From Acidimicrobiaceae bacterium (GTDB lineage: Bacteria > Actinomycetota > Acidimicrobiia > Acidimicrobiales > Ilumatobacteraceae): a stretch of DNA of 64,000 nucleotides. Below the pieces are notes generated by a model. The model saw only the letters and a list, made by a program, of their open reading frames with translations. It had not been told where the DNA came from and searched no databases. Positions 1 to 64,000 of this stretch are shown in pieces (the first letter of the stretch is position 1; the number at the start of each line of letters is the position of its first letter). The position numbers and the translations under genes were made by a program. Where the stretch lies: positions 1-64,000 of the forward strand of contig BGOG01000005.1 of assembly GCA_003569125.1 (NCBI GenBank). Direction: 5' to 3'.

Positions 1-181
1 CCGCACGGGTCTCATTTATGATTTCAAAAACTTCGATTTTGAATGTAAAAAAACTCGCACGACGTGCGAGGTCGGAGGCATTGTGTTCGGTGAATAATTT
101 CAATTCGGTTGCGTTATGACGAAGTGCCCAAATCATTGCGGGCCCAAGACCAAATTCATGACGCGCCGTTAATAACACCAA
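1..181 (-). CDS. Unrecognised partial ORF downstream of rho
   Basis: An open frame on the minus strand runs from a TTG or GTG near 176-181 out of the window at base 1. It encodes about 60 residues, including the stretch LLTARHEFGLGPAMIWALRH. A second open stretch in another frame just upstream (roughly 190-240 on the minus strand, ending LARVSVFLVTVPLGV) could be its N-terminal part joined by a frameshift. No family was recognised. In many actinobacteria rpmE and prfA follow rho, but these residues do not resemble either. The neighbouring rho is full of frameshifts, so this ORF may be damaged too. It may also not be a gene. Confidence 0.3.
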   Translation of the reverse strand, partial: MVLLTARHEFGLGPAMIWALRHNATELKLFTEHNASDLARRASFFTFKIEVFEIINETRA

Positions 182-253
182 GCGGTACCGTCACTAAAAA
201 TACCGACACTCGAGCCAATTCGTTTACACCAAGAATTGGTTCGCGATCTGCAA

Positions 254-302
254 ACGTGTTCGTGTTTCGTGTTCGTGTCGTGTTCGCGCTCGTGTTCGTG
301 CT
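254..302. repeat. GTGTTC-type short tandem repeat
   Basis: An imperfect tandem array of the hexamer CGTGTT/GTGTTC covers about 50 bases just downstream of rho, with several near-perfect units and small interruptions. On the minus strand it reads as Asn/Thr/Arg-rich low-complexity sequence. It may be the low-complexity part of a damaged small ORF or a simple-sequence tract. No function is assigned. Confidence 0.5.
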
Positions 303-390
303 AGATATTTGTTGCGAAACCAGTGTGCGCAGTCGCAGACCAGCCAAGCGCGATGCGTGGCTATCATTCGTCATCATGACGGCGACGAAC

Positions 391-2110
391 TTAAGACGTC
401 GGTTGTTTGGCGATTTCGGCGAGAAACTCGTCGTTGTTCTTGAAAGTCTTGAGACGATCAATCAACAACTCGAGTCCTGGTGCGGCACTGCCTTCAGCGG
501 CAAGACCACTCAGAACACGACGCAACTTCCAGACCATCTGAAGCTGTTGACGATTAAACAACAACTCTTCGTGACGCGTGCTTGACGCATCAACATCAAT
601 TGCCGGATAAATTCTTCGTTCTGCAAGTTTGCGTCAAGACGAAGTTCCATGTTGCCTGTTCCCTTGAACTCTTCAAAAAATCGCGTCATCCATTCGGCTG
701 TTAGTTTCGACGAGTGCCGTCGCCAAAATCGTGAGACTGCCACCTTCTTCGATGTTGCGAGCAGCACCGAAGAATTTCTTCGGCGGATACAACGCACCAG
801 CATCGATACCACCCGACATCACGCGACCGGTCGTTGGCGCGCAAGGTTGTAAGCGCGCGACAAACGAGTGATGCCGTCGAGAATAATCACGACGTCTTGA
901 CCCATCTCGACCATTCGTTTTGCTTTTTCGATCACGAGTTCGGCGACATGCGTATGTTCTTCAGATGGTCGGTCGAAAGTCGAAGAAACAACTTCGCCTT
1001 TTACAGTTCGACGCATGTCGGTAACTTCTTCTGGTCGCTCATCGATCAACAGTACGATCAGCTTTACTTCTGGATAATTCTTTTCGATTGATGTTGCAAT
1101 CGTCTTCATCACAGTTGTCTTGCCTGCTTTTTGGCGGAGAAACGATGATTCCACGTTGACCTTTGCCGATCGGCGAAATCAAGTCGATGATTCGCGCTGT
1201 CATGTTCGTCGGATCGCTTGCCGTTGAGAGTTCTAACTTCTCATCAGGAAACAAAGTGTGAGATCTTCAAACTTCGGACGCGGCTTCATTTTTTCAACAT
1301 CAATGCCGTTTATCGTGCGAATGTCGAGCATGCCAGGGTCTTTTCGTTTCGACCAGCAGGTCGAGACATACCGGTCACAAAGTCGCCTTTACGTAAATTG
1401 AATTGTCGCGTTAAACGAACCGAAACATAAGCGTCCACCTTGTGAAGCCAAATAGCAATTGACGCGCAAAAAACCGTAGCCCTCATCTCGCAAATCTAAA
1501 TAACCCGAAACTTCAATCGGGTCGTTATTGATTGGCTCGTTTGAATCTTGCATCTCATTCGACTCGTATCGGTCAGCACCCTGTGGGCCATCATCACGAT
1601 TGTTGCGAAAGCCACCTGGTGAGCGACGACGACGATTGCGATTGCGATTGCGATTGCCACCGTCTTGATCGTTGTAATTACGCGGAGAATTATTGCGATT
1701 GTCGCGGTTATCGTTTCTCGGTTCGCGCGGGCCACGATTATCGCGAACCTCACGATTATCACTGTGCGATTCGCTCTGCTCAGTTCGGCGACGCGCGTCT
1801 GGGCGATCGGCGTACCTCATGCTCAGCAAGTTCAATCTCCCATTCGGCTAACGCTTGACCGTCTGATCCGAGCGCTGGCACATCTGATTTGAGGAAGAAC
1901 TTGAAGAAGAATCCGGCGCCGCAGATTTTGCTGGCGCAGCAACTACCGGCGCAGCAGATGCAGCAGGCGCAGTCTGCTCAAGAATCATGTCGATGATCTC
2001 TTCTTTTTTGGCACGCGCTGCCGACTTCACGCCGAGTGCTTTGCGATTGCCAGAAGCTGGTCGCGATCTTTTGCTTCAAGTGCCGATTGTTCGAGGGCTC
2101 CACTAGCCAC
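391..2110 (-). CDS. rho: Transcription termination factor Rho, split by multiple frameshifts
   Basis: Rho is the hexameric RNA-dependent ATPase that ends transcription. The gene starts at a GTG at 2110 and ends at TAA 391-393, but its reading frame is broken at least six times. Fragments in order are: the N-terminal helical domain ([18 protein letters not shown]), an Ala/Pro/Ser linker, a long insert rich in Arg, Asn and Asp (about 1560-1830), the RNA-binding fold ([13 protein letters not shown]), the ATPase core ([46 protein letters not shown]), and the C-terminus ([17 protein letters not shown], then [19 protein letters not shown]). All parts of a normal Rho are present, so base errors are more likely than real decay of this usually indispensable gene. 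It lies in tandem after thrC, as in many actinobacteria. Confidence 0.85.
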
Positions 2111-2228
2111 AATGCCTACTTTCAGGGCAACTAACTTTTTCGCCGCCCAATTTGCCGCTCGTTACCAATATGCAGGGGCACAGATCAGTTTGCGTTGAAA
2201 TGCGTCTGCCGAGAAACGGCGGGGACTC

Positions 2229-2244
2229 GCTCGGGAACCCGAGC
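2229..2244. other. Perfect inverted repeat in the rho leader region
   Basis: The 16-base sequence GCTCGGGAACCCGAGC is a near-complete palindrome lying between the thrC stop and the rho start. A second small hairpin (GCCG AGAAA CGGC) sits beside it at about 2202-2215. The pair could act as an intercistronic terminator, an attenuator or an mRNA processing site. There is no clear U-run on the minus-strand side, so a classical intrinsic terminator is not supported. Confidence 0.4.
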
Positions 2245-2299
2245 AACAACACCCTAGCCGATCACCTGCTTATTGACAACAACCAAAATACATGGTGAT

Positions 2300-3712
2300 T
2301 CAACGGCAACTAGAAACGAAGGCCTGAACCGACTTCAAATTATTTGGCAGAGAAACAATTCTCTCGGGTCGATTCATCAAATCGGCAAGGTGTTCTGGCA
2401 ACCGTGGTGTCTGACCAGTGGCGCGGCGCACAGCATCAGGAAACTTCGCCGGGTGAGCAGTCGCCAAAGTAATTATCGATTGATCCTTTGGATAATTAAC
2501 GCCGATACTTTGACGAGCCGCAGATAAACCAACTGCCGTGTGTGGGTCGATCAACATCGCCGACTTTTGATATACATCTTTCATCGTTGCCAAAGTTTGT
2601 TCGTCGTTGCACCGATAGCCCGCGAACACGCCCGTGATCCACTTTGCATAAATATTTGGCACGACACTCAACTCGCCACCTTTGCGAAAATCAGTTAGTT
2701 GCTTTGCGGTTGCCTCGCCGTCGCGATTATTCATCTCGAAAAGCAATCTCTCGAAGTTTGACGACACTTGTATGTCCATGCTCGGGCTCAAGGTCGGCAC
2801 GACTTCGTTGGCGATCATTTGTTGCGACTCGAAGAATCGCGTCAAAATATCGTTGGTATTAGATGCCACGACAAACCCGTCGATCGAAGCGCCCATCTGC
2901 TTGGCAATCCATCCAGCCAAGACATTGCCGAAGTTTCCGGTCGGCACGCTAAACACGGCAGAGTCGCCAAGTTTTTCTAGTGCGGTGAAGTAGTAAACGA
3001 CCTGTGCCATCACGCGCACCCAATTGATCGAATTGACCGCCGAGAGTTGATTTGCGTCGCGAAACTTTTGATCGTTGAACATTGCTTTGACCAAGTCTTG
3101 ACAATCATCAAACGTGCCATCTATCGCCACGGCATGAACATTCGGCGATTCAACCGTGGTCATCTGCCTTCGCTGAACATCGCTGACCCGATTATTTGGA
3201 TACAACATCACGATGCCAACATTTCGACATGAAGCAACACCGTCAAAGGCTGCGCCACCGGTATCACCACTCGTGGCTCCAACGATCATCACTCGCTCGT
3301 TGCGTTGCGATAAAACATGATCAAATAACTTGCCAACGAGTTGCAAGGCGATGTCTTTAAACGCCAGGGTTGGGCCGTGAAACAACTCGAGCAAATATTC
3401 ATTTGGCGCGATTTCGATCAGTGGCGCTACGTCAGGGTGACGAAATGTCGAATACGCGTCGACACATAATTTTTGAAATACTTTGGCGTCAATTTCGTCG
3501 CCAACAAACGGCGCCATAATGCTGGCCGCGCGGTGCGCATAATTCGTCGATACTTCGCCACTCGCGGCACTATTTAATCTTGCGTCTAACGATGCGTTTA
3601 ATTTTGGCCAAGTCTGTGGCACATAAAGCCCGCCATCACGCGCTAAACCTGCCAATAACACATCACAGAAGCCGATTTCTGGCGCAGTGCCACGCGTCGA
3701 GATATAGCGCAT
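2300..3712 (-). CDS. thrC: Threonine synthase
   Basis: This PLP enzyme converts O-phosphohomoserine to threonine in the cytoplasm. The 470-residue product has the family N-terminus MRYISTRG...GLARDGGLYVP and the PLP-lysine motif HGPTLAFKD, with Lys at about residue 119. It also has the glycine-rich phosphate-binding segment GATSGDTGGAA and the SVPTGNFGN block. The length fits the longer bacterial/fungal ThrC class. It starts 5 bases after the hom stop, so it is cotranscribed with argS-lysA-hom. No thrB lies between it and rho, although thrB often sits there in other actinobacteria. Identification is secure. Confidence 0.95.
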   Translation of the reverse strand: MRYISTRGTAPEIGFCDVLLAGLARDGGLYVPQTWPKLNASLDARLNSAASGEVSTNYAHRAASIMAPFVGDEIDAKVFQKLCVDAYSTFRHPDVAPLIEIAPNEYLLELFHGPTLAFKDIALQLVGKLFDHVLSQRNERVMIVGATSGDTGGAAFDGVASCRNVGIVMLYPNNRVSDVQRRQMTTVESPNVHAVAIDGTFDDCQDLVKAMFNDQKFRDANQLSAVNSINWVRVMAQVVYYFTALEKLGDSAVFSVPTGNFGNVLAGWIAKQMGASIDGFVVASNTNDILTRFFESQQMIANEVVPTLSPSMDIQVSSNFERLLFEMNNRDGEATAKQLTDFRKGGELSVVPNIYAKWITGVFAGYRCNDEQTLATMKDVYQKSAMLIDPHTAVGLSAARQSIGVNYPKDQSIITLATAHPAKFPDAVRRATGQTPRLPEHLADLMNRPERIVSLPNNLKSVQAFVSSCR

Positions 3713-3717
3713 TGTTA

Positions 3718-5049
3718 TTAATCAGCAACAACACGCAATAGCGCGCCAACATGCTTGACGACATCCAGCGATTTAAATTCGGCGAGGCAACTTTGCACGG
3801 CAGATTCTTTGGCATCGTGCGTCAAGAAAACAAGTCGTGCATCAGAGCCAATGCCGTCTTGCTCGGCCGCACGAATACTGACACTATTGCGCGCAAATAC
3901 ACCCGTTACTGCATGCAAAACACCTGGTCGGTCAGCAACTTCAAGCCCGATCATGTATTCGCAATTAATTTCACTGATTGGCAATAATTTTGCATCAGTA
4001 AACGCACCGAGAGGAGCATGAGTGTCTTTGCGCAAGTTAATTGCGGCGTCGATTACATCACCTAGCACTGCAGATGCCGTCGGTTCACCACCTGCTCCAC
4101 GACCGTAAAACATTAACGACCCAGACGCTCGACCGTCAACTACCACAGCATTAAAACTTTCACGAACTGCCGCAAGTGGATTCGTAAGTGGAACGAGAGC
4201 CGGGTGCACACGAACTGAAAGTTTTGAACTTGCAAGATTTGATCCAACTCCGGTTAATTCAGAACCTCCGGCTAATTCGGCGACTCCGAGAAGTTTTACG
4301 GCAAAGCCAAATTTACGCGCAATAGTGATATCGGCTGCAGTAATTTTTGTGATTCCTTCGCAATAAACATCATCAAGACGAACAGTGGTACCAAATGCGA
4401 TACTGGCGATGATCGCAATCTTGGCGGCGGCATCGTGACCTTGCACATCTGCAGTTGGGTCTGCCTCAGCAAAACCGAGATGTTGTGCTTCGGCGAGCGC
4501 AACTTGATAGTCGGCACCAAGTTCGCTCATCTTGGTGAGAATAAAGTTTGTCGTGCCGTTAACGATTCCCATTACACGAGTAATTGGTTCTCCCCGCAAA
4601 CTTTCGCGCAATGGCCTAATTAATGGAATGCCACCGCAAACCGCCGCCTCGAACAGCAAGTCGGTGCTCGCGGCATCAGCGGCTTTAAATAACTCGGCAC
4701 CGTGACGCGCAAGCAGGGCCTTATTGGCTGTGATAACTGGTTTATTGGCCTTCAACGCCGCAAAAATAAGTTCTGACGCAGGATCAATGCCGCCCATCAG
4801 TTCAACCACCAAATCAACATCAGATGACTGAACAACGGCGTAAGGGTCACTAACTAGCACTGCACCTTTAGGTAGCGAGTGCTTTTTCTTTGTGTCGCGA
4901 ATGCAAACCTGTGCGACTTCAAGACGCACACCACTGCGCGCCAAAATATCATCTGACTGTTGGTTGACTAATGCAACAAACGCCGAACCAACAACCCCGT
5001 GACCCAGCACACCGAGGCGTACAACATGGGCGCTCGGGTGAGACGGCAT
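3718..5049 (-). CDS. hom: Homoserine dehydrogenase with C-terminal ACT domain
   Basis: It reduces aspartate semialdehyde to homoserine at the branch to threonine and methionine. The 443-residue protein has the NAD(P)-binding glycine motif GVLGHGVVG (residues 13-21), the segment VELMGGIDPA and the active-site region GIVNGTTNFILTKM. The tail of about 80 residues, beginning near MIGLEVADRPGVLHAVTGVF, is a typical ACT domain for feedback by threonine. The ATG at 5049 follows the lysA stop by two bases. It belongs to the argS-lysA-hom-thrC operon, a layout common in actinobacteria. Confidence 0.95.
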   Translation of the reverse strand: MPSHPSAHVVRLGVLGHGVVGSAFVALVNQQSDDILARSGVRLEVAQVCIRDTKKKHSLPKGAVLVSDPYAVVQSSDVDLVVELMGGIDPASELIFAALKANKPVITANKALLARHGAELFKAADAASTDLLFEAAVCGGIPLIRPLRESLRGEPITRVMGIVNGTTNFILTKMSELGADYQVALAEAQHLGFAEADPTADVQGHDAAAKIAIIASIAFGTTVRLDDVYCEGITKITAADITIARKFGFAVKLLGVAELAGGSELTGVGSNLASSKLSVRVHPALVPLTNPLAAVRESFNAVVVDGRASGSLMFYGRGAGGEPTASAVLGDVIDAAINLRKDTHAPLGAFTDAKLLPISEINCEYMIGLEVADRPGVLHAVTGVFARNSVSIRAAEQDGIGSDARLVFLTHDAKESAVQSCLAEFKSLDVVKHVGALLRVVAD

Positions 5050-5051
5050 AT

Positions 5052-6335
5052 TTATACGCTATCTGCGACGTCAAGATTGACGAGATCAATAAATGTTTCG
5101 CGTCGAACGACTAATCGCGCCGAGCCCTTACAAACAAAAACAACTGGTGGACGAGTGACTTTGTTGTAATTAGAACCCATGCTGTGCCCGTATGCGCCAG
5201 TAACTGGAGTCGCAATTATGTCGCCGACTTTGTAACCCTTTGGAAGCAACGCATCATCAATTAACACATCACCGCTCTCACAATGTTTGCCGACAATTCG
5301 TGCGTGTTCGGTGCGGTCATCATTAATTCGAGCCGGTAAAAATGCTTCGTAACCTGAGTCGTACAGCACTGGTCGCGGATTATCGCTCATGCCGCCATCG
5401 ACTGCGACATATGTTCGGATTCCGGGCAAATTTTTTATTGAACCAATCCGATACATGGTCACGGCGGCAGAGGCAACTATCGCGCGGCCGGGCTCGACGA
5501 AAACTTTTGTACCTGAACGTAATTTCGCCGTCGCGGGAGCAAGCGCTTTTGCCCACTGAGTGATCGTCGGTGCGTGCTCGTTCTCGACATAGGCAACGCC
5601 TAGACCGCCACCCAAAGTCAGTTCAGCAACTTCTAATTGATTGGCAAAATTGACCATGATTTCTGCAGCCTGCTCAAAGTTCTCTGCAGCGAAAACGTTT
5701 GAACCAATATGGCAATGAATGCCGACAAATTCGACGCTCGCCGATGACCGCACGCGATCAACAGCGCGCTGCGCATCGCCATTGCGCAAATTGAAACCAA
5801 ACTTCGAATCATCTTGACCTGTTGAGACAAACTCGTGGGTGTGCACCGCCACACCTGGCGTAATTCGCAATTGAATTCGTGCCCGAGCAAAACCTTGTCG
5901 ATGCAACTCATCAATGCGATCTAGTTCGTCAAAGTTGTCGACGACAATGTGGTGAACCTTGGCCTCAAGTGCCATCTTGAGTTCTTCGATGCTTTTGTTG
6001 TTGCCGTGCAAAACGCACGCAGAACCTGGCACACCTGCATGCAATACGACGAACAATTCTCCACCCGTTGCGACGTCGAGTAGCAAGCCTTCTTCGTGCG
6101 CCAACCTGGCCATTGCCCCACACAAAAAAGCCTTTGTCGCATAAACAACTTGGTGTTTGCCGAAAGCCTGCACCGCCTCTTGGCAACGAGCGCGAAGATG
6201 GGTTTCGTCATAAACAAAAACTGGCGTGCCAAACTTTTCGGCAAGTTCGACGAGATCACAGCCGCCGATTTCTAGACGACCCAATTTATTTTCAACCGCC
6301 GTATCTGGCAATAAGTGCTTGGCGATGCGACTCAC
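5052..6335 (-). CDS. lysA: Diaminopimelate decarboxylase
   Basis: LysA makes lysine from meso-diaminopimelate, the last step of the pathway. The 427-residue fold-type III PLP protein shows VYATKAFLC with the PLP lysine near residue 68, the HCHIGSN motif and LTLGGGLGVAY. It also has VEPGRAIVA and the C-terminal catalytic-cysteine block HCESGDVL. The GTG start at 6335 overlaps the argS stop by four bases (GTGA), which points to translational coupling. Length and motifs are standard. Confidence 0.95.
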   Translation of the reverse strand: MSRIAKHLLPDTAVENKLGRLEIGGCDLVELAEKFGTPVFVYDETHLRARCQEAVQAFGKHQVVYATKAFLCGAMARLAHEEGLLLDVATGGELFVVLHAGVPGSACVLHGNNKSIEELKMALEAKVHHIVVDNFDELDRIDELHRQGFARARIQLRITPGVAVHTHEFVSTGQDDSKFGFNLRNGDAQRAVDRVRSSASVEFVGIHCHIGSNVFAAENFEQAAEIMVNFANQLEVAELTLGGGLGVAYVENEHAPTITQWAKALAPATAKLRSGTKVFVEPGRAIVASAAVTMYRIGSIKNLPGIRTYVAVDGGMSDNPRPVLYDSGYEAFLPARINDDRTEHARIVGKHCESGDVLIDDALLPKGYKVGDIIATPVTGAYGHSMGSNYNKVTRPPVVFVCKGSARLVVRRETFIDLVNLDVADSV

Positions 6336-8071
6336 ATCTGCTCCGGGGCTTCAATGCCAAGTACACCAAGACCTGCTTGCATCACCCGTGCGGTTAGATC
6401 ACAAAGCATCAATCGGCTATTTCGTTGGTCGTCGGTGTCTGCTTTTAGCACCGAGCATTGCTCATAAAACGACGAGAAACTTGAGGCCAAGTCGTAGAGA
6501 TAAGTGCACAAACGATGTGGACTGTATTTGTCCAGTGTGTCCCAAAATGCAGAATCAAATTGCAATACTCGCATCGCAAGTTCTCGCTCTGCTGTGTGCT
6601 CAATGAGTGGCATCACGTTGCGCACGCTCTGACGCTCAATATTTGCGCGTCGAAAGATGCTGCAAATTCGTGCATGGGCATATTGCAAGTATGGCGACGT
6701 GTTGCCGTCGAACGAAAGCATTCGATCCCAATCAAATGTGTAGTCCTTGATTCGGTCAGTCGAAAGATCGGCGTATTTAACTGCACCGATGCCGACGATG
6801 CGGGCAATCTCGCTTTGTTTGTCAGCCGACAGTTCTGGATTTTTTTGCGCAACTGCTGCCGCGGCGCGTTCAACAGCCTCAGTTAGCAACGCGTCAAGTT
6901 TTATCGTGTCACCACTGCGGGTCTTCAACATTTTGCGATCGGCACCCAACACGTTGCCGAAAGCAACATGAACCATCTCTCGCGGGGCCTGCAACCAGCC
7001 GGCTTGTTTGGCCACTGCCGACACCATCTGCAAATGCTGCGCCTGCGGTGCGCCAACGACATAAAGCAGCAGCGATGAGTCGAGTCTTTCAACGCGATCA
7101 ATTACACACGCGAGGTCGCTCGTCGCATAGTTGTAACCACCGTCTGTTTTGCGGATGATTAGCGGCAACGGTTGATTCTCGCGATTCGTAAAGCCATCAG
7201 GAAACACGACATCTGCGCCATCGCTATTTGTCAACAAACCGAGATCAGATAAGCGTTGCACAACTTGTGGCAATAACGGGTTATATACGCTCTCACCCAT
7301 TACATCTGAATCTTGCAACAGCACACCGAGAGTTTTGTAAATAGTTTGAAAATATCTGGTACTTTCTTCTACTAGAAGTTTCCAGAGTCGAAGAGTTTCG
7401 GCGTCGCCACCCTGCAACGCGACAACCCGATTGCGTGCACGCTTTTGAAACTCTTCGGATTCATCGAACTTTTTGCGCGCGCTGCGGTAAAACGAATCTA
7501 AGTCTCCGATCGAAAGTTCTTTGGCTGCGTTTACCTCGCCAGAATCAATTAGGTGCTCAATCAACATGCCAAACGGCGTACCCCAGTCTCCAACATGGTT
7601 TTCGCGTACGACAGTGTTGCCTACATATACGAGCATTCGCACGAGTGCGTCGCCAATCACTGTCGAGCGCAAGTGACCAACATGCATTTCTTTGGCAACA
7701 TTAGGCGCCGAATAATCAATTACGACGCGACGCGATGTTGGCGCGCTAGCCACGCCGAGTTTGTCGCTGCCACTGGCAACGACAAGTTCGCGCGCTAAAA
7801 ATTCATTGGCAAATATGAGGTTGATAAAACCAGGCCCAGCAACTTCTGTTGCGCTGCAGATATCTTCCAACTCTGCAACTTCAAGAACTTTGACCGCGAT
7901 ATCTCGCGGTGTTGCGCCCATTGCCTTGGCAAGAGCCAGCGAGCCATTTACTTGTGCGTCAGCGCGATCACTTTGGCGCACCGCAGTGTCGATACCAGCG
8001 GCTTTTTGTCCACCAACTTTGGCGAATGCAACCGCTATGCGTTGCGCTACTAAACCAACCGGATCTGCCAC
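6332..8071 (-). CDS. argS: Arginyl-tRNA synthetase
   Basis: This class I synthetase charges tRNA-Arg with arginine. The 579-residue product has the HIGH-equivalent HVGH at residues 130-133 within SAPNVAKEMHVGHLRSTVIG. It also has the KMSK-equivalent region RKMLKTRSGDTIKL and the DALR C-terminal anticodon-binding domain (YLQYAHARICSI onward). The chosen start is GTG at 8071, preceded by a GAAAGG ribosome-binding sequence. It is the first gene of the argS-lysA-hom-thrC run, and the preceding methyltransferase ends about 80 bases upstream. Confidence 0.95.
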   Translation of the reverse strand: MADPVGLVAQRIAVAFAKVGGQKAAGIDTAVRQSDRADAQVNGSLALAKAMGATPRDIAVKVLEVAELEDICSATEVAGPGFINLIFANEFLARELVVASGSDKLGVASAPTSRRVVIDYSAPNVAKEMHVGHLRSTVIGDALVRMLVYVGNTVVRENHVGDWGTPFGMLIEHLIDSGEVNAAKELSIGDLDSFYRSARKKFDESEEFQKRARNRVVALQGGDAETLRLWKLLVEESTRYFQTIYKTLGVLLQDSDVMGESVYNPLLPQVVQRLSDLGLLTNSDGADVVFPDGFTNRENQPLPLIIRKTDGGYNYATSDLACVIDRVERLDSSLLLYVVGAPQAQHLQMVSAVAKQAGWLQAPREMVHVAFGNVLGADRKMLKTRSGDTIKLDALLTEAVERAAAAVAQKNPELSADKQSEIARIVGIGAVKYADLSTDRIKDYTFDWDRMLSFDGNTSPYLQYAHARICSIFRRANIERQSVRNVMPLIEHTAERELAMRVLQFDSAFWDTLDKYSPHRLCTYLYDLASSFSSFYEQCSVLKADTDDQRNSRLMLCDLTARVMQAGLGVLGIEAPEQM

Positions 8072-8149
8072 CCTTTCATTGTTGCCGAGATAACACCGCG
8101 AAACGCGCTGATTTGTTGAGTATCTTCAGGTTTTAAGGCTTGCGGGCGA

Positions 8150-8889
8150 TTAGTACGAGATTTTTGCAACTAATCGGCCGCGCATGATCTTGTGCAGAAT
8201 CAATGAAAGCGGAAGAATCGCTTTGTTATAAAAGCCAGACGACGAACCGGTCACGACTCGGCGACGCAATAATTTATAGACAATCAAATAGGGGATGATC
8301 CCGACGACCTCAAAATAGTTCAGCGAAACTAATTCAAACCCCGACTTTGCAGTAACTTCTCGGAGCAGTTTTTCGTATACCTGCGAACATGACCCGTATC
8401 AGCATCGATTTGCGAATAAAGCCATGGAAGAGCCGGCACATAAACCAAGAGTTTGCCCCCGGGTTTGAGCACTGCTTTGGCTTTATTGAACTCACCGAGA
8501 TCATCAGCAATATGTTCCATCACATTCAAATAAATGACCGTATCAAAAATTTTATTTTCTTCGACCAGTTTTCGATAAGCATCGGTTGAGCCACCGATGA
8601 TTACTTCAATATCATCTGCTGACGAAAATCGTGGTGAGATCTTTTTAGCCAAAACAGACTCAGGCTCGACGGCTGTAACTGATGCACCGCGTTGCACTAG
8701 CCAGTGGGCAATTGCGCCCGTACCTGAGCCAATCTCGAGAACGAATTTACCGATATGCGCACCAAACAAACTTTCAATAACCGGGATGCTCTCGTCTTCA
8801 TTGTAGAAATACTTATTTTCATCAACTAGTTCACCAACTTTTTGAGAGATGACATGATGTTTTTTATTAGCAGACTCTTCAGAACCCAT
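8150..8889 (-). CDS. SAM-dependent methyltransferase, one frameshift
   Basis: A class I methyltransferase of unknown substrate. The N-terminal 170 residues include the SAM-binding motif VLEIGSGTGAIAHWL, the acidic strand end VTAVEPE, and the later segments FDTVIYLNVMEHI and LKPGGKLLVYVPAL. The frame ends early at 8329. A shift at the five-base T run at 8369-8373 restores RYTKK-LLREVTAKSGFELV and a normal C-terminus (NYFEVVGIIPYLIVYKLLRR...) ending at TAA 8150-8152. The missing base lies in a homopolymer, so sequencing error is the likely cause. The start lies 3 bases after the nucleoside hydrolase stop. The tail resembles methyltransferases found with surface-glycan or lipid genes, but no substrate can be named. 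Confidence 0.75.
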
Positions 8890-8892
8890 GAT

Positions 8893-9827
8893 TCAACTTT
8901 TGACGCACGAACTAACTGCGTCAACAATCACTGCGAAAGCCGCATCAGCATCAATTGTCTCAAGAACTTGAGTGTTGGCTTTTGTTCGTGACTTTACATG
9001 ACGGTCATCAATTACTGTCATTCCGCGCGTATGACTACCATCAAGTTCAACCGCAACGTGGGTTTCTTTTGAAGTAAACAACTGAGGATGCGTTAGAGCC
9101 AACACAGCGCAAACATCATGCAACGGCGCACCTTCGAAGTCGTCGTGAAGTGATTTGTACATTTTGCTGAAAAACTCGAGCAGACCCGCCAACATCGGGC
9201 CAACAACTGCATGCGCGCTTCGCACCATCTCAATTCGTTTTGGATTCGCCATAATCTGATGCGTCAGATGCAAACCACTCATAATAATTTTTGCGCCAGA
9301 ATCAAAAACCGCTGATGCTGCTTCTGGGTCGCACCAGATATTAAATTCGGCAGTCGCAGTTCGATTGCCGAACCTGCCACCACCATGATCGAGATTCCAG
9401 AAATTTTGTCGACCAAATCTGGCGCAGCACGCAAGGCCAGTGCGATATTCGTCAAAGGCCCAGTCGGCACAAGCCACAAGCCCGGGTTTGCACGAACCGT
9501 GTCAATAATAAAATAGACAGCGTTAGTGCCATCTGCTGGGCGAGACGGCTCGGGCAAATTCGCACCATCCATTCCGCTTTCGCCGTGAATGTATGCAGCG
9601 TGAATCGGCTCAGCAACCAATGGCCGACTGGCACCAGAATGCAACGGTGCACGCGACCCACACAGGTCAAGAATGATTCGTGCGTTTTTAGTTGTGAGCG
9701 ACAACGGAGCGTTACCAGCAACGGTCGTCACGCCGATCACTTCGGCAAACTTTGAGGCAACAATCAACGCAAAGGCGTCATCATGACCCGGATCGCAATC
9801 TATGAGAACTTTGATTTTGGCCGCCAT
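8893..9827 (-). CDS. Nucleoside hydrolase (IunH family), one frameshift
   Basis: It cleaves ribonucleosides to base and ribose for salvage. The N-terminus MAAKIKVLIDCDPGHDDAFAL carries the family DxDxxxDD calcium/ribose motif. Later landmarks are GVTTVAGNAPL, VPTGPLTNIALAL and FNIWCDPEAA, and the C-terminal HDVCAVLALTHPQLF. The frame breaks near 9385, where restoring one G (ATGGGTGGT for ATGGTGGT) joins ISIMGGGRFGNRT to the second half. I prefer the ATG at 9827 to the one 21 bases upstream because it directly precedes the conserved motif. It is divergent from bioY with a 70-base gap. Confidence 0.85.
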
Positions 9828-9897
9828 AAAAATTAATCTTTCACACAATTTTCAAAAAAACATGATTCACGACACCAATAATGACACAATTAGGGTC

Positions 9898-10503
9898 ATG
9901 ATTAGCAAAACACAAACACTTGTACTGTCCGATATTTGGCCGAAACCACAAGCGCGAACACAAACCATCGTTCGCAACGCCTCACTGGTGGTCGGCTTCG
10001 CACTATTTACGGCGATCTGCGCGCAAATTCGAATTCCGCTTGGGTTTACGCCTGTGCCGATAACCGGTCAAACTTTTGCGGTGCTACTCGCAGGCGCTGC
10101 ACTCGGCACAAAACTCGGTGCTCTCAGCCAAGTTACATATTGGCTTGCCGGTCTCATCGGCTTGCCGTTTTATTCGAACGCAAGCAGCGGCTGGAGCGTC
10201 GGCACGGGCGCAACCATGGGCTACATGATCGGGTTCGTCTTGGCCGCATCAGCAGTTGGCTACCTCGCCGAACGCAAACACGATCGACAGTTCATTACAT
10301 CGTTACCGGCAATGTTGCTCGGCTCGGCAATTATTTATGTCTGCGGCGCCGCGTGGCTAGCGCACTCGTTAAACATCGCGGTAGCAACCGGCGACAAAAA
10401 TGCAATCACTCTTGGCGTTGCGCCATTTCTAATTGGTGACTTAATAAAGGTTCTGCTAGCAGCAGCCTCAACTTCGACTATCTGGCAGGTTATTAAAAAC
10501 TAG
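9898..10503 (+). CDS. bioY: Biotin transporter BioY (ECF S component)
   Basis: This is the substrate-binding membrane subunit for biotin uptake. It has about six hydrophobic segments and the BioY signature region IRIPLGFTPVPITGQTFAVLLAGAALG. It also has YWLAGLIGLPFYSNASSG and GATMGYMIGFVLAA. The start is taken as ATG 9898 (MISKTQTLV), with AGGG just upstream. In-frame ATGs at 9802 and 9862 are less likely because the first overlaps the divergent nucleoside hydrolase. No ATPase or EcfT gene is adjacent, so it either works alone or shares an energising module encoded elsewhere. Its stop overlaps the convergent ABC ATPase stop by four bases. Confidence 0.9.
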   Translation: MISKTQTLVLSDIWPKPQARTQTIVRNASLVVGFALFTAICAQIRIPLGFTPVPITGQTFAVLLAGAALGTKLGALSQVTYWLAGLIGLPFYSNASSGWSVGTGATMGYMIGFVLAASAVGYLAERKHDRQFITSLPAMLLGSAIIYVCGAAWLAHSLNIAVATGDKNAITLGVAPFLIGDLIKVLLAAASTSTIWQVIKN

Positions 10504-11489
10504 ACAATTGGATGGTGGCAAGCAACGAATTGGCCAGGTGAGACCTCACGTAATTGTGGTTCTTGCTCTGCGCAAAGTGCTGATGCACCAACGCATCTGG
10601 TTCTGAATCGGCAACCTGAAGGCGGATTCATCGGTGACGGTGGTTCACCTTGCAATAGTTCTGTTCTAATTTGCTTGGTTGGATCAGGAATTGGCACAGA
10701 GTTAAGCAACGCCCGTGTGTAGTGATGGGCTGGTTTGGCATACAGAACATCTGGCGGGGCAACTTCACAAATCTTGCCGAGATACATCACCATCACGCGA
10801 GTACTGATCGCCTTGACGACAGCCAGGTCATGAGAAATAAATACCATTGTCAGACCAAAAGTTTCTTTCATATGAAGCAACAAGTTAAGAATCTGTGCTT
10901 GGATACTCACATCAAGAGCACTCACCGGCTCATCGCAAATCAACATTCTCGGGTCAAGTGCCAACGCACGTGCGATGCTGATTCGCTGGCACTGGCCACC
11001 CGAAAACTCATATGAGCGACGGTTCAAAACAAGTTCTGGTTCAAGACCGACACTTTGCAAAAGCTTATTGATCCGCTCATCTCGCTCTGCACGGTTACCA
11101 CGATCCCAAATCTCAAGTGGCTCGTCTATTAACTGATGCACCGTCATGCGTGGGTCGAGCGAAGAAATCGGATCTTGAAAGATCATCTGCATCGATGTTC
11201 GCGCCGACCGAAGATTTTCTTTTGGCAAAAGTGTCAAATCTGTGCCATTTAATACGACCTCGCCAGCGTTCGGTGGCGGCAATTGCAAAACTGCTCGCGC
11301 CAAAGTCGTTTTACCGCAACCAGACTCGCCCACAATTGCCAGAGTCTCACCTCTGACGACATCAAAACTCAGACCAGAAACAGCCTTGACAATTTTGTCT
11401 TTGGCGACGCGAAATTCAACCGTTAAGTCTCGAACTGTCAACACCGAGTCAACAGTGTTGCGCATGTGGGCAGTACCCGAACCGGCCAT
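10500..11489 (-). CDS. Peptide/nickel-type ABC transporter ATPase (DppF/OppF-like)
   Basis: One of two ATPases powering import of peptides or similar solutes. The 329-residue protein has Walker A GESGCGKTT, the Q-loop in MQMIFQDPISSLDPRM, the signature SGGQCQRISIARAL and Walker B MLICDEPVSALD. It ends with the C-terminal oligopeptide-transporter extension containing GCRFRTRC, a Cys-containing tail typical of DppD/DppF. Its ATG overlaps the stop of the preceding ATPase gene (TAATG). It is the last gene of the transporter operon. The substrate cannot be told from the ATPase. Confidence 0.9.
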   Translation of the reverse strand: MAGSGTAHMRNTVDSVLTVRDLTVEFRVAKDKIVKAVSGLSFDVVRGETLAIVGESGCGKTTLARAVLQLPPPNAGEVVLNGTDLTLLPKENLRSARTSMQMIFQDPISSLDPRMTVHQLIDEPLEIWDRGNRAERDERINKLLQSVGLEPELVLNRRSYEFSGGQCQRISIARALALDPRMLICDEPVSALDVSIQAQILNLLLHMKETFGLTMVFISHDLAVVKAISTRVMVMYLGKICEVAPPDVLYAKPAHHYTRALLNSVPIPDPTKQIRTELLQGEPPSPMNPPSGCRFRTRCVGASALCAEQEPQLREVSPGQFVACHHPIV

Positions 11490-12466
11490 TACAACGCCTC
11501 ACCAATCGGAAACCAGCAACGATAAACATGGCCGTCTGGGTCTGTCTTCAAATTTGGGTGTTCTTTATGACACTTTTCTTGGACATATTTGCAGCGTGGA
11601 GCAAAACCGCAACCACTGGGGCGATTTGTGGGGTCTGGAAGACGCCCAGCAATCACCGTAAGCGCGGTTCCTGGCTTGTGATCAACTCGTGGAATCGAAT
11701 TAAGTAGAGCCTCTGTATACGGCATGCGCATGTCGGCGAAAAGTTTTGCCGTCGGAGCATACTCAACAACTTCGCCGGCATACATAACCGCAACATAGTC
11801 GGTGTTGCCGGCCACGACGCCAAGATCATGCGTCACCAAAACCATCGACATCTTCAAGTCTTCGCGCAATTCGCGCAACAACTGCAAAATTTGTGCCTGC
11901 ACCGTCACATCAAGTGCGGTCGTCGGTTCATCGGCGAACAGTAGTTTTGGATTACAGGCGATGGCGATCGCGATCATCACGCGCTGACGCATGCCGCCAG
12001 ATAACTGATACGGAAATGACTTCAAAACCGCAGCCGCGTTGGGTATGCGCACCAGTTCGAGCAATTCTTTGCTGCGTGCCATGGCATCGCTTTTGCTCAT
12101 GCCAAGACGAATGCGCAGGCCTTCCGAGAGTTGTACGCCGATTCGCCGCACTGGGTTTAACGCAGTTAACGGGTCTTGAAAGATCATCGCCATGCCTGAG
12201 CCAAACAATTCGCGCACCTGTTCTTTGGTCATCGCCGTCAACTCATGACCATCAAACACCACGGTGCCGGTGCGACTAACTGTGCTTCCTTGCAATAAAC
12301 CCATCGCCGCTCGACACATCACTGTTTTACCGCTGCCAGATTCACCGACGATGCCCACGCTCGTTCCGGCAGGTATTTCAATGTCAACATTACGAACGGC
12401 CTCGAGCGAACCGCGCGGTGTATCAAAGTTCACGGTCATGTTTTTGACGCTCAACAACGAACTCAT
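11489..12466 (-). CDS. Peptide/nickel-type ABC transporter ATPase (DppD/OppD-like)
   Basis: The second ATPase of the same importer. The 325-residue product has Walker A GESGSGKTV, the Q-loop FQDPLTALNPV, the signature LSGGMRQRVMIAIAI and Walker B LLFADEPTTALD. The C-terminal GCGFAPRCKYVQEKC segment belongs to the Dpp/Opp extension. Its start overlaps the permease stop by four bases (ATGA), so translation is coupled. It is expected to heterodimerise with the product at 10500-11489. Confidence 0.9.
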   Translation of the reverse strand: MSSLLSVKNMTVNFDTPRGSLEAVRNVDIEIPAGTSVGIVGESGSGKTVMCRAAMGLLQGSTVSRTGTVVFDGHELTAMTKEQVRELFGSGMAMIFQDPLTALNPVRRIGVQLSEGLRIRLGMSKSDAMARSKELLELVRIPNAAAVLKSFPYQLSGGMRQRVMIAIAIACNPKLLFADEPTTALDVTVQAQILQLLRELREDLKMSMVLVTHDLGVVAGNTDYVAVMYAGEVVEYAPTAKLFADMRMPYTEALLNSIPRVDHKPGTALTVIAGRLPDPTNRPSGCGFAPRCKYVQEKCHKEHPNLKTDPDGHVYRCWFPIGEAL

Positions 12467-13323
12467 ACTTTTGCCTCACGACCGTCAAGTTTGTTGCGAA
12501 GCACTTCGCCAATTTGATTCGTTGAAACTACGGTGATGGCGAGAAATATCACAGGAATGTAGAGAACATGCGGAGAGTATTCAAGATCATTACGCCCGCG
12601 CGCGATCATCCCGCCCCAACTGCCACCATCAGGGATACCGACACCCAACAACGAAAGTGATGCTTCAGCGATAATCACGACACCGATGGCGAGAAATGCG
12701 ACGGCAATCAATGCGGGCAGCACATTGGGCACGATATGTTTTTTGATTATCTGTGAATCGCGCATTCCCATGCTGCGGGCTGCCGTGACAAATTCGCGAC
12801 CGCTCCAAGTAAGGGTGGCACCTCTTGCGATTCGACCCAAAATCGGTATCAACACAATTGTCAGCGAGATAATAAGCACCATCACTCGGCGCCAAATCGG
12901 CACCACTACTGTCATGTCAACATTTGATGCCAAAACCGAAACAAGTGCCAATGCCAAAACCAAATTCGGAATTGCCAGACCGACGTTAAACGCGGTTGAT
13001 AAAACCAAATCTACTTTTCCACGTACGAAGGCAGCCGTTATGCCGAGTGCACTACCGATTAACCCGCCCAAGCCAACGGCTGTGATCGCGATAAATATTG
13101 ACATCCGAGTACCTGCAATTGCTGACGTCAACAAGTCGTAGCCGTTGTTGTCGGTGCCAAGAATGTGACCCGGCGAGAACGGCGTGACCCCAAGATCATC
13201 TTCGTAGACAAAAGTCCAGTGCTCAAAAGGCAGGAACGACCCAAAAACTGCGAGAAACAACATCAGCCCGATCCACAAGACACAGAGTTGGGTTGGTTTA
13301 GATAGTTCTTTGAATTTAAGCAT
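12463..13323 (-). CDS. Peptide ABC transporter permease (DppC/OppC-like)
   Basis: Membrane permease of the peptide importer. It has an N-terminal segment, FLAVFGSFLPF, and the DppC-type motif LGTDNNGYDLLTSAIAGTRMS, then about five membrane helices. The EAA loop region (FVTAARSMGMRDSQIIKKHIVPNVLP) contacts the ATPases. I chose ATG 13323 (MLKFKELSK) over the upstream ATG at 13374 because the shorter form overlaps the DppB-like stop by only eight bases and fits the family length. Confidence 0.9.
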   Translation of the reverse strand: MLKFKELSKPTQLCVLWIGLMLFLAVFGSFLPFEHWTFVYEDDLGVTPFSPGHILGTDNNGYDLLTSAIAGTRMSIFIAITAVGLGGLIGSALGITAAFVRGKVDLVLSTAFNVGLAIPNLVLALALVSVLASNVDMTVVVPIWRRVMVLIISLTIVLIPILGRIARGATLTWSGREFVTAARSMGMRDSQIIKKHIVPNVLPALIAVAFLAIGVVIIAEASLSLLGVGIPDGGSWGGMIARGRNDLEYSPHVLYIPVIFLAITVVSTNQIGEVLRNKLDGREAKV

Positions 13324-14281
13324 TTGCTCTTCGATCTCGAGTACGCGGGTCGACAAAACCCGAGCCAATATCAACTACCAAATTGAAAAAAACATAAAAC
13401 AAAGCAATCACAGCAACACATGACTGCAACATAATGTATTGGCGCCCGCCGATTGCCGCAAATATCTCGAAGCCGACACCATATGTCGCAAAGATACTTT
13501 CAATTACAATTGCCCCGCCGATTAGGCCACCCATGCTCAATGCCGCTGAAGTAAACAAAGTGACACTTGAAGGCCGAAACACGTGTCGCCACAATATTCG
13601 CCGATCACTCAAACCTTTTGACATCGCCATCGTGACATAGTCTTCGCGAAGCGATGCAATCATGTCTGCGCGTAACAGCCGTGTGTATTGGGCAATTAAT
13701 CCCAAACTTAAACTCAGCACTGGCATAATCATGTGCTTAAAATGCTCCCAAATGCCTTCTGAGAATGTGGCGTAACCCAGAGTTGGTAACCACTCAAATT
13801 TGGTGCCGACAATAATTATCAAAATCAAGCCAATTGCGAAGCCAGGTATCGACGAAAAAATGAACAATGTATTGCTAATCACTCGATCAGCGCGACGACC
13901 TGCGCGATAAGCCGACAACACGCCGAGCGGTATAGCAACACCCAGTGCGAAAATTTGGGTGTATGACATCAACAGCAAAGACCGGGGCATCGCTTTTATT
14001 AAATGACCTGACACTGTTTCGGTTCCGCCTGAGTAATAGATATTGCCAAGATCGCCGTGCACGAAGTTGCCAAGCCATTGCAGGTAGTAGCCGATCGGGC
14101 CTTTGTCTAAGCCGATGCTGGCTCGAAATGCTGCACGCTGTGTTTCGTCAGCAACCGGCATCACGATCGTGGCGAGATCAACAGGAATTATTCGAATCAG
14201 AAGTGAGACGCCGAAGGTCACGAGCAACAGCACAACGAGCAGTTGTGAAACTCTTTGCAACCAGAAACTCAATTTCTGCAT
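13316..14281 (-). CDS. Peptide ABC transporter permease (DppB/OppB-like)
   Basis: Partner permease. The start at ATG 14281 (MQKLSFWLQR) is decided by a strong ribosome-binding sequence, GAGGGGGAGC, seven bases upstream. The open frame itself extends to 14329. The protein has an N-terminal membrane helix, then LDKGPIGYYLQWLGNFVHGDLG, which is typical of DppB, and several further helices. The EAA loop is DYVTMAMSKGLSDRRILWRH. It lies downstream of a hairpin that separates it from the substrate-binding protein gene. Confidence 0.9.
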   Translation of the reverse strand: MQKLSFWLQRVSQLLVVLLLVTFGVSLLIRIIPVDLATIVMPVADETQRAAFRASIGLDKGPIGYYLQWLGNFVHGDLGNIYYSGGTETVSGHLIKAMPRSLLLMSYTQIFALGVAIPLGVLSAYRAGRRADRVISNTLFIFSSIPGFAIGLILIIIVGTKFEWLPTLGYATFSEGIWEHFKHMIMPVLSLSLGLIAQYTRLLRADMIASLREDYVTMAMSKGLSDRRILWRHVFRPSSVTLFTSAALSMGGLIGGAIVIESIFATYGVGFEIFAAIGGRQYIMLQSCVAVIALFYVFFNLVVDIGSGFVDPRTRDRRANA

Positions 14282-14334
14282 TTTTGCTCCCCCTCTTAGC
14301 GTTTCCACACTAGATGACATTGGTGGCAAACGAC

Positions 14335-14364
14335 AAGGCGACGGTGTCGAAACACCGCCGCCTT
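14335..14364 (-). terminator. Intercistronic hairpin between binding protein and permease genes
   Basis: The arms AAGGCGACGGTGT and ACACCGCCGCCTT pair across a CGAA tetraloop with one mismatch. On the minus strand this lies between the stop of the substrate-binding protein and the start of the first permease. It is the same hairpin type as that at 16340-16367. It is likely an attenuator or 3'-end stabiliser that lets the binding protein be made in excess of the membrane subunits. There is no long U-run, so full termination is not assured. Confidence 0.65.
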
Positions 14365-14401
14365 GCGTATTTGTGAATTATTTAATTTTATGAAGTATTA
14401 A

Positions 14402-16129
14402 CTACTTAGTTGACCAAACACCTGTCCAGTCAATTCCGAAGTTTGTTACCAATCGTCGTGGGCCACCTGCAGCAAGCGGCAATTCGCCAACTCCACCGAG
14501 GTTTTTGTACGACAATGAGTAGGCCAGCATCGAAATGTTGGTTACATGAGCTTCAGCCTGAATTTGCGCTGTCGCCTGCTGGTAAAGCTTCTTCTTCTTC
14601 GCCATGTTCGATTCACCACGGGCTGCGAACAACAAGTTCTCGCTCACAGTGTCTTTGAACGATGAAATGTTCAAGATTCCGAAGTAAACAGGAAGTCCCT
14701 TAAGTGCAGGAACTTTCGCCGCAATCTGCGTGATGAAGTGGTTTGGGTTTCCAGCAGACATGTCACTAACCAAGAATGGAAGAATGAAACCAGTTCCGGT
14801 TCCTTCCATCAAAAGCAGTGGCAACATTTGGTATTGCATTGGGAATGCCTTAGCAATTGCCTCTGCTGTCGTTTGTGACAACAAGTTCACTTTGATCCCG
14901 GCTGCTGCACACATCTGTTGAATCAAAATTGCGTTTGCAGTTGCATCAGCAGAAGCACTTACATACGGAAGACTGAATTCAAGGTCTTTGCCTGTTTCTG
15001 TCTTGTAGGCAGCCACATCAGCTTTCGCTGCTGCAAGATCAAAGCCTGCGTAGTTCTTCTTGTTGTACATGATGTTGTTTGGTCCAACGATCGAATCTGG
15101 AACCATGCCCAAACCTTTTTGGCGAACCTTCAACCACTTCTCACGGTCAAGTGCATGAGAAAGTGCGAGACGCGCATTCTTGCTGCTGAACGGAGCAATC
15201 TTGTGGTTCATCCAAATTGTTGGGTAATAATCAGTCGGCGAAATAATCGTCGTAATGTTTTTGTTCTTCTGCAGATCTTTGATCTGCTTTGCTTCGGTTG
15301 CCGAAGTGAACATCGTTGCCGCAAGCGAACCGCTCTTCACACCGCTGACGCGTGGTTGCGCATCTGGCAAGAAAGTGAATGTGATTCCGTCGAGGTATGG
15401 CAACTTGCCACCCTTGGCATCTTTGCGCCAGTAGTCAGGGTTGGCTGCAACAACAAGTTTTGTCAACTCAGTTGAAACCAACTTGAACGCACCAGTACCA
15501 ACTGGCTTGGTTGAACAATCTGCTCCAAGAATTTGGCTTGGCGCACGAGCGAAGAAACGACCCGATGCATAAAGCGATTCTGGATAATCAGACTCTGGTT
15601 GGAACAAAGATACTTGCACCGACATTGCGCCAATTGCAACGACGTCTTGGATGTTTGCAGTGAAACCTACTGCGGTGCCAAGTTTGCCGGTGCTCTTTGG
15701 TGTTTTGCCAATCAAGCCGTTGACGTAAAGCGCTCCGCGCAAAGCCTGAATGTTCAGCAACAATGCTGTTGCATCTACAGGAGTACCATCATGGAACTTG
15801 ATTCCGTCACGAACTGTTAACAACCAAGTTTTGTTGTCTGCGCTGTGCTCGAATGATTTCAACAAGTAAGGAACAATTTTGCCGTCGGCTCGTTGCTCAA
15901 CCCATGTTTCATAAATTGTGCGAGCACCCATGAGTGACGAGTTCGCCAGGTTGTCTGCCATGCAGTAGCCAGGGAACGAGTCGAAAATACCAACTGTGAT
16001 ATTTCCCCCACGCTTTGGAGTATCTGCACCAGCAGCACCACTGCTTGATACTTGTGTAAGTGATGCAACAAGTGCGATTGCCATTACGGCAACAACCTTG
16101 CGACGACCACCAGTGAATATGCTCTTCAT
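14402..16129 (-). CDS. Peptide-type ABC substrate-binding protein, copy 1
   Basis: An SBP_bac_5-family extracellular binding protein of 575 residues. The N-terminus MKSIFTGGRRKVVAVMAIAL followed by an Ala/Ser-rich cleavage region is a Sec signal peptide with no lipobox cysteine. Family features are RGGNITVGIFDSFPGYC at the mature start, YETWVEQRADGKIVPYLLKS, TWLLTVRDGIKFHDGTPVDA and ALSHALDREKW. A strong ribosome-binding sequence (AGGGGGAAA) precedes the ATG. It is the intact member of a tandem pair with the gene at 16408-18135. It sits directly before its permeases, so it is likely the main ligand receptor. The ligand is unknown. Confidence 0.9.
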   Translation of the reverse strand: MKSIFTGGRRKVVAVMAIALVASLTQVSSSGAAGADTPKRGGNITVGIFDSFPGYCMADNLANSSLMGARTIYETWVEQRADGKIVPYLLKSFEHSADNKTWLLTVRDGIKFHDGTPVDATALLLNIQALRGALYVNGLIGKTPKSTGKLGTAVGFTANIQDVVAIGAMSVQVSLFQPESDYPESLYASGRFFARAPSQILGADCSTKPVGTGAFKLVSTELTKLVVAANPDYWRKDAKGGKLPYLDGITFTFLPDAQPRVSGVKSGSLAATMFTSATEAKQIKDLQKNKNITTIISPTDYYPTIWMNHKIAPFSSKNARLALSHALDREKWLKVRQKGLGMVPDSIVGPNNIMYNKKNYAGFDLAAAKADVAAYKTETGKDLEFSLPYVSASADATANAILIQQMCAAAGIKVNLLSQTTAEAIAKAFPMQYQMLPLLLMEGTGTGFILPFLVSDMSAGNPNHFITQIAAKVPALKGLPVYFGILNISSFKDTVSENLLFAARGESNMAKKKKLYQQATAQIQAEAHVTNISMLAYSLSYKNLGGVGELPLAAGGPRRLVTNFGIDWTGVWSTK

Positions 16130-16170
16130 TTTTTATTTCCCCCTTCGGAAATGGCGATATGCCCTACAAC

Positions 16171-16199
16171 ACACTACCTAGGCGATTCCAATGTGTCAA
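16171..16199 (-). promoter_or_regulatory. Candidate sigma70-type promoter of binding protein copy 1
   Basis: On the minus strand, TTGACA (16199-16194) is followed after 17 bases by TAGTGT (16176-16171), about 40 bases upstream of the start codon. The spacing is ideal and the -35 box is perfect. A 13-base element, CACAAGTTCTCAA on the minus strand, lies just upstream at 16208-16220 and recurs upstream of copy 2 at 18231-18243. Confidence 0.5.
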
Positions 16200-16339
16200 A
16201 CAACATATTGAGAACTTGTGCATGATTTGGGCGAGATTAAGAGCCAATTTCAACTCTATTTCAATGCTGGTTTCAGCGCAGGTCGAAATATTCGACAAAA
16301 ACAGCAGTGCGGCGGTGCCGAAGCACCCCTGAAACGACA

Positions 16340-16367
16340 ACGCGGCGGTGCCGAAGCACCGCCGCGT
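16340..16367 (-). terminator. Strong hairpin after binding protein copy 2
   Basis: ACGCGGCGGTGC and GCACCGCCGCGT form a perfect 12-bp stem with a CGAA loop just past the stop of copy 2. A partial second version (GCGGCGGTGCCGAAGCACC) lies at about 16307-16326. It matches the hairpin type after copy 1, so the duplicated unit carried its hairpin with it. It should reduce readthrough into copy 1, which has its own promoter. Confidence 0.75.
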
Positions 16368-16407
16368 TACGTATTAATGAATTATTTGCGTTAACACGAA
16401 TTATTGA

Positions 16408-18135
16408 TTACTTCGTTGACCAAACACCTGTCCAATCAATTCCGAAGTTTGTTACCAATCGTCGTTGTCCACCTGCAGCAAGCGGCAATTCGCCAACTCC
16501 GCCAAGGTTTTTGTACGAGAGCATGTAAGAAGTTCTCCAGAGTGAAGTAAGGCGAGCTTCGGCTTGAATCTGCGCAGTTGCATCCTGATAAAGCTTCTTC
16601 TTCTTCGCCATGTTCGATTCAGCACGAGCTGCAAACAACAAGTTCTCGCTCACGGTGTCTTTGAACGATGAAAGGTTCAAGATGCCGAAGTAGGCCATGT
16701 ATGGCTTAACAGCAGGAACTGCAGCAGCAGTTTTTGTGATGAAATGATTTGGGTTTCCACCAGACATATCGCTAACCAAGAATGGAAGAACGAAGCTAGT
16801 TCCGGTTCCTTCCATCAACAGAAGCGACATCGCCTGATATTGCTGAGGGAACGCTTAGTAATGATCTCAGCCGTTGTTTGTGGCAACACGTTCATTTTAA
16901 TTCCGGCTGCCTCCAGCATCTGTTTGATCAGCGTTGAGTTTGCAACGTCGTCAGAAGATGCTGTGTTCACAGGGTAAGTGAACTCAAGATCTTTACCAGT
17001 TTCTGCTTTGTAAGCAGCCACATCAGCTTTCGCTGCTGCGAGATCAAATCCTGCAAAGTTTTTCTTGTTGTACATGATGTTGTTTGGTCCAACGATTGAG
17101 TCTGGAACACTGCCCAAACCTTTTTGACGAACCTTCACGAACTTCTCGCGATCCAAAGCATGCGAAACTGCGAGACGCGCGTTCTTGCTGCTAAAAGGAG
17201 CAATCTTGTTGTTCAACCAAATTGACGGGTAATAGTCTTCTGGCGACATGATTGACGTCACTGATTTGTTCTTTTGCAAATCTTTCATCTGCTTAGCTTC
17301 TGAAGCCGACGAGAACATTGTTGCTGCAAGTGAACCGCTCTTCACACCGCTAACGCGTGGTTGCGCATCTGGCACGTAAGTAAATGTGATTCCGTCGAGG
17401 TATGGCAACTTGCCGCCCTTGGCATCTTTGCGCCAGTAATCAGGGTTTGCGGTAACAACAAGTTTTGTCAACTCAGTTGAAACCAACTTGAACGCACCAG
17501 TACCAACTGGTGTAGTTGAACAAGTCTTACCAAGAAGTTGACTTGGAGCACGAGCGAAGAAAACGACCCGATGCGTAAATTGATTCTGGGAAATCAGACT
17601 GTGCTTGAAACAAAGTTACTTGCACCGACATTGCGCCGGTGACAACTACATCTTGCACGTTTGCAAGGAAACCTGTTGCGGTTCCAAGTTTGTCTGCTGA
17701 TGCCGGTGTCTTTTTAAGCAATCCGTTAAAAAACAATGCACCGCGAAGTGCCTGAAGGTTGAGAGCCAATGCTGCACCATCTACTGCTGTGCCGTCATGA
17801 AACTTCACTCCATCGCGAACTGTTAGCAACCAAGTTTTATTATCTTCACTATTCGCCCATGATTGGAGCAAGTAAGGAACAATTTTTCCATCGGCTCGTT
17901 GCTCAACCCATGTTTCATAAATCGTGCGAGCACCCATCAATGAAGAGTTAGCGAGGTTGTCGGCGGTGCAATAGCCAACAAACGCGTCGAAAATACCAAC
18001 TGTGATATTTCCCCCACGCTTTGGTGTATCTGCACCAGCAGCATTACTGCTTGATACTTGAGTAAGCGATGCAACAAGTGCAATTGCCATTACGGCAACA
18101 ACCTTGCGACGACCACCAGTGAATAGTTTCTTCAT
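16408..18135 (-). CDS. Peptide-type ABC substrate-binding protein, copy 2 (two frameshifts)
   Basis: A tandem paralogue of copy 1, with near-identical signal peptide, mid-region and C-terminus. The start is ATG 18135 (MKKLFTGGRR) with the same AGGGGGAAA ribosome-binding sequence. The frame is broken twice: an extra A in the run at 17560-17563 (copy 1 has three), and a missing C near 16854. From start to stop both copies span exactly 1,728 bases, so the two indels cancel, as expected of sequencing errors in an intact gene. Copies differ mostly in the C-terminal ligand half, including the region around 16500-16700, so ligand range may differ. Confidence 0.85.
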
Positions 18136-18283
18136 TTTTATTTCCCCCTTCGGAAAAGGCACTTTGCCCGCATCAAAAGTAACCCGATCTGTCGAATGGC
18201 TATGTCGTTTATCACGTGTCACTTGTCGCTTTGAGAACTTGTGATTATTTTCAAGTATTATTTTTTAATCTTGAATCAGTTTT

Positions 18284-18746
18284 TTAAGTAAGTTTTGATT
18301 TCACCAAGTTTGCAATTTTTGCACCGTCGGCACTGTCGCCCGCCTCGCCTCGAACGGCCTTGACCACTGCGCCCATCGCTTTTGGGCCACTCAGGCCTTG
18401 CGCCGCGGCTATCGCGATTTGTGAATCTACGATTTTTTCAAGATCGGCGTCACTCATCGCTGCAGGCAAATATCGCTCAAGTATTGCTAATTCAGCCCGT
18501 TCTGCAACTTCGGCTTCACTACGTCCTGCGTCCTTATATATATCTGCTGATTCGGCACGTTTTTTTGCCTACAGCCCGCACAACACTTTGAACCTGATCG
18601 TTCGATAGTTCAACTGCCTGATCGCCGGCAACCTCTGCGTTCATAATCGCAGCCAAAGTCATTCGCAGCGTAGAAGTTTCGACTTCATTGCGCGCCTTCA
18701 TTGATGCAGTCAAGTCATCCTTAAGTTGTTGTTTGAGGTTTGACAT
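18284..18746 (-). CDS. GatB/YqeY-domain protein, one frameshift
   Basis: A YqeY-like protein of about 150 residues, related to the tail domain of the GatB tRNA amidotransferase subunit. Its exact role is unknown. The N-terminus is MSNLKQQLKDDLTASMKARN and the C-terminus is GLSGPKAMGAVVKAVRGEAG followed by KIANLVKSKLT. An extra A in the seven-base run at 18560-18566 splits the frame. Removing it joins KKRAESADIYKDAGRSEAE and the rest. It is a lone gene between copy 2 of the binding protein and the divergent dsbB-like gene. Confidence 0.85.
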
Positions 18747-18817
18747 TATTCATCACTCCCGTTTAATAATCAGGTTCAATCTTGAATGGGTTTCTGGCAA
18801 TTAGCGTAGTGCACACT

Positions 18818-19336
18818 ATGAATAACGAAGTCTTTGAACTTTTCTTTGCGATGCTGAGTCTGGGCACCTTGGTTTTTAGTGTGATCGTCTTGATCGCCCG
18901 CCTGATCAAAGCCAACAGTTTTTTAACTGAAGTTAAAAAGATTGCGTTGCCACTTGCGGCCTTGATTACTACAACGGCAATGCTCGGCAGCCTGTACTTC
19001 TCTGAGATAGTGCACTACAAACCATGCCGATTGTGTTGGCTGCAGAGGTTTGCGATGTACCCGTTGGCAATATTCTTGATCGCAGCGAATTTTAAAAGGT
19101 TCAAGTTCACCAAAATCGTGGCTGTTGTTCTCGCTCTTGTTGGCGGATCGGTTTCAACATATCACTGGTTTCTTGAGCGCTTTCCGAATCTTGATGCCGG
19201 TGTTTGCGATGTGAAAATGCCATGTGAATTTATTTGGTTTGAGAACTTTGGTTTCGTCACTCTTTCATTCATGGCTTTCACTGCGTTTTTGGCGACAATC
19301 GTTTTAGTTACACTTTCACCACAGGAGAAAAAATGA
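18818..19336 (+). CDS. DsbB/BdbC-like disulfide oxidoreductase
   Basis: An integral membrane protein with about four helices that would reoxidise a periplasmic thiol oxidase using quinone. The motif KPCRLCWLQRFAMYP holds the CxxC pair at the end of a helix, as in DsbB/BdbC. A second pair (VCDVKMPC) lies in the later extracytoplasmic loop. I use ATG 18818 (MNNEVFELFF), since the upstream ATG at 18782 lies too close to the divergent gene. The stop overlaps the next gene by four bases, so the two form a disulfide pair. Confidence 0.85.
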   Translation: MNNEVFELFFAMLSLGTLVFSVIVLIARLIKANSFLTEVKKIALPLAALITTTAMLGSLYFSEIVHYKPCRLCWLQRFAMYPLAIFLIAANFKRFKFTKIVAVVLALVGGSVSTYHWFLERFPNLDAGVCDVKMPCEFIWFENFGFVTLSFMAFTAFLATIVLVTLSPQEKK

Positions 19337-19977
19337 ACTCACAAAAAATTAATTCATCAGGCTCAAATAAAACGTTTTGGCTGATCGGCGGCATCGTCGC
19401 CGCGATCGCAGTAATGGCAATCGTGGCGATTGCCAGCCAATCGGGCACCGACGAAGTTGCGCAAGGGGTTGACGAGTTTCGCGCTGTTGAAGTATCAGGT
19501 GAGGCTCTGCCTGTATATGCAGATGGTGCTCCTGATAAAGCCGTCGGCATGACCGCGCCAGTTCTGACGGGCGCTGGTTTCACCGGCAATAAAATCGTTA
19601 CGACTCCAGGCGCACCGACTCTGCTTGTGTTTCTCGCGCACTGGTGCCCACACTGTCAGCGTGAAGTGCCGTTGCTCGTGCAATGGAACCGTGACGGTCT
19701 CGTGCCAAGTGGAATCGACATAATCGCTGTCGCCACTTCAACTGATCCAGCGTCGCCCAACTTTCCACCATCTGAATGGCTGGTCCGCGAAGAATTTCCG
19801 GCGTTGTGGCCAGTGATGGCTGACAGTGGAGAAAAAACGGCTGCAAACGCAATGGGTGTGTCTGGGTTTCCGTTCTTCGTGTTGCTTGATTCAAATGGCA
19901 AAGTCGCATTTCGAGGAAGTGGCGAGATCGAAATGAAGGTACTCACCGACAGAATCAATAAAGCACTCGGCGTCTAA
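19333..19977 (+). CDS. Membrane-anchored thioredoxin-fold protein (TlpA/DsbA-like)
   Basis: A 214-residue exported thioredoxin-like protein. It has an N-terminal helix (TFWLIGGIVAAIAVMAIVAI) and, in the C-terminal domain, the active site LAHWCPHCQREVP with a CPHC pair. The cis-proline segment VSGFPFFVLLDSNGKV follows later. It probably acts with the DsbB-like product encoded just upstream (four-base overlap), possibly as the oxidase of secreted proteins. The cytochrome c cluster has its own CcmG thioredoxin, so this pair likely serves other substrates. Confidence 0.85.
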   Translation: MNSQKINSSGSNKTFWLIGGIVAAIAVMAIVAIASQSGTDEVAQGVDEFRAVEVSGEALPVYADGAPDKAVGMTAPVLTGAGFTGNKIVTTPGAPTLLVFLAHWCPHCQREVPLLVQWNRDGLVPSGIDIIAVATSTDPASPNFPPSEWLVREEFPALWPVMADSGEKTAANAMGVSGFPFFVLLDSNGKVAFRGSGEIEMKVLTDRINKALGV

Positions 19978-19995
19978 AGCTATTTGATCGTTCTC

Positions 19996-20538
19996 GTGAC
20001 CACTGCCCGACGAAACGGCGCGACAACACAGATCAAAAATACACAACGGCGATGAAGGCACACCAAATCCTGTGGCGCACACGCCACCTGGCGGTTACGG
20101 CGAAAATTTCCTCCGTTAATTCTTGGCGAGTGCACTGAACCGCTCGTAAAGGGCGCCCCGACCTTCGTGGCATTTGGAAGACGATTCGTGCCGAGCGCGC
20201 TGGCGTCAGCGTGGCCGCCGACGACCGAATCATGTTTTATACAGAGCGCATCGAACAGTGCGGTGACAGAATCGTTGATTGTGGTGGCGGCACAATCGCC
20301 GATGCACGCGCCGATGGCACAGAAGAAAAACGGCGTTCATGATGTTTGGGTATTTGATTTCAAAACACCGATTCATGTGATCGCGACATATGAAGATGGC
20401 GCTTTCGTATTGCGGCCAGTTGGCTTGCCTGGCATTGAAGTCACGCGGCGTCTCGACGCCGATGGCCGCATGATTTGGACTCGACCAGATTTGGGTGGCT
20501 TAAAAGTCACTCTTGAGCGAGTCAGCGACCCGATCTAA
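19996..20538 (+). CDS. Conserved-looking hypothetical protein, several frameshifts
   Basis: No known family was recognised. Joining frames gives a continuous product: GTG start near 19996 (TTARRNGATTQ), then NGDEGTPNPVAHTPPGGYGE, LILGECTEPLVKGAPDLRGI, WKTIRAERAGVSVAADDRIM, VDCGGGTIADARADGTEE, and the in-frame end VHDVWVFDFKTPIHVIATYE through LKVTLERVSDPI. Missing bases in C and G runs near 20112 and 20160 and an indel near 20335 explain the breaks. The product would be about 180 residues, beta-rich with alternating polar/hydrophobic strands and no signal peptide, perhaps a lipocalin-like small domain. The only clean open piece is 20167-20538, whose first third is in the wrong frame. Confidence 0.5.
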
Positions 20539-20579
20539 CTAGTTTTTCAGCGCATAAATAACCCGCTTGCCATATTGGG

Positions 20580-20592
20580 AATGATTCTCATT
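20580..20592. promoter_or_regulatory. Candidate Fur-family (Zur-like) operator
   Basis: AATGATTCTCATT is a perfect 5-base inverted repeat with a 3-base centre, 18 bases upstream of the metal-binding lipoprotein start. The AATGA...TCATT form resembles Fur-family boxes that control zinc or manganese uptake operons. No regulator gene is adjacent, so this rests on sequence and position only. Confidence 0.45.
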
Positions 20593-20610
20593 ATTGCTAG
20601 GGTGGCTCGC

Positions 20611-21573
20611 ATGAGAAAAACCAACAAATTAGTTTCGACATTTATCGCCCTATTAGTTTTTGCCAGCTGCAGCAGCACGAGCGATTCGACAAGCACGAAC
20701 GAATCGATCATTGAAACAACATCTGATTCTGTTGTTGCTGAGTTGCCAGTCATTGCTGTTACCTACTCGGTGATTGGCGACATCGTTTCGCAACTTGTCG
20801 GCGAAAAACGCAACCGTAAATGTTGTCATTCCGGATGGTCAAGACCCACACGAGTTTCAACCATCAGCCAAAGACATCGAAACAATTAATAACGCATCCT
20901 TGGTTGTATCGAACGGTCTTGAATTTGAAGAAGGCCTCGAAGAAGTTCTCGAAAAAATTGCCGACTCGGGTGGCAACATCTTCATGGTTGGTGACCACAT
21001 CACCGTGCGTAAAATTGAAGACGGCGACGAACACGCTGAAGAAGAAGGCGACGACCACGGCGACAAGCACACGGGGGGCGACCCACACCTTTGGCTATCT
21101 CCTGCGACGATGCTCGAAATGCTTCCGTCATTGACATCAGCGCTGAGTGAAGCAACAGGTGCAGATCTCTCTGACGAGGCAACGGCCCTAACGACAAAAC
21201 TGCAAGATCTCGACCAAGAAGTTGAATTAATAATTAACAGTCTTGGAGAGTGCAATCTAGTCAGTGGCCACGACGAAATGGGGTACTTTGCCGATCGTTA
21301 CGGTTGCAAAGTCATCGGCGCGATCATCCCATCATTTACAACTACTTCTGAAGCAACTGCAGGCGAACTTGCTGACCTCAAAAAATTGATCCAGCAATAC
21401 AAAGTGCCAGCGATCTTTACGGGCCTTGGTAGTTCTCCGGATGTGGCAGACCAACTGGCTGGTGAACTCGGCGTCAAAGCAGTGACTCTCTCGACTCACT
21501 ATTATACGGTGCCGCCAACTATCAAGAGTTCATTCTCAAGATGGTCAACCAAATCGCTGAAGCACTCGGCTAA
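20611..21573 (+). CDS. znuA: Zinc/manganese ABC transporter substrate-binding lipoprotein, two frameshifts
   Basis: A cluster A-I metal-binding receptor. ATG 20611 begins MRKTNKLVSTFIALLVFASC, a lipoprotein signal with a lipobox Cys. Then come IAVTYSVIGDIVSQLVGE, VVIPDGQDPHEFQPSAKDIE (metal-ligand His), a His/Asp/Glu-rich loop (DGDEHAEEEGDDHGDKHTGG), and GDPHLWLSP, VSGHDEMGYFADRYG and VPAIFTGLGSS. A missing A in the run at 20804-20808 breaks the frame near the start. A second indel near 21503 moves the end, and the corrected C-terminus ANYQEFILKMVNQIAEALG stops at 21571-21573. The His-rich loop suggests zinc, but manganese cannot be excluded. Confidence 0.85.
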
Positions 21574-21600
21574 CTCGCATAACTCATTACTGTTGTAAAC

Positions 21601-22497
21601 GTGAGTTGGCTTAATAACAGCATGTTCATTGAGCCATTTGTAGACAACGAGTTTCTTCGTTTGGCTCTTGCTGGCGGAGTACTCGTTGCATTAACTTGCG
21701 CTGTCGCTGGCACATTCGTTGTGTTGCGTGGGCTCGCATTTATTGGCGACGCGCTTAGTCATGGCGTATTGCCAGGCATCGCCACGGCAATGCTCTTGGG
21801 TGTCTCGGGGGTTATCGGCGCTGCCGTTGGTTCGCTCGTGATGATGGCCGGCGTCAGCGTTGTCTCGCGGAGATTTCGGTTATCTGGCGATACTGCGATC
21901 GGCCTGTTGTTCGTCGGCATGCTGGCACTCGGCGTGATGATCACTTCGCGATCTCGCACTTTCGTCGGCGATCTCTCACGAATTTTGTTCGGCGAATTAC
22001 TTGGCGTCAACTCGGGTGACTTGGTTCTGCAATTCTTCGCACTGGTCATCGTCGCCGTCGTTGCGTTTATCGCCCGACGACCATTTTTATTGCTCTGCGT
22101 TGACGAAGGTCTGGCCAAAACTTCAGGTTTCTCGAGTCGCTTGTTTCACAACCTGATGTTGATGATCGTCGCGATTACGGTCATCGCCAGTTTTCAAACA
22201 GTCGGCACGCTGTTGGTTCTTGGCATGCTGATCGCTCCGGCTGCAACTGGTGCATTATTCGCACGCCGTATCTCAACTGTGATGCTGATCGCCTCTTTGG
22301 TTGGCTCAATTTCAACTTATGTTGGTTTGCTTATCAGCTATCACTTCGACCTTGCGGCAGGTGCAACCATCGTGCTAACAACCGTGCTGATCTTTGCAAT
22401 AGCCGCAACCTATACAGAAATCAAAAAAACGATCGCTGACGATGGTCATGGTGAGCACGAACATCCACACACTCATGCTGGGTCGCATATCAGATGA
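21601..22497 (+). CDS. znuB: Zinc/manganese ABC transporter permease
   Basis: A 298-residue ABC-3 family permease with about eight membrane helices. Recognisable segments are FVVLRGLAFIGDALSHGVLPG and LLVLGMLIAPAATGALFARR, typical of ZnuB/MntB. The C-terminus is His-rich (DDGHGEHEHPHTHAGSHIR), which may bind metal at the cytoplasmic face. It begins with GTG 21601, with an ATG at 21622 as the alternative. It follows the receptor gene closely and overlaps the ATPase gene by four bases. Confidence 0.9.
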   Translation: MSWLNNSMFIEPFVDNEFLRLALAGGVLVALTCAVAGTFVVLRGLAFIGDALSHGVLPGIATAMLLGVSGVIGAAVGSLVMMAGVSVVSRRFRLSGDTAIGLLFVGMLALGVMITSRSRTFVGDLSRILFGELLGVNSGDLVLQFFALVIVAVVAFIARRPFLLLCVDEGLAKTSGFSSRLFHNLMLMIVAITVIASFQTVGTLLVLGMLIAPAATGALFARRISTVMLIASLVGSISTYVGLLISYHFDLAAGATIVLTTVLIFAIAATYTEIKKTIADDGHGEHEHPHTHAGSHIR

Positions 22498-23222
22498 TTA
22501 GTTCTGCCGAGTTCACAATCAAGACAGAGCATCTTGCCGTCGGCTACTCAAAGTTTCCGATCGTCAACGATATTTCACTCATCATGCGTCCTGGCGAACT
22601 CTTGGTTTTGATCGGCACCAACGGTTCTGGCAAGTCGACGATTTTAAAAACAATGGCCGGCCTGCTGCAACCGATCAACGGTCAACTTAAAATTCTCGGC
22701 TCAGCCGCTGGCTCACTACCTAAGCGCGTGGCGTATCTACCCCAACACCCAGTTTCGACTCACACGTTGCCGCTTCGTGTTCGAGATGTCGTTGCGATGG
22801 GCAGATTCGCCCATCTCGGACTTTTCAAAAAACCTACAACGCACGACAACCAAATCGTCGATAACTCAATGCATCTCACGGGCATCGACTCTCAGGCGAA
22901 TAACCCGATTCGTGACTTATCTGGCGGCCAACAACAGCGCACTCACTTGGCACAAGTTCTAACCCGACAAGCCGAGGTCTTGTTGCTTGACGAACCAACG
23001 GCCGGTCTCGACATCAACGGCAGAAAACTCGTCGCCGAACTAATTGCGAGCGAGCGTGCGCGTGGCGTAACGGTTGTGATGGCTACGCACGAACTGCAAG
23101 ACGCCGAAAATGCCAACACCGTGATGCTGTTAGCCCAACGAGTCGTATCTATCGGTGCGCCGGAGGTTGCGTTGCGTGATGAGTATTTGCGCGAGTGCTT
23201 CGGTTTTACTCAACCGCACTAA
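22494..23222 (+). CDS. znuC: Zinc/manganese ABC transporter ATPase
   Basis: The 242-residue ATPase of the same importer. Walker A is IGTNGSGKSTILK, the Q-loop is in VAYLPQHPVSTH, the signature is DLSGGQQQRTHLAQVL and Walker B is VLLLDEPTAGLD, followed by the H-loop ATHEL. It overlaps the permease gene by four bases and is the last gene of the znuABC-type operon. The convergent repair gene ends 25 bases downstream. Confidence 0.9.
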   Translation: MISSAEFTIKTEHLAVGYSKFPIVNDISLIMRPGELLVLIGTNGSGKSTILKTMAGLLQPINGQLKILGSAAGSLPKRVAYLPQHPVSTHTLPLRVRDVVAMGRFAHLGLFKKPTTHDNQIVDNSMHLTGIDSQANNPIRDLSGGQQQRTHLAQVLTRQAEVLLLDEPTAGLDINGRKLVAELIASERARGVTVVMATHELQDAENANTVMLLAQRVVSIGAPEVALRDEYLRECFGFTQPH

Positions 23223-23247
23223 TTAACTAGTTAACTAGTGCGATTAA

Positions 23248-23745
23248 TTATTGCGACTCAAGTGCGAGCAACTTTCGCTTGATCGCCAGCCCTCCGCCAT
23301 AACCACCAAGTGTGCCGTCTGATGCAATTACCCGATGGCACGGCAATACGATCGCCACGGGATTTTTGCCATTTGCTGTGCCCACTGCACGAAATGCCTT
23401 TGGCTTGCGCACAAGCTTTGCTTGTTGTGCGTATGAAATCGTCTTGCCATAACTAATTTTGTTGAGCGCATTCCAAACAGACTCTTGAAACTCGGTGCCT
23501 GAAATATCGAGTTTGATCGAGAACTTTTTACGCTTGCCACCGAAGTATTCAAGCAACTGGCGTTCGGTCTGCACTAAATAGCTATTTGCTTTAGTCGAAA
23601 CAAAGCGCGCGCTACGCAACTTCTTTGCGCCAAAGATAATTTCGCACAGACCAAATTGCGAAGCAACGAGTGTCAGTTTGCCGATCGGTGTCGAGATTAT
23701 CCGTGATTCAGTCAAGCCTGAGTTGAGTTTTGGCGTAACCTTCAT
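23248..23745 (-). CDS. ogt: Methylated-DNA-[protein]-cysteine S-methyltransferase
   Basis: A suicide DNA-repair protein that removes alkyl groups from O6-guanine. The 165-residue product contains the helix-turn-helix region VWNALNKISYGKTISYAQQA, the arginine-finger area FRAVGTANGKNP and the active-site motif LPCHRVI, with the acceptor cysteine near residue 136. A GGGAGGT ribosome-binding sequence precedes the ATG at 23745. That same sequence covers the first codons of the divergent mgsA, so the two starts are only about 2 bases apart. Confidence 0.93.
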   Translation of the reverse strand: MKVTPKLNSGLTESRIISTPIGKLTLVASQFGLCEIIFGAKKLRSARFVSTKANSYLVQTERQLLEYFGGKRKKFSIKLDISGTEFQESVWNALNKISYGKTISYAQQAKLVRKPKAFRAVGTANGKNPVAIVLPCHRVIASDGTLGGYGGGLAIKRKLLALESQ

Positions 23746-23747
23746 TT

Positions 23748-24187
23748 ATGACCTCCCATGAGATGACGAGCATTGAAAGCCCAGCCACAAAACGTATCGC
23801 ACTTGTGGCTCACGACAATATGAAACGCGAAATGCTTGAATGGGCAACCGAACACAAAGAAGAACTTAAACGGCACGTATTAATCGCCACAGGCTCAACT
23901 GGAAAATTGATTGCCGACAGCACTGGGTTGACCCTCGAACGCATGCGCAGTGGGCCACTGGGTGGCGATCAACAAATTGGCGCGCGAATTTCTGATGGTG
24001 GCATTGATGTGTTGTTATTTTTTGGGATCCACTTGAACCGCAACCGCATGACCCCGATATTCGGGCATTGTTACGCATCGCCGTGGTCTGGAATATCCCG
24101 GTGGCTTGCAATCGTGCCAGTGCTGACTTTATTTTGAGTTCGCCTCTGATCGGCTCGCCGTATCAGCGGCGCGTGCCGAAATATTGA
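23748..24187 (+). CDS. mgsA: Methylglyoxal synthase, one frameshift
   Basis: MgsA converts dihydroxyacetone phosphate to methylglyoxal, a bypass of lower glycolysis when phosphate is short. Motifs are [29 protein letters not shown] and the active-site block [14 protein letters not shown] missing T in the six-base run at 24018-24023 ends the frame at 24137. Restored, it reads [38 protein letters not shown] and ends at TGA 24185-24187 (PYQRRVPKY). ATG 23748 and 23763 are both possible starts. No ribosome-binding site is visible, so the mRNA may be leaderless. Confidence 0.88.
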
Positions 24188-24190
24188 AAA

Positions 24191-24511
24191 CTAAATCTTT
24201 GGCGGCGGCGGCGGTCCAAATCGATTCTCGCCAGCATCACCCTGTCGGACTCCTAAAATAAAATTATAAATTGGCACAAGGGTAAACCAACCGACTCGAT
24301 CAACGTCATGCATACGGCGAACGGCTACTGCAATCGTTGGCAAGAGAGTGACAAGCGAACCTAAATCGCGAACCGCACCGTTGATTGACGAGAGTAAAAC
24401 GCTCAAAATCACGGTGAATAATGCCCACCACCAATATTCTGAGCGCGATGCACGGCCCTTGAAATTTGCGTAATTCTGAAAGCCAGAGCGAATCGCTGTT
24501 TGAAAGTTCAT
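24191..24511 (-). CDS. DUF805 membrane protein
   Basis: A small (106-residue) membrane protein of the DUF805/YhaH family, function unknown. The N-terminus NYANFKGRASRSEYWWWALF is the family hallmark, followed by two or three helices, the RRMHDVDRVGWF motif typical of the family, and a Pro-rich C-terminus (FGPPPPPKI). It ends 3 bases from the convergent mgsA stop and follows the acyl-CoA dehydrogenase gene by 16 bases. Confidence 0.88.
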   Translation of the reverse strand: MNFQTAIRSGFQNYANFKGRASRSEYWWWALFTVILSVLLSSINGAVRDLGSLVTLLPTIAVAVRRMHDVDRVGWFTLVPIYNFILGVRQGDAGENRFGPPPPPKI

Positions 24512-24527
24512 AGCTCTTTAATGCTAG

Positions 24528-25769
24528 TTACTCGCCGCCTGCAGGTTTTGGTTCTTTTGGCAGCGCTAGAACGCGCTCGCCAACAATGTTGCGCTGAATT
24601 TGACTTGTGCCACCCCAAATAGTTTCGGAGCGCGAAAAAAAGAAACTCGACATCATTGGTGACGCCGGATAATTCGCGCGTCGCTTGTCGCGCAACGCAC
24701 CCGGCCAAGTGCCAGTCTCAGGGCCAGTATCAACCAGCATTGAATACGGGCCATAGATATCGAGTGCGAGTTCCATTGCGCTTTGGTGCATTTCGGACCA
24801 AAACATTTTATTGCTCGCACCAAGAGCAATCACACCAAAATCTTTTGTGCCAGCAAGCGTCGAACCAAGCGAGCGCAAACCGTTAAATCGCAAGATTTGA
24901 ATCTTCTCGTAATACTTCATCAATCTTTGACGAATCGAAGCATCGTTGATTTTGCCATTTGCTTTGGCTTGCGCGACGAACAACTTATATTCTTCTTCGA
25001 ATCGGCGATAGCCGGTTGTCGCGCTCATGCCACGCTCGAATGCAAGTGTGCTGTTGGCGACCTTCCAGCCGTTGTTTACGCCGCCGACGACATTGTCTTT
25101 CGGGCAACGTGCGTCAGTGAAGAACACTTCGCAAAACTCTGCGGTGCCGTCAGGTTGTGTGATGCCGCGCACTTCAATGCCAGGTTGTTTCATCGGAACC
25201 AACAAATATGAGATGCCTTTGTGTTTTGGCGAATCTTTATCGGTGCGAGTGAGCAAGAAACAATAATCTGCGTGATGACCCTGTGTCGTCCAAACTTTTT
25301 GTCCGTTGATAATCCATTCATCACCGTCGAGCACAGCGGTCGTCTTTACGCTCGCAAGATCGCTACCACTATTTGGCTCGCTGAAACCCTGGCACCAACG
25401 CATCTTGCCACTCAATATCTTTGGCAAGAATTCTTTTTTCTGTTCTTCGGTGCCCCACTGCAACAATGTCGGGCCGACAAGTGTGTCACCGAAAAAATCT
25501 GCGCGCATCGGGGCACCAGCGTTGGCGAATTCTTCGGCAAGCACTACACCTTCTAACGTGCTCAATCCTTTGCCGCCATATTCTTTTGGCCACGTCGCAC
25601 AAATCCATCCGCCGGCAAATAATTTGTCAGGCCAAGTGTCATTAAATGCTTTGCGCTCAGCCGATGTCATCTCATAACTTTTGTCAAACCATTTTGGCGG
25701 AAGGTTTTCTTTGAGCCAGGCGCGAATTTCTTCTCGACGGGCTTCGGCTTCTGGGGTGTAGGTCAACAT
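24528..25769 (-). CDS. Acyl-CoA dehydrogenase
   Basis: A flavoenzyme that oxidises acyl-CoA thioesters and passes electrons to ETF, encoded about 9 kb away. Motifs are MRWCQGFSEPNSGSDLASVK (FAD and substrate region), WIINGQKVWTTQGHHADYCF and a C-terminal RSETIWGGTSQIQRNIVGERV. ATG 25769 (MLTYTPEAEARREEIR) is preferred to 25823 because homologues start with this helix. Its length of about 413 residues is normal. The substrate chain length or steroid side-chain preference cannot be read from the sequence. Confidence 0.9.
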   Translation of the reverse strand: MLTYTPEAEARREEIRAWLKENLPPKWFDKSYEMTSAERKAFNDTWPDKLFAGGWICATWPKEYGGKGLSTLEGVVLAEEFANAGAPMRADFFGDTLVGPTLLQWGTEEQKKEFLPKILSGKMRWCQGFSEPNSGSDLASVKTTAVLDGDEWIINGQKVWTTQGHHADYCFLLTRTDKDSPKHKGISYLLVPMKQPGIEVRGITQPDGTAEFCEVFFTDARCPKDNVVGGVNNGWKVANSTLAFERGMSATTGYRRFEEEYKLFVAQAKANGKINDASIRQRLMKYYEKIQILRFNGLRSLGSTLAGTKDFGVIALGASNKMFWSEMHQSAMELALDIYGPYSMLVDTGPETGTWPGALRDKRRANYPASPMMSSFFFSRSETIWGGTSQIQRNIVGERVLALPKEPKPAGGE

Positions 25770-25896
25770 TTCCCTAGTCTTACTGGTTTTGAGTCGGCGA
25801 GTCCATCCGCAAACCTGTGACAAATCTCAATCTGCTCGCAATTTACACATACTGTTAAAACTCCCGCAACATAACACTCGTATAGTTAGTCTCATT

Positions 25897-28575
25897 GTGA
25901 AAGCCGATTTCGTATATTTTTTGGGCAACTCGGCCGCTACTAGTGCAAACGGTGGCCTTGACATCAGCCGTGTTTTGCTTGATTTGGCAATCATTTTGAT
26001 CGTCGCCAAGGTCGCTGCCGAAATCTCTGACAGATTGGCGATACCGGCGGTGATCGGCGAAATCTTGGCCGGAATATTGATCGGTAATTCGGTATTTGGC
26101 TTGGTAAATACGAACGAGATTTTGTATGTGATGTCCGAACTTGGTGTAATTATTTTATTGTTGCAAGTTGGTCTTGAGACTGACGTCGTCGAATTGAAAA
26201 ATGTTGGTCGCGCGTCACTATTTGTTGGCGTAATCGGTGTTGTTGCGCCGATGGTTTTGGGCATCGGCACCGGCTTTTTGTTCGGTAACGAGATTATGCC
26301 GTCACTATTCTTAGGCGCCGCACTAACTGCCACAAGCATCGGCATCACCGCTCGAGTTTTTGGTGACTTGCGCGCATTAGCCACAGTTGAGGCGCGAATC
26401 GTTCTTGGCGCGGCTGTGGCGGATGATGTCTTGGGTTTGATTATTTTGACGGTAATCACACGCATCGTTGAACGCGGATCAGTTGGCATTGGCACAATCG
26501 CTTCGACGACAGCGCTTGCTGTTGTGTTTCTCGTTATCACCAGCACAATTGGATTGGCAATATTTCCTGCTCTGTTTTCAAGAATTGCAAAACTTAGTAA
26601 ATCATCTGCGACGATTCCGGTTGTCGCAATTGGTATCACGCTTGCATTTGCTGTGCTGGCCGACGCCGCGCATCTCGCGCCAATCATCGGAGCCTTCGTC
26701 GCCGGGTTTTCATTGCGTCGCATTGTCGCACACGAACGTGTTGAACGAGATGTCAACTCGCTGGGTCAAATTTTCATCCCGATATTTTTTCTCAATATCG
26801 GTATCAACACCGATATCTCAAGCATGGCGAATGCAAAAGTTCTCGGCATCGCCGCTGCGTTAAGCGCAGTCGCCATTTTTGGAAAACTAATTTCATCAGT
26901 CGGGGCTTTCGGTGTGAGAGCCGACAAATTAGCAATCGGTGTTGGCATGTTGCCTCGCGGTGAAGTCGGTTTGATTTTTGCGACAATCGGTCTGCGCACC
27001 GGCGTTCTTGACGAGGACTTATACGGCGCACTTTTGGTTGTAGTGCTAGTAACAACATTGATCGCCCCACCACTGTTGCGTTGGCGCCTAGGAAAAGAAC
27101 TATCAGCGACTGATGATTCTGATTTAGTTTCTCAACAACCTGCGAATGGGTGGATTTCTGTCGACGAGGGTGTCATATCGTTAAACAGCACTCCACCAGT
27201 GAGCATGCTCGTCGAACTCGGGCTTGATACTGCGCTGCTCGTATCTGATGCTCGGCCCAGTGACAAGATGCTCGACTGGTTCGCGCTTCATCGAAATGCA
27301 ACCCTCAGTTGGAGCACGCAAGACACGATCGGTTTGCTTCGCGTTCTGCGTTATGGCTCGGCTCGATCGTGGCGATTTCTTGACACGATTGGTTTAATCT
27401 CACGGGCGCTACCAGAAGTTGCCAGTGCAATGTCGGCACGATCAAGTGATGCAACAGAACTCGACCCAACACATGCCCTTCGATTCGCAACGGTTGATGC
27501 AGTTTGTTCAAACGCATCACTTGCGACGACCGAATCAGACGAAATAGTTCTTGCCGCCTTCGCCAAAGATATAAATGATGCTGGAGCCGATTGGGCGCAG
27601 GCGATTCGCCGCCTCGATTTGGATCTTGCGACTACTTCTGAAATTGCTCTGCTGGTTGAAGGCAGTGCGATGCTTCAATCAATAACTCAGACTGAACCGT
27701 TGCAAATAACAAATCGATTAGTCACTCAGATCGCAAATCATCTGAAAAACCCAAAGACCGTTGAACAATGTCGACAATTGTTGATCGCCCGCGACAACCT
27801 GGGTGAAACGCAACAGCTTGCGTTGATCGAAATAATCACCAGCGTCCAAGAAGTTCTCGCCCACCCAGATTTGATTGACTCAAGTTCTAATGACCCATTC
27901 GAAGTGCGATTACGGGCCGCACAAGCCCTTGCAACGGACACAAATATCCATGCGCGAATCGCCAACGCACCGGCAAGTTACGTGCTGACGCACTCAGCCG
28001 AAGAACTCGTTCGTCATGCCGAATTGGTTGAGCCGCTTCCGCGCGCTGGACATGCACGAGTTGCGGTTCGAAGAACAGCGACCGACGAACATCAATGGAT
28101 GATCAACATTGCGATCAAAGACCGCTCCGCATTATTGGCCCGATTATCGGGTGCGCTTGCATCGCTTGGGTTAAATGTGATCAACGCCGACATTGCAACC
28201 TGGCCAGACGGCGCGGTTCTCGACACATTCATTGTGCGCAGTGCACAAAAACCAAACTTGGCGTCACTAGATGGTGCGGTTAGCGACGCACTCCGCGGGC
28301 GAATTACAAATGTTCAACGGGGTTCATTAAATCTTTCAGTAACAATTGATCAGAGTGCGCACCCGTGGCATTCGATCGTACGCATTGAAGGCGCTGACCG
28401 CCAAGGATTACTGCGGGATATCACCGCGGGCTTGGCACGAAGCAAAATAGTCATCCACCACGCCAAAATCTCAACTATTGATGCGCAAGTGCACAACGAG
28501 TTCGAGGTTTCAGATCGTCTTGGACGAAAAATTTCGCTTCAAGCCTGCGAACGTGTGAGGCGCGCACTTCGTTAG
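25897..28575 (+). CDS. Kef/CPA2-type cation:proton antiporter fused to a GlnD-like HD-ACT-ACT tail
   Basis: The predicted start is GTG 25897 (VKADFVYFLGNS), giving 892 residues. Residues ~20-400 form a CPA2 exchanger with about twelve membrane helices, ending RVLLDLAIILIVAKVAAEIS, the ion-site region GAAVADDVLGLIIL (the DD pair), ADAAHLAPIIGAFVAGFSLR and GMLPRGEVGLIFATIGLRTG. Residues ~490-715 resemble the central part of GlnD: WRFLDTIGLISRALPEV, then HALRFATVDAV (cf. HxYTVDxH) and LAAFAKDIND in place of LLHDIGKG. YVLTHSAEELVRHAEL matches the GlnD linker before ACT1. ACT1 is at ~732-790 (KDRSALLARLSGALASLGLN) and ACT2 at ~824-884 (ADRQGLLRDITAGLARSKIV). The HD metal ligands look lost. The inferred role is an antiporter controlled by nitrogen or amino-acid signals. 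It is divergent from acyl-CoA dehydrogenase. Confidence 0.85.
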   Translation: MKADFVYFLGNSAATSANGGLDISRVLLDLAIILIVAKVAAEISDRLAIPAVIGEILAGILIGNSVFGLVNTNEILYVMSELGVIILLLQVGLETDVVELKNVGRASLFVGVIGVVAPMVLGIGTGFLFGNEIMPSLFLGAALTATSIGITARVFGDLRALATVEARIVLGAAVADDVLGLIILTVITRIVERGSVGIGTIASTTALAVVFLVITSTIGLAIFPALFSRIAKLSKSSATIPVVAIGITLAFAVLADAAHLAPIIGAFVAGFSLRRIVAHERVERDVNSLGQIFIPIFFLNIGINTDISSMANAKVLGIAAALSAVAIFGKLISSVGAFGVRADKLAIGVGMLPRGEVGLIFATIGLRTGVLDEDLYGALLVVVLVTTLIAPPLLRWRLGKELSATDDSDLVSQQPANGWISVDEGVISLNSTPPVSMLVELGLDTALLVSDARPSDKMLDWFALHRNATLSWSTQDTIGLLRVLRYGSARSWRFLDTIGLISRALPEVASAMSARSSDATELDPTHALRFATVDAVCSNASLATTESDEIVLAAFAKDINDAGADWAQAIRRLDLDLATTSEIALLVEGSAMLQSITQTEPLQITNRLVTQIANHLKNPKTVEQCRQLLIARDNLGETQQLALIEIITSVQEVLAHPDLIDSSSNDPFEVRLRAAQALATDTNIHARIANAPASYVLTHSAEELVRHAELVEPLPRAGHARVAVRRTATDEHQWMINIAIKDRSALLARLSGALASLGLNVINADIATWPDGAVLDTFIVRSAQKPNLASLDGAVSDALRGRITNVQRGSLNLSVTIDQSAHPWHSIVRIEGADRQGLLRDITAGLARSKIVIHHAKISTIDAQVHNEFEVSDRLGRKISLQACERVRRALR

Positions 28576-28624
28576 GTCTTGCTTCGTTAGTGGCAGAGCT
28601 TGCCCGACAGCCTAAAGTTCAAGC

Positions 28625-29814
28625 ATGACTTTGACAGATAACCCGCCCGTTGCAACTGAACGTTGGACACATCAATGGAAAGAACTTTACGAGGAGGTAA
28701 TCAATACTGGCTTGTGCACCGGGTGTGCGGCGTGCGTAATTTCTTGTCCGCATGATGTGATCGGTTATGAACATGAAGAGGGTAAGTACAAACCATTTCA
28801 TCTAGAAGAAGATCTTGGTCTCGATAATTGTGGTCACGGCGAAAAAGGTTGCACAAGTTGCACACGAGCATGCCCGAGATTTCGTGCTTGGGAGCCTGAG
28901 GCAGATATGCACCTGTTTGGTCGTGAACGCAAAGATGAAGAATGTATGGGCAGTACAGGCAACTTCTAATGGTGCGTGCCGCCGACGAGCAGACTCACAA
29001 AAGAGGCCAAGACGGTGGATTCGTTGGTGCGATGTTGATCTGGTTGTTGAAACACGACTATATCGATGCGGCGTTGACGAGTTTTGTTGAAGGTGACGGA
29101 TCTTCTTGGAAGGCGTTGCCTGGTCTCGCACGCACGCCTGAAGAAGTGCTCGCGTCTTCAGGAAGTCGCTACACATATTCGGCGAATACTTTGGCGATTC
29201 GTGATGCCGAAAAAGAGGGGTTGAAGCGTATTGCTCTCGTGGGCATGAGTTGTCAGTCTTCGGCATTGCCGATCATGTGGAAGCGCAAAGCCGGAAAGAT
29301 TGGCAAACCATTTTTGTTCAATATCGGTTTGCTTTGTTCAAAAACTTTTGACGATGCAATTTTCGAAGAATTGTTCTTGGCGAAATATGGTTTGAAAAAA
29401 GAAGAAATGGTCAAGATGAATATCAAGGGCGTGTTTCAGATTTGGATGCGCGACGGCTCGTATCACGAAATTGATCTGAAAGAATGTCACAAATGGACTC
29501 GCGAGGGTTGCAAGATGTGCCCAGACTTCGCGGCCGAGCACGCAGATATTTCTACCGGCGGCATCGGTGAAGATAATGACTGGACCCTGTGCGTTGTACG
29601 CACCGAACTGGGCGAAGAAGTAATGACTCGGATGATCAAAGACGGTTCGATTATTGCGCGACCAGCCGAAACAGATGCGACGGCGATGAAGCTGTTGAGG
29701 CTGTTGAGCATCGTCAGCCGTCGCCGCTGGCCTGAGTTCGCCAACAAGGCTGTCAGCGTCGGCGTACCACCGCCCAAGAAAAAAGCCGATGGCACTTTGC
29801 CAGCGGCGCATTAA
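28625..29814 (+). CDS. FrhB/F420-hydrogenase-beta family iron-sulfur flavoprotein, one frameshift
   Basis: A family whose members move electrons between ferredoxin-like clusters and F420, flavin or quinone partners. The N-terminus has two four-Cys sets: CTGCAACVISC at residues 31-41 and CGHGEKGCTSCTRAC at ~69-83, enough for two 4Fe-4S clusters. After a frame break at the G run 28948-28950 (one G missing), YRQLLMVRAADEQTHKRGQD and GGFVGAMLIWLLKHDYIDAA match the FrhB C-terminal domain. Further Cys sit in VGMSCQSSALP and EGCKMCPDF. Product about 396 residues. Whether it binds F420 here is an inference. It follows the antiporter gene by 49 bases. Confidence 0.8.
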
Positions 29815-29838
29815 CGAGCTTCAACCAGTTTTTGCCGT

Positions 29839-30621
29839 ATGAATGCCGGCTTGTTGCGTGACGCACTAACGCTGATTGCGGGCATCGCTACTGGCTTGAT
29901 GTCAGGCACTTTTGGTGTCGGTGGCGCAGTTATCTCGACACCTGCGATTCGCGCACTTGGTTGCTCGGCTGCACTCGCCGTTGGCACAACCCTGCCGTCG
30001 ATTTTGCCTGGCGCCGTAACCGGCTCGTGGCGTTATCGCCAAGGCGAACTAATTCGTTGGCGAGTCATTGCGTTTACTGCACCAAGTGGCATCGTTGCGG
30101 CCGTTGTTGGTGCGTGGATCTCACCACGCGTGCCTGGCGACGGACATTTATTGATGGTGTTGACTGCGTTGCTTTTGATGTGGAGTGCGATCAATATGAT
30201 TCGCAGTGTTGCACCGAAAGATTCGAGCAACAAAGTTGACGGAGTCGAAAAATCTAAAAATACTTTTGCGGTTCTTACCGGGGTTTCTGCCGGCGGACTG
30301 TCAGGGTTGCTCGGACTGGGTGGCGGAATCATCATGGTGCCGCTTTTTCGACGCTGGCTGAGGCTGCCGATAAAAAATGCAGTCGCCACATCGCTGATTT
30401 GTGTTGGATGTTTCGCGATACCCGGCACGATCACTCACGCGCTAGAAAACGGCATTGATTGGCGATTCGCACTTTGGCTCACCGCCGGTGTCGTAGTTGG
30501 TGCACCGTTTGGCTCAAAAATGGCGTTAAAGATGAGCGACAAAAAACTGCAACGAGTGTTCGGAGTATTTTTGGCCGTAATTTCTGTCGTCTACGGACTT
30601 GGCGAACTTCTCGCTTTATAA
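29839..30621 (+). CDS. TSUP-family (TauE/SafE-like) membrane transporter
   Basis: A 260-residue permease with about eight helices and the typical duplicated TSUP repeat. The first copy has GLMSGTFGVGGAVISTPAIR and the second GLSGLLGLGGGIIMVPLFRR. This family exports or imports sulfite, sulfoacetate and related organic anions, but this member's substrate cannot be assigned. It starts 24 bases after the FrhB-like gene, which suggests cotranscription. Confidence 0.88.
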   Translation: MNAGLLRDALTLIAGIATGLMSGTFGVGGAVISTPAIRALGCSAALAVGTTLPSILPGAVTGSWRYRQGELIRWRVIAFTAPSGIVAAVVGAWISPRVPGDGHLLMVLTALLLMWSAINMIRSVAPKDSSNKVDGVEKSKNTFAVLTGVSAGGLSGLLGLGGGIIMVPLFRRWLRLPIKNAVATSLICVGCFAIPGTITHALENGIDWRFALWLTAGVVVGAPFGSKMALKMSDKKLQRVFGVFLAVISVVYGLGELLAL

Positions 30622-30630
30622 CTGTAATTT

Positions 30631-30678
30631 CAGCGCAATAATTTTAGCGCGCGAGTTTCAGCGAGATAATTTTAGCGC
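30631..30678. repeat. Direct repeat at the end of the uracil-DNA glycosylase gene
   Basis: A 20-base unit, CAGCGCAATAATTTTAGCGC (30631-30650), recurs with two changes at 30659-30678, a period of 28 bases. The second unit lies in the last codons of the convergent uracil-DNA glycosylase gene, so the first looks like a duplicated 3' end of that gene. It may be a small local duplication with no function. Confidence 0.5.
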
Positions 30679-31326
30679 TGTTTTGAAAATACCGTCGAAC
30701 ATTTTTTCGGTGAGTTTGCCCGTGAATGTATTTTGTTGACTCGGATGGTACGAGCAGACGATTTTATATTTTGCGTGTGCAACGACGACGCCGTGACCGA
30801 ACTTGGGTCTCGGGCGAATTTTTAATTCATCACAGATTGCTTGAAACGAAAAAGAACCGAGACAAATAATTACTTTGATATTCGTCAGCATTTCGAGTTC
30901 TCGTGTGAGAAATGAAGAACATTTTTTACGCTCACTGGGTGTCGGCTTATTGGCGGGCGGCGCGCAGCGAACTGCCGATGTGACCCATGCGTTATGCAGA
31001 GTCAAACCATCGTCACGCGAAATTGATTGTGGTTGCGACGCCAAACCGGCTTTGTGCATCGCGCGATACAACCAGTCGCCACTGCGATCGCCGGTGAATA
31101 CTCGGCCCGTTCGATTTGCGCCATGTGCGCCAGGGGCCAATCCCAAAACTAAAACTTGAGCCTGCTTATCTCCGAAGCCAACTATTGGTTTCCCCCAATA
31201 ATTTTCGGTCACATATGCGGCACGCTTTTCGAGAGCGACTTTTTCGCGCCATTTGACCAGGCGTGTGCATTTGTGACAGTCAATTATCTCAATCGCCAAA
31301 TTGTCAAGTTCGTCGTGTTTACGCAC
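30658..31326 (-). CDS. udgB: Uracil-DNA glycosylase, family 5 (UdgB)
   Basis: An iron-sulfur DNA repair enzyme that excises uracil and some damaged bases. The 222-residue product has the family-5 motif LGLAPGAHGANRTGRVFTGD (~61-80), which lacks the Asp or Asn found in other UDG families. It also has the second catalytic block SYHPSQQNTFTG. Four cysteines at about 17, 20, 121 and 136 (CHKC, AVRCAPPANK and KKC) can bind a 4Fe-4S cluster. The MRKHDEL start at 31326 is plausible. It is convergent with the TSUP gene and divergent from the next. Confidence 0.9.
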   Translation of the reverse strand: MRKHDELDNLAIEIIDCHKCTRLVKWREKVALEKRAAYVTENYWGKPIVGFGDKQAQVLVLGLAPGAHGANRTGRVFTGDRSGDWLYRAMHKAGLASQPQSISRDDGLTLHNAWVTSAVRCAPPANKPTPSERKKCSSFLTRELEMLTNIKVIICLGSFSFQAICDELKIRPRPKFGHGVVVAHAKYKIVCSYHPSQQNTFTGKLTEKMFDGIFKTALKLSR

Positions 31327-31369
31327 GACACGAGATTATGCGCTGTGCCGATAGTTTGAAGATCTAGCA

Positions 31370-32020
31370 ATGAACAGCAAAAAATCTCACGCCCCGAAGT
31401 CGACGCTGATAATCATGGTTCGACACGGCAAAACGCCGAGTACGGGCAAATTATTGCCAGGTCGGGCGAAAGGCCTGCACCTCAGCGATATAGGCACGCA
31501 AGAGGCTCACGATGTCGCTCAGCGGCTGAGCAAACTTAAAAATGTCGCCGCGATCTATGCCTCGCCGTTAGAACGAGCACGCGAAACAGCCGCCCCGACG
31601 GCCAAACTTTTGAAACAAAAAGTGATCATCGAAAAAGGTCTTTTCGAATGTGATTTCGGTGACTGGACGGGCAAAGAACTCACCAAACTAATGAAACTTC
31701 CGGAGTGGTCGACCGTTCAGCGCGCGCCGAGTACTTTTCGGTTTCCAAAAGGCGAAAGTTTCACCGAGATGCAAACTCGAATGACTTCGACACTCGACTC
31801 ATTGCGCACGAAACATCAAGGTGGAGTGGTGATTTGTTTCTCGCATGCTGACCCGATCAAAGCCGCGGTCGCCCACGCGATGGGCACCCATCTCGACCTG
31901 TTTCAGCGAATCGTGATCAGCACTTGCTCGGTCAGCGCTGTTTCGTATTCGGCGTACGGGCCCGTAGTGCTGACCGTCAATTCAACAGGTGGCGATCTAT
32001 CTGAATTGCGGATGTCGTGA
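31370..32020 (+). CDS. Histidine phosphatase, MSMEG_4193 family
   Basis: A phosphoglycerate-mutase-like phosphatase of the actinobacterial MSMEG_4193 type. The 216-residue protein has the catalytic LIIMVRHGKTPSTG (His near residue 19), LPGRAKGLHLSDIG, YASPLERARETAAP, LFECDFGDWTGKEL and the second histidine in VICFSHADPIKAAVAHAMG. It overlaps the DUF3090 gene by four bases and forms the known trio MSMEG_4193-DUF3090-SCO1664. The physiological substrate is unknown. Confidence 0.9.
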   Translation: MNSKKSHAPKSTLIIMVRHGKTPSTGKLLPGRAKGLHLSDIGTQEAHDVAQRLSKLKNVAAIYASPLERARETAAPTAKLLKQKVIIEKGLFECDFGDWTGKELTKLMKLPEWSTVQRAPSTFRFPKGESFTEMQTRMTSTLDSLRTKHQGGVVICFSHADPIKAAVAHAMGTHLDLFQRIVISTCSVSAVSYSAYGPVVLTVNSTGGDLSELRMS

Positions 32021-32532
32021 GTTCGTACTTCGAGTTTGATACAACCGACGCATTCACAACTGGTGCACTCGGTGAACCAGGCCAGCGAACATTCGTGTTG
32101 CAAGTGCGTGCCGAGGGTCAACGAATAACAATCAAGTGTGAAAAAGAGCAAGTTGCGGCGATGTCCGAGTACTTGCGCAAACTTCTTGCCGATGCACCGG
32201 ATGTTTCGCAACGACCGATAAAAGACGCGATGCAACTGTCAATGCCCATTGAACCCGAATTCGTGCTCGGCACCGTTGGTTTGGCATACGACTCGATCAG
32301 CGATCGGTTGGTTATTCAACTAGACGAGATCAACATCGTCTCTGACGATGAAAACGACATAGAAAATATAGATCAGCACGATGCTTCACGAATTCGTGCC
32401 AACATCACTCGCGGGCAGGCTGCAGCGTTTTGCGAACATGCCGATGGTGTGGTCGCATCTGGTCGGCCATCTTGTATTTTCTGCGGTCGGCCGATTAACA
32501 AAGATGGCCATTTGTGTCCGCGAATGAATTAG
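32017..32532 (+). CDS. DUF3090-family protein
   Basis: A 171-residue protein of unknown function, named for its constant position between an MSMEG_4193-type phosphatase and a SCO1664-type protein in actinobacteria. The N-terminus YFEFDTTDAFTTGALGEPGQ and RTFVLQVRAEGQRITIKCEK are recognisable. The C-terminus contains a zinc-ribbon-like CIFCGRPINKDGHLCPRMN (CxxC plus HxC), a likely metal site. It overlaps the next gene by 19 bases, so the three are cotranscribed. Confidence 0.88.
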   Translation: MSSYFEFDTTDAFTTGALGEPGQRTFVLQVRAEGQRITIKCEKEQVAAMSEYLRKLLADAPDVSQRPIKDAMQLSMPIEPEFVLGTVGLAYDSISDRLVIQLDEINIVSDDENDIENIDQHDASRIRANITRGQAAAFCEHADGVVASGRPSCIFCGRPINKDGHLCPRMN

Positions 32533-33368
32533 ATAATTCTTCAGAAATAATCAATCACTTGCTTCGCGGTGAACTGACTATCGAAATGCGCATGCCATAC
32601 AGCAGCAACGCAACTTTTTTGGTTTCAATAATTGATCAAGAGAAGACTCTCAAGGCAATTTACAAGCCGATGCGTGGTGAGAGACCTCTTTGGGATTTTG
32701 AGCCGGGCTTGCACAGACGCGAAGTAGCCGCATACCGCTTGGCCGAGGCAATGGCAATGCACTTCGTGCCACCAACTATTTTGCGGGACGGACCACACGG
32801 AGAAGGGTCGGTACAACTTTTAATCGAAGCCAACCCCGATGAGCATTATTTTGAGATTTTCGAGGAGCGACAAGAGTTGCACGATCAATTTCGAGCGATG
32901 TGCGCCTTTGACATCGTGGCGAATAACACCGACCGAAAATCTGGTCATGTATTGGTAGATAAAGATTCGCGCGTTTGGGGAATCGACCACGGCGTGTGTT
33001 TCTCGAAAGATTTCAAACTGCGAACCGTAATTTGGGAATTCGGCAGCGAACCGATATCTGAACTTTTGCTCACAGCGATCCGACCGCTGACCACGAGCGT
33101 GCCACTTGATGTCGCGACTTTGTTGAACGAACAAGAAGTCGTGGCAATCAGCGAGCGCGCCAAATGGCTTGTCGACGGGGCGCAATTTCCGGTCGACCCA
33201 AGCGGTCGCCACTACCCGTGGCCCCTGGTTTACTCGCTTTTGATTTTTCGGCGAGTACTTCGTCAACTGCATCCAAGACCCGTTGAGCGTAAGTTCGATG
33301 ATCGACGAATATATTTTCGCCTGAGTTGTCGGGCTCTATTCGTCTTGGGTTGTCGAGAAAGTCAGTGA
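32514..33368 (+). CDS. SCO1664-family kinase-like protein (3' end possibly frameshifted)
   Basis: A member of the SCO1664 family, distantly related to phosphoinositide/protein kinase folds. The first 239 residues are typical: ATFLVSIIDQEKTLKAIYKP, GLHRREVAAYRLAEAM, FDIVANNTDRKSGHVL (catalytic-loop like), WGIDHGVCFSKD and FPVDPSGRHYPWPLV. Family members normally stop right after PWPLV, near 33230. The open frame here runs 46 codons further and overlaps the opposite gene, so a small indel near 33225 is likely. The start is GTG 32514. Usually mshC or related genes lie nearby, but none is in this window. Confidence 0.82.
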   Translation: MSANELDNSSEIINHLLRGELTIEMRMPYSSNATFLVSIIDQEKTLKAIYKPMRGERPLWDFEPGLHRREVAAYRLAEAMAMHFVPPTILRDGPHGEGSVQLLIEANPDEHYFEIFEERQELHDQFRAMCAFDIVANNTDRKSGHVLVDKDSRVWGIDHGVCFSKDFKLRTVIWEFGSEPISELLLTAIRPLTTSVPLDVATLLNEQEVVAISERAKWLVDGAQFPVDPSGRHYPWPLVYSLLIFRRVLRQLHPRPVERKFDDRRIYFRLSCRALFVLGCRESQ

Positions 33369-34663
33369 GTAGTCGCTCTAACTCAGTTTCATCTTCGGCA
33401 ACAGACACACCAGTCGTCATGCGTAACCCTTGTAAATGCTCGTAACCGGTTAAGTTGCACCACTGCGAGCCAATCACGGCATCTTTTTTAAAGGCTGGCA
33501 AGATGACCGGTATTCCCCTGGCGCGAGAATCAACAATCGCCGATGTTCCCTCGGATACGACAACCACTGCCGAATTGAGTAGTTCGCAGTATCGAAAGTA
33601 CGCCGAAGATATCTCATCAAACGAAATACTTTGGGCACGATGAGACATGCCCCGCTTGATGTCGTTGTCGAGTTCGATTTGTGTATGTGATGCAACAAAC
33701 TCGTTCATGAAATTCAAACTTTTCGAATCACCAGTCGGATACGGACGCCAGATTGTTTTAATCTGATTTCTAGAGTGATTAGTTAGAGAAACGACTGCAC
33801 TGATGCAGTTAAGCCATGGCGCCGAACTCGAAGCATCGGCAGTGCTACCTATCAGCACCAAGTTTTTCGCGTTGCTCGCAACTGTGATCGTCTTTGCGGC
33901 ACCGACCTCGACACTGCCGATTGCAATTATCGAGGTTGCGGGCATCTTGTGCATCCGCGAGCAAACTTCAACGAGTTGCTGGTTGTAAACCAACATCCGA
34001 GTCGGCTTTTTGACCACGGACTTTTAGATGAAGCATTATCCCACTTCATTGGTATCAGCAATGTCGGAATGCCCGCTCGGTTGCCAGCGTCAATCGCCGC
34101 AACTACAAAGCCGGCCTGTCGCTGCATAAGTACGACAATCACATCTGGTGCTTGTTGTGCTGCAAGTTCAGACAGACCGCAATTTTTACAAATCTTTGAA
34201 ACCGCAACTCGAGACCAAAACCAAAAAAACAATCTGGTGCCACGCACAAATGATGGAAACTCTTTAATTATTCTTCGCCAAACCTCGGCGCGATTCTTAA
34301 AAGCACCGCGACACCCGAAAAATTTTGCCACCGATCCGGAACTTGCAGACCGATAAAAAATTTATTTCTTAAGCGTGTTCGGTAGCCACTGGCAAGGTTT
34401 CTGAATCGAAAAGTTAACGCTTCACCCAACTGCGAACCAGTTTTCTTTGCTTTCGAATCATATTTGTACGACACGACATTTTCGAAACTATTTTTAAACT
34501 CGCTCGGAAGTTTCGCCCACCGCTGGCCGTCAAACTCTGCTTGTGGCATCGCCAAAATCACTTGTGCAGAGTCTGACAACTCTTTGAACATCCCATGAAT
34601 TACGAACTGATCAAGATGTGAGAGGTTTCCCGTGACAACGAGGATTTTCTTTCGAGTTGCCAC
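33148..34663 (-). CDS. Glycosyltransferase-like (GT-B-like) protein, frameshifted
   Basis: Three fragments join into one product of about 480 residues. The first is MATRKKILVVTGNLSHLDQF (34268-34663), the second PDVIVVLMQRQAGFVVAAID with AGNRAGIPTLLIPMKWDN (33927-34331), and the third VVKKPTRMLVYNQQLVEVCS to the end. The central part has a two-domain GT-B or epimerase feel: IIAIGSVEVGAAKTITVASN and FRYCELLNSAVVVVSEGTSA with VDSRARGIPVILPAF. This resembles surface polysaccharide CDP-glycerol or UDP-sugar transferases, but no subfamily is certain. Frame breaks lie near 34290 and 34010. A third near 33240 may hide the true stop at about 33230. Confidence 0.6.
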
Positions 34664-34712
34664 GTTTATAACTTATGTCAAACAAATCGGCTGTTACGCC
34701 ACATGTCGCTTT

Positions 34713-35681
34713 TTACGAGCGAGATTTGAGCGCTTCAATAAGTTTTGGTAAAACCTTGTGAACATCACCGACAATACCGAGATCGGCGATTCCGAAAATT
34801 GGCGCTTCTTTGTCTTTGTTGATCGCAATAATATTCTTCGAACCCTTCATGCCGACCATATGTTGCGTCGCACCAGAGATGCCGGCGGCGATATAAACAC
34901 TTGGCTTGACAACTTTGCCCGTCTGACCAACTTGATATGAATATGGCACCCAACCAGCATCAACGATGGCTCGTGATGCACCAGGTGCACCTTTGAGAAG
35001 TTTGGCGAGGTCTTCGATAAGTGAATAGTTGCCCGCTTCACCAAGGCCGCGACCACCCGAAACAACAATTGCCGCTTCGTCAAGTTTTGGACCAGAAGAT
35101 TGTTCGGTATGAACCGCAATTACACGCGCGCCACCTTGCGTGCCCAAATCAGGAACTGCCACGGCGATCACTTCGGGCGCACCGCCAGAGCCAGACTCAG
35201 CGACAAAACTTTTTGGTCGAAACGAAACTAGATGTGGCCCTGGCCCCGTGAACGCTGTTGCGACCAAAAGGTTTCCTCCAAAAATTGGCGTAGTCGCGAT
35301 GACGCCGTCACCCGAATCGGCAATATCAACGTTGTTCGTCAAAACTGTTCGATTTAATTTGACCGACAATCGAGACATCGTGTCGCGACCTTCGTAATTT
35401 TGCGGAAACATGATCACATCTGGCGAATCTCCACCGTCAATAATTGTTTTGATCACCGCAGAAAGAGCGACGCCCGGCAATTTGCCAGCGAGATCTCCGG
35501 TTGCATAAACCTTTGTTGCTCCGTGCTCACCGAGTGATGCTGCGAATCCACTTGCATCGCCACCGACGAACGCGGTGACCTTGCTTGAAAGCGAGCGCGC
35601 CTTGGTCAACAACTCGAGCGTGCCGGTTGTTGCAACGCCGCCAGAGCCTTGCGCGAATACCCAAATGTTATTAATTGCCAT
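34713..35681 (-). CDS. etfA: Electron transfer flavoprotein alpha subunit
   Basis: EtfA pairs with EtfB to carry electrons from acyl-CoA dehydrogenases to the quinone pool. The 322-residue protein has the alpha N-terminus [20 protein letters not shown], the middle [17 protein letters not shown] and the FAD motif [20 protein letters not shown] followed by [20 protein letters not shown]. It lies 31 bases after etfB. The acyl-CoA dehydrogenase at 24528-25769 and the enoyl-CoA hydratase at 55014-55745 are likely functional partners. Confidence 0.95.
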
Positions 35682-35712
35682 AAGTGTTCAGCCTTTTGCT
35701 TTGGGATCTATT

Positions 35713-36489
35713 TCAGATCAACTTTAAATTCTCGAGGAATGCGACAATTTTGCCGAACGCTTCACCATCATCTTCGATGACTTCGCCGGCTTTACGCGCT
35801 TCGGCTTGCGTGACAGTAACGATTTTCTGACCAGCGGCTGCCCAGCCAGTTGGCGTGACCGCAAGATCGCCCGCCGTTACGACGTCGAGCGGTTTCTTTT
35901 TCGCATCCATGATTCCTTTGAAACTTGGATAGCGCGGCTCAACTACACCTGCGGTAACGCTGATAACTGCAGGCAGTGTGCACTCAACTTCGTCGTAACC
36001 AGACTCGCTCTGTCGATCAACTTTCAAAACCGAGCCTTCAATTTTTACTTTCTTTGCGAAAGTCACCGAAGGCAAACCCAAAACTTCGGCGATTTGTTCT
36101 GGCACCGTGCCGGTGTAACCATCTGACGATTCGGTTGCCGCAATCACAAGATCGGCGCCACCGAGTTTCGTAATCGCCGCCGCTAAAACTTTTGCAGTGG
36201 TCAATGCATCCGAGCCGGCAAGCGCAGGATCACTAACGAGCAAACCTTTTGCAGCGCCCATCGCCAACGCAGTTCGCATTCCGGATGTTTCACCATTCGG
36301 TGCCATCGAAACAATATTTACTTCTCCTGAGCCGGCTGTCGCAACAAGTTGCAACGCCATCTCGACGCCGTAGGCATCTGACTCATCAAGAATTAATTTG
36401 CCTTCACGCTTCAAAGCATGTGTCGAGGTGTCGAGTGCACCTGGGCTGGCTGGGTCTGGAATCTGCTTTACGCATACGACGATATTCAT
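35713..36489 (-). CDS. etfB: Electron transfer flavoprotein beta subunit
   Basis: The 258-residue beta subunit binds AMP and partners EtfA. It begins MNIVVCVKQIPDPASPGALD. It contains ILDESDAYGVEMALQL, GAAKGLLVSDPALAGSDALT and the AMP-binding LVIAATESSDGYTGTVPEQI. The signature segment SVTAGVVEPRYPSFKGIMDA is near residue 200. It is the first gene of the etfBA operon and divergent from the lipid kinase gene, with a 77-base gap. Confidence 0.95.
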   Translation of the reverse strand: MNIVVCVKQIPDPASPGALDTSTHALKREGKLILDESDAYGVEMALQLVATAGSGEVNIVSMAPNGETSGMRTALAMGAAKGLLVSDPALAGSDALTTAKVLAAAITKLGGADLVIAATESSDGYTGTVPEQIAEVLGLPSVTFAKKVKIEGSVLKVDRQSESGYDEVECTLPAVISVTAGVVEPRYPSFKGIMDAKKKPLDVVTAGDLAVTPTGWAAAGQKIVTVTQAEARKAGEVIEDDGEAFGKIVAFLENLKLI

Positions 36490-36566
36490 GACTTATATTC
36501 TTACCGCTAATCTCAGCCACAACCACGTCGAAATCTCCAATCAATTCGCTGATACCGTAAACGCTC

Positions 36567-37485
36567 TTGCAGATCTTGCTCATTGTGAACTCGTTCGCAT
36601 CTAGTGTCACTCCGCGTAACACGGTGTCGGTACATCAATATCTTTCACGCCATCACAGCGTGCAGGTCGTAGAGACCAATGAACGCGGTCACGCCACGCG
36701 ATTTGCCCAAGATGCCGCCCAACGGGGCGTCGAAGCGGTCGTTGCCTTCGGCGGTGACGGAACGCTCAACGAGGTCGCCACTGGCCTCGCCGGAAGCAAC
36801 ACGGCTTTAATTATGTTGCCTGGCGGATCGACGAACGTGTTCGTGCGCAGTCTCGGAGCAGCCAATGACCCCGTCGTTGCCTTGCAACAATTCAGCGCTG
36901 GTCTTGACCACGGAAATATTCACCCGATCAGCCTGGGGCGCGCCAACGGTCGGTACTTCTGCTTTCACGCGGGCATCGGATACGACGCCGCAGTCGTCGA
37001 ACTTGTCGAGCGCCGAGCCTCACTCAAGCGGATTATTGGCCAGCCGTTGTTCGCGTTTTCGGCGATGCAGGCATGGTTTGCGACCTACGACCGCAAGTTT
37101 CCGCACTTCAATGTCGAAATCGACGGGCGAAAAAATACCGAACGGGTATTTCACGATTGCCCTCAACTCGAACCCCTACACATACATCGGCAAAAAAGCC
37201 ATCAACTTGTCGGCCGCGGCTTCATTGGACAAGAAGCTTGTGGCGGTCACTTTTAGAAAATTAACAACGCCCCTGATGATGCGCACGATCTTGCAGGCAA
37301 TACGCGAAGACGGCGTCAGCGTTTCGTCTGGGATCGACATTCGAACAGAAGTTGAAGATATAAGAATCAGCTTCCCGGCGCCGTTTCCTTATCAACTAGA
37401 CGGTGATTATCTCGGCGAGCAAACCTCGTTACACATCGAACACTGCCCCGACGCACTGCGCCTAGTAAAACCAATAATCGTCTAG
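36567..37485 (+). CDS. Diacylglycerol kinase-like lipid kinase, one frameshift
   Basis: A DAGK_cat-type lipid kinase. TTG 36567 starts MQILLIVNSFASSVTPRNT. The catalytic motif VVAFGGDGTLNEVATGLAGS is complete, followed by LPGGSTNVFVRSLG (the usual GGT/STN segment) and GRYFCFHAGIGYDAAVVELV. A six-A run at 37130-37135 carries an indel, and the other frame continues PNGYFTIALNSNPYTYIGKK and ends HCPDALRLVKPIIV. Total about 305 residues. It may work with GDPD or phospholipid metabolism nearby, but this is only context. Confidence 0.85.
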
Positions 37486-37504
37486 CGATTACTATTCAAG
37501 GGTC

Positions 37505-40185
37505 GTGGTAAAACTTCGTCAAACTTGGATTCTGTGGTTCACGCTTCTAGCAATACCCGGCTCTGGATTTTTGAGATTTGATGGCTTGCCATTCAGTTCA
37601 AAAAGTGAATTTGCTGTTATTGCCATCTCTTGTTGTGTTTTATTTTCAAGCGAAATCCGAAGCCGTTTTCGAATTGCGCTTTCATCGAATCATGGCCAAA
37701 TCAAACGGTGGATCAACACAATTCTTATTGCCGCAATTGTTTTGAAATTCTTTACTTTCGTATTGGCGCCCCAGGGAGATGGTTTTGAATCGTGCTATCG
37801 AAGTATTTACTCCCCAGCACGGCAAGAAGTCCTATGCGAGAAATCATTCGAGGCACCTTTTATTAAAGATGCCCGCATTACTGGGCTTGATCAAATCACA
37901 AGAATGGAGCCGGTAATCAATTTTGGGTCTTCGCGAATAGCCGGAAATCTTGGCGCATCTGAAACAACTTGGCGGCTTCCGTTCGTCAACGAGTTTCCAA
38001 GATTTGATCCACAATGGCTAGATCGGTTTCCATTCACAGCAAAATTCGTTTCATTTATAAAAGTCAAGAATGACTCGTTTATCCCAGTTCAATTTGTCGG
38101 TGAAATATCTGTATTGATTAACGACAACATCACTTCTGCCATTTCATATGAACAAAAGTCAATAATCCTCATTCCGGTCAAAAAAGGTACCCAAAAATAC
38201 AAATCGACTACAAATTTGCAGACCTTGAAATTTCGGAAATCCCCGACCGACAGCCTCCCATCCGTGGACCGTGGGCTCAACTTTTTGTCGGAAAACCAAT
38301 ACGCGAGAGCGGCCTGATTGCTAACTTGACTCTGAATATTCGCGGCTGGGCAATAAATCAAGACACTAAACAGTCGCCGTCCACAATTGAGATTCGTAAT
38401 CAGGCCGATGAAACAATTGCAGTCGTCACGCCATCACCACGACCAGACGTTGCGAAAGCATTCGGCAATAAGAATTACACACATTCTGGCTTCGACTTCG
38501 TAGTTCCCGACATCGGCTTAAGTGAAAAGAATAAACACTTCGGACTTTTCGCAACATATCCCGATGGGCAAATCATCCCAATCGGAAAAATAAGTCAAAC
38601 ACAAAATACCTCAAATTATTCTACAAATGCCGAGATTGCTCCTGCCAATCAACCAGGCAATTCGGTCTCAATTGACTTTGCGACGTTCTCGATTGACACA
38701 AACAGTGCGCCGCCATTGATTCCTGCGCTGACAAAGAACTCAAGACTGACAGTCATTGCTTTTAGTCTTCTGGATCTTCTGGTATTCCTAGGAATATTCT
38801 TGAACATAGTTATTTTAATACTCGCGTTAAAGCGAAATTCGCGCGAGTTAACAAGACTCTTAGTTTTGTGTTTGCTCAGTAACCTGATTTTTACTTACGT
38901 ACCTTTTTCGTGGTGGGGTTACAACTCAACTGTTATACCCATAGCGATCGGATTATTGATTGGCTATTCATTGCGCCTCAATAAATCTTTAAACCTAATT
39001 GGGACACTCCCAGGCATATTGGCGGTCGTCGTTGGACCGACCATCTACATGGCCCGACGTTTTATGGGCCTCGCTGATGCCCCATGGTGGGGCTTCCAAC
39101 TCTTTCGTGGTCGTGACAGTGATTGGTTTGTTGCTCAAGGATATGGACGAAGAATCTTTATTGATGCTTCTCTAAACGGTGGTGAAAATCTATTTTACTT
39201 TCAACCTGCAACGCGATACTTAGTGTTCATTCAGCACCTACTTTTTGGCGAAAACGACATCCTGCTCGGCGTTTTGATGGGCGTCAGCGCACTCACCGCC
39301 GCGGTATTCACTGCTCGCCAAGCTCTCAAGCACTTCTCTGGTTCGCGTGAGCAGCACTTAACCACATTGTTTATTGTTGCATGCTTTGTGATGTTCACAG
39401 AACAAATATTTTTTTCATTTGCCATTGCACCATCAAGCGAGTATCCAACATGGATATTAATTTTTGTCACCTTTGGTGTAATCCTTCGAGGAAGTATTTC
39501 ACAACCGGTGGCAATTATTGCAACAATTATGGCTGCCCTAACTGCACAATTCAGACCAAACCAAGCTTTTGGAGCACTTTTCTTATTTCTGCTCATTCAA
39601 TCCGAACTTGGTACGGGTGAGAACTTGAAACGAATATTAGATCGCTTTCAACTTCTCATTGTCTTCGCCACAACTATGAGTCTTTGTCTGATTCATAATC
39701 TGTATTACGGTGGCGAGTTCGTCTTATTCTCAGTTACTGGTAGCGCAAGCAGCGATTTCAGTTACTCGGCACTCCTAGATATTTTCAGCGATGAAAATGC
39801 CAGAGCAATATTTGTAAATAAACTGGTCGTGACATTCAATTACGGTTGGCCACCCAGCCCTCGCTCGCTAGCTTTTTGGGCTCTTGACTTGATTTGGTTG
39901 CTCGCAGTTGTGCGAACCATCAAGCTACGAGAGATTGGCATTAAAATTTGGGTGGTCTTGATTTTTCCATTCGCTTACTTTGTGCCGCAAATTCCGTATG
40001 ACTTCTCGCGGGGTGGCTACCACCCAAGACATGTTGTCGCGATCCAACTTGCATTCGGTTTGTCCGGACTTTATGTTCTCAGCCGACAGGCACTAAAGAA
40101 TTCTGAGTTAGCGGCTTGTGGCGACGACTTGCAGGGCGAGGTCGGGCACATTGGTGCAGATTCCGTCGACTTGCCAGTCAATTAA
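37505..40185 (+). CDS. Large multispanning membrane protein, GT-C-like, one frameshift
   Basis: A product of about 893 residues with no firm family. The first 270 residues hold two N-terminal helices and a long extracytoplasmic stretch. A frame break between 38180 and 38197 (A runs) joins it to IQIDYKFADLEISEIPDRQP, then LFVGKPIRESGLIANLTLNI and a beta-rich domain with RGWAINQDTKQ. The second half has about twelve helices with PFSWWGYNSTVIPIAIGL, GRDSDWFVAQGYGRR and FQPATRYLVFIQHLLFGEND, resembling integral GT-C glycosyltransferases of surface glycans. The C-terminus PYDFSRGGYHPRHVVAI fits such enzymes. A second indel near 40105 may extend the end into the convergent GDPD gene. Confidence 0.6.
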
Positions 40186-40803
40186 TTCTTTCATCCGCGC
40201 GGGGTTATCGCATGTCCAAGTGTTGACTTTCAATCCGTGTTTATGAAAAACAATCACAAGTTGCTCGGTCAGCGACTTGACCCACGGATGAATTGCGTAA
40301 TGGCCCTGCTTAGACATTCGACTGGCGATGGTTTCAAGTTCTGCATTATCGATTGTCATCACTAGCCACGCTGTTTTAAGCTGCGGCATAATTTTTCTTA
40401 CCTCATCGACGGTCTCACGTCGAAAAGATGAAATCAACCAGCGCTCAATTGAGCCCCGCTGTTTCAAAAACTCGACGATGTCACGCGTAATTTGTTCGGT
40501 CGGGTCGAAATCTGGCTCACTTGAATCATTTTTTATCTCGATATTCACCCACATTGATCCGCAGGCATCCAAGGCCTCACTGAGTGTCGGCACGTGACCG
40601 GGCAACTCAGCCTTTTTGGTTGCGATAATTGCGCGACCATCGCTCAACTTCGCGTCGTGGTGAACGATTAATTCGCCAGTCGCACAACGGCGCACATCTA
40701 ATTCAACTGCATTTGCCCCCATTTCAAGGGCTCGCCTAAATGCCACCGTTGTATTTTCTAGCTCGACCTTAGAAGCACCGCGATGTGCCATAACTTGGGT
40801 CAC
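40108..40803 (-). CDS. Glycerophosphodiester phosphodiesterase
   Basis: It hydrolyses deacylated phospholipids to glycerol 3-phosphate and an alcohol. The 231-residue protein starts MTQVMAHRGASKVELENTTV with the HRGA...EN motif. It then has GANAVELDVRRCATGELIVH with the metal-binding ELDV, followed by HHDAKLSDG and IEIKND. No signal peptide is seen, so it is probably cytoplasmic. Its stop overlaps the end of the convergent membrane protein frame by about 78 bases, which suggests the latter is frameshifted at its 3' end. Confidence 0.9.
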   Translation of the reverse strand: MTQVMAHRGASKVELENTTVAFRRALEMGANAVELDVRRCATGELIVHHDAKLSDGRAIIATKKAELPGHVPTLSEALDACGSMWVNIEIKNDSSEPDFDPTEQITRDIVEFLKQRGSIERWLISSFRRETVDEVRKIMPQLKTAWLVMTIDNAELETIASRMSKQGHYAIHPWVKSLTEQLVIVFHKHGLKVNTWTCDNPARMKELIDWQVDGICTNVPDLALQVVATSR

Positions 40804-40955
40804 GCCCGCAGGCTACAAGAAAAGGTTCGCGAGATTCGCAAAATAAAAACAAATTAATATTTTCTTTTTTCATTGCTAACGCGCTGAATGCTCTCTAGTC
40901 TGAGCACAGATAAGAACGAAATCGTAAGTTTCTTTAAGTTATGGGGGAGTAGTAA

Positions 40956-41258
40956 ATGTCTTTTCTCGCAACAAGCCTTGCCCTTGGATCGGCTGATTAT
41001 TCATGGAGGCGGAACGCTTCTTGTAAAGACACCGACCCAGAATTGTTTTTTCCGGTCGGCACAACTGGCCAAGCACTAGTGCAGATTTCTGAAGCCAAAG
41101 TTGTTTGCGACGAATGTCTGGTTCGCGGAAAGTGTCTGGATTTCGCTCTTGAAACAAATCAAGATTGGGGAATCTGGGGTGGCATGTCAGAAGACGAACG
41201 CAGAGACATTCGACGTCAGCGAGCAGCAGAGCGAAGAAACTCTCGCCTGCTCGCCTAG
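40956..41258 (+). CDS. whiB: WhiB-family iron-sulfur transcription regulator
   Basis: A 100-residue actinobacterial regulator with a 4Fe-4S cluster. Cysteines lie at about 23, 51, 54 and 60 (ASCKDTDPELFF, VVCDECLVRGKCLDF). The GIWGG turn is at 72-76 and a basic RRDIRRQRAAERRNSR tail follows. It is closest in look to WhiB1/WhiB2. A strong GGGGGAG ribosome-binding sequence precedes ATG 40956. The convergent pdtaS-like kinase gene ends 56 bases downstream. This whiB-pdtaS neighbourhood is also seen in mycobacteria. Confidence 0.93.
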   Translation: MSFLATSLALGSADYSWRRNASCKDTDPELFFPVGTTGQALVQISEAKVVCDECLVRGKCLDFALETNQDWGIWGGMSEDERRDIRRQRAAERRNSRLLA

Positions 41259-41314
41259 TTCGTATTCTCGCTGAAATTCGTCGCTGCCTGAGATCAGGCT
41301 GACCAGTAGATAAT

Positions 41315-42814
41315 TTATTCTCCCGTAAACGGGATTTTTAGCTCGACAACAGTTCCAGCGCCATCGGTCGCGATTTTGAGTTCACCGACTGAATCATCAA
41401 CCAGGGCCGGTCGCATCTGAATAGTTCCCGCTAATTCGGTAGTCACAAGTGTTCGAACAATGGATAATCCCAGACCAGTAGCCGCTTTGATATCGAAGTC
41501 ACTTCTAAGTCCACGACCGTTGTCAGTCACACGAATTTCTAATGATTTGTCATCGTGACTCAGCGTGACAAGCACCGAACCGCCGGCACTGCCCTCGGGA
41601 AACCCGTGATCGACCGCGTTTTGTAAAAGTTCAAGAATCACAACTGATAGTGGCGTCGCGATTGTCGCCGGCAGTCGCCCGCCGTCACCTTGAACGTTGA
41701 ACTTCACCGGCCGATCGGTTGATTGCAGCCCCTCTTCGACGAGTCGTAATAAAGGACGCACAATTTCGACAAACGAAATATCTTCGCCAGCCTCATGCGA
41801 AAGAGTTTCGTGAACCAGTGCGATAGTTCGAATTCGTCGAACCGATTCGGCAATCGCAGAAATTGCTTCTTCGCTTTTAAGCCGGCGCGCTTGAAGTCGC
41901 AACAGAGACGAAATCGTCTGTAAATTATTTTTCACGCGATGATGAATTTCGCGAATCGTCGCATCTTTGGTGAGCAACAATCGATCGCGACGTCGCAACT
42001 CTGAAACATCGCGCAACAACACAACGCCACCCGTAACGACAACACCACGACCGAGTCTTTTTAATGTGGGTATGGTGCGCGTTAGCAACGTAACTTCGGC
42101 TGTTTGCTCAAATTCTTCGACAACTGGCTCGCGCCGCTCAAAAGCATTTCGTGCCGCGGTTTGTGCCACTCCAAGTTCTGCCAAACTTTGCCCGACTGCA
42201 TTGGTATTCACCCCCACGCGGTGCATTGCCGAAACGGCATTCGGTGATGCGTAGCGAACACGTGCATCGGCATCTAAAACAATTACGCCGTCACCAACTC
42301 GTGGGGCAACAGTTGCGTCTGCGACGCGACCTTCAAATGGAAACAATCCCGTTGAAATCATTTTCGTGAAATCATCAAAAATCGTCAGATATGTTCGTTC
42401 GAGTTGTCCGGGTTTTCGACCGCTACGCCTCGACCAAGCGCGTGTCAACACTGCGACAACTCGCTCGTCGCAGCGCACCGGAATCGCCATCAAACTCACC
42501 GTTTCAATCTGCGATACAACCCGAATTTCACCGGTAACGACTTTTTGCGTAGTGAATGCTTGGGCGATCATCGCCAACTCTGCCGAATCGGCGGTCAAAC
42601 CAACCATGTCAGTTTCATAAAGCGTTTGACCTGTTGCGGCGCGAACCTGCGCGGCAACCATCCATTGATTGTCTTTGGTCGGCAGATACAGCAGCATGTC
42701 GGCGAAACAAAAATCGGCGAGCATTCCCCACTCTGAAACGAGAGCACCGAGATGGGCTAATTCGCGTTCATCAGTGTTGCCGTGTTCGTGAGCGATTTCG
42801 ACGAGCGTTGGCAT
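41315..42814 (-). CDS. pdtaS: Sensor histidine kinase, PdtaS-like
   Basis: A cytoplasmic histidine kinase of the HisKA_2 type. The 499 residues show a GAF-like N-terminal half (~1-160), a PAS-like middle (GVIVLDADARVRYASPNAVS, ~176-195), the phosphoacceptor region IREIHHRVKNNLQTISSLLR (His at ~291-292), and a HATPase_c C-terminus with LLQNAVDHGFPEGSAGGS and DNGRGLRSDFD. No membrane helices were seen. In mycobacteria PdtaS signals to the RNA-binding regulator PdtaR, but no pdtaR is visible here. It ends beside whiB, as in that genus. Confidence 0.9.
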   Translation of the reverse strand: MPTLVEIAHEHGNTDERELAHLGALVSEWGMLADFCFADMLLYLPTKDNQWMVAAQVRAATGQTLYETDMVGLTADSAELAMIAQAFTTQKVVTGEIRVVSQIETVSLMAIPVRCDERVVAVLTRAWSRRSGRKPGQLERTYLTIFDDFTKMISTGLFPFEGRVADATVAPRVGDGVIVLDADARVRYASPNAVSAMHRVGVNTNAVGQSLAELGVAQTAARNAFERREPVVEEFEQTAEVTLLTRTIPTLKRLGRGVVVTGGVVLLRDVSELRRRDRLLLTKDATIREIHHRVKNNLQTISSLLRLQARRLKSEEAISAIAESVRRIRTIALVHETLSHEAGEDISFVEIVRPLLRLVEEGLQSTDRPVKFNVQGDGGRLPATIATPLSVVILELLQNAVDHGFPEGSAGGSVLVTLSHDDKSLEIRVTDNGRGLRSDFDIKAATGLGLSIVRTLVTTELAGTIQMRPALVDDSVGELKIATDGAGTVVELKIPFTGE

Positions 42815-42849
42815 AGGTGGTGCTCTAAGTCTGCCCGATCAGGGTTGGC

Positions 42850-44040
42850 TCAACCAATATTTAGATTTTCACCAAGAGCGACTAATCCATTTATGTCCGC
42901 GATATCGGTCTCAAGCATCGGTACGGCCACAAAATTATCGGCGAACCCAGCGACCCGGTCTAATAATGCAGACTGCATTACAGAAATCTGTGTTGTTACC
43001 TGTGCATAGTTTTCGATTGTCGCCAAGGTTTGTGTCACCAATTTTGAGAGACTCTGGTCATCAATGCCCGCAGAAAATTCTTCTTTGCTCAACAAATCCG
43101 TGAGTTCGCTGACCAGAGCAGTGTCTTGCAATAACTTGTTTAGATCTTGTACCTGCTGGACAAGTGCATCACCCTGAAGTTCTTTCGGAATCACTCGATT
43201 CGCAATCGCCAAATTTGTCGAGAACTTACGCTCTTTGAGCGCCGCGCTGAGAAATTCGGCTTCACTAAGCGGTGCATCTTCAAGCGTTGTAACGACCGCA
43301 AACGAAGTTTTAGGGTCGTGCAGCAATGCCTCGACTTTTTTGGCTCGCTCGACAAAACCGGTCTCCATTGTTCTAAATAAAGTAAAAAATTCGGCGACAT
43401 CCCGCAATAACCCCTTGCCGAGTAGACGGTCGGCGATTTCATAAAACGGTTTGGCCGCGAGCGCGAGTAACTGCCATTGCGAGTTTGCCGTCAACAACTT
43501 AAGTAGTCGACTCGAGAAGAAGTCCTGCATGCGTTTTGGGGCGTCTAAAACAGTCAGGGCATTGCGTGAAGGCGGAGTGTCGACAATTATCAGGTCGTAA
43601 GCACCACAAGAGTGCGCCTGATACAAGCGTTCAATCGCAATGTAATCGTGGCTGTGCACGAACCTCTCAGTGAGATTTTTGTAAAGCGAGTTCTGTAGCA
43701 CGCTGTTTCGCGTTGCTTCATCGGGTGCATGGCGGGTGATCAATTCATCCCAACTTGCTTTTGTGTCGATCATCGCCGCCGCTAATGATCCGCGCAACTT
43801 TGTCTTGCTTGTTTTGAACAAATCACGAGTGATCTGCACTTCGGCATTACCAAATTCGCTGAGCCCGAGCGCATTGGCGAGTCGCTTGGCAGGATCGACC
43901 GTCAAAACCAACACGCGCTTTTCGGTTTGAGTTGCCGCCAGCACACCTAATGCAGCCGAAACTGATGTTTTACCAACTCCACCTGAGCCGCAGACAACGA
44001 TTAGCCCATCGCGTTGAATCAAATCTGCAACCGTTGTCAC
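42850..44040 (-). CDS. ArsA/GET3-like ATPase, second of a pair
   Basis: A P-loop ATPase of the ArsA superfamily, 396 residues. Walker A is CGSGGVGKTSVSAALG, the adenine/switch I region has VLTVDPAKRLANALGL, and LIIVDTPPSRNALTVLDAPK is switch II-like. The rest is helical. Actinobacteria often encode two adjacent paralogues (Rv3679/Rv3680 type). The GTG start at 44040 overlaps the stop of its partner by four bases, so the two proteins likely form a heterodimer. Cargo and role are unknown here. Confidence 0.88.
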   Translation of the reverse strand: MTTVADLIQRDGLIVVCGSGGVGKTSVSAALGVLAATQTEKRVLVLTVDPAKRLANALGLSEFGNAEVQITRDLFKTSKTKLRGSLAAAMIDTKASWDELITRHAPDEATRNSVLQNSLYKNLTERFVHSHDYIAIERLYQAHSCGAYDLIIVDTPPSRNALTVLDAPKRMQDFFSSRLLKLLTANSQWQLLALAAKPFYEIADRLLGKGLLRDVAEFFTLFRTMETGFVERAKKVEALLHDPKTSFAVVTTLEDAPLSEAEFLSAALKERKFSTNLAIANRVIPKELQGDALVQQVQDLNKLLQDTALVSELTDLLSKEEFSAGIDDQSLSKLVTQTLATIENYAQVTTQISVMQSALLDRVAGFADNFVAVPMLETDIADINGLVALGENLNIG

Positions 44041-44978
44041 GAGAGTTCTGCTTCAAGTTCGCCCGACAATTTGTTGACAAGAAAATCAGTCGGCTGATAA
44101 GAAAAATCTGGTAGCAGTAAAAATTGGTTTATTGGTTTGAGTTGGGCGAGCCCACTGCGAAAAGACGCAATGTGTTGTGTCGCCAGATTGCGTCTGGCCC
44201 GGGCCAAGCCTGTCGCCTGGAGCGAAAGATCGATGCTTGAGCCAAGTTTTTGAACAATGAGTGATTTTGTTGCAGCCTGATTTAATTGACTGAAAACTAG
44301 TTCTTGTGACTTTGTAAAAATTTCCGTGGGCACACGATTGACCACTACTGCTGCAGTATCAACCTTTGTTTTTGTCTGCAATGCCTCGACTAGTTCTAAG
44401 GCCTCGTTTACGGCCATCTCTTGACAAGTTGTCACAACCACGACCCCGGTTTTTTGTGGGTCTTCAAGAATCGCGGTCATCCACAATGTTTGTTCGTTCA
44501 ACGGCCCGAGTGGCACAAAATTGCGCAGTGTCGTTGGCGCCGCTACCTGAGCCACAATGTGTCCGGTTGATTCGGCATCAACGATCACTATGTCGTAGTT
44601 GCCCTTGCGAACTTCGTAACAAAGTTTGCCGACGACTAGCACTTCTTTTACTCCGGGTGCGGCATCGGCAACGAAATCGAATATTCCGGCCAAACCAGGA
44701 ATCGCCGCGACGAACGGAGTCTTCAAAAAAATAGAAACATACTCACGCAGAGCGTCTTGCGTATTCATTGTCATTGCCGACAAATTCGGTGAGATCTCGC
44801 GCGGAGTAAAACTCAATTCACTTGTTTGAAGCAAATTTGATAGCGCGCCTTTGGCGTCCATCTCGCACAGTAAAACCCGTTTGCCTTGGGCGACCGCCGC
44901 TCGACCAAGAGATGCGGCAATAGTTGATTTACCGACGCCACCCTTTCCAGTGATGAAGAGAAGTTGACGGTCTAACAA
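44037..44978 (-). CDS. ArsA/GET3-like ATPase, first of a pair
   Basis: A 313-residue partner ATPase. It begins MLDRQLLFITGKGGVGKSTI with the deviant Walker A (TGKGGVGKST), then VLLCEMDAKGALSNLLQTSE and YDIVIVDAESTGHIVAQVAA as the switch II region. The start is a TTG at 44978, with no better ATG near. It is likely to act with the product at 42850-44040. Placement after DUF3107 and near whiB resembles mycobacterial arrangements. Confidence 0.88.
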   Translation of the reverse strand: MLDRQLLFITGKGGVGKSTIAASLGRAAVAQGKRVLLCEMDAKGALSNLLQTSELSFTPREISPNLSAMTMNTQDALREYVSIFLKTPFVAAIPGLAGIFDFVADAAPGVKEVLVVGKLCYEVRKGNYDIVIVDAESTGHIVAQVAAPTTLRNFVPLGPLNEQTLWMTAILEDPQKTGVVVVTTCQEMAVNEALELVEALQTKTKVDTAAVVVNRVPTEIFTKSQELVFSQLNQAATKSLIVQKLGSSIDLSLQATGLARARRNLATQHIASFRSGLAQLKPINQFLLLPDFSYQPTDFLVNKLSGELEAELS

Positions 44979-44989
44979 AGCGGGCAGTG

Positions 44990-45226
44990 TCAGCTGCCGA
45001 ATCCCATCTTGCGATCACCGTTTGGCGCACCAAATTCAACGAATGCAATCTTCGCCGACGGAATAGCAGTTTCTTTGCCGCGCTTGTCGGTTAGCCAAAG
45101 AACGGCAGCCTTGCCTTCAAGTGCTGCTTCAACAGCGGCACGCGTCTTGGCATGGGCCTTTTCGTCATCTGCCATTTCAAGAGAGATTTCTCGCGGGGCT
45201 TGCGTTACGCCAATTCGAATATCCAC
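44990..45226 (-). CDS. DUF3107-family small protein
   Basis: A 78-residue actinobacterial protein of unknown function. GTG 45226 starts MDIRIGVTQAPREISLEMAD, and the middle KTRAAVEAALEGKAAVLWLT and the end IPSAKIAFVEFG are typical of the family. The fold predicted by eye is a small alpha/beta domain. It lies 11 bases upstream of the ArsA-like pair, which suggests a shared transcript. In mycobacteria this family is also a short conserved gene. Confidence 0.88.
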   Translation of the reverse strand: MDIRIGVTQAPREISLEMADDEKAHAKTRAAVEAALEGKAAVLWLTDKRGKETAIPSAKIAFVEFGAPNGDRKMGFGS

Positions 45227-45330
45227 TTTGTGCTTCTTTCACTAGTTGTTGCTGTTGTTGAAATTTTAATTATTAACTATTTTATTAATACTGATCACAC
45301 TAGGCGAACATCGATTAGTTCTCTAGTTGA

Positions 45331-46479
45331 CTAGTTAACTTTGAGCGCAGCGCTGAAAACTTTCTTTGGTTTCATGTCTTCGGCAATCCGTTTGGCGAGT
45401 TGAGCGAATATCAGACCAACTTCAGATTCTGGTGCGATCGCCGAAATTGGTCGACCAGTGTCGCCACCTTCACGAAGTTCTTCAAGCAACGGAATCTGGG
45501 CTAGCAATGGAACCTTCAACTCATCGGCCAGCAATTGGCCACCACCCGAACCGAATAATTCGTATCGCTTTTTATCTTCACCAATGAACCAAGACATATT
45601 TTCGATGATTCCGCGCACCGGAAGATTTACTTTCACCGCCATCGCCGCCGAAAGTCTTGCAACTTTTTGTGCAGCCAACTGCGGCGTAGTGACGACGAGA
45701 ACTTCTGCGCGCGGCAGGTATTGACTGAGACTCAACGCGATATCGCCGGTACCAGGCGGCATGTCGATCAACAAGAAATCTGGTTCGTCCCAATAGACAT
45801 CGGTGAGAAATTGCTCGAGTGCTTTGTGCAGCATTGGTCCGCGCCACACAACCGCCTGACCTTCAGGAACGAAATATCCAATTGAGATGCAACGCACGCC
45901 CCACGCCTCTGGGGGAAGCAACATGTTGTCAATCACGACTGGATCACGATCGGTGCCGAGCATTCGTGGAATCGAGTATCCGTAGATGTCGGCATCGACG
46001 ACGCCGACTTTGTAACCAGCGGTTGCAAGTGCGACCGCGAGATTTGTCGTGACACTGCTTTTACCGACGCCACCTTTGCCCGACGAAATTAAAATCGGCC
46101 GAGTCTTTGAACCAGGTTGGGCAAAAGAAATCTTTCGACCTTCTGAATGCCCTTGCGCCGGTGTGCTGCCAGCGGTCGCTGCTGGATCGCCGTGCACGAG
46201 TTCGCGAACTTTTGCTCGTTCGGCATCCGTCATCACGCCAAAGTTCAATGCAACATCTTTTACTCCATCGAGTGCGCGCAAAGCGGTGTTGACACGCTGT
46301 TGAATTTCGTTTCGAAGCGGACATCCGGAAATTGTCAACACGACCGTCAGCGATACCGCGCCTGATGGATTAATTTCGACATCGCGAACCATGCCCAAGT
46401 CGACGATTGAGCGATGCAGTTCTGGGTCTTGCACTGGTCGTAGAGCATCAATTAACTGTTCAATACTTGGCAAAGACAT
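45331..46479 (-). CDS. mrp: Mrp/ApbC-type iron-sulfur carrier ATPase
   Basis: A P-loop ATPase of the Mrp/NBP35 class that carries Fe-S clusters. The 382 residues comprise a MIP18/DUF59 N-terminal domain (~1-100, LRPVQDPELHRSIVDLGMVR, LTISGCPLRNEI) and the ATPase domain with Walker A LISSGKGGVGKSSVTTNLAV (Lys ~140) and FLLIDMPPGTGDIALSLSQY. The CxxC that normally bridges the cluster in the dimer is replaced by ENMSWFIGEDKKRYELFG, so it may use other ligands. It is divergent from the SufR-like regulator. Confidence 0.9.
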   Translation of the reverse strand: MSLPSIEQLIDALRPVQDPELHRSIVDLGMVRDVEINPSGAVSLTVVLTISGCPLRNEIQQRVNTALRALDGVKDVALNFGVMTDAERAKVRELVHGDPAATAGSTPAQGHSEGRKISFAQPGSKTRPILISSGKGGVGKSSVTTNLAVALATAGYKVGVVDADIYGYSIPRMLGTDRDPVVIDNMLLPPEAWGVRCISIGYFVPEGQAVVWRGPMLHKALEQFLTDVYWDEPDFLLIDMPPGTGDIALSLSQYLPRAEVLVVTTPQLAAQKVARLSAAMAVKVNLPVRGIIENMSWFIGEDKKRYELFGSGGGQLLADELKVPLLAQIPLLEELREGGDTGRPISAIAPESEVGLIFAQLAKRIAEDMKPKKVFSAALKVN

Positions 46480-46545
46480 GGTGGGTTAGGTTCCGATCAA
46501 ATGACGTAAAAAATTAACACTACGGGCATAGGTAGAATATCCATT

Positions 46546-47283
46546 GTGGCCATTAAACCGCCGAGCGCGACTAAAGAACTTAATAATGGTGATTTCACGG
46601 CGACCGTGTCAGCAATCACATCTGCATTCGGTGACCCGACGCGACGAGCGATCTATTTATACACTCGTGAAACCAAAAATGGCGTCACTGCGAGCGAGGT
46701 TGCCGAGAAGTTCGAACTGCACTCAAATGTCGCCCGACATCATTTGGACAAACTTGCCGCCGGTGGCTATCTCGAAGTTGAGGTCTCGCGCAACGATGGT
46801 GCTGGCGCGGGTCGACCATCAAAGCATTACCGCGCGACAAATTCGAACCAAAGTTTGGAGTTTCCAGTTCGCAGTGATGATCTTGTGCTCTCGTTATTGG
46901 GTAAAGCGTTGACTTTGCTTTCGCCAGAAGATGCAACTGTGATGGCAGAAGAAGTCGGGCAACAATATGGTCGGGCGATGGCGACAAGTTTGACCGGCTA
47001 CGACATATCTACGACTCAGAGATCTTTGCGTTCTGCGATGCAGGCCGTTGCCGATGCATTGACCGCGCACGGCTTTGCTGCTCACACCGATCAACGCAAC
47101 AATCAATTACGAATTGTAAATAATCATTGCCCGTTCGGCGAACTCGCAATCGAGCACCCCGTGATTTGTGCAGTCGATCGTGGCATGGTCAAGGGAATGT
47201 TGACCGCGCTATATGGCGATACGAATCCTGAACTGTCATCATCGTTGCCGATGGGTGACACTTTTTGTGCGACGACTATTTGA
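46546..47283 (+). CDS. SufR-like iron-sulfur responsive transcription regulator
   Basis: A 245-residue regulator. The N-terminal winged helix-turn-helix is ITSAFGDPTRRAIYLYTRET, VTASEVAEKFELHSNVARHH and LDKLAAGGYLEVEVS. The C-terminal half holds cysteines near 195, 208 and 241 (HCPFGELAIEHPVICAVDRG, TFCATTI), the pattern that binds an Fe-S cluster in SufR. GTG 46546 is the start, 66 bases from the divergent mrp. It is likely to sense cluster supply and control mrp or suf genes. The suf operon itself is not in the window. Confidence 0.82.
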   Translation: MAIKPPSATKELNNGDFTATVSAITSAFGDPTRRAIYLYTRETKNGVTASEVAEKFELHSNVARHHLDKLAAGGYLEVEVSRNDGAGAGRPSKHYRATNSNQSLEFPVRSDDLVLSLLGKALTLLSPEDATVMAEEVGQQYGRAMATSLTGYDISTTQRSLRSAMQAVADALTAHGFAAHTDQRNNQLRIVNNHCPFGELAIEHPVICAVDRGMVKGMLTALYGDTNPELSSSLPMGDTFCATTI

Positions 47284-47322
47284 TCGGTATTAATTAATTA
47301 AATTGCGTCAAGCGAGTTGAAC

Positions 47323-47934
47323 TTAGTCGCCCCAGAAACGCTGTTCTAAAAACGGATCACCGTACATGTGATATCCATTTTGCTCCCAAAAACCTGGTGC
47401 GTCGGCGTCACAAAGCTCAAGGCGACGCAACCACTTTGGTGATTTCCAGAAATATAAATTTGGAACCAATAGTCGCACGGGGCCACCATGAATCGGTTCA
47501 ATGTCTTCGCCTTCGTATTGATACACGACCAACGAATCATCACGCATCATGTCGGCAAGTGGCACATTGGCGGTGTAGCCGTATTCGGCGTGACCCATCA
47601 CATGAGTTGCACTCGTCGAAATCTTTGCCATCTCGAACAAATCACGCACTCGCACGCCGGCCCAAACCATGTCGAACTTCGACCATTTAGTCACGCAATG
47701 AATATCTGTTTTAATTTTTGTCGACGGCAATGCTCGCAATTCGTCGAGCGACAAAGAAAACGAATTATCAACCAAGCCATCAATCGTCAAACTCCACTCG
47801 CCAGGTTTGTAAGTTGGTACATCACCAACATGAAGCACCGGAAAGCGATCAGTTAAATACTGACCTGGTGGAAGCCGAGATTCATCGAAGCCCTTCGCGG
47901 CTAGTTCTTCACGATTTCGATCAAAGAATCCCAT
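47323..47934 (-). CDS. Sulfite oxidase-like molybdopterin oxidoreductase
   Basis: A Moco-binding protein of the sulfite oxidase/YedY superfamily. The start is ATG 47934 (MGFFDRNREELAAKGFDESR); the frame extends to 48054 without need. It contains FPVLHVGDVPTYKPGEWSLT and the Moco-ligating cysteine in KTDIHCVTKWSKFDMVWAGV (~Cys 80). The end shows EYGYTANVPLADMM and the P-loop-like IHGGPVRLLVPNLYFWKSPK. No signal peptide is seen, so it may be cytoplasmic or be exported by another route. Substrate unknown. Confidence 0.88.
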   Translation of the reverse strand: MGFFDRNREELAAKGFDESRLPPGQYLTDRFPVLHVGDVPTYKPGEWSLTIDGLVDNSFSLSLDELRALPSTKIKTDIHCVTKWSKFDMVWAGVRVRDLFEMAKISTSATHVMGHAEYGYTANVPLADMMRDDSLVVYQYEGEDIEPIHGGPVRLLVPNLYFWKSPKWLRRLELCDADAPGFWEQNGYHMYGDPFLEQRFWGD

Positions 47935-48000
47935 CGTGTAATTGTGCCTTAAAAGTTGTGGCAATGCATTAATCAAAGATTTATCGGATAACTTTTTGCG

Positions 48001-48462
48001 GTGACTCTTTACATAGTGCGCCACGCCAAAGCGGGAAAGCGCAGTGAATGGCATGGCCCTGACGAATTGCGTCCTTTGAGCGACAAAGGTTGGGAGCAGG
48101 CGCAGGCGATCGCAGACAAACTCGTTGAATTAAAGCCGAGTGCTCTCATTTCGAGTCCTGCAGTTCGATGTATGCAAACTCTTGAGCCACTGAGCAAAGC
48201 CACGAAAATTGAAATCTTTGCTGACAAGCGATTATTCGAGCACGGTGACGTAGCCAAAATGCTCGAGCTTTTTGAAGATGCGAAAGATTCAACTGTGATC
48301 TCAAGTCATGGCGACATGATTCCTGAGGCGATCAAATTGTTGCAACAACGCGGAATGCAAATCGGCTCTAAACCAGATTGGCGCAAAGCCTCAGTGTGGG
48401 TAATCGAACGCACGAAGCATGGCTTCAAATCTGCCATTGCCATGGCGCCGCCGCAGTCATAG
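48001..48462 (+). CDS. sixA: SixA-type phosphohistidine phosphatase
   Basis: A small histidine phosphatase of 153 residues. GTG 48001 starts MTLYIVRHAKAGKRSEWHG with catalytic RHAK (His 8), then LISSPAVRCMQTLEPL and SSHGDMIPEAIKLL. SixA-like enzymes remove phosphate from histidine phosphotransfer domains or have related roles. The stop codon lies inside a 17-bp triple repeat. It is divergent from the molybdopterin gene and convergent with the Ccm cluster. Confidence 0.88.
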   Translation: MTLYIVRHAKAGKRSEWHGPDELRPLSDKGWEQAQAIADKLVELKPSALISSPAVRCMQTLEPLSKATKIEIFADKRLFEHGDVAKMLELFEDAKDSTVISSHGDMIPEAIKLLQQRGMQIGSKPDWRKASVWVIERTKHGFKSAIAMAPPQS

Positions 48463-48495
48463 CGCCGCCGCAGTCATAGCGCCGCCGCAGTCATA
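48445..48495. repeat. Three perfect 17-bp tandem repeats
   Basis: GCGCCGCCGCAGTCATA occurs three times in a row at 48445-48461, 48462-48478 and 48479-48495. The sixA stop TAG straddles the first junction. Later copies lie in the convergent gap before the ccmI-like stop. Copy number changes would not alter SixA except at its last residues, so the tract is a good candidate for a variable-number repeat or a convergent terminator region. Confidence 0.75.
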
Positions 48496-48502
48496 GCGCT
48501 AT

Positions 48503-49249
48503 TTAACCTGCAATCGCCGCGTCAACTTCGGCGATGATCGCATCGACAAAACTTTTCACTTCTGCTGGTGGATTTTGCGATTGACAAATAGTCAATTGCT
48601 CGCGAGCGCCAACTGCATCGCCTGCGAGGCGAAACCGAACGATGCCAAGAAAACAATGTGCGTCCGGATAATTTTCATCAAGTTTTATCGCCCGCTCGAG
48701 ATCACTTGACGCTGATAAAAATGCGAGTTGTTTGATTTCGATGCCGGCACCCCGTGCGATAAGTGCCAGCAACCATGAGCGATACGTCAGTGCCTCGACA
48801 TTGTCCGGGTCTAGACCGAGTACCTGCGAGTACAACTCAATTGCTGCTTGTGGATCAACGAAATTTGTGGCTCTGGCCCGCGACAACAATGATGCAGTTG
48901 AGTCTTCGATACCACCCGAAAGCGACTGACCTGAAAGTCTCTGACCCGATTGATTCGCGACCCACCAACCTGCGCCAACCGCAACTAACAAAACCACCAA
49001 AAATGTGATCGCCGATTGGCGAAATCTGCTGGCTGAGTCACTAGTTGAACTAGTTGAACTCGTCGGTTCTGGTGATTCGATTTGTTTGATGACTTGCGCC
49101 GTGCGGGCTACATAATCTGACCGCAGAGAGTTGTAATCGTCCAGATCTAAATCACCTGCCTTGAACTCGGCGTCCAGGTCGCGCAACGATTGAAGTAAAA
49201 AATTTCGTTGATCGACGAGGCTCTCGATGTTTTCGTCAGGTTGATCCAT
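48503..49249 (-). CDS. CcmI-like cytochrome c biogenesis protein with TPR
   Basis: A 248-residue membrane-anchored protein, likely the apocytochrome chaperone CcmI. An N-terminal coiled segment (LVDQRNFLLQSLRDLDAEFK, DYNSLRSDYVARTAQVIKQI) precedes a helix (FLVVLLVAVGAGWWVANQSG). The C-terminal part has TPR-like helices, for example AAIELYSQVLGLDPDNVEAL and LERAIKLDENYPDAHCFLGI. It is the last gene of the ccm operon, starting 5 bases after the ccmH stop. Confidence 0.75.
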   Translation of the reverse strand: MDQPDENIESLVDQRNFLLQSLRDLDAEFKAGDLDLDDYNSLRSDYVARTAQVIKQIESPEPTSSTSSTSDSASRFRQSAITFLVVLLVAVGAGWWVANQSGQRLSGQSLSGGIEDSTASLLSRARATNFVDPQAAIELYSQVLGLDPDNVEALTYRSWLLALIARGAGIEIKQLAFLSASSDLERAIKLDENYPDAHCFLGIVRFRLAGDAVGAREQLTICQSQNPPAEVKSFVDAIIAEVDAAIAG

Positions 49250-49254
49250 GATTG

Positions 49255-49731
49255 CTAACCTTCGTCGTCTTGCGATGTTTCGGCAAGGGCATCTTTAACG
49301 AGCATCTCATCAGTGGCGCTGGGCGTACTCGACTTACGACTACCCCACCGAACAAATGCGCTCACCAACAACGACATCGCAATGATCAAAACCGCCACTG
49401 GCAACGACCAAACCAACGAGTCGAGACCAGTTGATCGCGGAACCAATAAAACTTGGCTGCCAAAACGTTGCTCGATATAACTTATGATTTCATCATCGGT
49501 GCGAATGCCGGCACCAACTTGCCGAGCAACTTCGGTGCGAATTGCTTCGGCCGCAGAGGCTCGCGAAACAAAAACACTCTCGCCTGAACAAGTAGGGCAA
49601 GCCAAATGTGAAGTAACCAAATCAATGCGATCTTGCTGAGTCAATGGACCACCAGAACGAGTCGCACCGAACGCCAACAGCAAGCACACCAGCAACAGCA
49701 TTGCCAGCCAGACAGATTTTTTTGTTTTCAT
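49255..49731 (-). CDS. ccmH: Cytochrome c maturation protein CcmH
   Basis: It reduces the apocytochrome CxxCH thiols outside the membrane. The 158-residue protein has a signal or anchor helix (WLAMLLLVCLLLAFG), the redox motif HLACPTCSGESVFVSRA (Cys 45 and 48) and a further helix near the C-terminus (LVWSLPVAVLIIAMSLLVSA). The usual LRCPxC is LACPTC here. The start overlaps the ccmG stop by four bases. The Ccm machinery is one of the main biological themes of this window. Confidence 0.9.
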   Translation of the reverse strand: MKTKKSVWLAMLLLVCLLLAFGATRSGGPLTQQDRIDLVTSHLACPTCSGESVFVSRASAAEAIRTEVARQVGAGIRTDDEIISYIEQRFGSQVLLVPRSTGLDSLVWSLPVAVLIIAMSLLVSAFVRWGSRKSSTPSATDEMLVKDALAETSQDDEG

Positions 49732-50279
49732 GATGAGAACTCTGCGCGCAATTTATCTAGTTGTGCTTCGAGCAAACCCGCACTCAACTCGCCCGTGACT
49801 CTGAGTCGCACCAATCCGTTTGGATCAATAACCCATGTTTCCGGAACACGAGCGACGCCAAACGCCACCGCGATCGCACCGTTATCGTCTTTAAGTTTCG
49901 CCCAATCTCCACCATTTTTAGAAAAGAAATCGCGTACGGCACCATCGCTGTCGTCATTTACGACTGTGTACAACTCGGCGCCGTTGTCATTGGTCGCTTC
50001 GCGGTTTGCAAAGTCAACAAGCAAATGGTGCTCATTGATGCACGGGACACAAGTTGAATTGAAGAAATTCAACACAACCCATGAACCCTTGCGCCGCTGA
50101 AGATCAAATGGCTGATCGTCAATCGTCGTCGAAACAATAGATGGCGCTGGTTGACCAAGAAGTGGCGAGCGCGCAACTTGCCCGTCGCTAGGTTTAGAAA
50201 TAATCAAAACCCAAAGTAACAACACGAGAACAAGCGCAACAACACTCGACACGATCTTGACGAGATATTTAGAGCGCAT
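49728..50279 (-). CDS. ccmG: Thiol:disulfide interchange protein CcmG
   Basis: A thioredoxin-fold protein that supplies reductant to CcmH or apocytochrome c. An N-terminal membrane anchor (VVALVLVLLLWVLIIS) is followed by the thioredoxin domain. That domain contains WVVLNFFNSTCVPCINEHHL with CVPC (77-80) and ends with GVARVPETWVIDPNGLVRLR. 183 residues. It follows ccmF by 41 bases and overlaps ccmH. Confidence 0.92.
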   Translation of the reverse strand: MRSKYLVKIVSSVVALVLVLLLWVLIISKPSDGQVARSPLLGQPAPSIVSTTIDDQPFDLQRRKGSWVVLNFFNSTCVPCINEHHLLVDFANREATNDNGAELYTVVNDDSDGAVRDFFSKNGGDWAKLKDDNGAIAVAFGVARVPETWVIDPNGLVRLRVTGELSAGLLEAQLDKLRAEFSS

Positions 50280-50320
50280 TTTTAGAACTCATCTCTCGAT
50301 CGCATCCTGAGAACTCATGA

Positions 50321-52293
50321 TCAGTTAATAATTTTCTCGGCAACTAAAACTGGTGCACTAGTTGCGTCGGTCGGTCGGCGACGACGACCCGGAAACGCCG
50401 CAAGAAAAGTGCCAACAGCCATTAACCCAGTGCCGATCCACAACCATGTGATCATCGGCTTGATGAACACTTTGATTCGCGCCGTACCTGAGTCTTGACG
50501 AATTGGAGGCTCAAGAGTCAAATAGATATCACTTGTCAGTGATGCTTTTACAGAAGGCGTACCGACATTCATTCCGATGCGTGTGTACTTGGTGATTGCC
50601 GGCTCGTAGGTTTTGCCACCGTCGACGATGACGCGCGCTTTGACACTCGTACTTCGATCGTCGCGCACTTCAATCACATCAGTCAATTCAAAACTGTGGC
50701 CAGCAAATGTTGCGGGCACGCCCGTGACCAGTGAAAGTTCTTGGCTCTTGCTGTAACTGTTTGATGCCCCAAGACCGACTGCGATCAGAATTACACCCAG
50801 GTGCACGATCATCCCACCATTTGCTCGACCCACGAGCCCGCGTAATCCTTGTCGGCGTGTGGCAAGAACAACTTGGCGCAACGCTGCACCACCAGATACG
50901 CCACCGAGAGTGAAAGTCAGAAGCGGTGCAAGACCGTAAGCGCCCAGTGCAAGGCTCGCCACGAGTGCCGCCACACCCGACCACATCGGCCAAAATAATC
51001 TTGTCTGCAAAGTTTCAGCAGATGCTTTGCGCCACGGCAACACCGGGGCAATCGACATCAATGTCAGCAATGCGATACCGATTGGCACCGTAAGGCGATC
51101 AAAAAACGGCGCGCCAACGGCGATCTGGCGGTTTTGTAAAGCTTCAATGATTAGCGGAAACACCGTTCCGAGCAAAACGATGAACGCAAAGACCGCGAAC
51201 AAAACATTGTTCGCCAAGAACGCCGCTTCGCGCGACAATGGCGAATCGATTGCGCCTGGGCTGCGCAACTTGTCGCCCCGCCAGCCAATTAAAAAAACTG
51301 AAACAACCAACACGACGGCGAAGAACGAAAGAAACCATGCACCGATACCACTTTCGCTGAAAGCGTGCACACTATTTAACACACCCGAACGCGTTAAAAA
51401 AGTTCCAAGAATCGTCAAGCTGAAAGTCGCAACTAGTAGCGAGATATTCCAGACACGCAACATTCCGCGCCGCTCTTGCACCAGCACTGAGTGAATATAA
51501 GCAGTGCCAGTTATCCACGGCAGAAGCGATGCGTTTTCAACCGGGTCCCAAGCCCAAACACCACTCCATCCAAGAACTTCATAACTCCACCAACTACCAA
51601 GTGCAATGCCGAATGTTAAAAAGCCCCAGGCGAAAAGCGACCAGCGTCGTGTCGCGATCAGCCAACCCTCACCGACTCGCCCAGTGACCAGTGCGGCGAT
51701 CGCAAATGCAAACGGCACGGTGACGCCAACATAACCGAGATACAAAATCGGTGGATGAAACATCACCAGAATGTGATTCTGCAATAACGGGTTGGGCCCT
51801 GGCCCATCTAATACTCCTGGCGCACCCGCCGCGAACGGATTCGCCGGAAAAAATGAAACCAAGAAAAAAATGCAAGCACAATCATCATCACTGCCATCGC
51901 CCATGCGGCGAGTGATTCGTTCAACCGCTTGCGCATCCAAAAACAAACAGCCAGCGTGTAGCCAGCGAGAATCAATACCCACATCAAGATCGATCCTTCG
52001 AGTGCGCTCCAGACCGCGGCGAAGTTATAAAGCGCGGGAGTAGACCACGAACCGACTTTCTGCACGTATGCCAATGAGAAGTCGCGTGTGATCATCGCGT
52101 ACTCCATCACCGCGAAGGCTCCGAAGGCTGCCACGAATGTCAGCGTTGCGAAACGCGAAACTAAACGGATAACTCGAGGCTCATTATTTCGCACACCGGT
52201 TATCGCGGCGAACGCGCCGAATACGGCGCCGATAAAACCGACTAGCAGTAATGCGCGTCCGATCGTGCCGGTTATCCCTGCACTTGCGAGCAT
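50321..52293 (-). CDS. ccmF: Cytochrome c heme lyase subunit CcmF, one frameshift
   Basis: The heme-transfer membrane core of System I. The WWD motif lies at GSWWSYEVLGWSGVWAWDPV followed by ENASLLPWITGTAYIHSVLV, and there are about fifteen helices. The N-terminal 160 residues (MLASAGITGTIGRALLLVGF, DFSLAYVQKVGS) are in a different frame from the rest. A T run of seven (51864-51870 on the minus strand) carries the indel. Joined, the protein is about 657 residues, normal for CcmF. It overlaps the ccmE stop by 22 bases. Confidence 0.92.
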
Positions 52294-52739
52294 GCCGCGC
52301 TCCCAGATTTTTCTAGTCGATCTTTATTTTTTGCCTCGTACTCGTTTGAGTGTTTAACTTCAATTCGATTTGACTCGAGCACACCATTGATCACTCGACC
52401 GTGAGCGACCACTGAAATACATTCTTGAAAAACTCCACCAGGATCACCAGAGTAAACCACATCCAATGATTTGCCGTTGAAAACAAGTTTGAATTCTGTC
52501 GTGTTATCACGTTTTGCCAACGAGCCTTGTTCGACGGTGCCTTGCACTCGCAATCTATTTTCAGTATCGCAACCAGAACGCACACCAACTTCATCGACAT
52601 TGCAGTAGTAGTCGATAGCCGAAGAAAGAAACTGGGTGACGATTACCAGACCGCCAACACCAACCAATGACAAAAGGATAATCGGCATCCAACGACGGCG
52701 CTTTGGCGACTGTGCTTCGGGTCGTGGTGTTAGATCCAT
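52272..52739 (-). CDS. ccmE: Heme chaperone CcmE
   Basis: It binds heme covalently on the outside of the membrane and hands it to CcmF. ATG 52739 starts MDLTPRPEAQSPKRRRWMPI, then an anchor helix (LLSLVGVGGLVIVTQFLSSA). The OB-fold follows with FNGKSLDVVYSGDPGGVFQE, and the heme-binding HxxxY motif KHSNEYEAKNKDRL has His ~130 and Tyr ~134. About 155 residues. The upstream frame extension to 52922 overlaps ccmD and ccmC and is discarded. Confidence 0.9.
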   Translation of the reverse strand: MDLTPRPEAQSPKRRRWMPIILLSLVGVGGLVIVTQFLSSAIDYYCNVDEVGVRSGCDTENRLRVQGTVEQGSLAKRDNTTEFKLVFNGKSLDVVYSGDPGGVFQECISVVAHGRVINGVLESNRIEVKHSNEYEAKNKDRLEKSGSAACSQVQG

Positions 52740-52864
52740 GGTTTGTGTTTGTCTTCGACAATTTTCGCCGACTCCTTGGCGCGACGCAAAGTAACGACTG
52801 CGAACAACAAAACAGAGCCGATCGTCAAAATATACGAAGCGAAAATGAATCCTGCGTTCTGCAT
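52730..52864 (-). CDS. ccmD: Small CcmD-like membrane protein
   Basis: A 44-codon gene found by reading between ccmC and ccmE. It starts ATG 52864 and reads MQNAGFIFASYILTIGSVLL followed by a helix end and TLRRAKESAKIVEDKHKPWI. One helix with a Tyr/Ser-rich start and a basic tail is the CcmD pattern. Its ATG overlaps the ccmC stop (TAATG), and its stop overlaps the start of ccmE. It completes the ABC-release complex CcmABCD. Confidence 0.8.
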   Translation of the reverse strand: MQNAGFIFASYILTIGSVLLFAVVTLRRAKESAKIVEDKHKPWI

Positions 52865-53613
52865 TAGTTTCGGGCACTTTCGTTTTGGCGTTCAAGAATT
52901 GCGTTGTCAAGTCCGCGTTCAATCGCGAGATCGCTCAACAACATTGTGCGCTGACGATGCAAAACGAGCCAGATAAACACAAGAGTGAAACCGACCACGC
53001 CACTAAACAAGGTAAAAAGCATTAGACCATCCATTTTGACATCACCATTCGGATCAAGAATCGTTGCGCCCTGATGCAGACTGCGCCAAAACACGACGCT
53101 GAAGTGAACGAGTGGAATCTCAAGCACCGCCAGCAACGCGACCACAGCAGAGCGTTTGGCGCGTTGTTGGGTCGAGCCATCAAGACCGCGCACGGCTAGA
53201 TAGCCGATGTAAGTCACGAATAGAAATGCCGTTGTCGTGAGTCGTGGATCCCACTGCCAAAACTCTCCCCAAGTAAGACGACCCCACAAACTGCCGGTGA
53301 TCAAAGTGATCGCCATAAACATCACGCCGACCTCGGCGGATGCTCCGGCAACACGATCAAAACCAAGCGAATGACGCTTGGCAAAAATATAAAATGCCGA
53401 TGCGATTGCGGTGACTATAAATGCCACATAGGCAATCCATGCAGAGGGCACATGCACATACATAATTCGAACCGACTCGCCTTGCACGACATCGGCAGGT
53501 GTAAGCACTAGTCCGCTGACCACAACCCAGATCATCACGACAATCGCCAGAACGCCGATCACACGGGTCGCCTGCGTGCCGGTGTTCGAAACTTTTCGCG
53601 ATGACTGTGACAT
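52864..53613 (-). CDS. ccmC: Heme exporter membrane protein CcmC
   Basis: It loads heme onto CcmE. The protein from ATG 53613 (MSQSSRKVSNTGTQATRVIG) has six helices and the tryptophan-rich motif GRLTWGEFWQWDPRLTTTAF. Heme-ligand His residues lie in YVHVPSAWIAYVAF and VHFSVVFWRSLHQGA. The frame extends to 53649, but ATG 53613 is favoured. It lies downstream of ccmB and overlaps ccmD. Confidence 0.92.
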   Translation of the reverse strand: MSQSSRKVSNTGTQATRVIGVLAIVVMIWVVVSGLVLTPADVVQGESVRIMYVHVPSAWIAYVAFIVTAIASAFYIFAKRHSLGFDRVAGASAEVGVMFMAITLITGSLWGRLTWGEFWQWDPRLTTTAFLFVTYIGYLAVRGLDGSTQQRAKRSAVVALLAVLEIPLVHFSVVFWRSLHQGATILDPNGDVKMDGLMLFTLFSGVVGFTLVFIWLVLHRQRTMLLSDLAIERGLDNAILERQNESARN

Positions 53614-53673
53614 TTTTAAACTGACTCCGTAACTGATATTGCGAATCAAATAGTGCGTATTAACCAGTGCGTA

Positions 53674-54369
53674 TTATTCGTCGATCAACGGCCCGAAAGC
53701 CAATGATCCTCCGATACCAAACACTGCGGCAAAAATTGTCAGCAGGCCAACCCACGCCCAACCTTCAGAAGTTGCCGCACCACCGCTGCCAAAAGCCGCT
53801 TCCGTGGCTCGTGTTGCAGCGATGAGAACCGGCGCCACCACTGGCAATAACAGCAACGGAAGTAAAGTTTCGCGACCATTTGTACCCGCGGTGAGACCGC
53901 CATAAAGCGTACCCACGAAGCCCAATCCAGTGGTAGCGCAGGTGACACAAGTGACTAACAGCACTAAACCGACGGCTGAAACTTGTACTTGATACAACAA
54001 AAATGCAGATGCGATCAAAACCACATCAAGTGCCATCAGTTGCAAAGTCAACGCGATTGCCTTGCCGAGAAACACTGCCGAAAGATCGATGCCCGCGACA
54101 CGCAACGAGTCGAGGGCCGCGTCTACTGTGTCGATTGCAAACGACCTTTGCACGATTACGAACAACGAAAAGATTGTTGCCAGCCAAATTAAGCCGCCAG
54201 CCACGCGTTGCAAGACGTCGTCATTGTCAAGAGCAAAAGCAAACATGATCATGATCAGGCCAGCAAATGGCAGCACTTGATTTGTCACTACTCGACTTCG
54301 CGCTTCGATACGTAAGTCTTTGATAAGTACGGCGCTCACCACGCGGCCCTTGCCCATTGATTTTTTCAT
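53674..54369 (-). CDS. ccmB: Heme exporter permease CcmB
   Basis: The membrane partner of the CcmA ATPase. ATG 54369 (MKKSMGKGRVVSAVLIKDLR) overlaps the ccmA stop (ATGA), so I prefer it to 54405. The product of about 231 residues has six helices and the family N-terminus with ALIKDLRIEARSR followed by LPFAGLIMIMFAFAL. The last part reads AWVGLLTIFAAVFGIGGSLA. It forms CcmAB with ccmA and lies in the ccm operon. Confidence 0.9.
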   Translation of the reverse strand: MKKSMGKGRVVSAVLIKDLRIEARSRVVTNQVLPFAGLIMIMFAFALDNDDVLQRVAGGLIWLATIFSLFVIVQRSFAIDTVDAALDSLRVAGIDLSAVFLGKAIALTLQLMALDVVLIASAFLLYQVQVSAVGLVLLVTCVTCATTGLGFVGTLYGGLTAGTNGRETLLPLLLLPVVAPVLIAATRATEAAFGSGGAATSEGWAWVGLLTIFAAVFGIGGSLAFGPLIDE

Positions 54370-55013
54370 ACAGGCATGACCGTGCCAGATGTGACCAACA
54401 GACATCGTGTCGCTAATGACTGTGCTCGCTCAATTTCGTGCGACGCAAAAATTACTGTTGCTCCAGAATCGCGCGCCGCACGAAGTGTTCGATCCAACTC
54501 ATCTCGGCCTTGCGCATCAAGACCCGCATGTGGTTCGTCTAACAACCACAACTGCGCACGACGCACAATCAGTGATGCAAGTGCACATCGGCGCCTCTGA
54601 CCAGCAGAAAGTTTTGCGACTGGTGTTTCGCTCAGACGACCGGACAAACCCATCGCGTCAATTGCTTGGTCAATATCTATTTTATTGGCACCAACCAAGC
54701 GCGACCAGAACGACATATTTTCTGAGACTGTGAGATCTTGAAATAGTCCATTGGCGTGACCCAACAGGCCGACTCTTGACCGAACAGCCGCACGATCGGT
54801 TTGCAAATCGCAACCTAAAACATTTGCAGAGCCGCGCGCGATTTGCAGAAGACCGGCGCATGCCCGTAACAAGGTCGTTTTGCCTGCACCGTTGGGTCCT
54901 TGCAACAAAATAATTTCTCCTGCGTCGACACAAAAAGTTGCGCCGGCAACAGCAGGAAAATCGTCGTAAACAATTACGACATCGTTGAAGTCGACGACTT
55001 TTTCGCTGGTCAT
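54366..55013 (-). CDS. ccmA: Heme exporter ATPase CcmA
   Basis: The ATPase that drives release of holo-CcmE. 215 residues with Walker A LLQGPNGAGKTTLLRACAGL, the signature KLSAGQRRRCALASLIVRRA and Walker B LWLLDEPHAGLD followed by the H-loop IFASHEI. It is the first ccm gene and begins immediately after the stop of the enoyl-CoA hydratase gene, so the two may share a promoter. Confidence 0.93.
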   Translation of the reverse strand: MTSEKVVDFNDVVIVYDDFPAVAGATFCVDAGEIILLQGPNGAGKTTLLRACAGLLQIARGSANVLGCDLQTDRAAVRSRVGLLGHANGLFQDLTVSENMSFWSRLVGANKIDIDQAIDAMGLSGRLSETPVAKLSAGQRRRCALASLIVRRAQLWLLDEPHAGLDAQGRDELDRTLRAARDSGATVIFASHEIERAQSLATRCLLVTSGTVMPV

Positions 55014-55745
55014 CTATTCACCCTTGAACTTTGCCTGGCGCTTTTCAACGAACGCACTGCGACCTTCTTCGACGTCATTGCTCGCCCACGCCCGGTCGCG
55101 CGCCGACTGCACGAGTTGATCAAACTCTGGCGCTCGAGATGAGGCGTTCAGCGCCGCTTTATGTCCCGCTATTGATAAAGGTGCCAGCAGTGAAATTTCA
55201 TTCGCCCAACTAATCGCAACTTCAAGATCACCCAAGCGATGCACTGAACCGAGGTTCGCCAGTTCGGCGCCAGAATAGTTTCTCGCCGCAAGCAACATCG
55301 CCCGCGCCACGGGCCACGAGCACTCGCGCGCCAAACGCTCAACTGTCCAATGATTTACGACTAGTCCAAGTCGCGCCGCCGGCACGCCAATCACACTTTG
55401 CGACGTGGCAACTCGTAAATCACAACTCATCGCGATTTGTGCACCGGCACCCAACGCAGGGCCAGCAATCGCCGCGATCGTCACGCTCGGTAGCGTCGCG
55501 AGTTGAATCAAAAACTTGTGCAACGCATCAGTGAACTCTGTTTCACGAACTCCAGATAAATCGGCACCTGAACAAAATGCAGGTGCCGTGCCAGTGATTA
55601 TCACGACTCGAGTTTTTCGCAACACCGATTCGTCAAGTGCATTTGCCAGTTCGAGCAGAGTCTGTTGGTCTATTGCGTTGCGACGTTCTGGTCTATCAAT
55701 TGTCGCAACCAGCACAGATTCATCCCAGTTCAACTTCATCGTCAT
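55014..55745 (-). CDS. Enoyl-CoA hydratase/isomerase family protein
   Basis: A crotonase-fold enzyme of fatty-acid oxidation or a related pathway, 243 residues. It shows ATIDRPERRNAIDQQTLLEL, the CoA and oxyanion-hole region TAPAFCSGADLSG and AAIAGPALGAGAQIAMSCDL. The usual catalytic Glu pair cannot be assigned from the sequence alone. It abuts ccmA, so it may be the promoter-proximal gene of a mixed transcript. Whether substrate is fatty acyl or another CoA thioester is unknown. Confidence 0.88.
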   Translation of the reverse strand: MTMKLNWDESVLVATIDRPERRNAIDQQTLLELANALDESVLRKTRVVIITGTAPAFCSGADLSGVRETEFTDALHKFLIQLATLPSVTIAAIAGPALGAGAQIAMSCDLRVATSQSVIGVPAARLGLVVNHWTVERLARECSWPVARAMLLAARNYSGAELANLGSVHRLGDLEVAISWANEISLLAPLSIAGHKAALNASSRAPEFDQLVQSARDRAWASNDVEEGRSAFVEKRQAKFKGE

Positions 55746-55773
55746 TGATTACCAGCCCGTAACATAAACACAG

Positions 55774-56091
55774 ATGGATTCTCGCACACAACGCCACGAC
55801 GCGAATAGCGCGATAACTAGTTCACCCACTAGTGAACTAGTTATCGATCCGGTTCTCGTTAAGCGAGCGTTGATTTCTAATTGGGCCAAGCGTGCCAGCC
55901 GTTTGGGATACTCACTCTTTGGGGTGTCGATAATCGCCGTGGTTTGGGGGCTAACTGTCGAGTTCACGCCCAACGCCAGTCGCATTGCATCGGCAGGATT
56001 AATCATCGGAAGTATTGTTTTGGCCCCCGCAATTCTCGTGCAGTACTCAGTTAAAGCAGCGGTACGCGACGAACGCGAACGCGGACTTTAG
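55774..56091 (+). CDS. Small two-helix membrane protein, unrecognised
   Basis: 105 residues with no family recognised. A polar N-terminus (DSRTQRHDANSAITSSPTSE) is followed by a region around LIDPVLVKRALISNWAKRAS and two helices (YSLFGVSIIAVVWGLTVEF and SAGLIIGSIVLAPAILVQY) with a basic tail. The first quarter includes the palindromic ACTAGT stretch at about 55818-55845. Divergent from enoyl-CoA hydratase by 28 bases. Confidence 0.65.
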   Translation: MDSRTQRHDANSAITSSPTSELVIDPVLVKRALISNWAKRASRLGYSLFGVSIIAVVWGLTVEFTPNASRIASAGLIIGSIVLAPAILVQYSVKAAVRDERERGL

Positions 56092-56139
56092 TCACTGCCG
56101 AATTTTGCCCAAGACTCAAGAGATAGCGTTTTGTTACAT

Positions 56140-56583
56140 CAAATGAACTTCTCACTCAAAAAAACCAGAAATTATTTTATGATTTGCGTTGCTGTAGCGC
56201 CTCTATTGAGTAGTTGCGCAACGACCATCAACCAGTCAGCTGTTACGACGGTTGCATCAAGTTCAGAATCAGTGACTCAAGCGACTATCGACAGCCAACT
56301 CACCACTGATGAGTTGCTCGACGAATTGTTGATCGCCGTCGACGACTTGAGTAAATCAATGCAAAAAGCCGAGCGCCGACAAGTTACACAGCAACTCGCG
56401 CGAGTAGTTTTGCTCAGCGATGCAATTCGTCCTGAAATTTTGGCGGCTAGCGACCAACTTGCCGCTGATTTTGATCGCGTGATCAACTTTGCAAAAACTG
56501 CGGTCGAACGCAATCGCCCCGCCGACGCCGACAAAGCACTGCGATTTCTGCCGCTGGTTATTGAGGCTTTTGCAAAAATTTAA
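56140..56583 (+). CDS. Predicted lipoprotein, function unknown
   Basis: A 147-residue exported protein starting at ATG 56140 (MNFSLKKTRNYFMICVAVAP). The lipobox is LLSSC. The mature part begins with Thr/Ser-rich sequence, then is helical (LLDELLIAVDDLSKSMQKAE, QQLARVVLLSDAIRPEIL, RPADADKALRFLPLVIEAFA), suggesting a helical bundle. No family was recognised. It is convergent with the HelD-like gene. Confidence 0.7.
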   Translation, partial: QMNFSLKKTRNYFMICVAVAPLLSSCATTINQSAVTTVASSSESVTQATIDSQLTTDELLDELLIAVDDLSKSMQKAERRQVTQQLARVVLLSDAIRPEILAASDQLAADFDRVINFAKTAVERNRPADADKALRFLPLVIEAFAKI

Positions 56584-56607
56584 ATATCAAATTTGCTTTT
56601 GCTTTTG

Positions 56608-58731
56608 TCAAATCATTTCTTTTGGCAGAGGCTCACTGTGCAACACACTCAACTGCTTCGTAGAACGCGTGAGCGCAACATAAAGCGCCCGCAGACCGTG
56701 TGCTTGAGCCCCGACGATCATTGCTGGTTCAACCACGATCACTCCGTCGAGTTCAAGACCCTTGACCACGCTTACCGGCACGACCGTAAGCCCAGCCTCG
56801 ATACCAGAAACCCCTGCGCGACCATGAGCGATTTGCGCCTTGTCTAGTACCACCGAAATAGTTTCAGACATTGCATCAGGACAAACAATCGCCACATTGC
56901 CACCACTGAGTTCGGCGACCATTCGTTGCGTATCTTTTATCATCTCACTGAAAAGTTGATCGGCTGTCACAGAAATTATTTTCGGCGTCTCGTCACCCTC
57001 GCGCACAGAAACTGGCGAAATTTGTTGCGGTGCCGCAGACTTCAAAACTCGAGTTGCGAGCTCCATTATTTGGCGTGGAATTCGATAGCCAACAGTTAAT
57101 CCGATAATTCGTGATGAATTTTTTTTAGGCAAATGTGCCAAAACTTCTTTCCATGATGCAGGGGCATGGGCCGAAGTCGCCTGGGCGATGTCGCCAACGA
57201 TTGTCATCGCGCCATTGAGTGATCGCCGTGAAATCATACGCAGTTGCATCGGCGAAAGATCTTGCACTTCATCGATCACGATGTGGCCATAGGTGCGAAC
57301 TTCGTCTGCGTCGTTGATTCGACCATTTCGCCGAGGCTTTGGTCCGAGTAGTGATAGTGCTTCGTCAAGCACGGCAACATCGGCGTCACTGAACTTTGCA
57401 TCGCCTAACGTCTCTGCGCGTTGACGATGCAGTGACTCGTATTCTTGTGGCGTGCAAACTTTTTGTGCGGCGAGTCGCAACAGTGCTTTTGACGAATACA
57501 AATCGTGCAACAACTCTGCGGCGCTGAGCACGGGCCAGATGTAGTTGATTACGGCACGAAACTCTGGCAGATCTCGCAAGGCGCTACGCGTTGTTTCGAT
57601 ATCTGCATCTGGGTTGCGACTAGAAGCGATCATCGTGGCGATGATTTCTGTTTCGACCCAGTGATGTGCCGCGTTGTGCCGACGAAAACGACGACGCCCT
57701 TCGCTGACAAGTGTCTTGGATTGATTCACGGTCAGACGCAGGTAGCCGGCGCCGAATGCAATTTCTGCGTCTTTGCGCAGTGATCTCTGACGATCTTTGA
57801 TTGCCGTTGCAATAATTTGCGACATTCGCAGATCACCTTTAATTCGTGCGACGGCTTCACTGTCTTTGGCGGTGAAATTATGACCGCGCACGAGATCAGC
57901 CAACACCACTTGCTCGACGCCGGCTTCGCCAAGAGATGGCAAAACCCGTTCGATGTATCGCAAGAAAACTCGGTTTGGGCCAACTACTAGTACACCCTGA
58001 TCTTCTAATGGAAATCTAAACGTATAAAGCAAATATGCCGCACGGTGCAACGCGACAACCGTCTTGCCCGTGCCTGGTCCACCTTCAACAACCAGCACAC
58101 CTTGTTGTGGTGAGCGAATAATTTCGTCTTGCTCGGCTTGAATTGTCGCCACGATGTCGCCAAGTTGGCCGGTACGACCGCGAGACAATGCACTCAGCAG
58201 TGTGCTGTATCCACGAAGCGTCGGAGTGCTTGACGCAGGCTCGCCGTCTAGCCCTTCGTCGTGACCAACACCGAGATGACCCACACCAAAAAGCTCATCT
58301 TCAATGCCGAGCAATTCGCGGCCCTGAACTTCGAAGTGTCGGCGACGAGCAAGACCCATCGGCTCTCGACCTGTCGCGCGATAAAACGGTTCGGCAACGG
58401 GCGCTCGCCAATCGACGACAACAGGTTCTCGTGACGGGTCGGCAACCGCGATTCGACCGATGTGAAAACTTTCGAATACATCAGGCGACTCGGTCAAACG
58501 ATCGATTCGACCGAACACAAGCGCCGAATCGCCAAGGTCAAGTTGCGTCAGACGACCAACGAGAACTTCGTCGAATGCATTGCGCTCAAACCGAGCCTGA
58601 TAGGTGCCACCCATTGATGCTTCGTTCATCTCGCGAATCTTCCACGCATCGGTCTTGGTTATTTCAAGACATTCGTAGGCGTGATCAATGAACCTCTGCT
58701 CATCCTCAAATTCAGGGTGCTGTTTGGTCAT
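56608..58731 (-). CDS. helD: HelD-like superfamily 1 helicase (RNA polymerase-associated)
   Basis: A 707-residue UvrD/Rep-like protein of the HelD/HelR class that recycles RNA polymerase. The N-terminus is coiled and polar (EDEQRFIDHAYECLEITKTD), with an RQ-like region in VVVDWRAPVAEPFYRATGRE. Walker A is VVEGGPGTGKTVVALHRAAY (217-224). The IDEVQDLSPMQL motif II and VAIVCPDAMSE lie later, and LRALYVALTRSTKQLSVLHS near the C-terminus is motif VI. The length suits the actinobacterial HelD group. It may help resist transcription inhibitors. Confidence 0.88.
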   Translation of the reverse strand: MTKQHPEFEDEQRFIDHAYECLEITKTDAWKIREMNEASMGGTYQARFERNAFDEVLVGRLTQLDLGDSALVFGRIDRLTESPDVFESFHIGRIAVADPSREPVVVDWRAPVAEPFYRATGREPMGLARRRHFEVQGRELLGIEDELFGVGHLGVGHDEGLDGEPASSTPTLRGYSTLLSALSRGRTGQLGDIVATIQAEQDEIIRSPQQGVLVVEGGPGTGKTVVALHRAAYLLYTFRFPLEDQGVLVVGPNRVFLRYIERVLPSLGEAGVEQVVLADLVRGHNFTAKDSEAVARIKGDLRMSQIIATAIKDRQRSLRKDAEIAFGAGYLRLTVNQSKTLVSEGRRRFRRHNAAHHWVETEIIATMIASSRNPDADIETTRSALRDLPEFRAVINYIWPVLSAAELLHDLYSSKALLRLAAQKVCTPQEYESLHRQRAETLGDAKFSDADVAVLDEALSLLGPKPRRNGRINDADEVRTYGHIVIDEVQDLSPMQLRMISRRSLNGAMTIVGDIAQATSAHAPASWKEVLAHLPKKNSSRIIGLTVGYRIPRQIMELATRVLKSAAPQQISPVSVREGDETPKIISVTADQLFSEMIKDTQRMVAELSGGNVAIVCPDAMSETISVVLDKAQIAHGRAGVSGIEAGLTVVPVSVVKGLELDGVIVVEPAMIVGAQAHGLRALYVALTRSTKQLSVLHSEPLPKEMI

Positions 58732-58908
58732 AGTTTTGGTCGCAGGTTCTAAAAAATAGAGATTTTCAATCCTACCGACTGACTGAAGCCTTTTAGCTCA
58801 CGCTTAATTACGGATCAAATAGCGTCACAAGGTTGTAATTAGATGCACAGTTTGACATTGCTGCACACATCACGAGCACACTGCCTTATCGGCACTCTGC
58901 GGGGGCTC

Positions 58909-59547
58909 ATGCTTGATATCAACATAAAGAAATTGCGACACCGCAATCTTTTTCTTTTTTCAAGTTGTTTGTTTCTCGTTGCAAGTTGTTCGTCATCGCC
59001 AACACTAAGTTTCGATGATTCGGTTGGCGTTACAAACACATCAGCCAGCATGACAAGCCAGGCCAATACAACTAGTTCAACTAGTGCTGATTCATCAAGC
59101 AGCACGAGTCTTGAAGACAGCCAAATTGATTACGACCTAGCCGTCAGACAGCAGTTTCAAGAGTTAGTGAAATGGCAAGATGGGTGCTACCAACAACCAA
59201 AACTTTGCCGCGTTGAAGAATTTACAATCGTCGGCACCAAGTATCACCAGGCTCTCGACGACCAAATAGATCTTTACGCCAAAAATAATATCTATAGTCG
59301 ACCTGGCCACGGCAAGCGTGAAGTCGCAATTGAGTCGATCACGTTCGATGACGCTGAATTGGTCACACAAGTTGACGCCTGCATTTACGACACGGTGATT
59401 TTATATATGGATGGATTTATTTTTAACGACCGCGTCTCGTCTTCGCACACTCGCTGGACACTTCAATTGGACGAGCAGCGCTGGAAGTGGATCGGCTTGC
59501 AGGTTTTGCATCGCGAATACAACACAAACATCTGTGAGCAACAATGA
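58909..59547 (+). CDS. Predicted lipoprotein, unknown family
   Basis: About 212 residues from ATG 58909 (MLDINIKKLRHRNLFLFSSC). The lipobox is LVASC with a Ser-rich linker (NTTSSTSADSSSSTS). The folded part contains aromatic residues and paired cysteines in VKWQDGCYQQPKLC and VDACIYDTVILYMDG, which suggests a disulfide. A frame to 58843 also exists but would hide the signal peptide. It overlaps the next gene by four bases (ATGA), so the two are coexpressed. Confidence 0.75.
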   Translation: MLDINIKKLRHRNLFLFSSCLFLVASCSSSPTLSFDDSVGVTNTSASMTSQANTTSSTSADSSSSTSLEDSQIDYDLAVRQQFQELVKWQDGCYQQPKLCRVEEFTIVGTKYHQALDDQIDLYAKNNIYSRPGHGKREVAIESITFDDAELVTQVDACIYDTVILYMDGFIFNDRVSSSHTRWTLQLDEQRWKWIGLQVLHREYNTNICEQQ

Positions 59548-60401
59548 AACGACGGGGTTTTGTTTATATCACTGTGCTGATTTTGAGCACCATTTGTGTT
59601 GCAGTTGCGACTGAAAATTCAACTGCAAAAGCAGATTCAAATGGCCCACATATTGTGGTCGATGAATACGGCTCGGTTGTCGACAAAACGATCATCGCCG
59701 GAGTCATCGTCCAACAAAACGAGACGCCTGGTGGTTCTGATTCTTGTCAGTGGTCACCGTCTTTGCCTCGCGACTCTGGGCAAGATCAAGGTGCTGGGAC
59801 ACAAGTAACCAAACAAATCGACTCAATTAGTTTTCGACTTTACGATCGCGCCTGTGAAGGTGAAGCAACTACTTATTATTGGATTCCGGAAATCTCGAAT
59901 GAACAAGTCGCGCGCTCGGCAGCAAGTGTTGTTTACGATTTGATTCCGGCACCATTCGGCGAATTTGCTCCGCCGGCGCGACAAGGATTGATCAATATTG
60001 GCACTTGGTTTTGGGTTGAACCAACTGTGTGGCAACCAAAATCTGTCACCGCGTGGGTTCCCACACCAGAAGGGCCAATATCTGTAACCACCACTGCAAC
60101 GCCGACGAAGCTGGTTTTTCATCCAGGCGACGGATTTCGTGGCAGCGGCGACAAAACTTGCACGGGACCGGGTCAAAAATGGGCGAGCATGTTCGGCGAC
60201 TTATTGCCGTCGACATGTATGTATTCGTATCGGCACTCTTCGGCGGTCAATTCGGGCGGTCTGTTCTCGGCAAGCCTTTCGATAATTTGGCGTGTGGCTT
60301 GGCGCTCAAGCACGGGCGCATCAGGAACCTTGCCGAATGTAATTACGAGTTCTTCGCACCAAATGAATATCCGTGAATTTCAAGCCCTGGTGACTTCGTA
60401 A
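59544..60401 (+). CDS. Predicted secreted protein, unknown family
   Basis: 285 residues. ATG 59544 starts MKRRGFVYITVLILSTICVA, a Sec signal peptide with cleavage after an Ala-rich segment near residue 27. Motifs noted are DSCQWSPSLPRDSGQDQGAG, an early cysteine pair in SDSC and YDRACEGEATTYYWIPE, and WFWVEPTVWQPKSVTAWVPT. A Cys-rich part follows (TCTGPGQKWASMFGDLLPST with CMYSYRHSSA). It may be a surface or secreted protein cotranscribed with the preceding lipoprotein. No function can be assigned. Confidence 0.7.
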   Translation: MKRRGFVYITVLILSTICVAVATENSTAKADSNGPHIVVDEYGSVVDKTIIAGVIVQQNETPGGSDSCQWSPSLPRDSGQDQGAGTQVTKQIDSISFRLYDRACEGEATTYYWIPEISNEQVARSAASVVYDLIPAPFGEFAPPARQGLINIGTWFWVEPTVWQPKSVTAWVPTPEGPISVTTTATPTKLVFHPGDGFRGSGDKTCTGPGQKWASMFGDLLPSTCMYSYRHSSAVNSGGLFSASLSIIWRVAWRSSTGASGTLPNVITSSSHQMNIREFQALVTS

Positions 60402-60509
60402 ACCCATACCTTTGAAGGTCGCCGAGTATAAGCCTCGCAGTCAGCCTCTCAAAATAACGGCAAGCCAATTATTAGGAAACCTGGTTTCAAGTTGCTACCC
60501 TTGATAGAG

Positions 60510-60529
60510 CGCTTACGATCATGTGAGCG
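60510..60529 (+). promoter_or_regulatory. Imperfect hairpin in the cspA leader
   Basis: CGCTTAC (60510-60516) and GTGAGCG (60523-60529) form a seven-base stem with one mismatch, 31 bases upstream of the cspA start. Cold shock mRNAs often carry structured leaders, so this may help control cspA. Alternatively it is a protein-binding site. Weak evidence. Confidence 0.3.
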
Positions 60530-60560
60530 TAATTCAAATAACAAGAAAGAAGTACAAGCT

Positions 60561-60764
60561 ATGCCAACCGGTACCGTGAAATTTTTCAATGACGAAAAGG
60601 GTTACGGATTTATCTCGCGCTCTGATGGAGAACCAGATATTTTCGTTCACTTTTCAAACATTGAAGGCACCGGGCGTCGCACCCTTGTTGCAGGCCAAGA
60701 AGTCGAGTTTGAACTCGGCCAAGGTCGCAAGGGCACCGAAGCCAACAACGTCCGCGCTATCTGA
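60561..60764 (+). CDS. cspA: Cold shock protein (CspA family)
   Basis: A 67-residue cold shock domain protein that binds single-stranded RNA and DNA. ATG 60561 begins MPTGTVKFFNDEKGYGFISR with RNP1 (KGYGFI), and IFVHFSNIEG is RNP2. The end FELGQGRKGTEANNVRAI is standard. The frame extends upstream to 60492, but this ATG has an A/G-rich ribosome-binding sequence and matches the family length. Confidence 0.95.
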   Translation: MPTGTVKFFNDEKGYGFISRSDGEPDIFVHFSNIEGTGRRTLVAGQEVEFELGQGRKGTEANNVRAI

Positions 60765-60887
60765 TTAACGCGCGTTAGCGCTTATCGTGCTCGCCGAATT
60801 TTTCGGCCAGTTCGTTTGATCTCATTAGTAAGGTTCACCGCCAGTTAAAGGCGCGTGTATTCGTTAAGCCCCGCTAGAGTGCGGGTC

Positions 60888-61487
60888 GTGTCAACATCAA
60901 AAGAACAGATCCTTATTGACCGTCGCTATGCGGCCGTCTTGTCAACAATCTCAGATGATTCGCTTGCCGAGTTGGCGAGTAATCTTCCCGAGAAGTTGCG
61001 GGATCCATTTGCTAAAGTCGCTGGCCTACCGGCCGGCGCACTTAGCACCAAAGATGGCCTCGGGGCCAAAATTCGTGCAGGCTTTATCTCGCGAAAGTCG
61101 TTCATTAATGTGGGTGTTTTGCTCAGCGAACCTTGCACCGAACATTGCATCGAGGCGCTCGGCAGTGCCGCCGATGATCCAAATATCGAACATTTGCGTT
61201 CGACTTTGCCCGATGCAATCGAGAAGTTTGGTCTGGATGCAACTCGACTGATGGCAATTCAATACTCCGCAAGTTTGAACGGATTCAAACAGTTGATTAT
61301 GCAAGACGAGCGGTTCATGGTGCCCAAGACCGGCAACACTGTTGTCGCATCCACGCTGATTGCAGCCAAGCCAGACACCGCCGAAAGTCAAGAAAAACGT
61401 CGGGCTCGCCGTGAGCGACAAGAAAAAGAACGCGAGACAAAACGCGTTGCTGACCTTCAGCGACGAAAAGCCCGCAACCGGGTTTAA
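60888..61487 (+). CDS. Hypothetical protein with coiled basic tail
   Basis: About 199 residues from GTG 60888 (VSTSKEQILIDRRYAAVLST). No family recognised. The body is mixed alpha/beta, with SKDGLGAKIRAGF-type segments and FINVGVLLSEPCTEHCIEAL, which contains two cysteines. The C-terminus is a charged helix (TAESQEKRRARRERQEKERE, TKRVADLQRRKARNRV) rich in Arg, Lys and Glu that may bind RNA or DNA. It ends 2 bases before the FAH-family gene, so they are likely cotranscribed. Confidence 0.75.
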   Translation: MSTSKEQILIDRRYAAVLSTISDDSLAELASNLPEKLRDPFAKVAGLPAGALSTKDGLGAKIRAGFISRKSFINVGVLLSEPCTEHCIEALGSAADDPNIEHLRSTLPDAIEKFGLDATRLMAIQYSASLNGFKQLIMQDERFMVPKTGNTVVASTLIAAKPDTAESQEKRRARRERQEKERETKRVADLQRRKARNRV

Positions 61488-61489
61488 CC

Positions 61490-62347
61490 ATGGCTTCTGC
61501 GCGTTTAGGGTGCGTTGACGATCGTGCCGTATTGATAACCAGTTCGCTGACTGGTTACATCGACATCGAAAAAGTTTCTGGTGGCAAACTGCCAAGCGAT
61601 CCGATGGCCTGCCTCGAGCGTTGGCCAGAAATTTGCAAATTTGCCGCAAATTTGAGCCAAACAGATGAGTCGAGTGCTCTCGTGCTTGACGCCGACGAGC
61701 TTGAATGCCCTGTGCCAAGACCTCGACAGATCTTCGCCATCGGCATCAACTACAAAGCCCATGCCGCCGAAATGAATAACCCGTTACCAAAAGAACCGCT
61801 GGTCTTCACCAAATTTTCTAGTTCGCTGAATAACCCGAATGGCGCGTTGACTCTCGTTGGCGAAAAATGTGATTACGAAGCAGAACTTGTGGCCGTCATC
61901 GCCAAAGGCGGTCGAAATATTTCGGTCAGTCAGGCCTGGGATCATGTTGCTGGTCTTTGTGTCGGTCAAGATGTTTCAGATCGCGCTCTGCAATATGCCA
62001 ACACTCCACCACAATTTAGTTTGGGCAAAAGTCGTGCGGGCTTCACGCCGATTGGTCCGTGGATCACCGACGCTGCATCACTTGCCACTCGCGGTAATCT
62101 CGAGATGACTTGTCGCGTTTCTGGCGAAATGATGCAGCACACTCATACTGACGACATGATTTTTGAGATTCCCGAAATCATTGCCTATTTGTCGAGTATC
62201 TGTGAATTGTTCTCAGGCGATGTCATTTACACCGGAACACCCTCGGGAGTCGGCGCTGGCCGAAAACCCCCGAGGTTCCTGCGCGCCGGCGACATCGTCG
62301 AAACAACGATCCAAGATCTCGGCACACTCGTCAATAAATGCATCTAA
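61490..62347 (+). CDS. Fumarylacetoacetate hydrolase family protein
   Basis: A 285-residue FAH-fold enzyme for C-C bond hydrolysis or related chemistry. The core begins near PRQIFAIGINYKAHAAEMNN and continues PLVFTKFSSSLNNPNGALTL. Metal ligands are in CDYEAELVAVIAKGG (E..E) and LCVGQDVSDRALQYA (D). The end contains IYTGTPSGVGAGRKPPRFLR and GDIVETTIQDLGTLVNKCI. Family members include 2-hydroxyhepta-dienedioate isomerases and acylpyruvases. The exact substrate is unknown. Confidence 0.88.
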   Translation: MASARLGCVDDRAVLITSSLTGYIDIEKVSGGKLPSDPMACLERWPEICKFAANLSQTDESSALVLDADELECPVPRPRQIFAIGINYKAHAAEMNNPLPKEPLVFTKFSSSLNNPNGALTLVGEKCDYEAELVAVIAKGGRNISVSQAWDHVAGLCVGQDVSDRALQYANTPPQFSLGKSRAGFTPIGPWITDAASLATRGNLEMTCRVSGEMMQHTHTDDMIFEIPEIIAYLSSICELFSGDVIYTGTPSGVGAGRKPPRFLRAGDIVETTIQDLGTLVNKCI

Positions 62348-62370
62348 TCGTCGCTCGCTAAACTTTCAAC

Positions 62371-63312
62371 ATGGTCTGCACGATTATCGCCGAGTGCTGC
62401 CAAAACCATAATGGATCACGCGAAATTTTGAAACAGATGGTTCATGCAGCGGCAGAGTCCGGTGCAGATTACGCAAAGATTCAGGCATTGCGTTCGACAG
62501 AACTATCTCGGCGCGAGCGTTTTGAAGACGGGCATCACCGATAAAGATGGCACAGTGAAAGCCATCAAGCGGCCGTACGAAGCAGAGCGTGACCGTCTTG
62601 CAAAATTAGATCTTTCGGACGACGATGAACAGTGGTTCGCAGATGAATGCAAACGAGCAGGAGTCAAGTCAATGATCACTTGCATTTACTCGCTTCTCGA
62701 CGCAACGTTTTGTTGCTGCCGGTTTTGACGCAGTAAAGGTCGCCAGTTATGACTGCAAATCGATTGGGCTACTCAAGAGGTGGCAGCCAACTTTAAAATC
62801 GTCTATATATCTACTGGCGCCACTTTTGACGAAGAAATTTTGACGGCTTCAAAAATTTTCTCAAAGGGTCAGGCATCGTTTTTACACTGTGTGACCATTT
62901 ACCCAACCCCACTAGATCAACTGCATCTAAATCGAATGGCTTGGCTCAAACAATTTTCAGATCAAGTTGGCTTCAGTGACCACACGGCACCCGCAGCGAC
63001 AGACTTGCGGGCTTCAAAGTTAGCGATCGCGCTTGGGCCGACGTACTTGAGCGTCACTTCACTATTTTGCAACCACACGAGACACGCGATGGCGCCGTTT
63101 CGGCAACGCCACATCAAATGCGAGAGCTTCGAGACTTTTCGCTTTTGTCTGTTGACGAACGAAAAGAGAGGCTGGCTCACGAGTGGCCCGAGTGGCAAAT
63201 CGGATTGGGTCAAGAGATCAGAACTCTTTCAGCAACTGAACTTCTAAATCGCGATTATTACGCCGGTCGCGTCGCCGCATGGATTGACGGAAAACAAATT
63301 TCCAACGACTAG
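62371..63312 (+). CDS. NeuB/nonulosonate synthase-like gene, broken by several frameshifts
   Basis: The parts of a NeuB-type synthase (sialic, legionaminic or pseudaminic acid) appear in order in changing frames. ATG 62371 starts MVCTIIAECCQNHNGSREIL with AGADYAKIQ-like ESGADYAKIQAL. Then come DECKRAGVKSMIT and RFVAAAGFDAVKVASYDCKS. Next are VYISTGATFDEEILTASKIF, LHCVTIYPTPLDQLHLNRMA, VGFSDHT, a LERHFTI-like segment and an ending WPEWQIGLGQEIRTLSATEL. Breaks lie near 62527, 62690, 62790, 62880 and 63055. About 310 residues in total. The density of breaks exceeds that of most other broken genes here, so either sequencing error or real decay is possible. Confidence 0.7.
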
Positions 63313-63325
63313 TCAGCCGTTAATC

Positions 63326-64000
63326 TCAAATTTCGTCGCTTGATAGTTGACGAAGCAGTTCTTCTACGACAAGTGATCGAGTTGTGGCAACGGCTTGCAT
63401 TGTCCATCCCCCAATGTGTGGGCTGACGACTGCATTTAAGTTTTGAGATGCCGCTACTACCAAGGGCGAATCTGCAGAAGAAAAATCGTCCGCGTTTTCT
63501 CCAACCAATACGTCCACACCAACTCCATAGAGTTTTCCAGACTTCAGCGCCTCGACGATAGCCGGCTCATCAACGACTTCGCCCCTAGAAGTGTTGATTA
63601 GAACGGCACCGTTCTTCATTTTGAGATTTCGGAGTCTGCGATCAACCGATGCGTTTGTTCATTAAGAGGAACATGAATGCTGATTACATCTGACACTGCC
63701 AGCAGCTGATCTAAACTCGCAGCAGAGATACCATCTTTTAAATTTGCTGTTTTTGCTTTATCGATATCGCAAACAACAACCCGCATACCGAACGCCAAGC
63801 CATACTCGGCAACACGGAGGCCCAGGCGGCCACATCCGATGATGCCGAGCGTCCGACCCGCTAGATCGAATCCTAAAAAAGGTCCGCGATCAAAGCTTCC
63901 AGAAAGCACTGAGGCATGAGCAGGAATAATTTTTCTTATAACTGCCAATAAAAGGCTCCAGGTTAGTTCGGCGGTTGAAAACACATTTGAGATTTTTTTA
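63326..64000 (-). CDS. D-isomer specific 2-hydroxyacid dehydrogenase, partial, one frameshift
   Basis: The 5' end lies beyond the window. The NAD-binding domain reads GRTLGIIGCGRLGLRVAEYG (GxGxxG), then VVVCDID and VSDVISIHVPLNEQTHRLI, and the second fragment has NGAVLINTSRGEVVDEPAIV and the catalytic-His region VVSPHIGG. A base in the four-T run at 63619-63622 breaks the frame between ADSEISK and KNGAVLINTSRG. Such enzymes (SerA-like) also occur in sugar-acid and surface glycan clusters. It is convergent with the NeuB-like gene. Confidence 0.85.

Follow-up and report, generated by a model that had tools for sequence, protein, structure and literature searches.

The receptor genes and their transporter

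The locus of this freshwater bacterium contains two tandem genes for solute-binding proteins (SBPs) of family 5, here called U and D, followed by a single Opp-type ABC transporter. In the window (the whole analysed stretch of 64,000 nt), the open reading frames and Pfam matches place only one permease/ATPase set after the SBP genes. The features, all on the minus strand, are as follows.

18287–18749, minus: YqeY gene, upstream border of the locus; in the window its frame is broken near 18565
18216–18243, minus: leader element of U, CACAAGTTCTCAA-N9-TGACAC, lacking a −35/−10 pair of the D type
16408–18135, minus: U (copy 2, the upstream SBP gene), SBP family 5, in three reading frames through two opposite one-base indels
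16337–16370, minus: 15-bp hairpin after U, UUCG loop in the transcribed strand, 37 nt past the U stop
16309–16330, minus: partial second hairpin after U, 33 nt from the first and weak in the window
16193–16220, minus: D leader element CACAAGTTCTCAA-N9-TGACAC, overlapping the −35 box
16171–16199, minus: promoter-like pair of D, TTGACA-N17-TAGTGT, beginning 70 nt 5′ of the start codon
14402–16129, minus: D (copy 1, the permease-proximal SBP gene), intact, 575 amino acids (open reading frame, Pfam, relatives)
14333–14366, minus: 15-bp hairpin after D and before permease B (fold and covariation)
13316–14284, minus: permease B, BPD_transp_1, start inferred from relatives and a ribosome-binding stretch
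12463–13374, minus: permease C, BPD_transp_1 (Pfam/NCBIfam profiles)
11489–12466, minus: OppD-like ATPase (Pfam/NCBIfam profiles)
10500–11489, minus: OppF-like ATPase (Pfam/NCBIfam profiles)

The first-pass annotation had described two genes of 1,728 bases with a common start, ribosome-binding stretch, signal peptide and C-terminus, duplicated as a unit with hairpin and leader beside an unduplicated transporter, and all of this was confirmed (minus strand, 14402–16129 and 16408–18135). The two genes are identical at 1449 of 1752 alignment columns (83%), and the protein pieces of U, which changes frame near 17560 and 16855, share 81–82% identity with D. The YqeY orthologue of a related locus (L041) matched PF09424 at 120 bits.

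D matched SBP_bac_5 (PF00496) at 187.2 bits (cut-off, 32.4) and the intact U of L041 at 187 bits; two pieces of the window U scored 114.5 and 44.6 bits, and its C-terminal piece had no match. Fold comparison, made with the AlphaFold model of D only (pLDDT, 86), gave a family-5 fold, with 6hlx (Z, 33.9; rmsd, 2.6; 473 aligned) and 1dpp (Z, 32.8; rmsd, 2.7; 475 aligned) as matches. Beside the SBP genes stand a pair of BPD_transp_1 permeases and a pair of ABC ATPases whose C-terminus is oligo_HPY, as in Opp/Dpp/Nik-type importers. Membership of neither DppA (NCBIfam; 49.1 bits, far below the cut-off of 1005) nor the NikA equivalog TIGR02294 (112.2 bits; cut-off, 393) was indicated. In DppA, a pair of Arg383 and Asp436 holds the dipeptide ends (PMC12136057). 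In the profile alignment, R383 has no counterpart, sitting in an insertion absent here after V390, and D436 is unmatched, aligning with M441, with E442 off by one position. Tyr485 of OppA presumably lies at the level of residue 534 of these SBPs.

Age, spread and integrity of the upstream copy

Both states that the first-pass annotation had suggested looking for in relatives occur: among 21 loci of the same genus, four carry two copies between YqeY and permease B and 13 carry one, the remaining four being undecidable at contig ends. Loci were counted if YqeY (query, the intact L041 protein) had as its neighbour an SBP gene with 70% or more identity to D; L079 (72% over 96 residues, contig ends), L030 (distant SBP, contig piece ends), L060, L028, L053, L054 and L058 (SBP under 70%) and L052, L057 and L059 (upstream off the contig) were left out. 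The less related loci L053, L054, L058, L060 and L028 have this gene order with only one SBP gene, so that a single copy is the probable ancestral state.

The duplication had been called recent, which did not hold, because dS between the copies is 0.55, compared with 0.24 or 0.12 between a window gene and the same gene of its nearest relative, and because other species have orthologues of U. These form a clade with 100/100 support comprising 5 of 32 tree rows: window copy 2, L036 (genome G025), L041 (G028), L037 (G005) and L042 (G020). A recent, species-specific duplication is rejected on both grounds. Synonymous changes between the window U and that of L036 number 45 and nonsynonymous ones 6 (omega, 0.039), and omega is 0.061 for D in the same two loci; between D and U of the window it is 0.23, about four to six times the orthologue values. 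Positive selection was rejected, pN never exceeding pS in 40-codon windows of the seven pairs shown. U and D are shown to be separate orthologous groups under purifying selection.

It had also been asked whether copy 2 is an assembly artefact. As a gene it is not, because the tandem SBP pair stands in other assemblies (L036, L041 and L037); its two indels are most likely assembly errors, because eight further apparent frameshifts (one doubtful) break genes of the window and because of the 45:6 synonymous excess. If real, the lesions would be very young on the same count. It is unlikely that U is a decaying pseudogene, D having kept the function after duplication and populations losing U independently. 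Such decay would account for the two frameshifts, for an unrelated 52-nt deletion with frameshift in the U of L036 and for a U leader devoid of the promoter-like pair, and two or more chance indels in U would be rather unusual (Poisson probability, 0.023). Against it stand the substitutions that separate the damaged U genes of the window and L036 (binomial p, 1e-20 for an expectation of 74% nonsynonymous), the intact U of L041, the U-type gene of L042 and the other frameshifts in window genes.

Residues that separate U from D are unevenly placed, where neutral drift would have spread them evenly: 34 of 36 U/D-disjoint residues lie past residue 280 (Fisher p, 6e-8), and nine fall in a single 12-residue stretch (0 of 5000 permutations); one C-terminal strand is a place of such gathering. 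At positions 528–535, seven of eight separate the groups, six as fixed changes, and U gains W and R. The proposal of two ligand specificities therefore stands in part: clustering in the C-terminal half fits different ligand ranges, with which it is compatible, and falls short of proving them. Part of the clustering may be due to recombination in the N-terminal half, where alignment codons 1–80, 81–215 and 216–300 do not recover U as a single clade, although such a clade is not rejected there (p-AU, 0.105, 0.197 and 0.438). No long gene-conversion tract was found between U and D of the window, where matching silent codons ran to 7 at most (p, 0.90). Among the eight pairs tested (all p uncorrected), such runs between U and D were weak within L036 (p, 0.08) and L041 (p, 0.036), and the strongest joined the U genes of the window and L036 (50 codon columns; p, 0.0026). 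In G028, the D-permease block is like that of another lineage, and U is not.

The same data bear on dosage, by which U and D would share one ligand, with the extra copy only raising receptor number or, through different promoters, shifting its timing. We regard this as possible, if on the doubtful side. Strong purifying selection on both genes, their differing leaders and a MEGTGT stretch identical in both window copies beside the expected pocket agree with it; the raised omega between the copies and the group-separating positions 528–535, with W and R new in U, speak against it.

Leaders and hairpins

The 13-base leader element reported earlier is exact at 16208–16220 and 18231–18243, has no third exact site in the window and is a portion of the longer element listed above. 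When pairs of 200-base stretches were drawn at random from the window 20,000 times, leaving out a few that overlapped or were homologous, 22 pairs had an exact 13-mer in common. The extended element (at most 2 mismatches) has nine sites in six of eight genomes, seven of them at this locus (two in G000, two in G025 and one each in G028, G020 and G005, the last on another contig), which gives no support for a genome-wide operator; the two others (G028:C37 and G024:C5) have 2 mismatches each. TTGACA (once TTGACT)-N17/18-TANNGT is present in 21/21 upstream SBP leaders other than those of U, and the pair was found in 0/4 leaders of U and 0/3 of trailing copies. A standard sigma-70 scan of 14250–18800 listed no promoter because TAGTGT is below its threshold.

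A hairpin does follow each gene, as first described; the CGAA loop belongs to the plus strand only, the transcribed strand reading UUCG. The window hairpins fold at −32.0 (16337–16370; z, −6.9) and −29.2 kcal/mol (14333–14366; z, −6.5). A hairpin with a stem of 13–21 positions, mismatches allowed, begins 13–37 nt past the stop in 31 of 33 SBP genes; in the other two, the contig ends there or the sequence consists of Ns. Of 464 cells, 96.1% are paired; 15 of 16 pairs changed on both sides (92 such cells), a pattern that none of 500 shuffles equalled by any of the five measures used. Seven of the eight genomes searched contain the core of the clade's hairpin (at most 2 mismatches), and they have it at this operon only. 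The partial second hairpin after U is weak in the window (z, −1.7); it exceeds a stricter score in L036 and L037 and stays below it in the window and L041, and first-to-second spacing is 34 nt in G025, G028 and G005.

A GC-rich stem-loop thus occupies the SBP-permease gap, as in SBP-flanking terminators. A simple terminator scan did not list the window hairpins, which are followed by no U run there, and Rfam 15 gave no known RNA family for 14200–18800 (only symR, 26.2 bits against a gathering score of 61). In L043, A and U tracts on either side of the stem pair with each other (AAAAGGGCGG...CCGCCCUUUU UGUUU), a terminator-like form. The conserved hairpin probably sets the amounts of receptor and transporter parts. 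There is a substantial minority chance that it instead mainly shields SBP mRNA against decay by 3′ exonucleases or marks a site of processing; its great stability (−29 to −32 kcal/mol), its covariation and the missing U run in the window would suit such a role, and the paired A/U flanks in other species of the genus, as in terminators, count against it.

Proposed system and known counterparts

We consider it probable that the locus encodes an Opp/Dpp (SBP family 5) uptake system with one transporter, two receptors and a hairpin-set SBP excess. Gene order suggests that the U and D proteins would dock on the same permease; the two would differ in affinity or in the range of their ligands. The hairpin after D would let part of the transcription through, as an internal terminator, or would guard the 3′ end, giving SBP excess over permease, and U would be its own transcription unit with a different promoter, ended by two or three tandem hairpins. 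The appearance of U as a transcription unit apart, having a leader and two or three hairpins to itself, could also mean that it works with another transporter or a sensor and stands here merely as its place of origin, to which the G028 block resembling another lineage without U would add. This is very unlikely: U lies directly before the transporter in 3/3 two-copy genomes contiguous there (the fourth, G005, is spread over two contigs), and the genome bin of the window (78% complete) holds only two further SBP matches at E ≤ 0.001, both distant (29% and 25% identity).

A bolder extension of the two-receptor system, which we hold to be doubtful, reads hairpin number as a stoichiometry code combined with swapped receptor cassettes. 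All SBP units would carry covarying hairpins: one, leaky, at the permease-linked receptor, and two or three, as tandem 34-nt repeats that bring a full stop, at the extra receptor. Homologous recombination between species would move receptors, making each transporter's set of them modular and tuned per species.

The locus offers a concrete case of receptor duplication for one transporter in a mostly uncultured freshwater lineage. Its relatives vary as natural replicates would: they have one copy, two copies or a trailing copy, between one and three hairpins and, in one species, an apparently replaced D-permease block. This variation could separate receptor choice from hairpin-set stoichiometry.

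The locus is a well-preserved case of an already known arrangement. ArgT and HisJ of Salmonella, encoded in tandem, are amino-acid receptors of another SBP class, unlike the family-5 receptors here. With HisQMP, they form two receptors of overlapping specificities on one membrane complex (PMC10846223), and the present locus likewise has two receptor genes per complex, sharing of which is suggested by gene order. Pseudomonas aeruginosa DppA1-A5 are receptors with different ligand preferences feeding the DppBCDF dipeptide transporter (PMC4206461); several receptors per transporter are common to both cases, with shared delivery here suggested by gene order, whereas that system has five function-tested receptors and ours two copies of predicted function. 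Borrelia OppA1-3 are tandem receptors of one Opp transporter, each reported to have its own promoter, with receptor transcripts above those of other components (PMC5736914). Receptors are duplicated within one operon there too, although in a spirochaete with three chromosomal copies and peptide ligands. In Ruminiclostridium cellulolyticum, internal transcription terminators after ABC-importer SBP genes make SBPs outnumber permeases (PMC9045158). The single long GC-rich stem-loop between SBP and permeases, with a tail low in U, is alike; here there is a hairpin per SBP copy, repeated after U and covarying across a freshwater genus, and termination is predicted.

Receptor copies in the locus and its relatives

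The locus lies on the minus strand of the window, which is part of contig 5 of a 1.78-Mb, 78% complete genome bin. It carries two genes for family 5 solute-binding proteins (SBPs), named U and D, in the order YqeY, U, hairpin(s), D, hairpin, permease B, permease C, OppD-like ATPase, and OppF-like ATPase.

18287..18749, minus strand: YqeY gene, upstream border of the locus
18231-18243: 13-mer element in the leader of U
16408..18135, minus strand: U, upstream SBP gene
16208-16220: 13-mer element in the leader of D
14402..16129, minus strand: D, permease-proximal SBP gene

Sizes, common ends, common leader element, and hairpins of both copies match the first-pass annotation, which had also called the duplication recent. 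That age is contradicted by dS, which is 0.55 between U and D in the window versus 0.24 (D) and 0.12 (U) between the window and genome G025, and by a 32-row SBP tree, in which a U clade (100/100) uniting the U genes of the window, L036 (the G025 locus), L037 (in G005), and L041 (in G028) with the YqeY-adjacent gene of L042 (in G020) spans species. The split of U and D thus predates the split of these species.

Whether relatives carry one or two copies, a check proposed in the first-pass annotation, was answered with 21 same-genus loci in which YqeY is visible next to an SBP gene with 70% or higher identity to D. Both copies were present in 4 (the window, L036, L041, and G005, the last spread over two contigs) and one in 13 (L038, L039, L040, L043, L044, L045, L046, L047, L048, L049, L050, L051, and L055); in 4 (L042, L061, L062, and L063), the contig ends too early for a count. 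A single copy is probably the ancestral condition, because less related loci with YqeY, permease B, and the same gene order (L053, L054, L058, L060, and L028) have one SBP. An extra copy, 70-71% identical to D, trails OppF in L040 (6819-8540), L050 (6128-7846), and L052 (5546-7264).

A tandem pair of distant SBP genes that looks independent stands ahead of the same permease type in L064 (5772-10032), where each gene was matched in two pieces. L060 (1848-6372) and L038, two records from isolate MaH-04nov19-128, each have YqeY beside an SBP-permease operon, and their SBPs are only distantly alike. Close loci are labelled Actinobacteria, Acidimicrobiia, or Ilumatobacteraceae (two acIV), from lakes such as Lac Pavin and Lanier.

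Divergence and integrity of U and D

D scored 187 bits against the SBP_bac_5 profile and fell under the cut-off in all eight NCBIfam models that it matched. Its structure model (pLDDT 86) gave 50 matching rows (Z 29.5-33.9), with opine, nickel-complex, glutathione, and dipeptide receptors about equal, so the predicted fold does not narrow the ligand class.

When four U rows were compared with seven D or single-copy rows, 36 of 208 variable positions separated the two sets without overlap: 2 of 91 up to residue 280, compared with 34 of 117 after it (Fisher p 6e-8). Nine of them fall inside one 12-residue stretch around 528-538. The even spread that the first-pass annotation had linked to neutral drift was not seen; the residues that separate the copies are concentrated beyond residue 280, with recombination a possible contributor. 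Over alignment codons 1-300, U is not monophyletic, though the data do not reject a single U clade, and recombination may therefore have erased fixed differences there. According to PMC12136057, R383 and D436 of DppA hold the dipeptide; by alignment, R383 would fall in the loop after D residue 390 and D436 on M441. Changes at 387, 389, 394, 396, and 397 border the loop corresponding to R383, and the residue pattern is compatible with an altered ligand range, against which counts the identity of MEGTGT (441-446) in both window copies.

Proteins of G026 and G028 were matched against the window for frame changes. Besides two in U, changes relative to both genomes lie near 9384, 18565, 24015, and 28945, relative to G028 only near 20810 and 21502, and relative to G026 only near 37130 and 51800 (the latter doubtful, its two matches overlapping). 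Genes broken near 9384, 24015, and 28945 share >90% identity with one or more relatives over most of their length. With eight sites outside U, about one per 7 kb, the window's frame changes seem to be uncorrected long-read indels; against random error in U itself, the Poisson chance of two in one gene is 0.023. The U gene of L036 has neither break and a 52-nt deletion instead. These two U genes are separated by 45 synonymous differences and 6 nonsynonymous ones (omega 0.039), which indicates that U is still a functional gene or was one until very recently.

Hairpins and leaders

A hairpin stands 13-37 nt behind the SBP gene in 31 of 33 cases (the remaining two are cut off), with the RNA loop UUCG in the window. 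In an alignment of 31 hairpins, 29 of them distinct, pairing holds in 96.1% of cells, compared with 35-67% in slid control structures, and both sides have changed at 15 of 16 pairs (reached by 0 of 500 shuffles). Loops vary by clade (UUCG, UUUG, GCAA, and GAAA), as does the stem, with structure kept; together with the covariation, this is strong evidence of selection on hairpin structure.

In the window, a second, partial hairpin lies 33 nt from the first one behind U; G025 and G028 have two hairpins and G005 three, 34 nt apart (at most 2 mismatches from the core). The three tandem 34-nt repeats lie between U and D at L037 426-752. Under a stricter score, extra hairpins remained only in L036 and L037, with none in the window or L041; the sequence repeat is thus in all four genomes and strong extra structure in two. 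In a Ruminiclostridium reporter operon, stem-loops that follow SBP genes caused termination of 21-96% of transcripts (PMC9045158), and by analogy we infer that those of the present lineage may do likewise. A perfect 15-bp inverted repeat with a 6-nt loop at 55811-55846 (CGATAACTAGTTCAC) is unrelated to the SBP hairpins.

A promoter-like TTGACA-TANNGT pair occurs in 21/21 upstream-SBP leaders other than U (18 same-genus and 3 less related, L053, L054, and L056), with TTGACA (TTGACT in L039) 70-78 nt ahead of the start and TANNGT 17-18 nt further. The pair was found in 0/4 U leaders and 0/3 trailing-copy leaders (L040, L050, and L052). In the window, the U leader retains the common 13-mer and TGACAC, placed 17 nt more distant from the start than they are in D; L036 has one mismatch in this element, and L041 has lost it. 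Lacking the pair and with its element shifted, U is probably regulated differently from D.

Probable exchange between lineages

One block of G028 matches G017 (L040) at 94-97% identity; it takes in D, permease B, and permease C (L041 6000-9600), starting somewhere in the first 50 codons of D and reaching the last 100-240 bases of permease C. In G017, permease B includes a run of N. OppD and OppF of G028 are just 73-75% identical to G017 but 91-92% to G024 (L038). The block reflects either homologous exchange or chimeric assembly. Between G005 and G025, D is 98.3% identical and the last 426 bases of U only 86.9%; over those bases, G005 is 94.1% identical to G028. From these mosaic identities, receptor cassettes seem to move between lineages.

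Relatives form a natural comparison set, with one, two, or trailing SBP copies and one to three hairpins. The locus belongs to a known kind, in which one transporter is combined with a duplicated receptor and putative stoichiometry hairpins.

Follow-up and report, generated by a model that had tools for sequence, protein, structure and literature searches.

RCK, cyclic-nucleotide and voltage-sensing domains have been described on CPA antiporters. In KefC, SOS1 and SLC9C1, a cytosolic domain controls the antiporter: Kef combines an RCK domain with glutathione and K+, SLC9C1 has a cyclic-nucleotide and voltage domain, and GlnD or ACT domains are used by neither of these nor by SOS1. The CPA2 Na+/H+ antiporter NapA of Thermus thermophilus (PDB codes 4bwz and 5bz2) has been solved as chains of about 390 residues that carry no regulatory tail. 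GlnD, the PII uridylyltransferase/uridylyl-removing enzyme, contains a nucleotidyltransferase domain followed by a neck, an HD-like bundle and two ACT domains, and the ACT domains inform its HD and transferase sites of amino-acid status. The layout of a nucleotidyltransferase followed by a helical body is found, as in GlnD, in CCA-adding and poly(A) polymerases. GlnD-like ACT repeats without a uridylyltransferase occur in plant ACR (ACT-repeat) proteins such as ACR11, which are not membrane proteins and contain neither an HD bundle nor a transporter (PMC12702975). Antiport under a nitrogen PTS component is exemplified by E. coli YcgO, a CPA1 K+/H+ antiporter inhibited by the separate nitrogen-PTS protein PtsN through a phosphorelay (PMC11808508).

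The window analyzed here, a stretch of 64,000 nucleotides from an Acidimicrobiaceae bacterium (contig BGOG01000005.1), contains a gene in which a complete CPA2 antiporter is followed by the part of GlnD that lies after the nucleotidyltransferase, in the order neck, HD-like bundle, ACT, ACT:

25897–28575, plus strand: fusion gene, 892 residues, NapA-type antiporter with a GlnD-like sensor tail

The fusion would follow the same principle as KefC, SOS1 and SLC9C1 and, unlike YcgO-PtsN, has a fused ACT sensor. Compared with GlnD, the nucleotidyltransferase is absent, the HD metal site is lost and an antiporter is joined on. The best reading, which we regard as reasonably probable, is that the protein is a NapA-type, probably Na+/H+, antiporter that is gated by an amino acid, probably glutamine, and works alongside ammonium uptake independently of PII.

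The gene is a single uninterrupted frame with a GTG start at position 25897 and a stop codon ending at 28575. Pfam identified a Na_H_Exchanger domain (residues 34–395, E 3e-62) and two ACT domains. About 30 other genomes carry this fusion as an unbroken frame, and the named relatives are acIV/Ilumatobacteraceae metagenome bins. Therefore, neither two separate genes nor an assembly artefact accounts for it, and both possibilities were ruled out. An earlier note on this DNA had described an antiporter fused to a GlnD-like HD-ACT-ACT half, and this layout is borne out by the frame, by Pfam, and by the NCBIfam and profile-profile comparisons given below.

A TATAGT hexamer at 25881–25886, about 10 bases upstream of the GTG start, may suggest a leaderless transcript, and a TATAAT is found at a similar position in a related locus (L007). 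A GlnR-like operator upstream of the fusion was considered and rejected, with two sites observed against 0.9 expected. In several genera other than that of the window, a winged-helix gene consisting of a bare Trans_reg_C domain (about 90–120 residues; L073 10693–10968, L077 8274–8561) lies directly upstream of the fusion and is a possible regulator. In one metagenome relative, a frameshift interrupts the tail close to its end (L037, around 8814), and the other close relatives are intact. Downstream in the window, an FrhB-like F420 hydrogenase/dehydrogenase beta gene (28625–29814) is split into two frames (28625–28969 and 28942–29814); it is one 396-residue frame in relatives, and the split is a frameshift or an assembly error. 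A methylglyoxal-synthase-like gene (23748–24137) encodes 129 residues with an altered C-terminus, compared to about 146 in relatives, and is the second likely frameshift; the contig thus seems prone to indels. Additionally, an extracellular solute-binding protein gene (16815–18222) is broken into two frames beside an intact tandem copy (14402–16129), and two adjacent ArsA/GET3-like ATPase genes are located on the minus strand (42850–44978).

The membrane half has the following features:

25960–27090, plus strand: membrane antiporter domain, residues 22–398
26329–26340, plus strand: ATSI, residues 145–148, unwound TM4 selectivity motif
26422–26427, plus strand: D176 and D177, TM5 ion/proton-binding Asp pair, aligned with the NapA Asp pair
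26884–26886, plus strand: K330, TM10 Lys, equivalent of NapA K305
26956–26964, plus strand: R354 and E356, TM11, equivalents of NapA R331 and E333

The solved structures closest to this half are NapA chains (4bwz, E 1e-67, about 40% sequence identity), with KefC at only 6e-11. Modeled in full (pLDDT 80.7), the protein matched NapA (5bz2) with a Z-score of 48.7 over 376 residues, compared to 33.8 for KefC. The likeness to NapA extends from the fold to the Asp pair, the TM10 Lys and the TM11 Arg and Glu: A145, T146, S147, D176, D177, K330, R354 and E356 are invariant in 28 fusion sequences, and residue 148 is Ile or Val. The protein thus has an Asp at each of CPA motif positions 6 and 7, in TM5, and the Lys of position 8, in TM10. 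A published CPA scheme associates electrogenic transport with the pairing of a position-6 Asp and a position-8 Lys, and Na+ with a non-polar residue at position 4, unlike the LSST of Kef (PMC6181914). The Kef signature (LSST in TM4, and Gln or Asn replacing the first TM5 Asp) is absent from all 28 sequences, which have ATS(I/V) and DD. Thus, the complete CPA2 membrane domain recognized in the earlier note stands, but its assignment as a Kef-type K+/H+ antiporter is contradicted by both the motifs and the nearest structure, and the membrane half is NapA-type with predicted electrogenic Na+/H+ exchange. An RCK/TrkA tail was likewise ruled out: no RCK or TrkA_N match was found in Pfam or NCBIfam, and the tail matches ACT and GlnD instead.

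The tail comprises the following features:

27151–28041, plus strand: GlnD-like neck and degenerate HD bundle, residues 419–715
27565–27570, plus strand: K557 and D558, remnant of the GlnD His-Asp metal pair
28042–28311, plus strand: ACT domain 1, residues 716–805, matched in Pfam and NCBIfam
28333–28572, plus strand: ACT domain 2, residues 813–892, Pfam ACT with its best stretch at 827–864

Residues 560–891 match positions 486–845 of the NCBIfam GlnD model TIGR01693 (E 3e-25); the score of 88.6 bits lies far below the curated cut-off of 519.4 for full-length GlnD. Alignment of a profile of 28 fusions with a profile of 15 GlnDs of the same family, using hhalign, paired residues 420–891 with GlnD 299–762 (probability 99.2, E 6.9e-20). 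Homology therefore starts at about GlnD position 299, and only the nucleotidyltransferase half is missing. The tail profile also aligns with residues 502–876 of E. coli K-12 GlnD (E 7e-15). The segments that had been lined up with GlnD by eye fall in order at their proposed places; for example, YVLTHSAEELVRHAE of the tail pairs with YFVRHSPNQLAWHAR of E. coli GlnD.

In the joint alignment, 28 of 28 fusions have replaced both His residues of the first GlnD HD motif, the His of DHT, the His of EHHLL, and the distal Asp. In the HD pair itself, the Asp is kept in all 28 sequences and the His in only three, being changed in the other 25. With these ligands absent, the pseudo-HD is not expected to be catalytic, in agreement with the inactive HD anticipated earlier.

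Since the Foldseek results for the whole model were filled by antiporters, the tail was folded separately (pLDDT 88.9, pTM 0.82). Foldseek with the tail-only model gave nothing under E 0.001. In a structure search (VIA), residues 1–301 of the tail model, corresponding to the neck and HD-like part, matched the bodies and HD-like parts of CCA-adding and poly(A) polymerases with a Z-score of about 10.6, and both C-terminal domains matched ACT folds. The strongest match of the tail was the ACT region of the mycobacterial 180-kDa glutamate dehydrogenase (Z-score 13.2). No GlnD structure was found in the copy of the PDB searched, and a soluble pseudo-HD-ACT-ACT tail may therefore help to explain ligand sensing by GlnD.

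The fusion is old and under selection. Within the genus, dN/dS is 0.03–0.04 for the membrane part, 0.05–0.08 for the pseudo-HD part and 0.08–0.13 for the ACT part. The fusion tails form one clade apart from all GlnDs included in the tree (support 100/99), the fusion is present in many genera of its class, and full fusions are found in two genomes of another class (G503 and G489). At E 1e-30, the tail profile matched 34 of 395 genomes and 25 of 184 genera in the class sample; these are upper figures, because at least three matches in family f33 are true GlnD. At E about 1e-45, weaker tail matches in families f33 and f67 of the class and phylum were rejected as fusions, being true GlnD where checked. 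It is scarcely credible that the gene is a neutral relic of an accidental fusion now being lost, an idea in keeping with a tail that is degenerate as an enzyme and missing from one relative (G043): dN/dS of 0.03–0.13 in all parts disfavors it, as does a single old clade spanning two classes.

Gene order differs from that of relatives at the following junction:

28576–28624, plus strand: junction between the fusion and the FrhB-like gene, where synteny places glnK-amt-amt-glnK in genera g2 and g25

The full order in g2 and g25 is acyl-CoA dehydrogenase (opposite strand), fusion, glnK, amt, amt, glnK and FrhB-like gene, and other genera show variants of it. An Amt gene adjoins the fusion, or is separated from it by one small glnK gene, in at least a dozen genera of two classes (g2, g10, g18, g21, g23, g25, g43, g53, g58, g106 and g111, with G503 and G489 in the other class). 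No Amt was seen near the fusion in several families. The fusion-adjacent Amts fall mostly in one clade of 25 rows (support 100/99); this clade includes the sole Amt of the window genome (C5:66167–67510, just outside the window) and the Amts of two g5 genomes tested; the few adjacent Amts outside it are those of G489, one g2 genome and the second Amts of cassettes. Among 101 family genomes, with the partner Amt type counted at 70% identity or more, 26 have both genes, nine the Amt only and 58 neither, and eight have the fusion without a detected partner Amt (Fisher p 5e-10, in a test that ignores shared ancestry). Of the earlier suggestion of a sensor coupling nitrogen or amino-acid level to K+ or H+ flux, the nitrogen link is backed by the conserved Amt linkage, but the Kef K+/H+ identity is not supported.

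The linkage would also suit a protein that exports ammonium, namely an NH4+/H+ antiporter that high glutamine would open, working as a relief valve in the opposite direction to Amt. The nitrogen-sensing tail agrees with this proposal; the ATS(I/V)...DD...K motif, however, predicts Na+, and we consider it unlikely. It is also unlikely that the protein is simply a sodium/pH homeostasis antiporter, with a tail that senses another amino acid or only stabilizes a dimer, and with an Amt linkage that reflects shared expression and not a joint mechanism. The NapA signature, the many amino acids bound by ACT domains and the shortening or loss of the tail in several relatives accord with such a role, but Amt adjacency across two classes, a near-single partner Amt clade and the derivation of the tail specifically from the GlnD family speak against it.

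The variants show how the parts may be separated. In genus g22 the tail is reduced to a short pseudo-HD-like piece lacking ACT domains, G179 and G263 have the antiporter with a shortened tail and no ACT domains, and G043 has the antiporter without a tail, still beside Amt. Gating therefore appears dispensable in places, which counts against the best reading, as do the eight fusion genomes without a detected partner Amt and the families with no Amt near the fusion. The antiporter and Amt appear to form the core pair, to which the tail is a losable add-on. Only the tail is found in G014 and G505; in G505 (L132 8530–9942), it is a free 470-residue protein with a ROK-family neighbor and neither antiporter nor Amt nearby.

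That the tail can do without PII is argued most strongly by its retention where PII and GlnD have been lost. PII is present in 82 of the 101 family genomes, and 11 of the 19 genomes without it keep the fusion. Neither true GlnD nor PII was found in eight genomes of the genus of the window (g1) or in seven of g5. The glnK-amt cassette between the fusion and the FrhB gene is gone in both genera; however, the fusion is kept in four of the eight g1 genomes and six of the seven g5 genomes, and the partner Amt type is often kept as well. PII was also not found in G033, which keeps the fusion. These genomes bear on the proposal that the tail acts on PII, binding PII or PII-UMP and bringing it to Amt and the antiporter, or competing with GlnD, with no direct effect on transport. 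PII is the known substrate of GlnD and glnK adjoins the fusion in several genera, but g1, g5 and G033 keep the fusion where PII was not found, the tail in g1 is under strong purifying selection, and distant families have Amt without PII beside the fusion. We consider action through PII quite improbable.

In the mechanism that we infer, which extends to the ligand, the direction of gating, the ion and the physiological reason for the Amt pairing, the ligand of the ACT pair would most likely be an amino acid indicative of nitrogen status, with glutamine as the leading candidate. According to a title cited in PMC3480911, the transferase of R. rubrum GlnD is reportedly responsive to 2-oxoglutarate and not to glutamine, which counts against this ligand. 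As the HD and transferase sites are dead or absent, the remaining use of the ACT domains would be to move the fused membrane domain. The pseudo-HD bundle may relay ACT occupancy to that domain, replacing the ACT control of HD in GlnD, and transport would thereby be switched by nitrogen status. The partner process would be ammonium uptake via the particular Amt clade: entry through Amt and assimilation would alter cell charge and protons, and the antiporter would balance these or expel excess cation. Such control is intramolecular, and neither PII nor its uridylylation would be needed.

No earlier description of a GlnD-derived sensor on a CPA antiporter was found among openly licensed papers, and the combination appears undescribed so far. 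In its fullest form, which we put forward tentatively, the protein would be a one-protein nitrogen-to-ion switch, in which a CPA2 antiporter partnering a particular Amt clade is gated directly by glutamine bound to a dead GlnD half. Its output would bypass PII and would have persisted in streamlined freshwater actinobacteria after the loss of PII and GlnD. The genera without PII and GlnD offer a natural experiment that separates the GlnD sensor half from PII control. If the proposal is true, these bacteria would link nitrogen status to ion and proton balance by a direct path that can be tested, and an antiporter with a GlnD sensor half and an Amt neighbor may tie that balance directly to nitrogen supply without PII.
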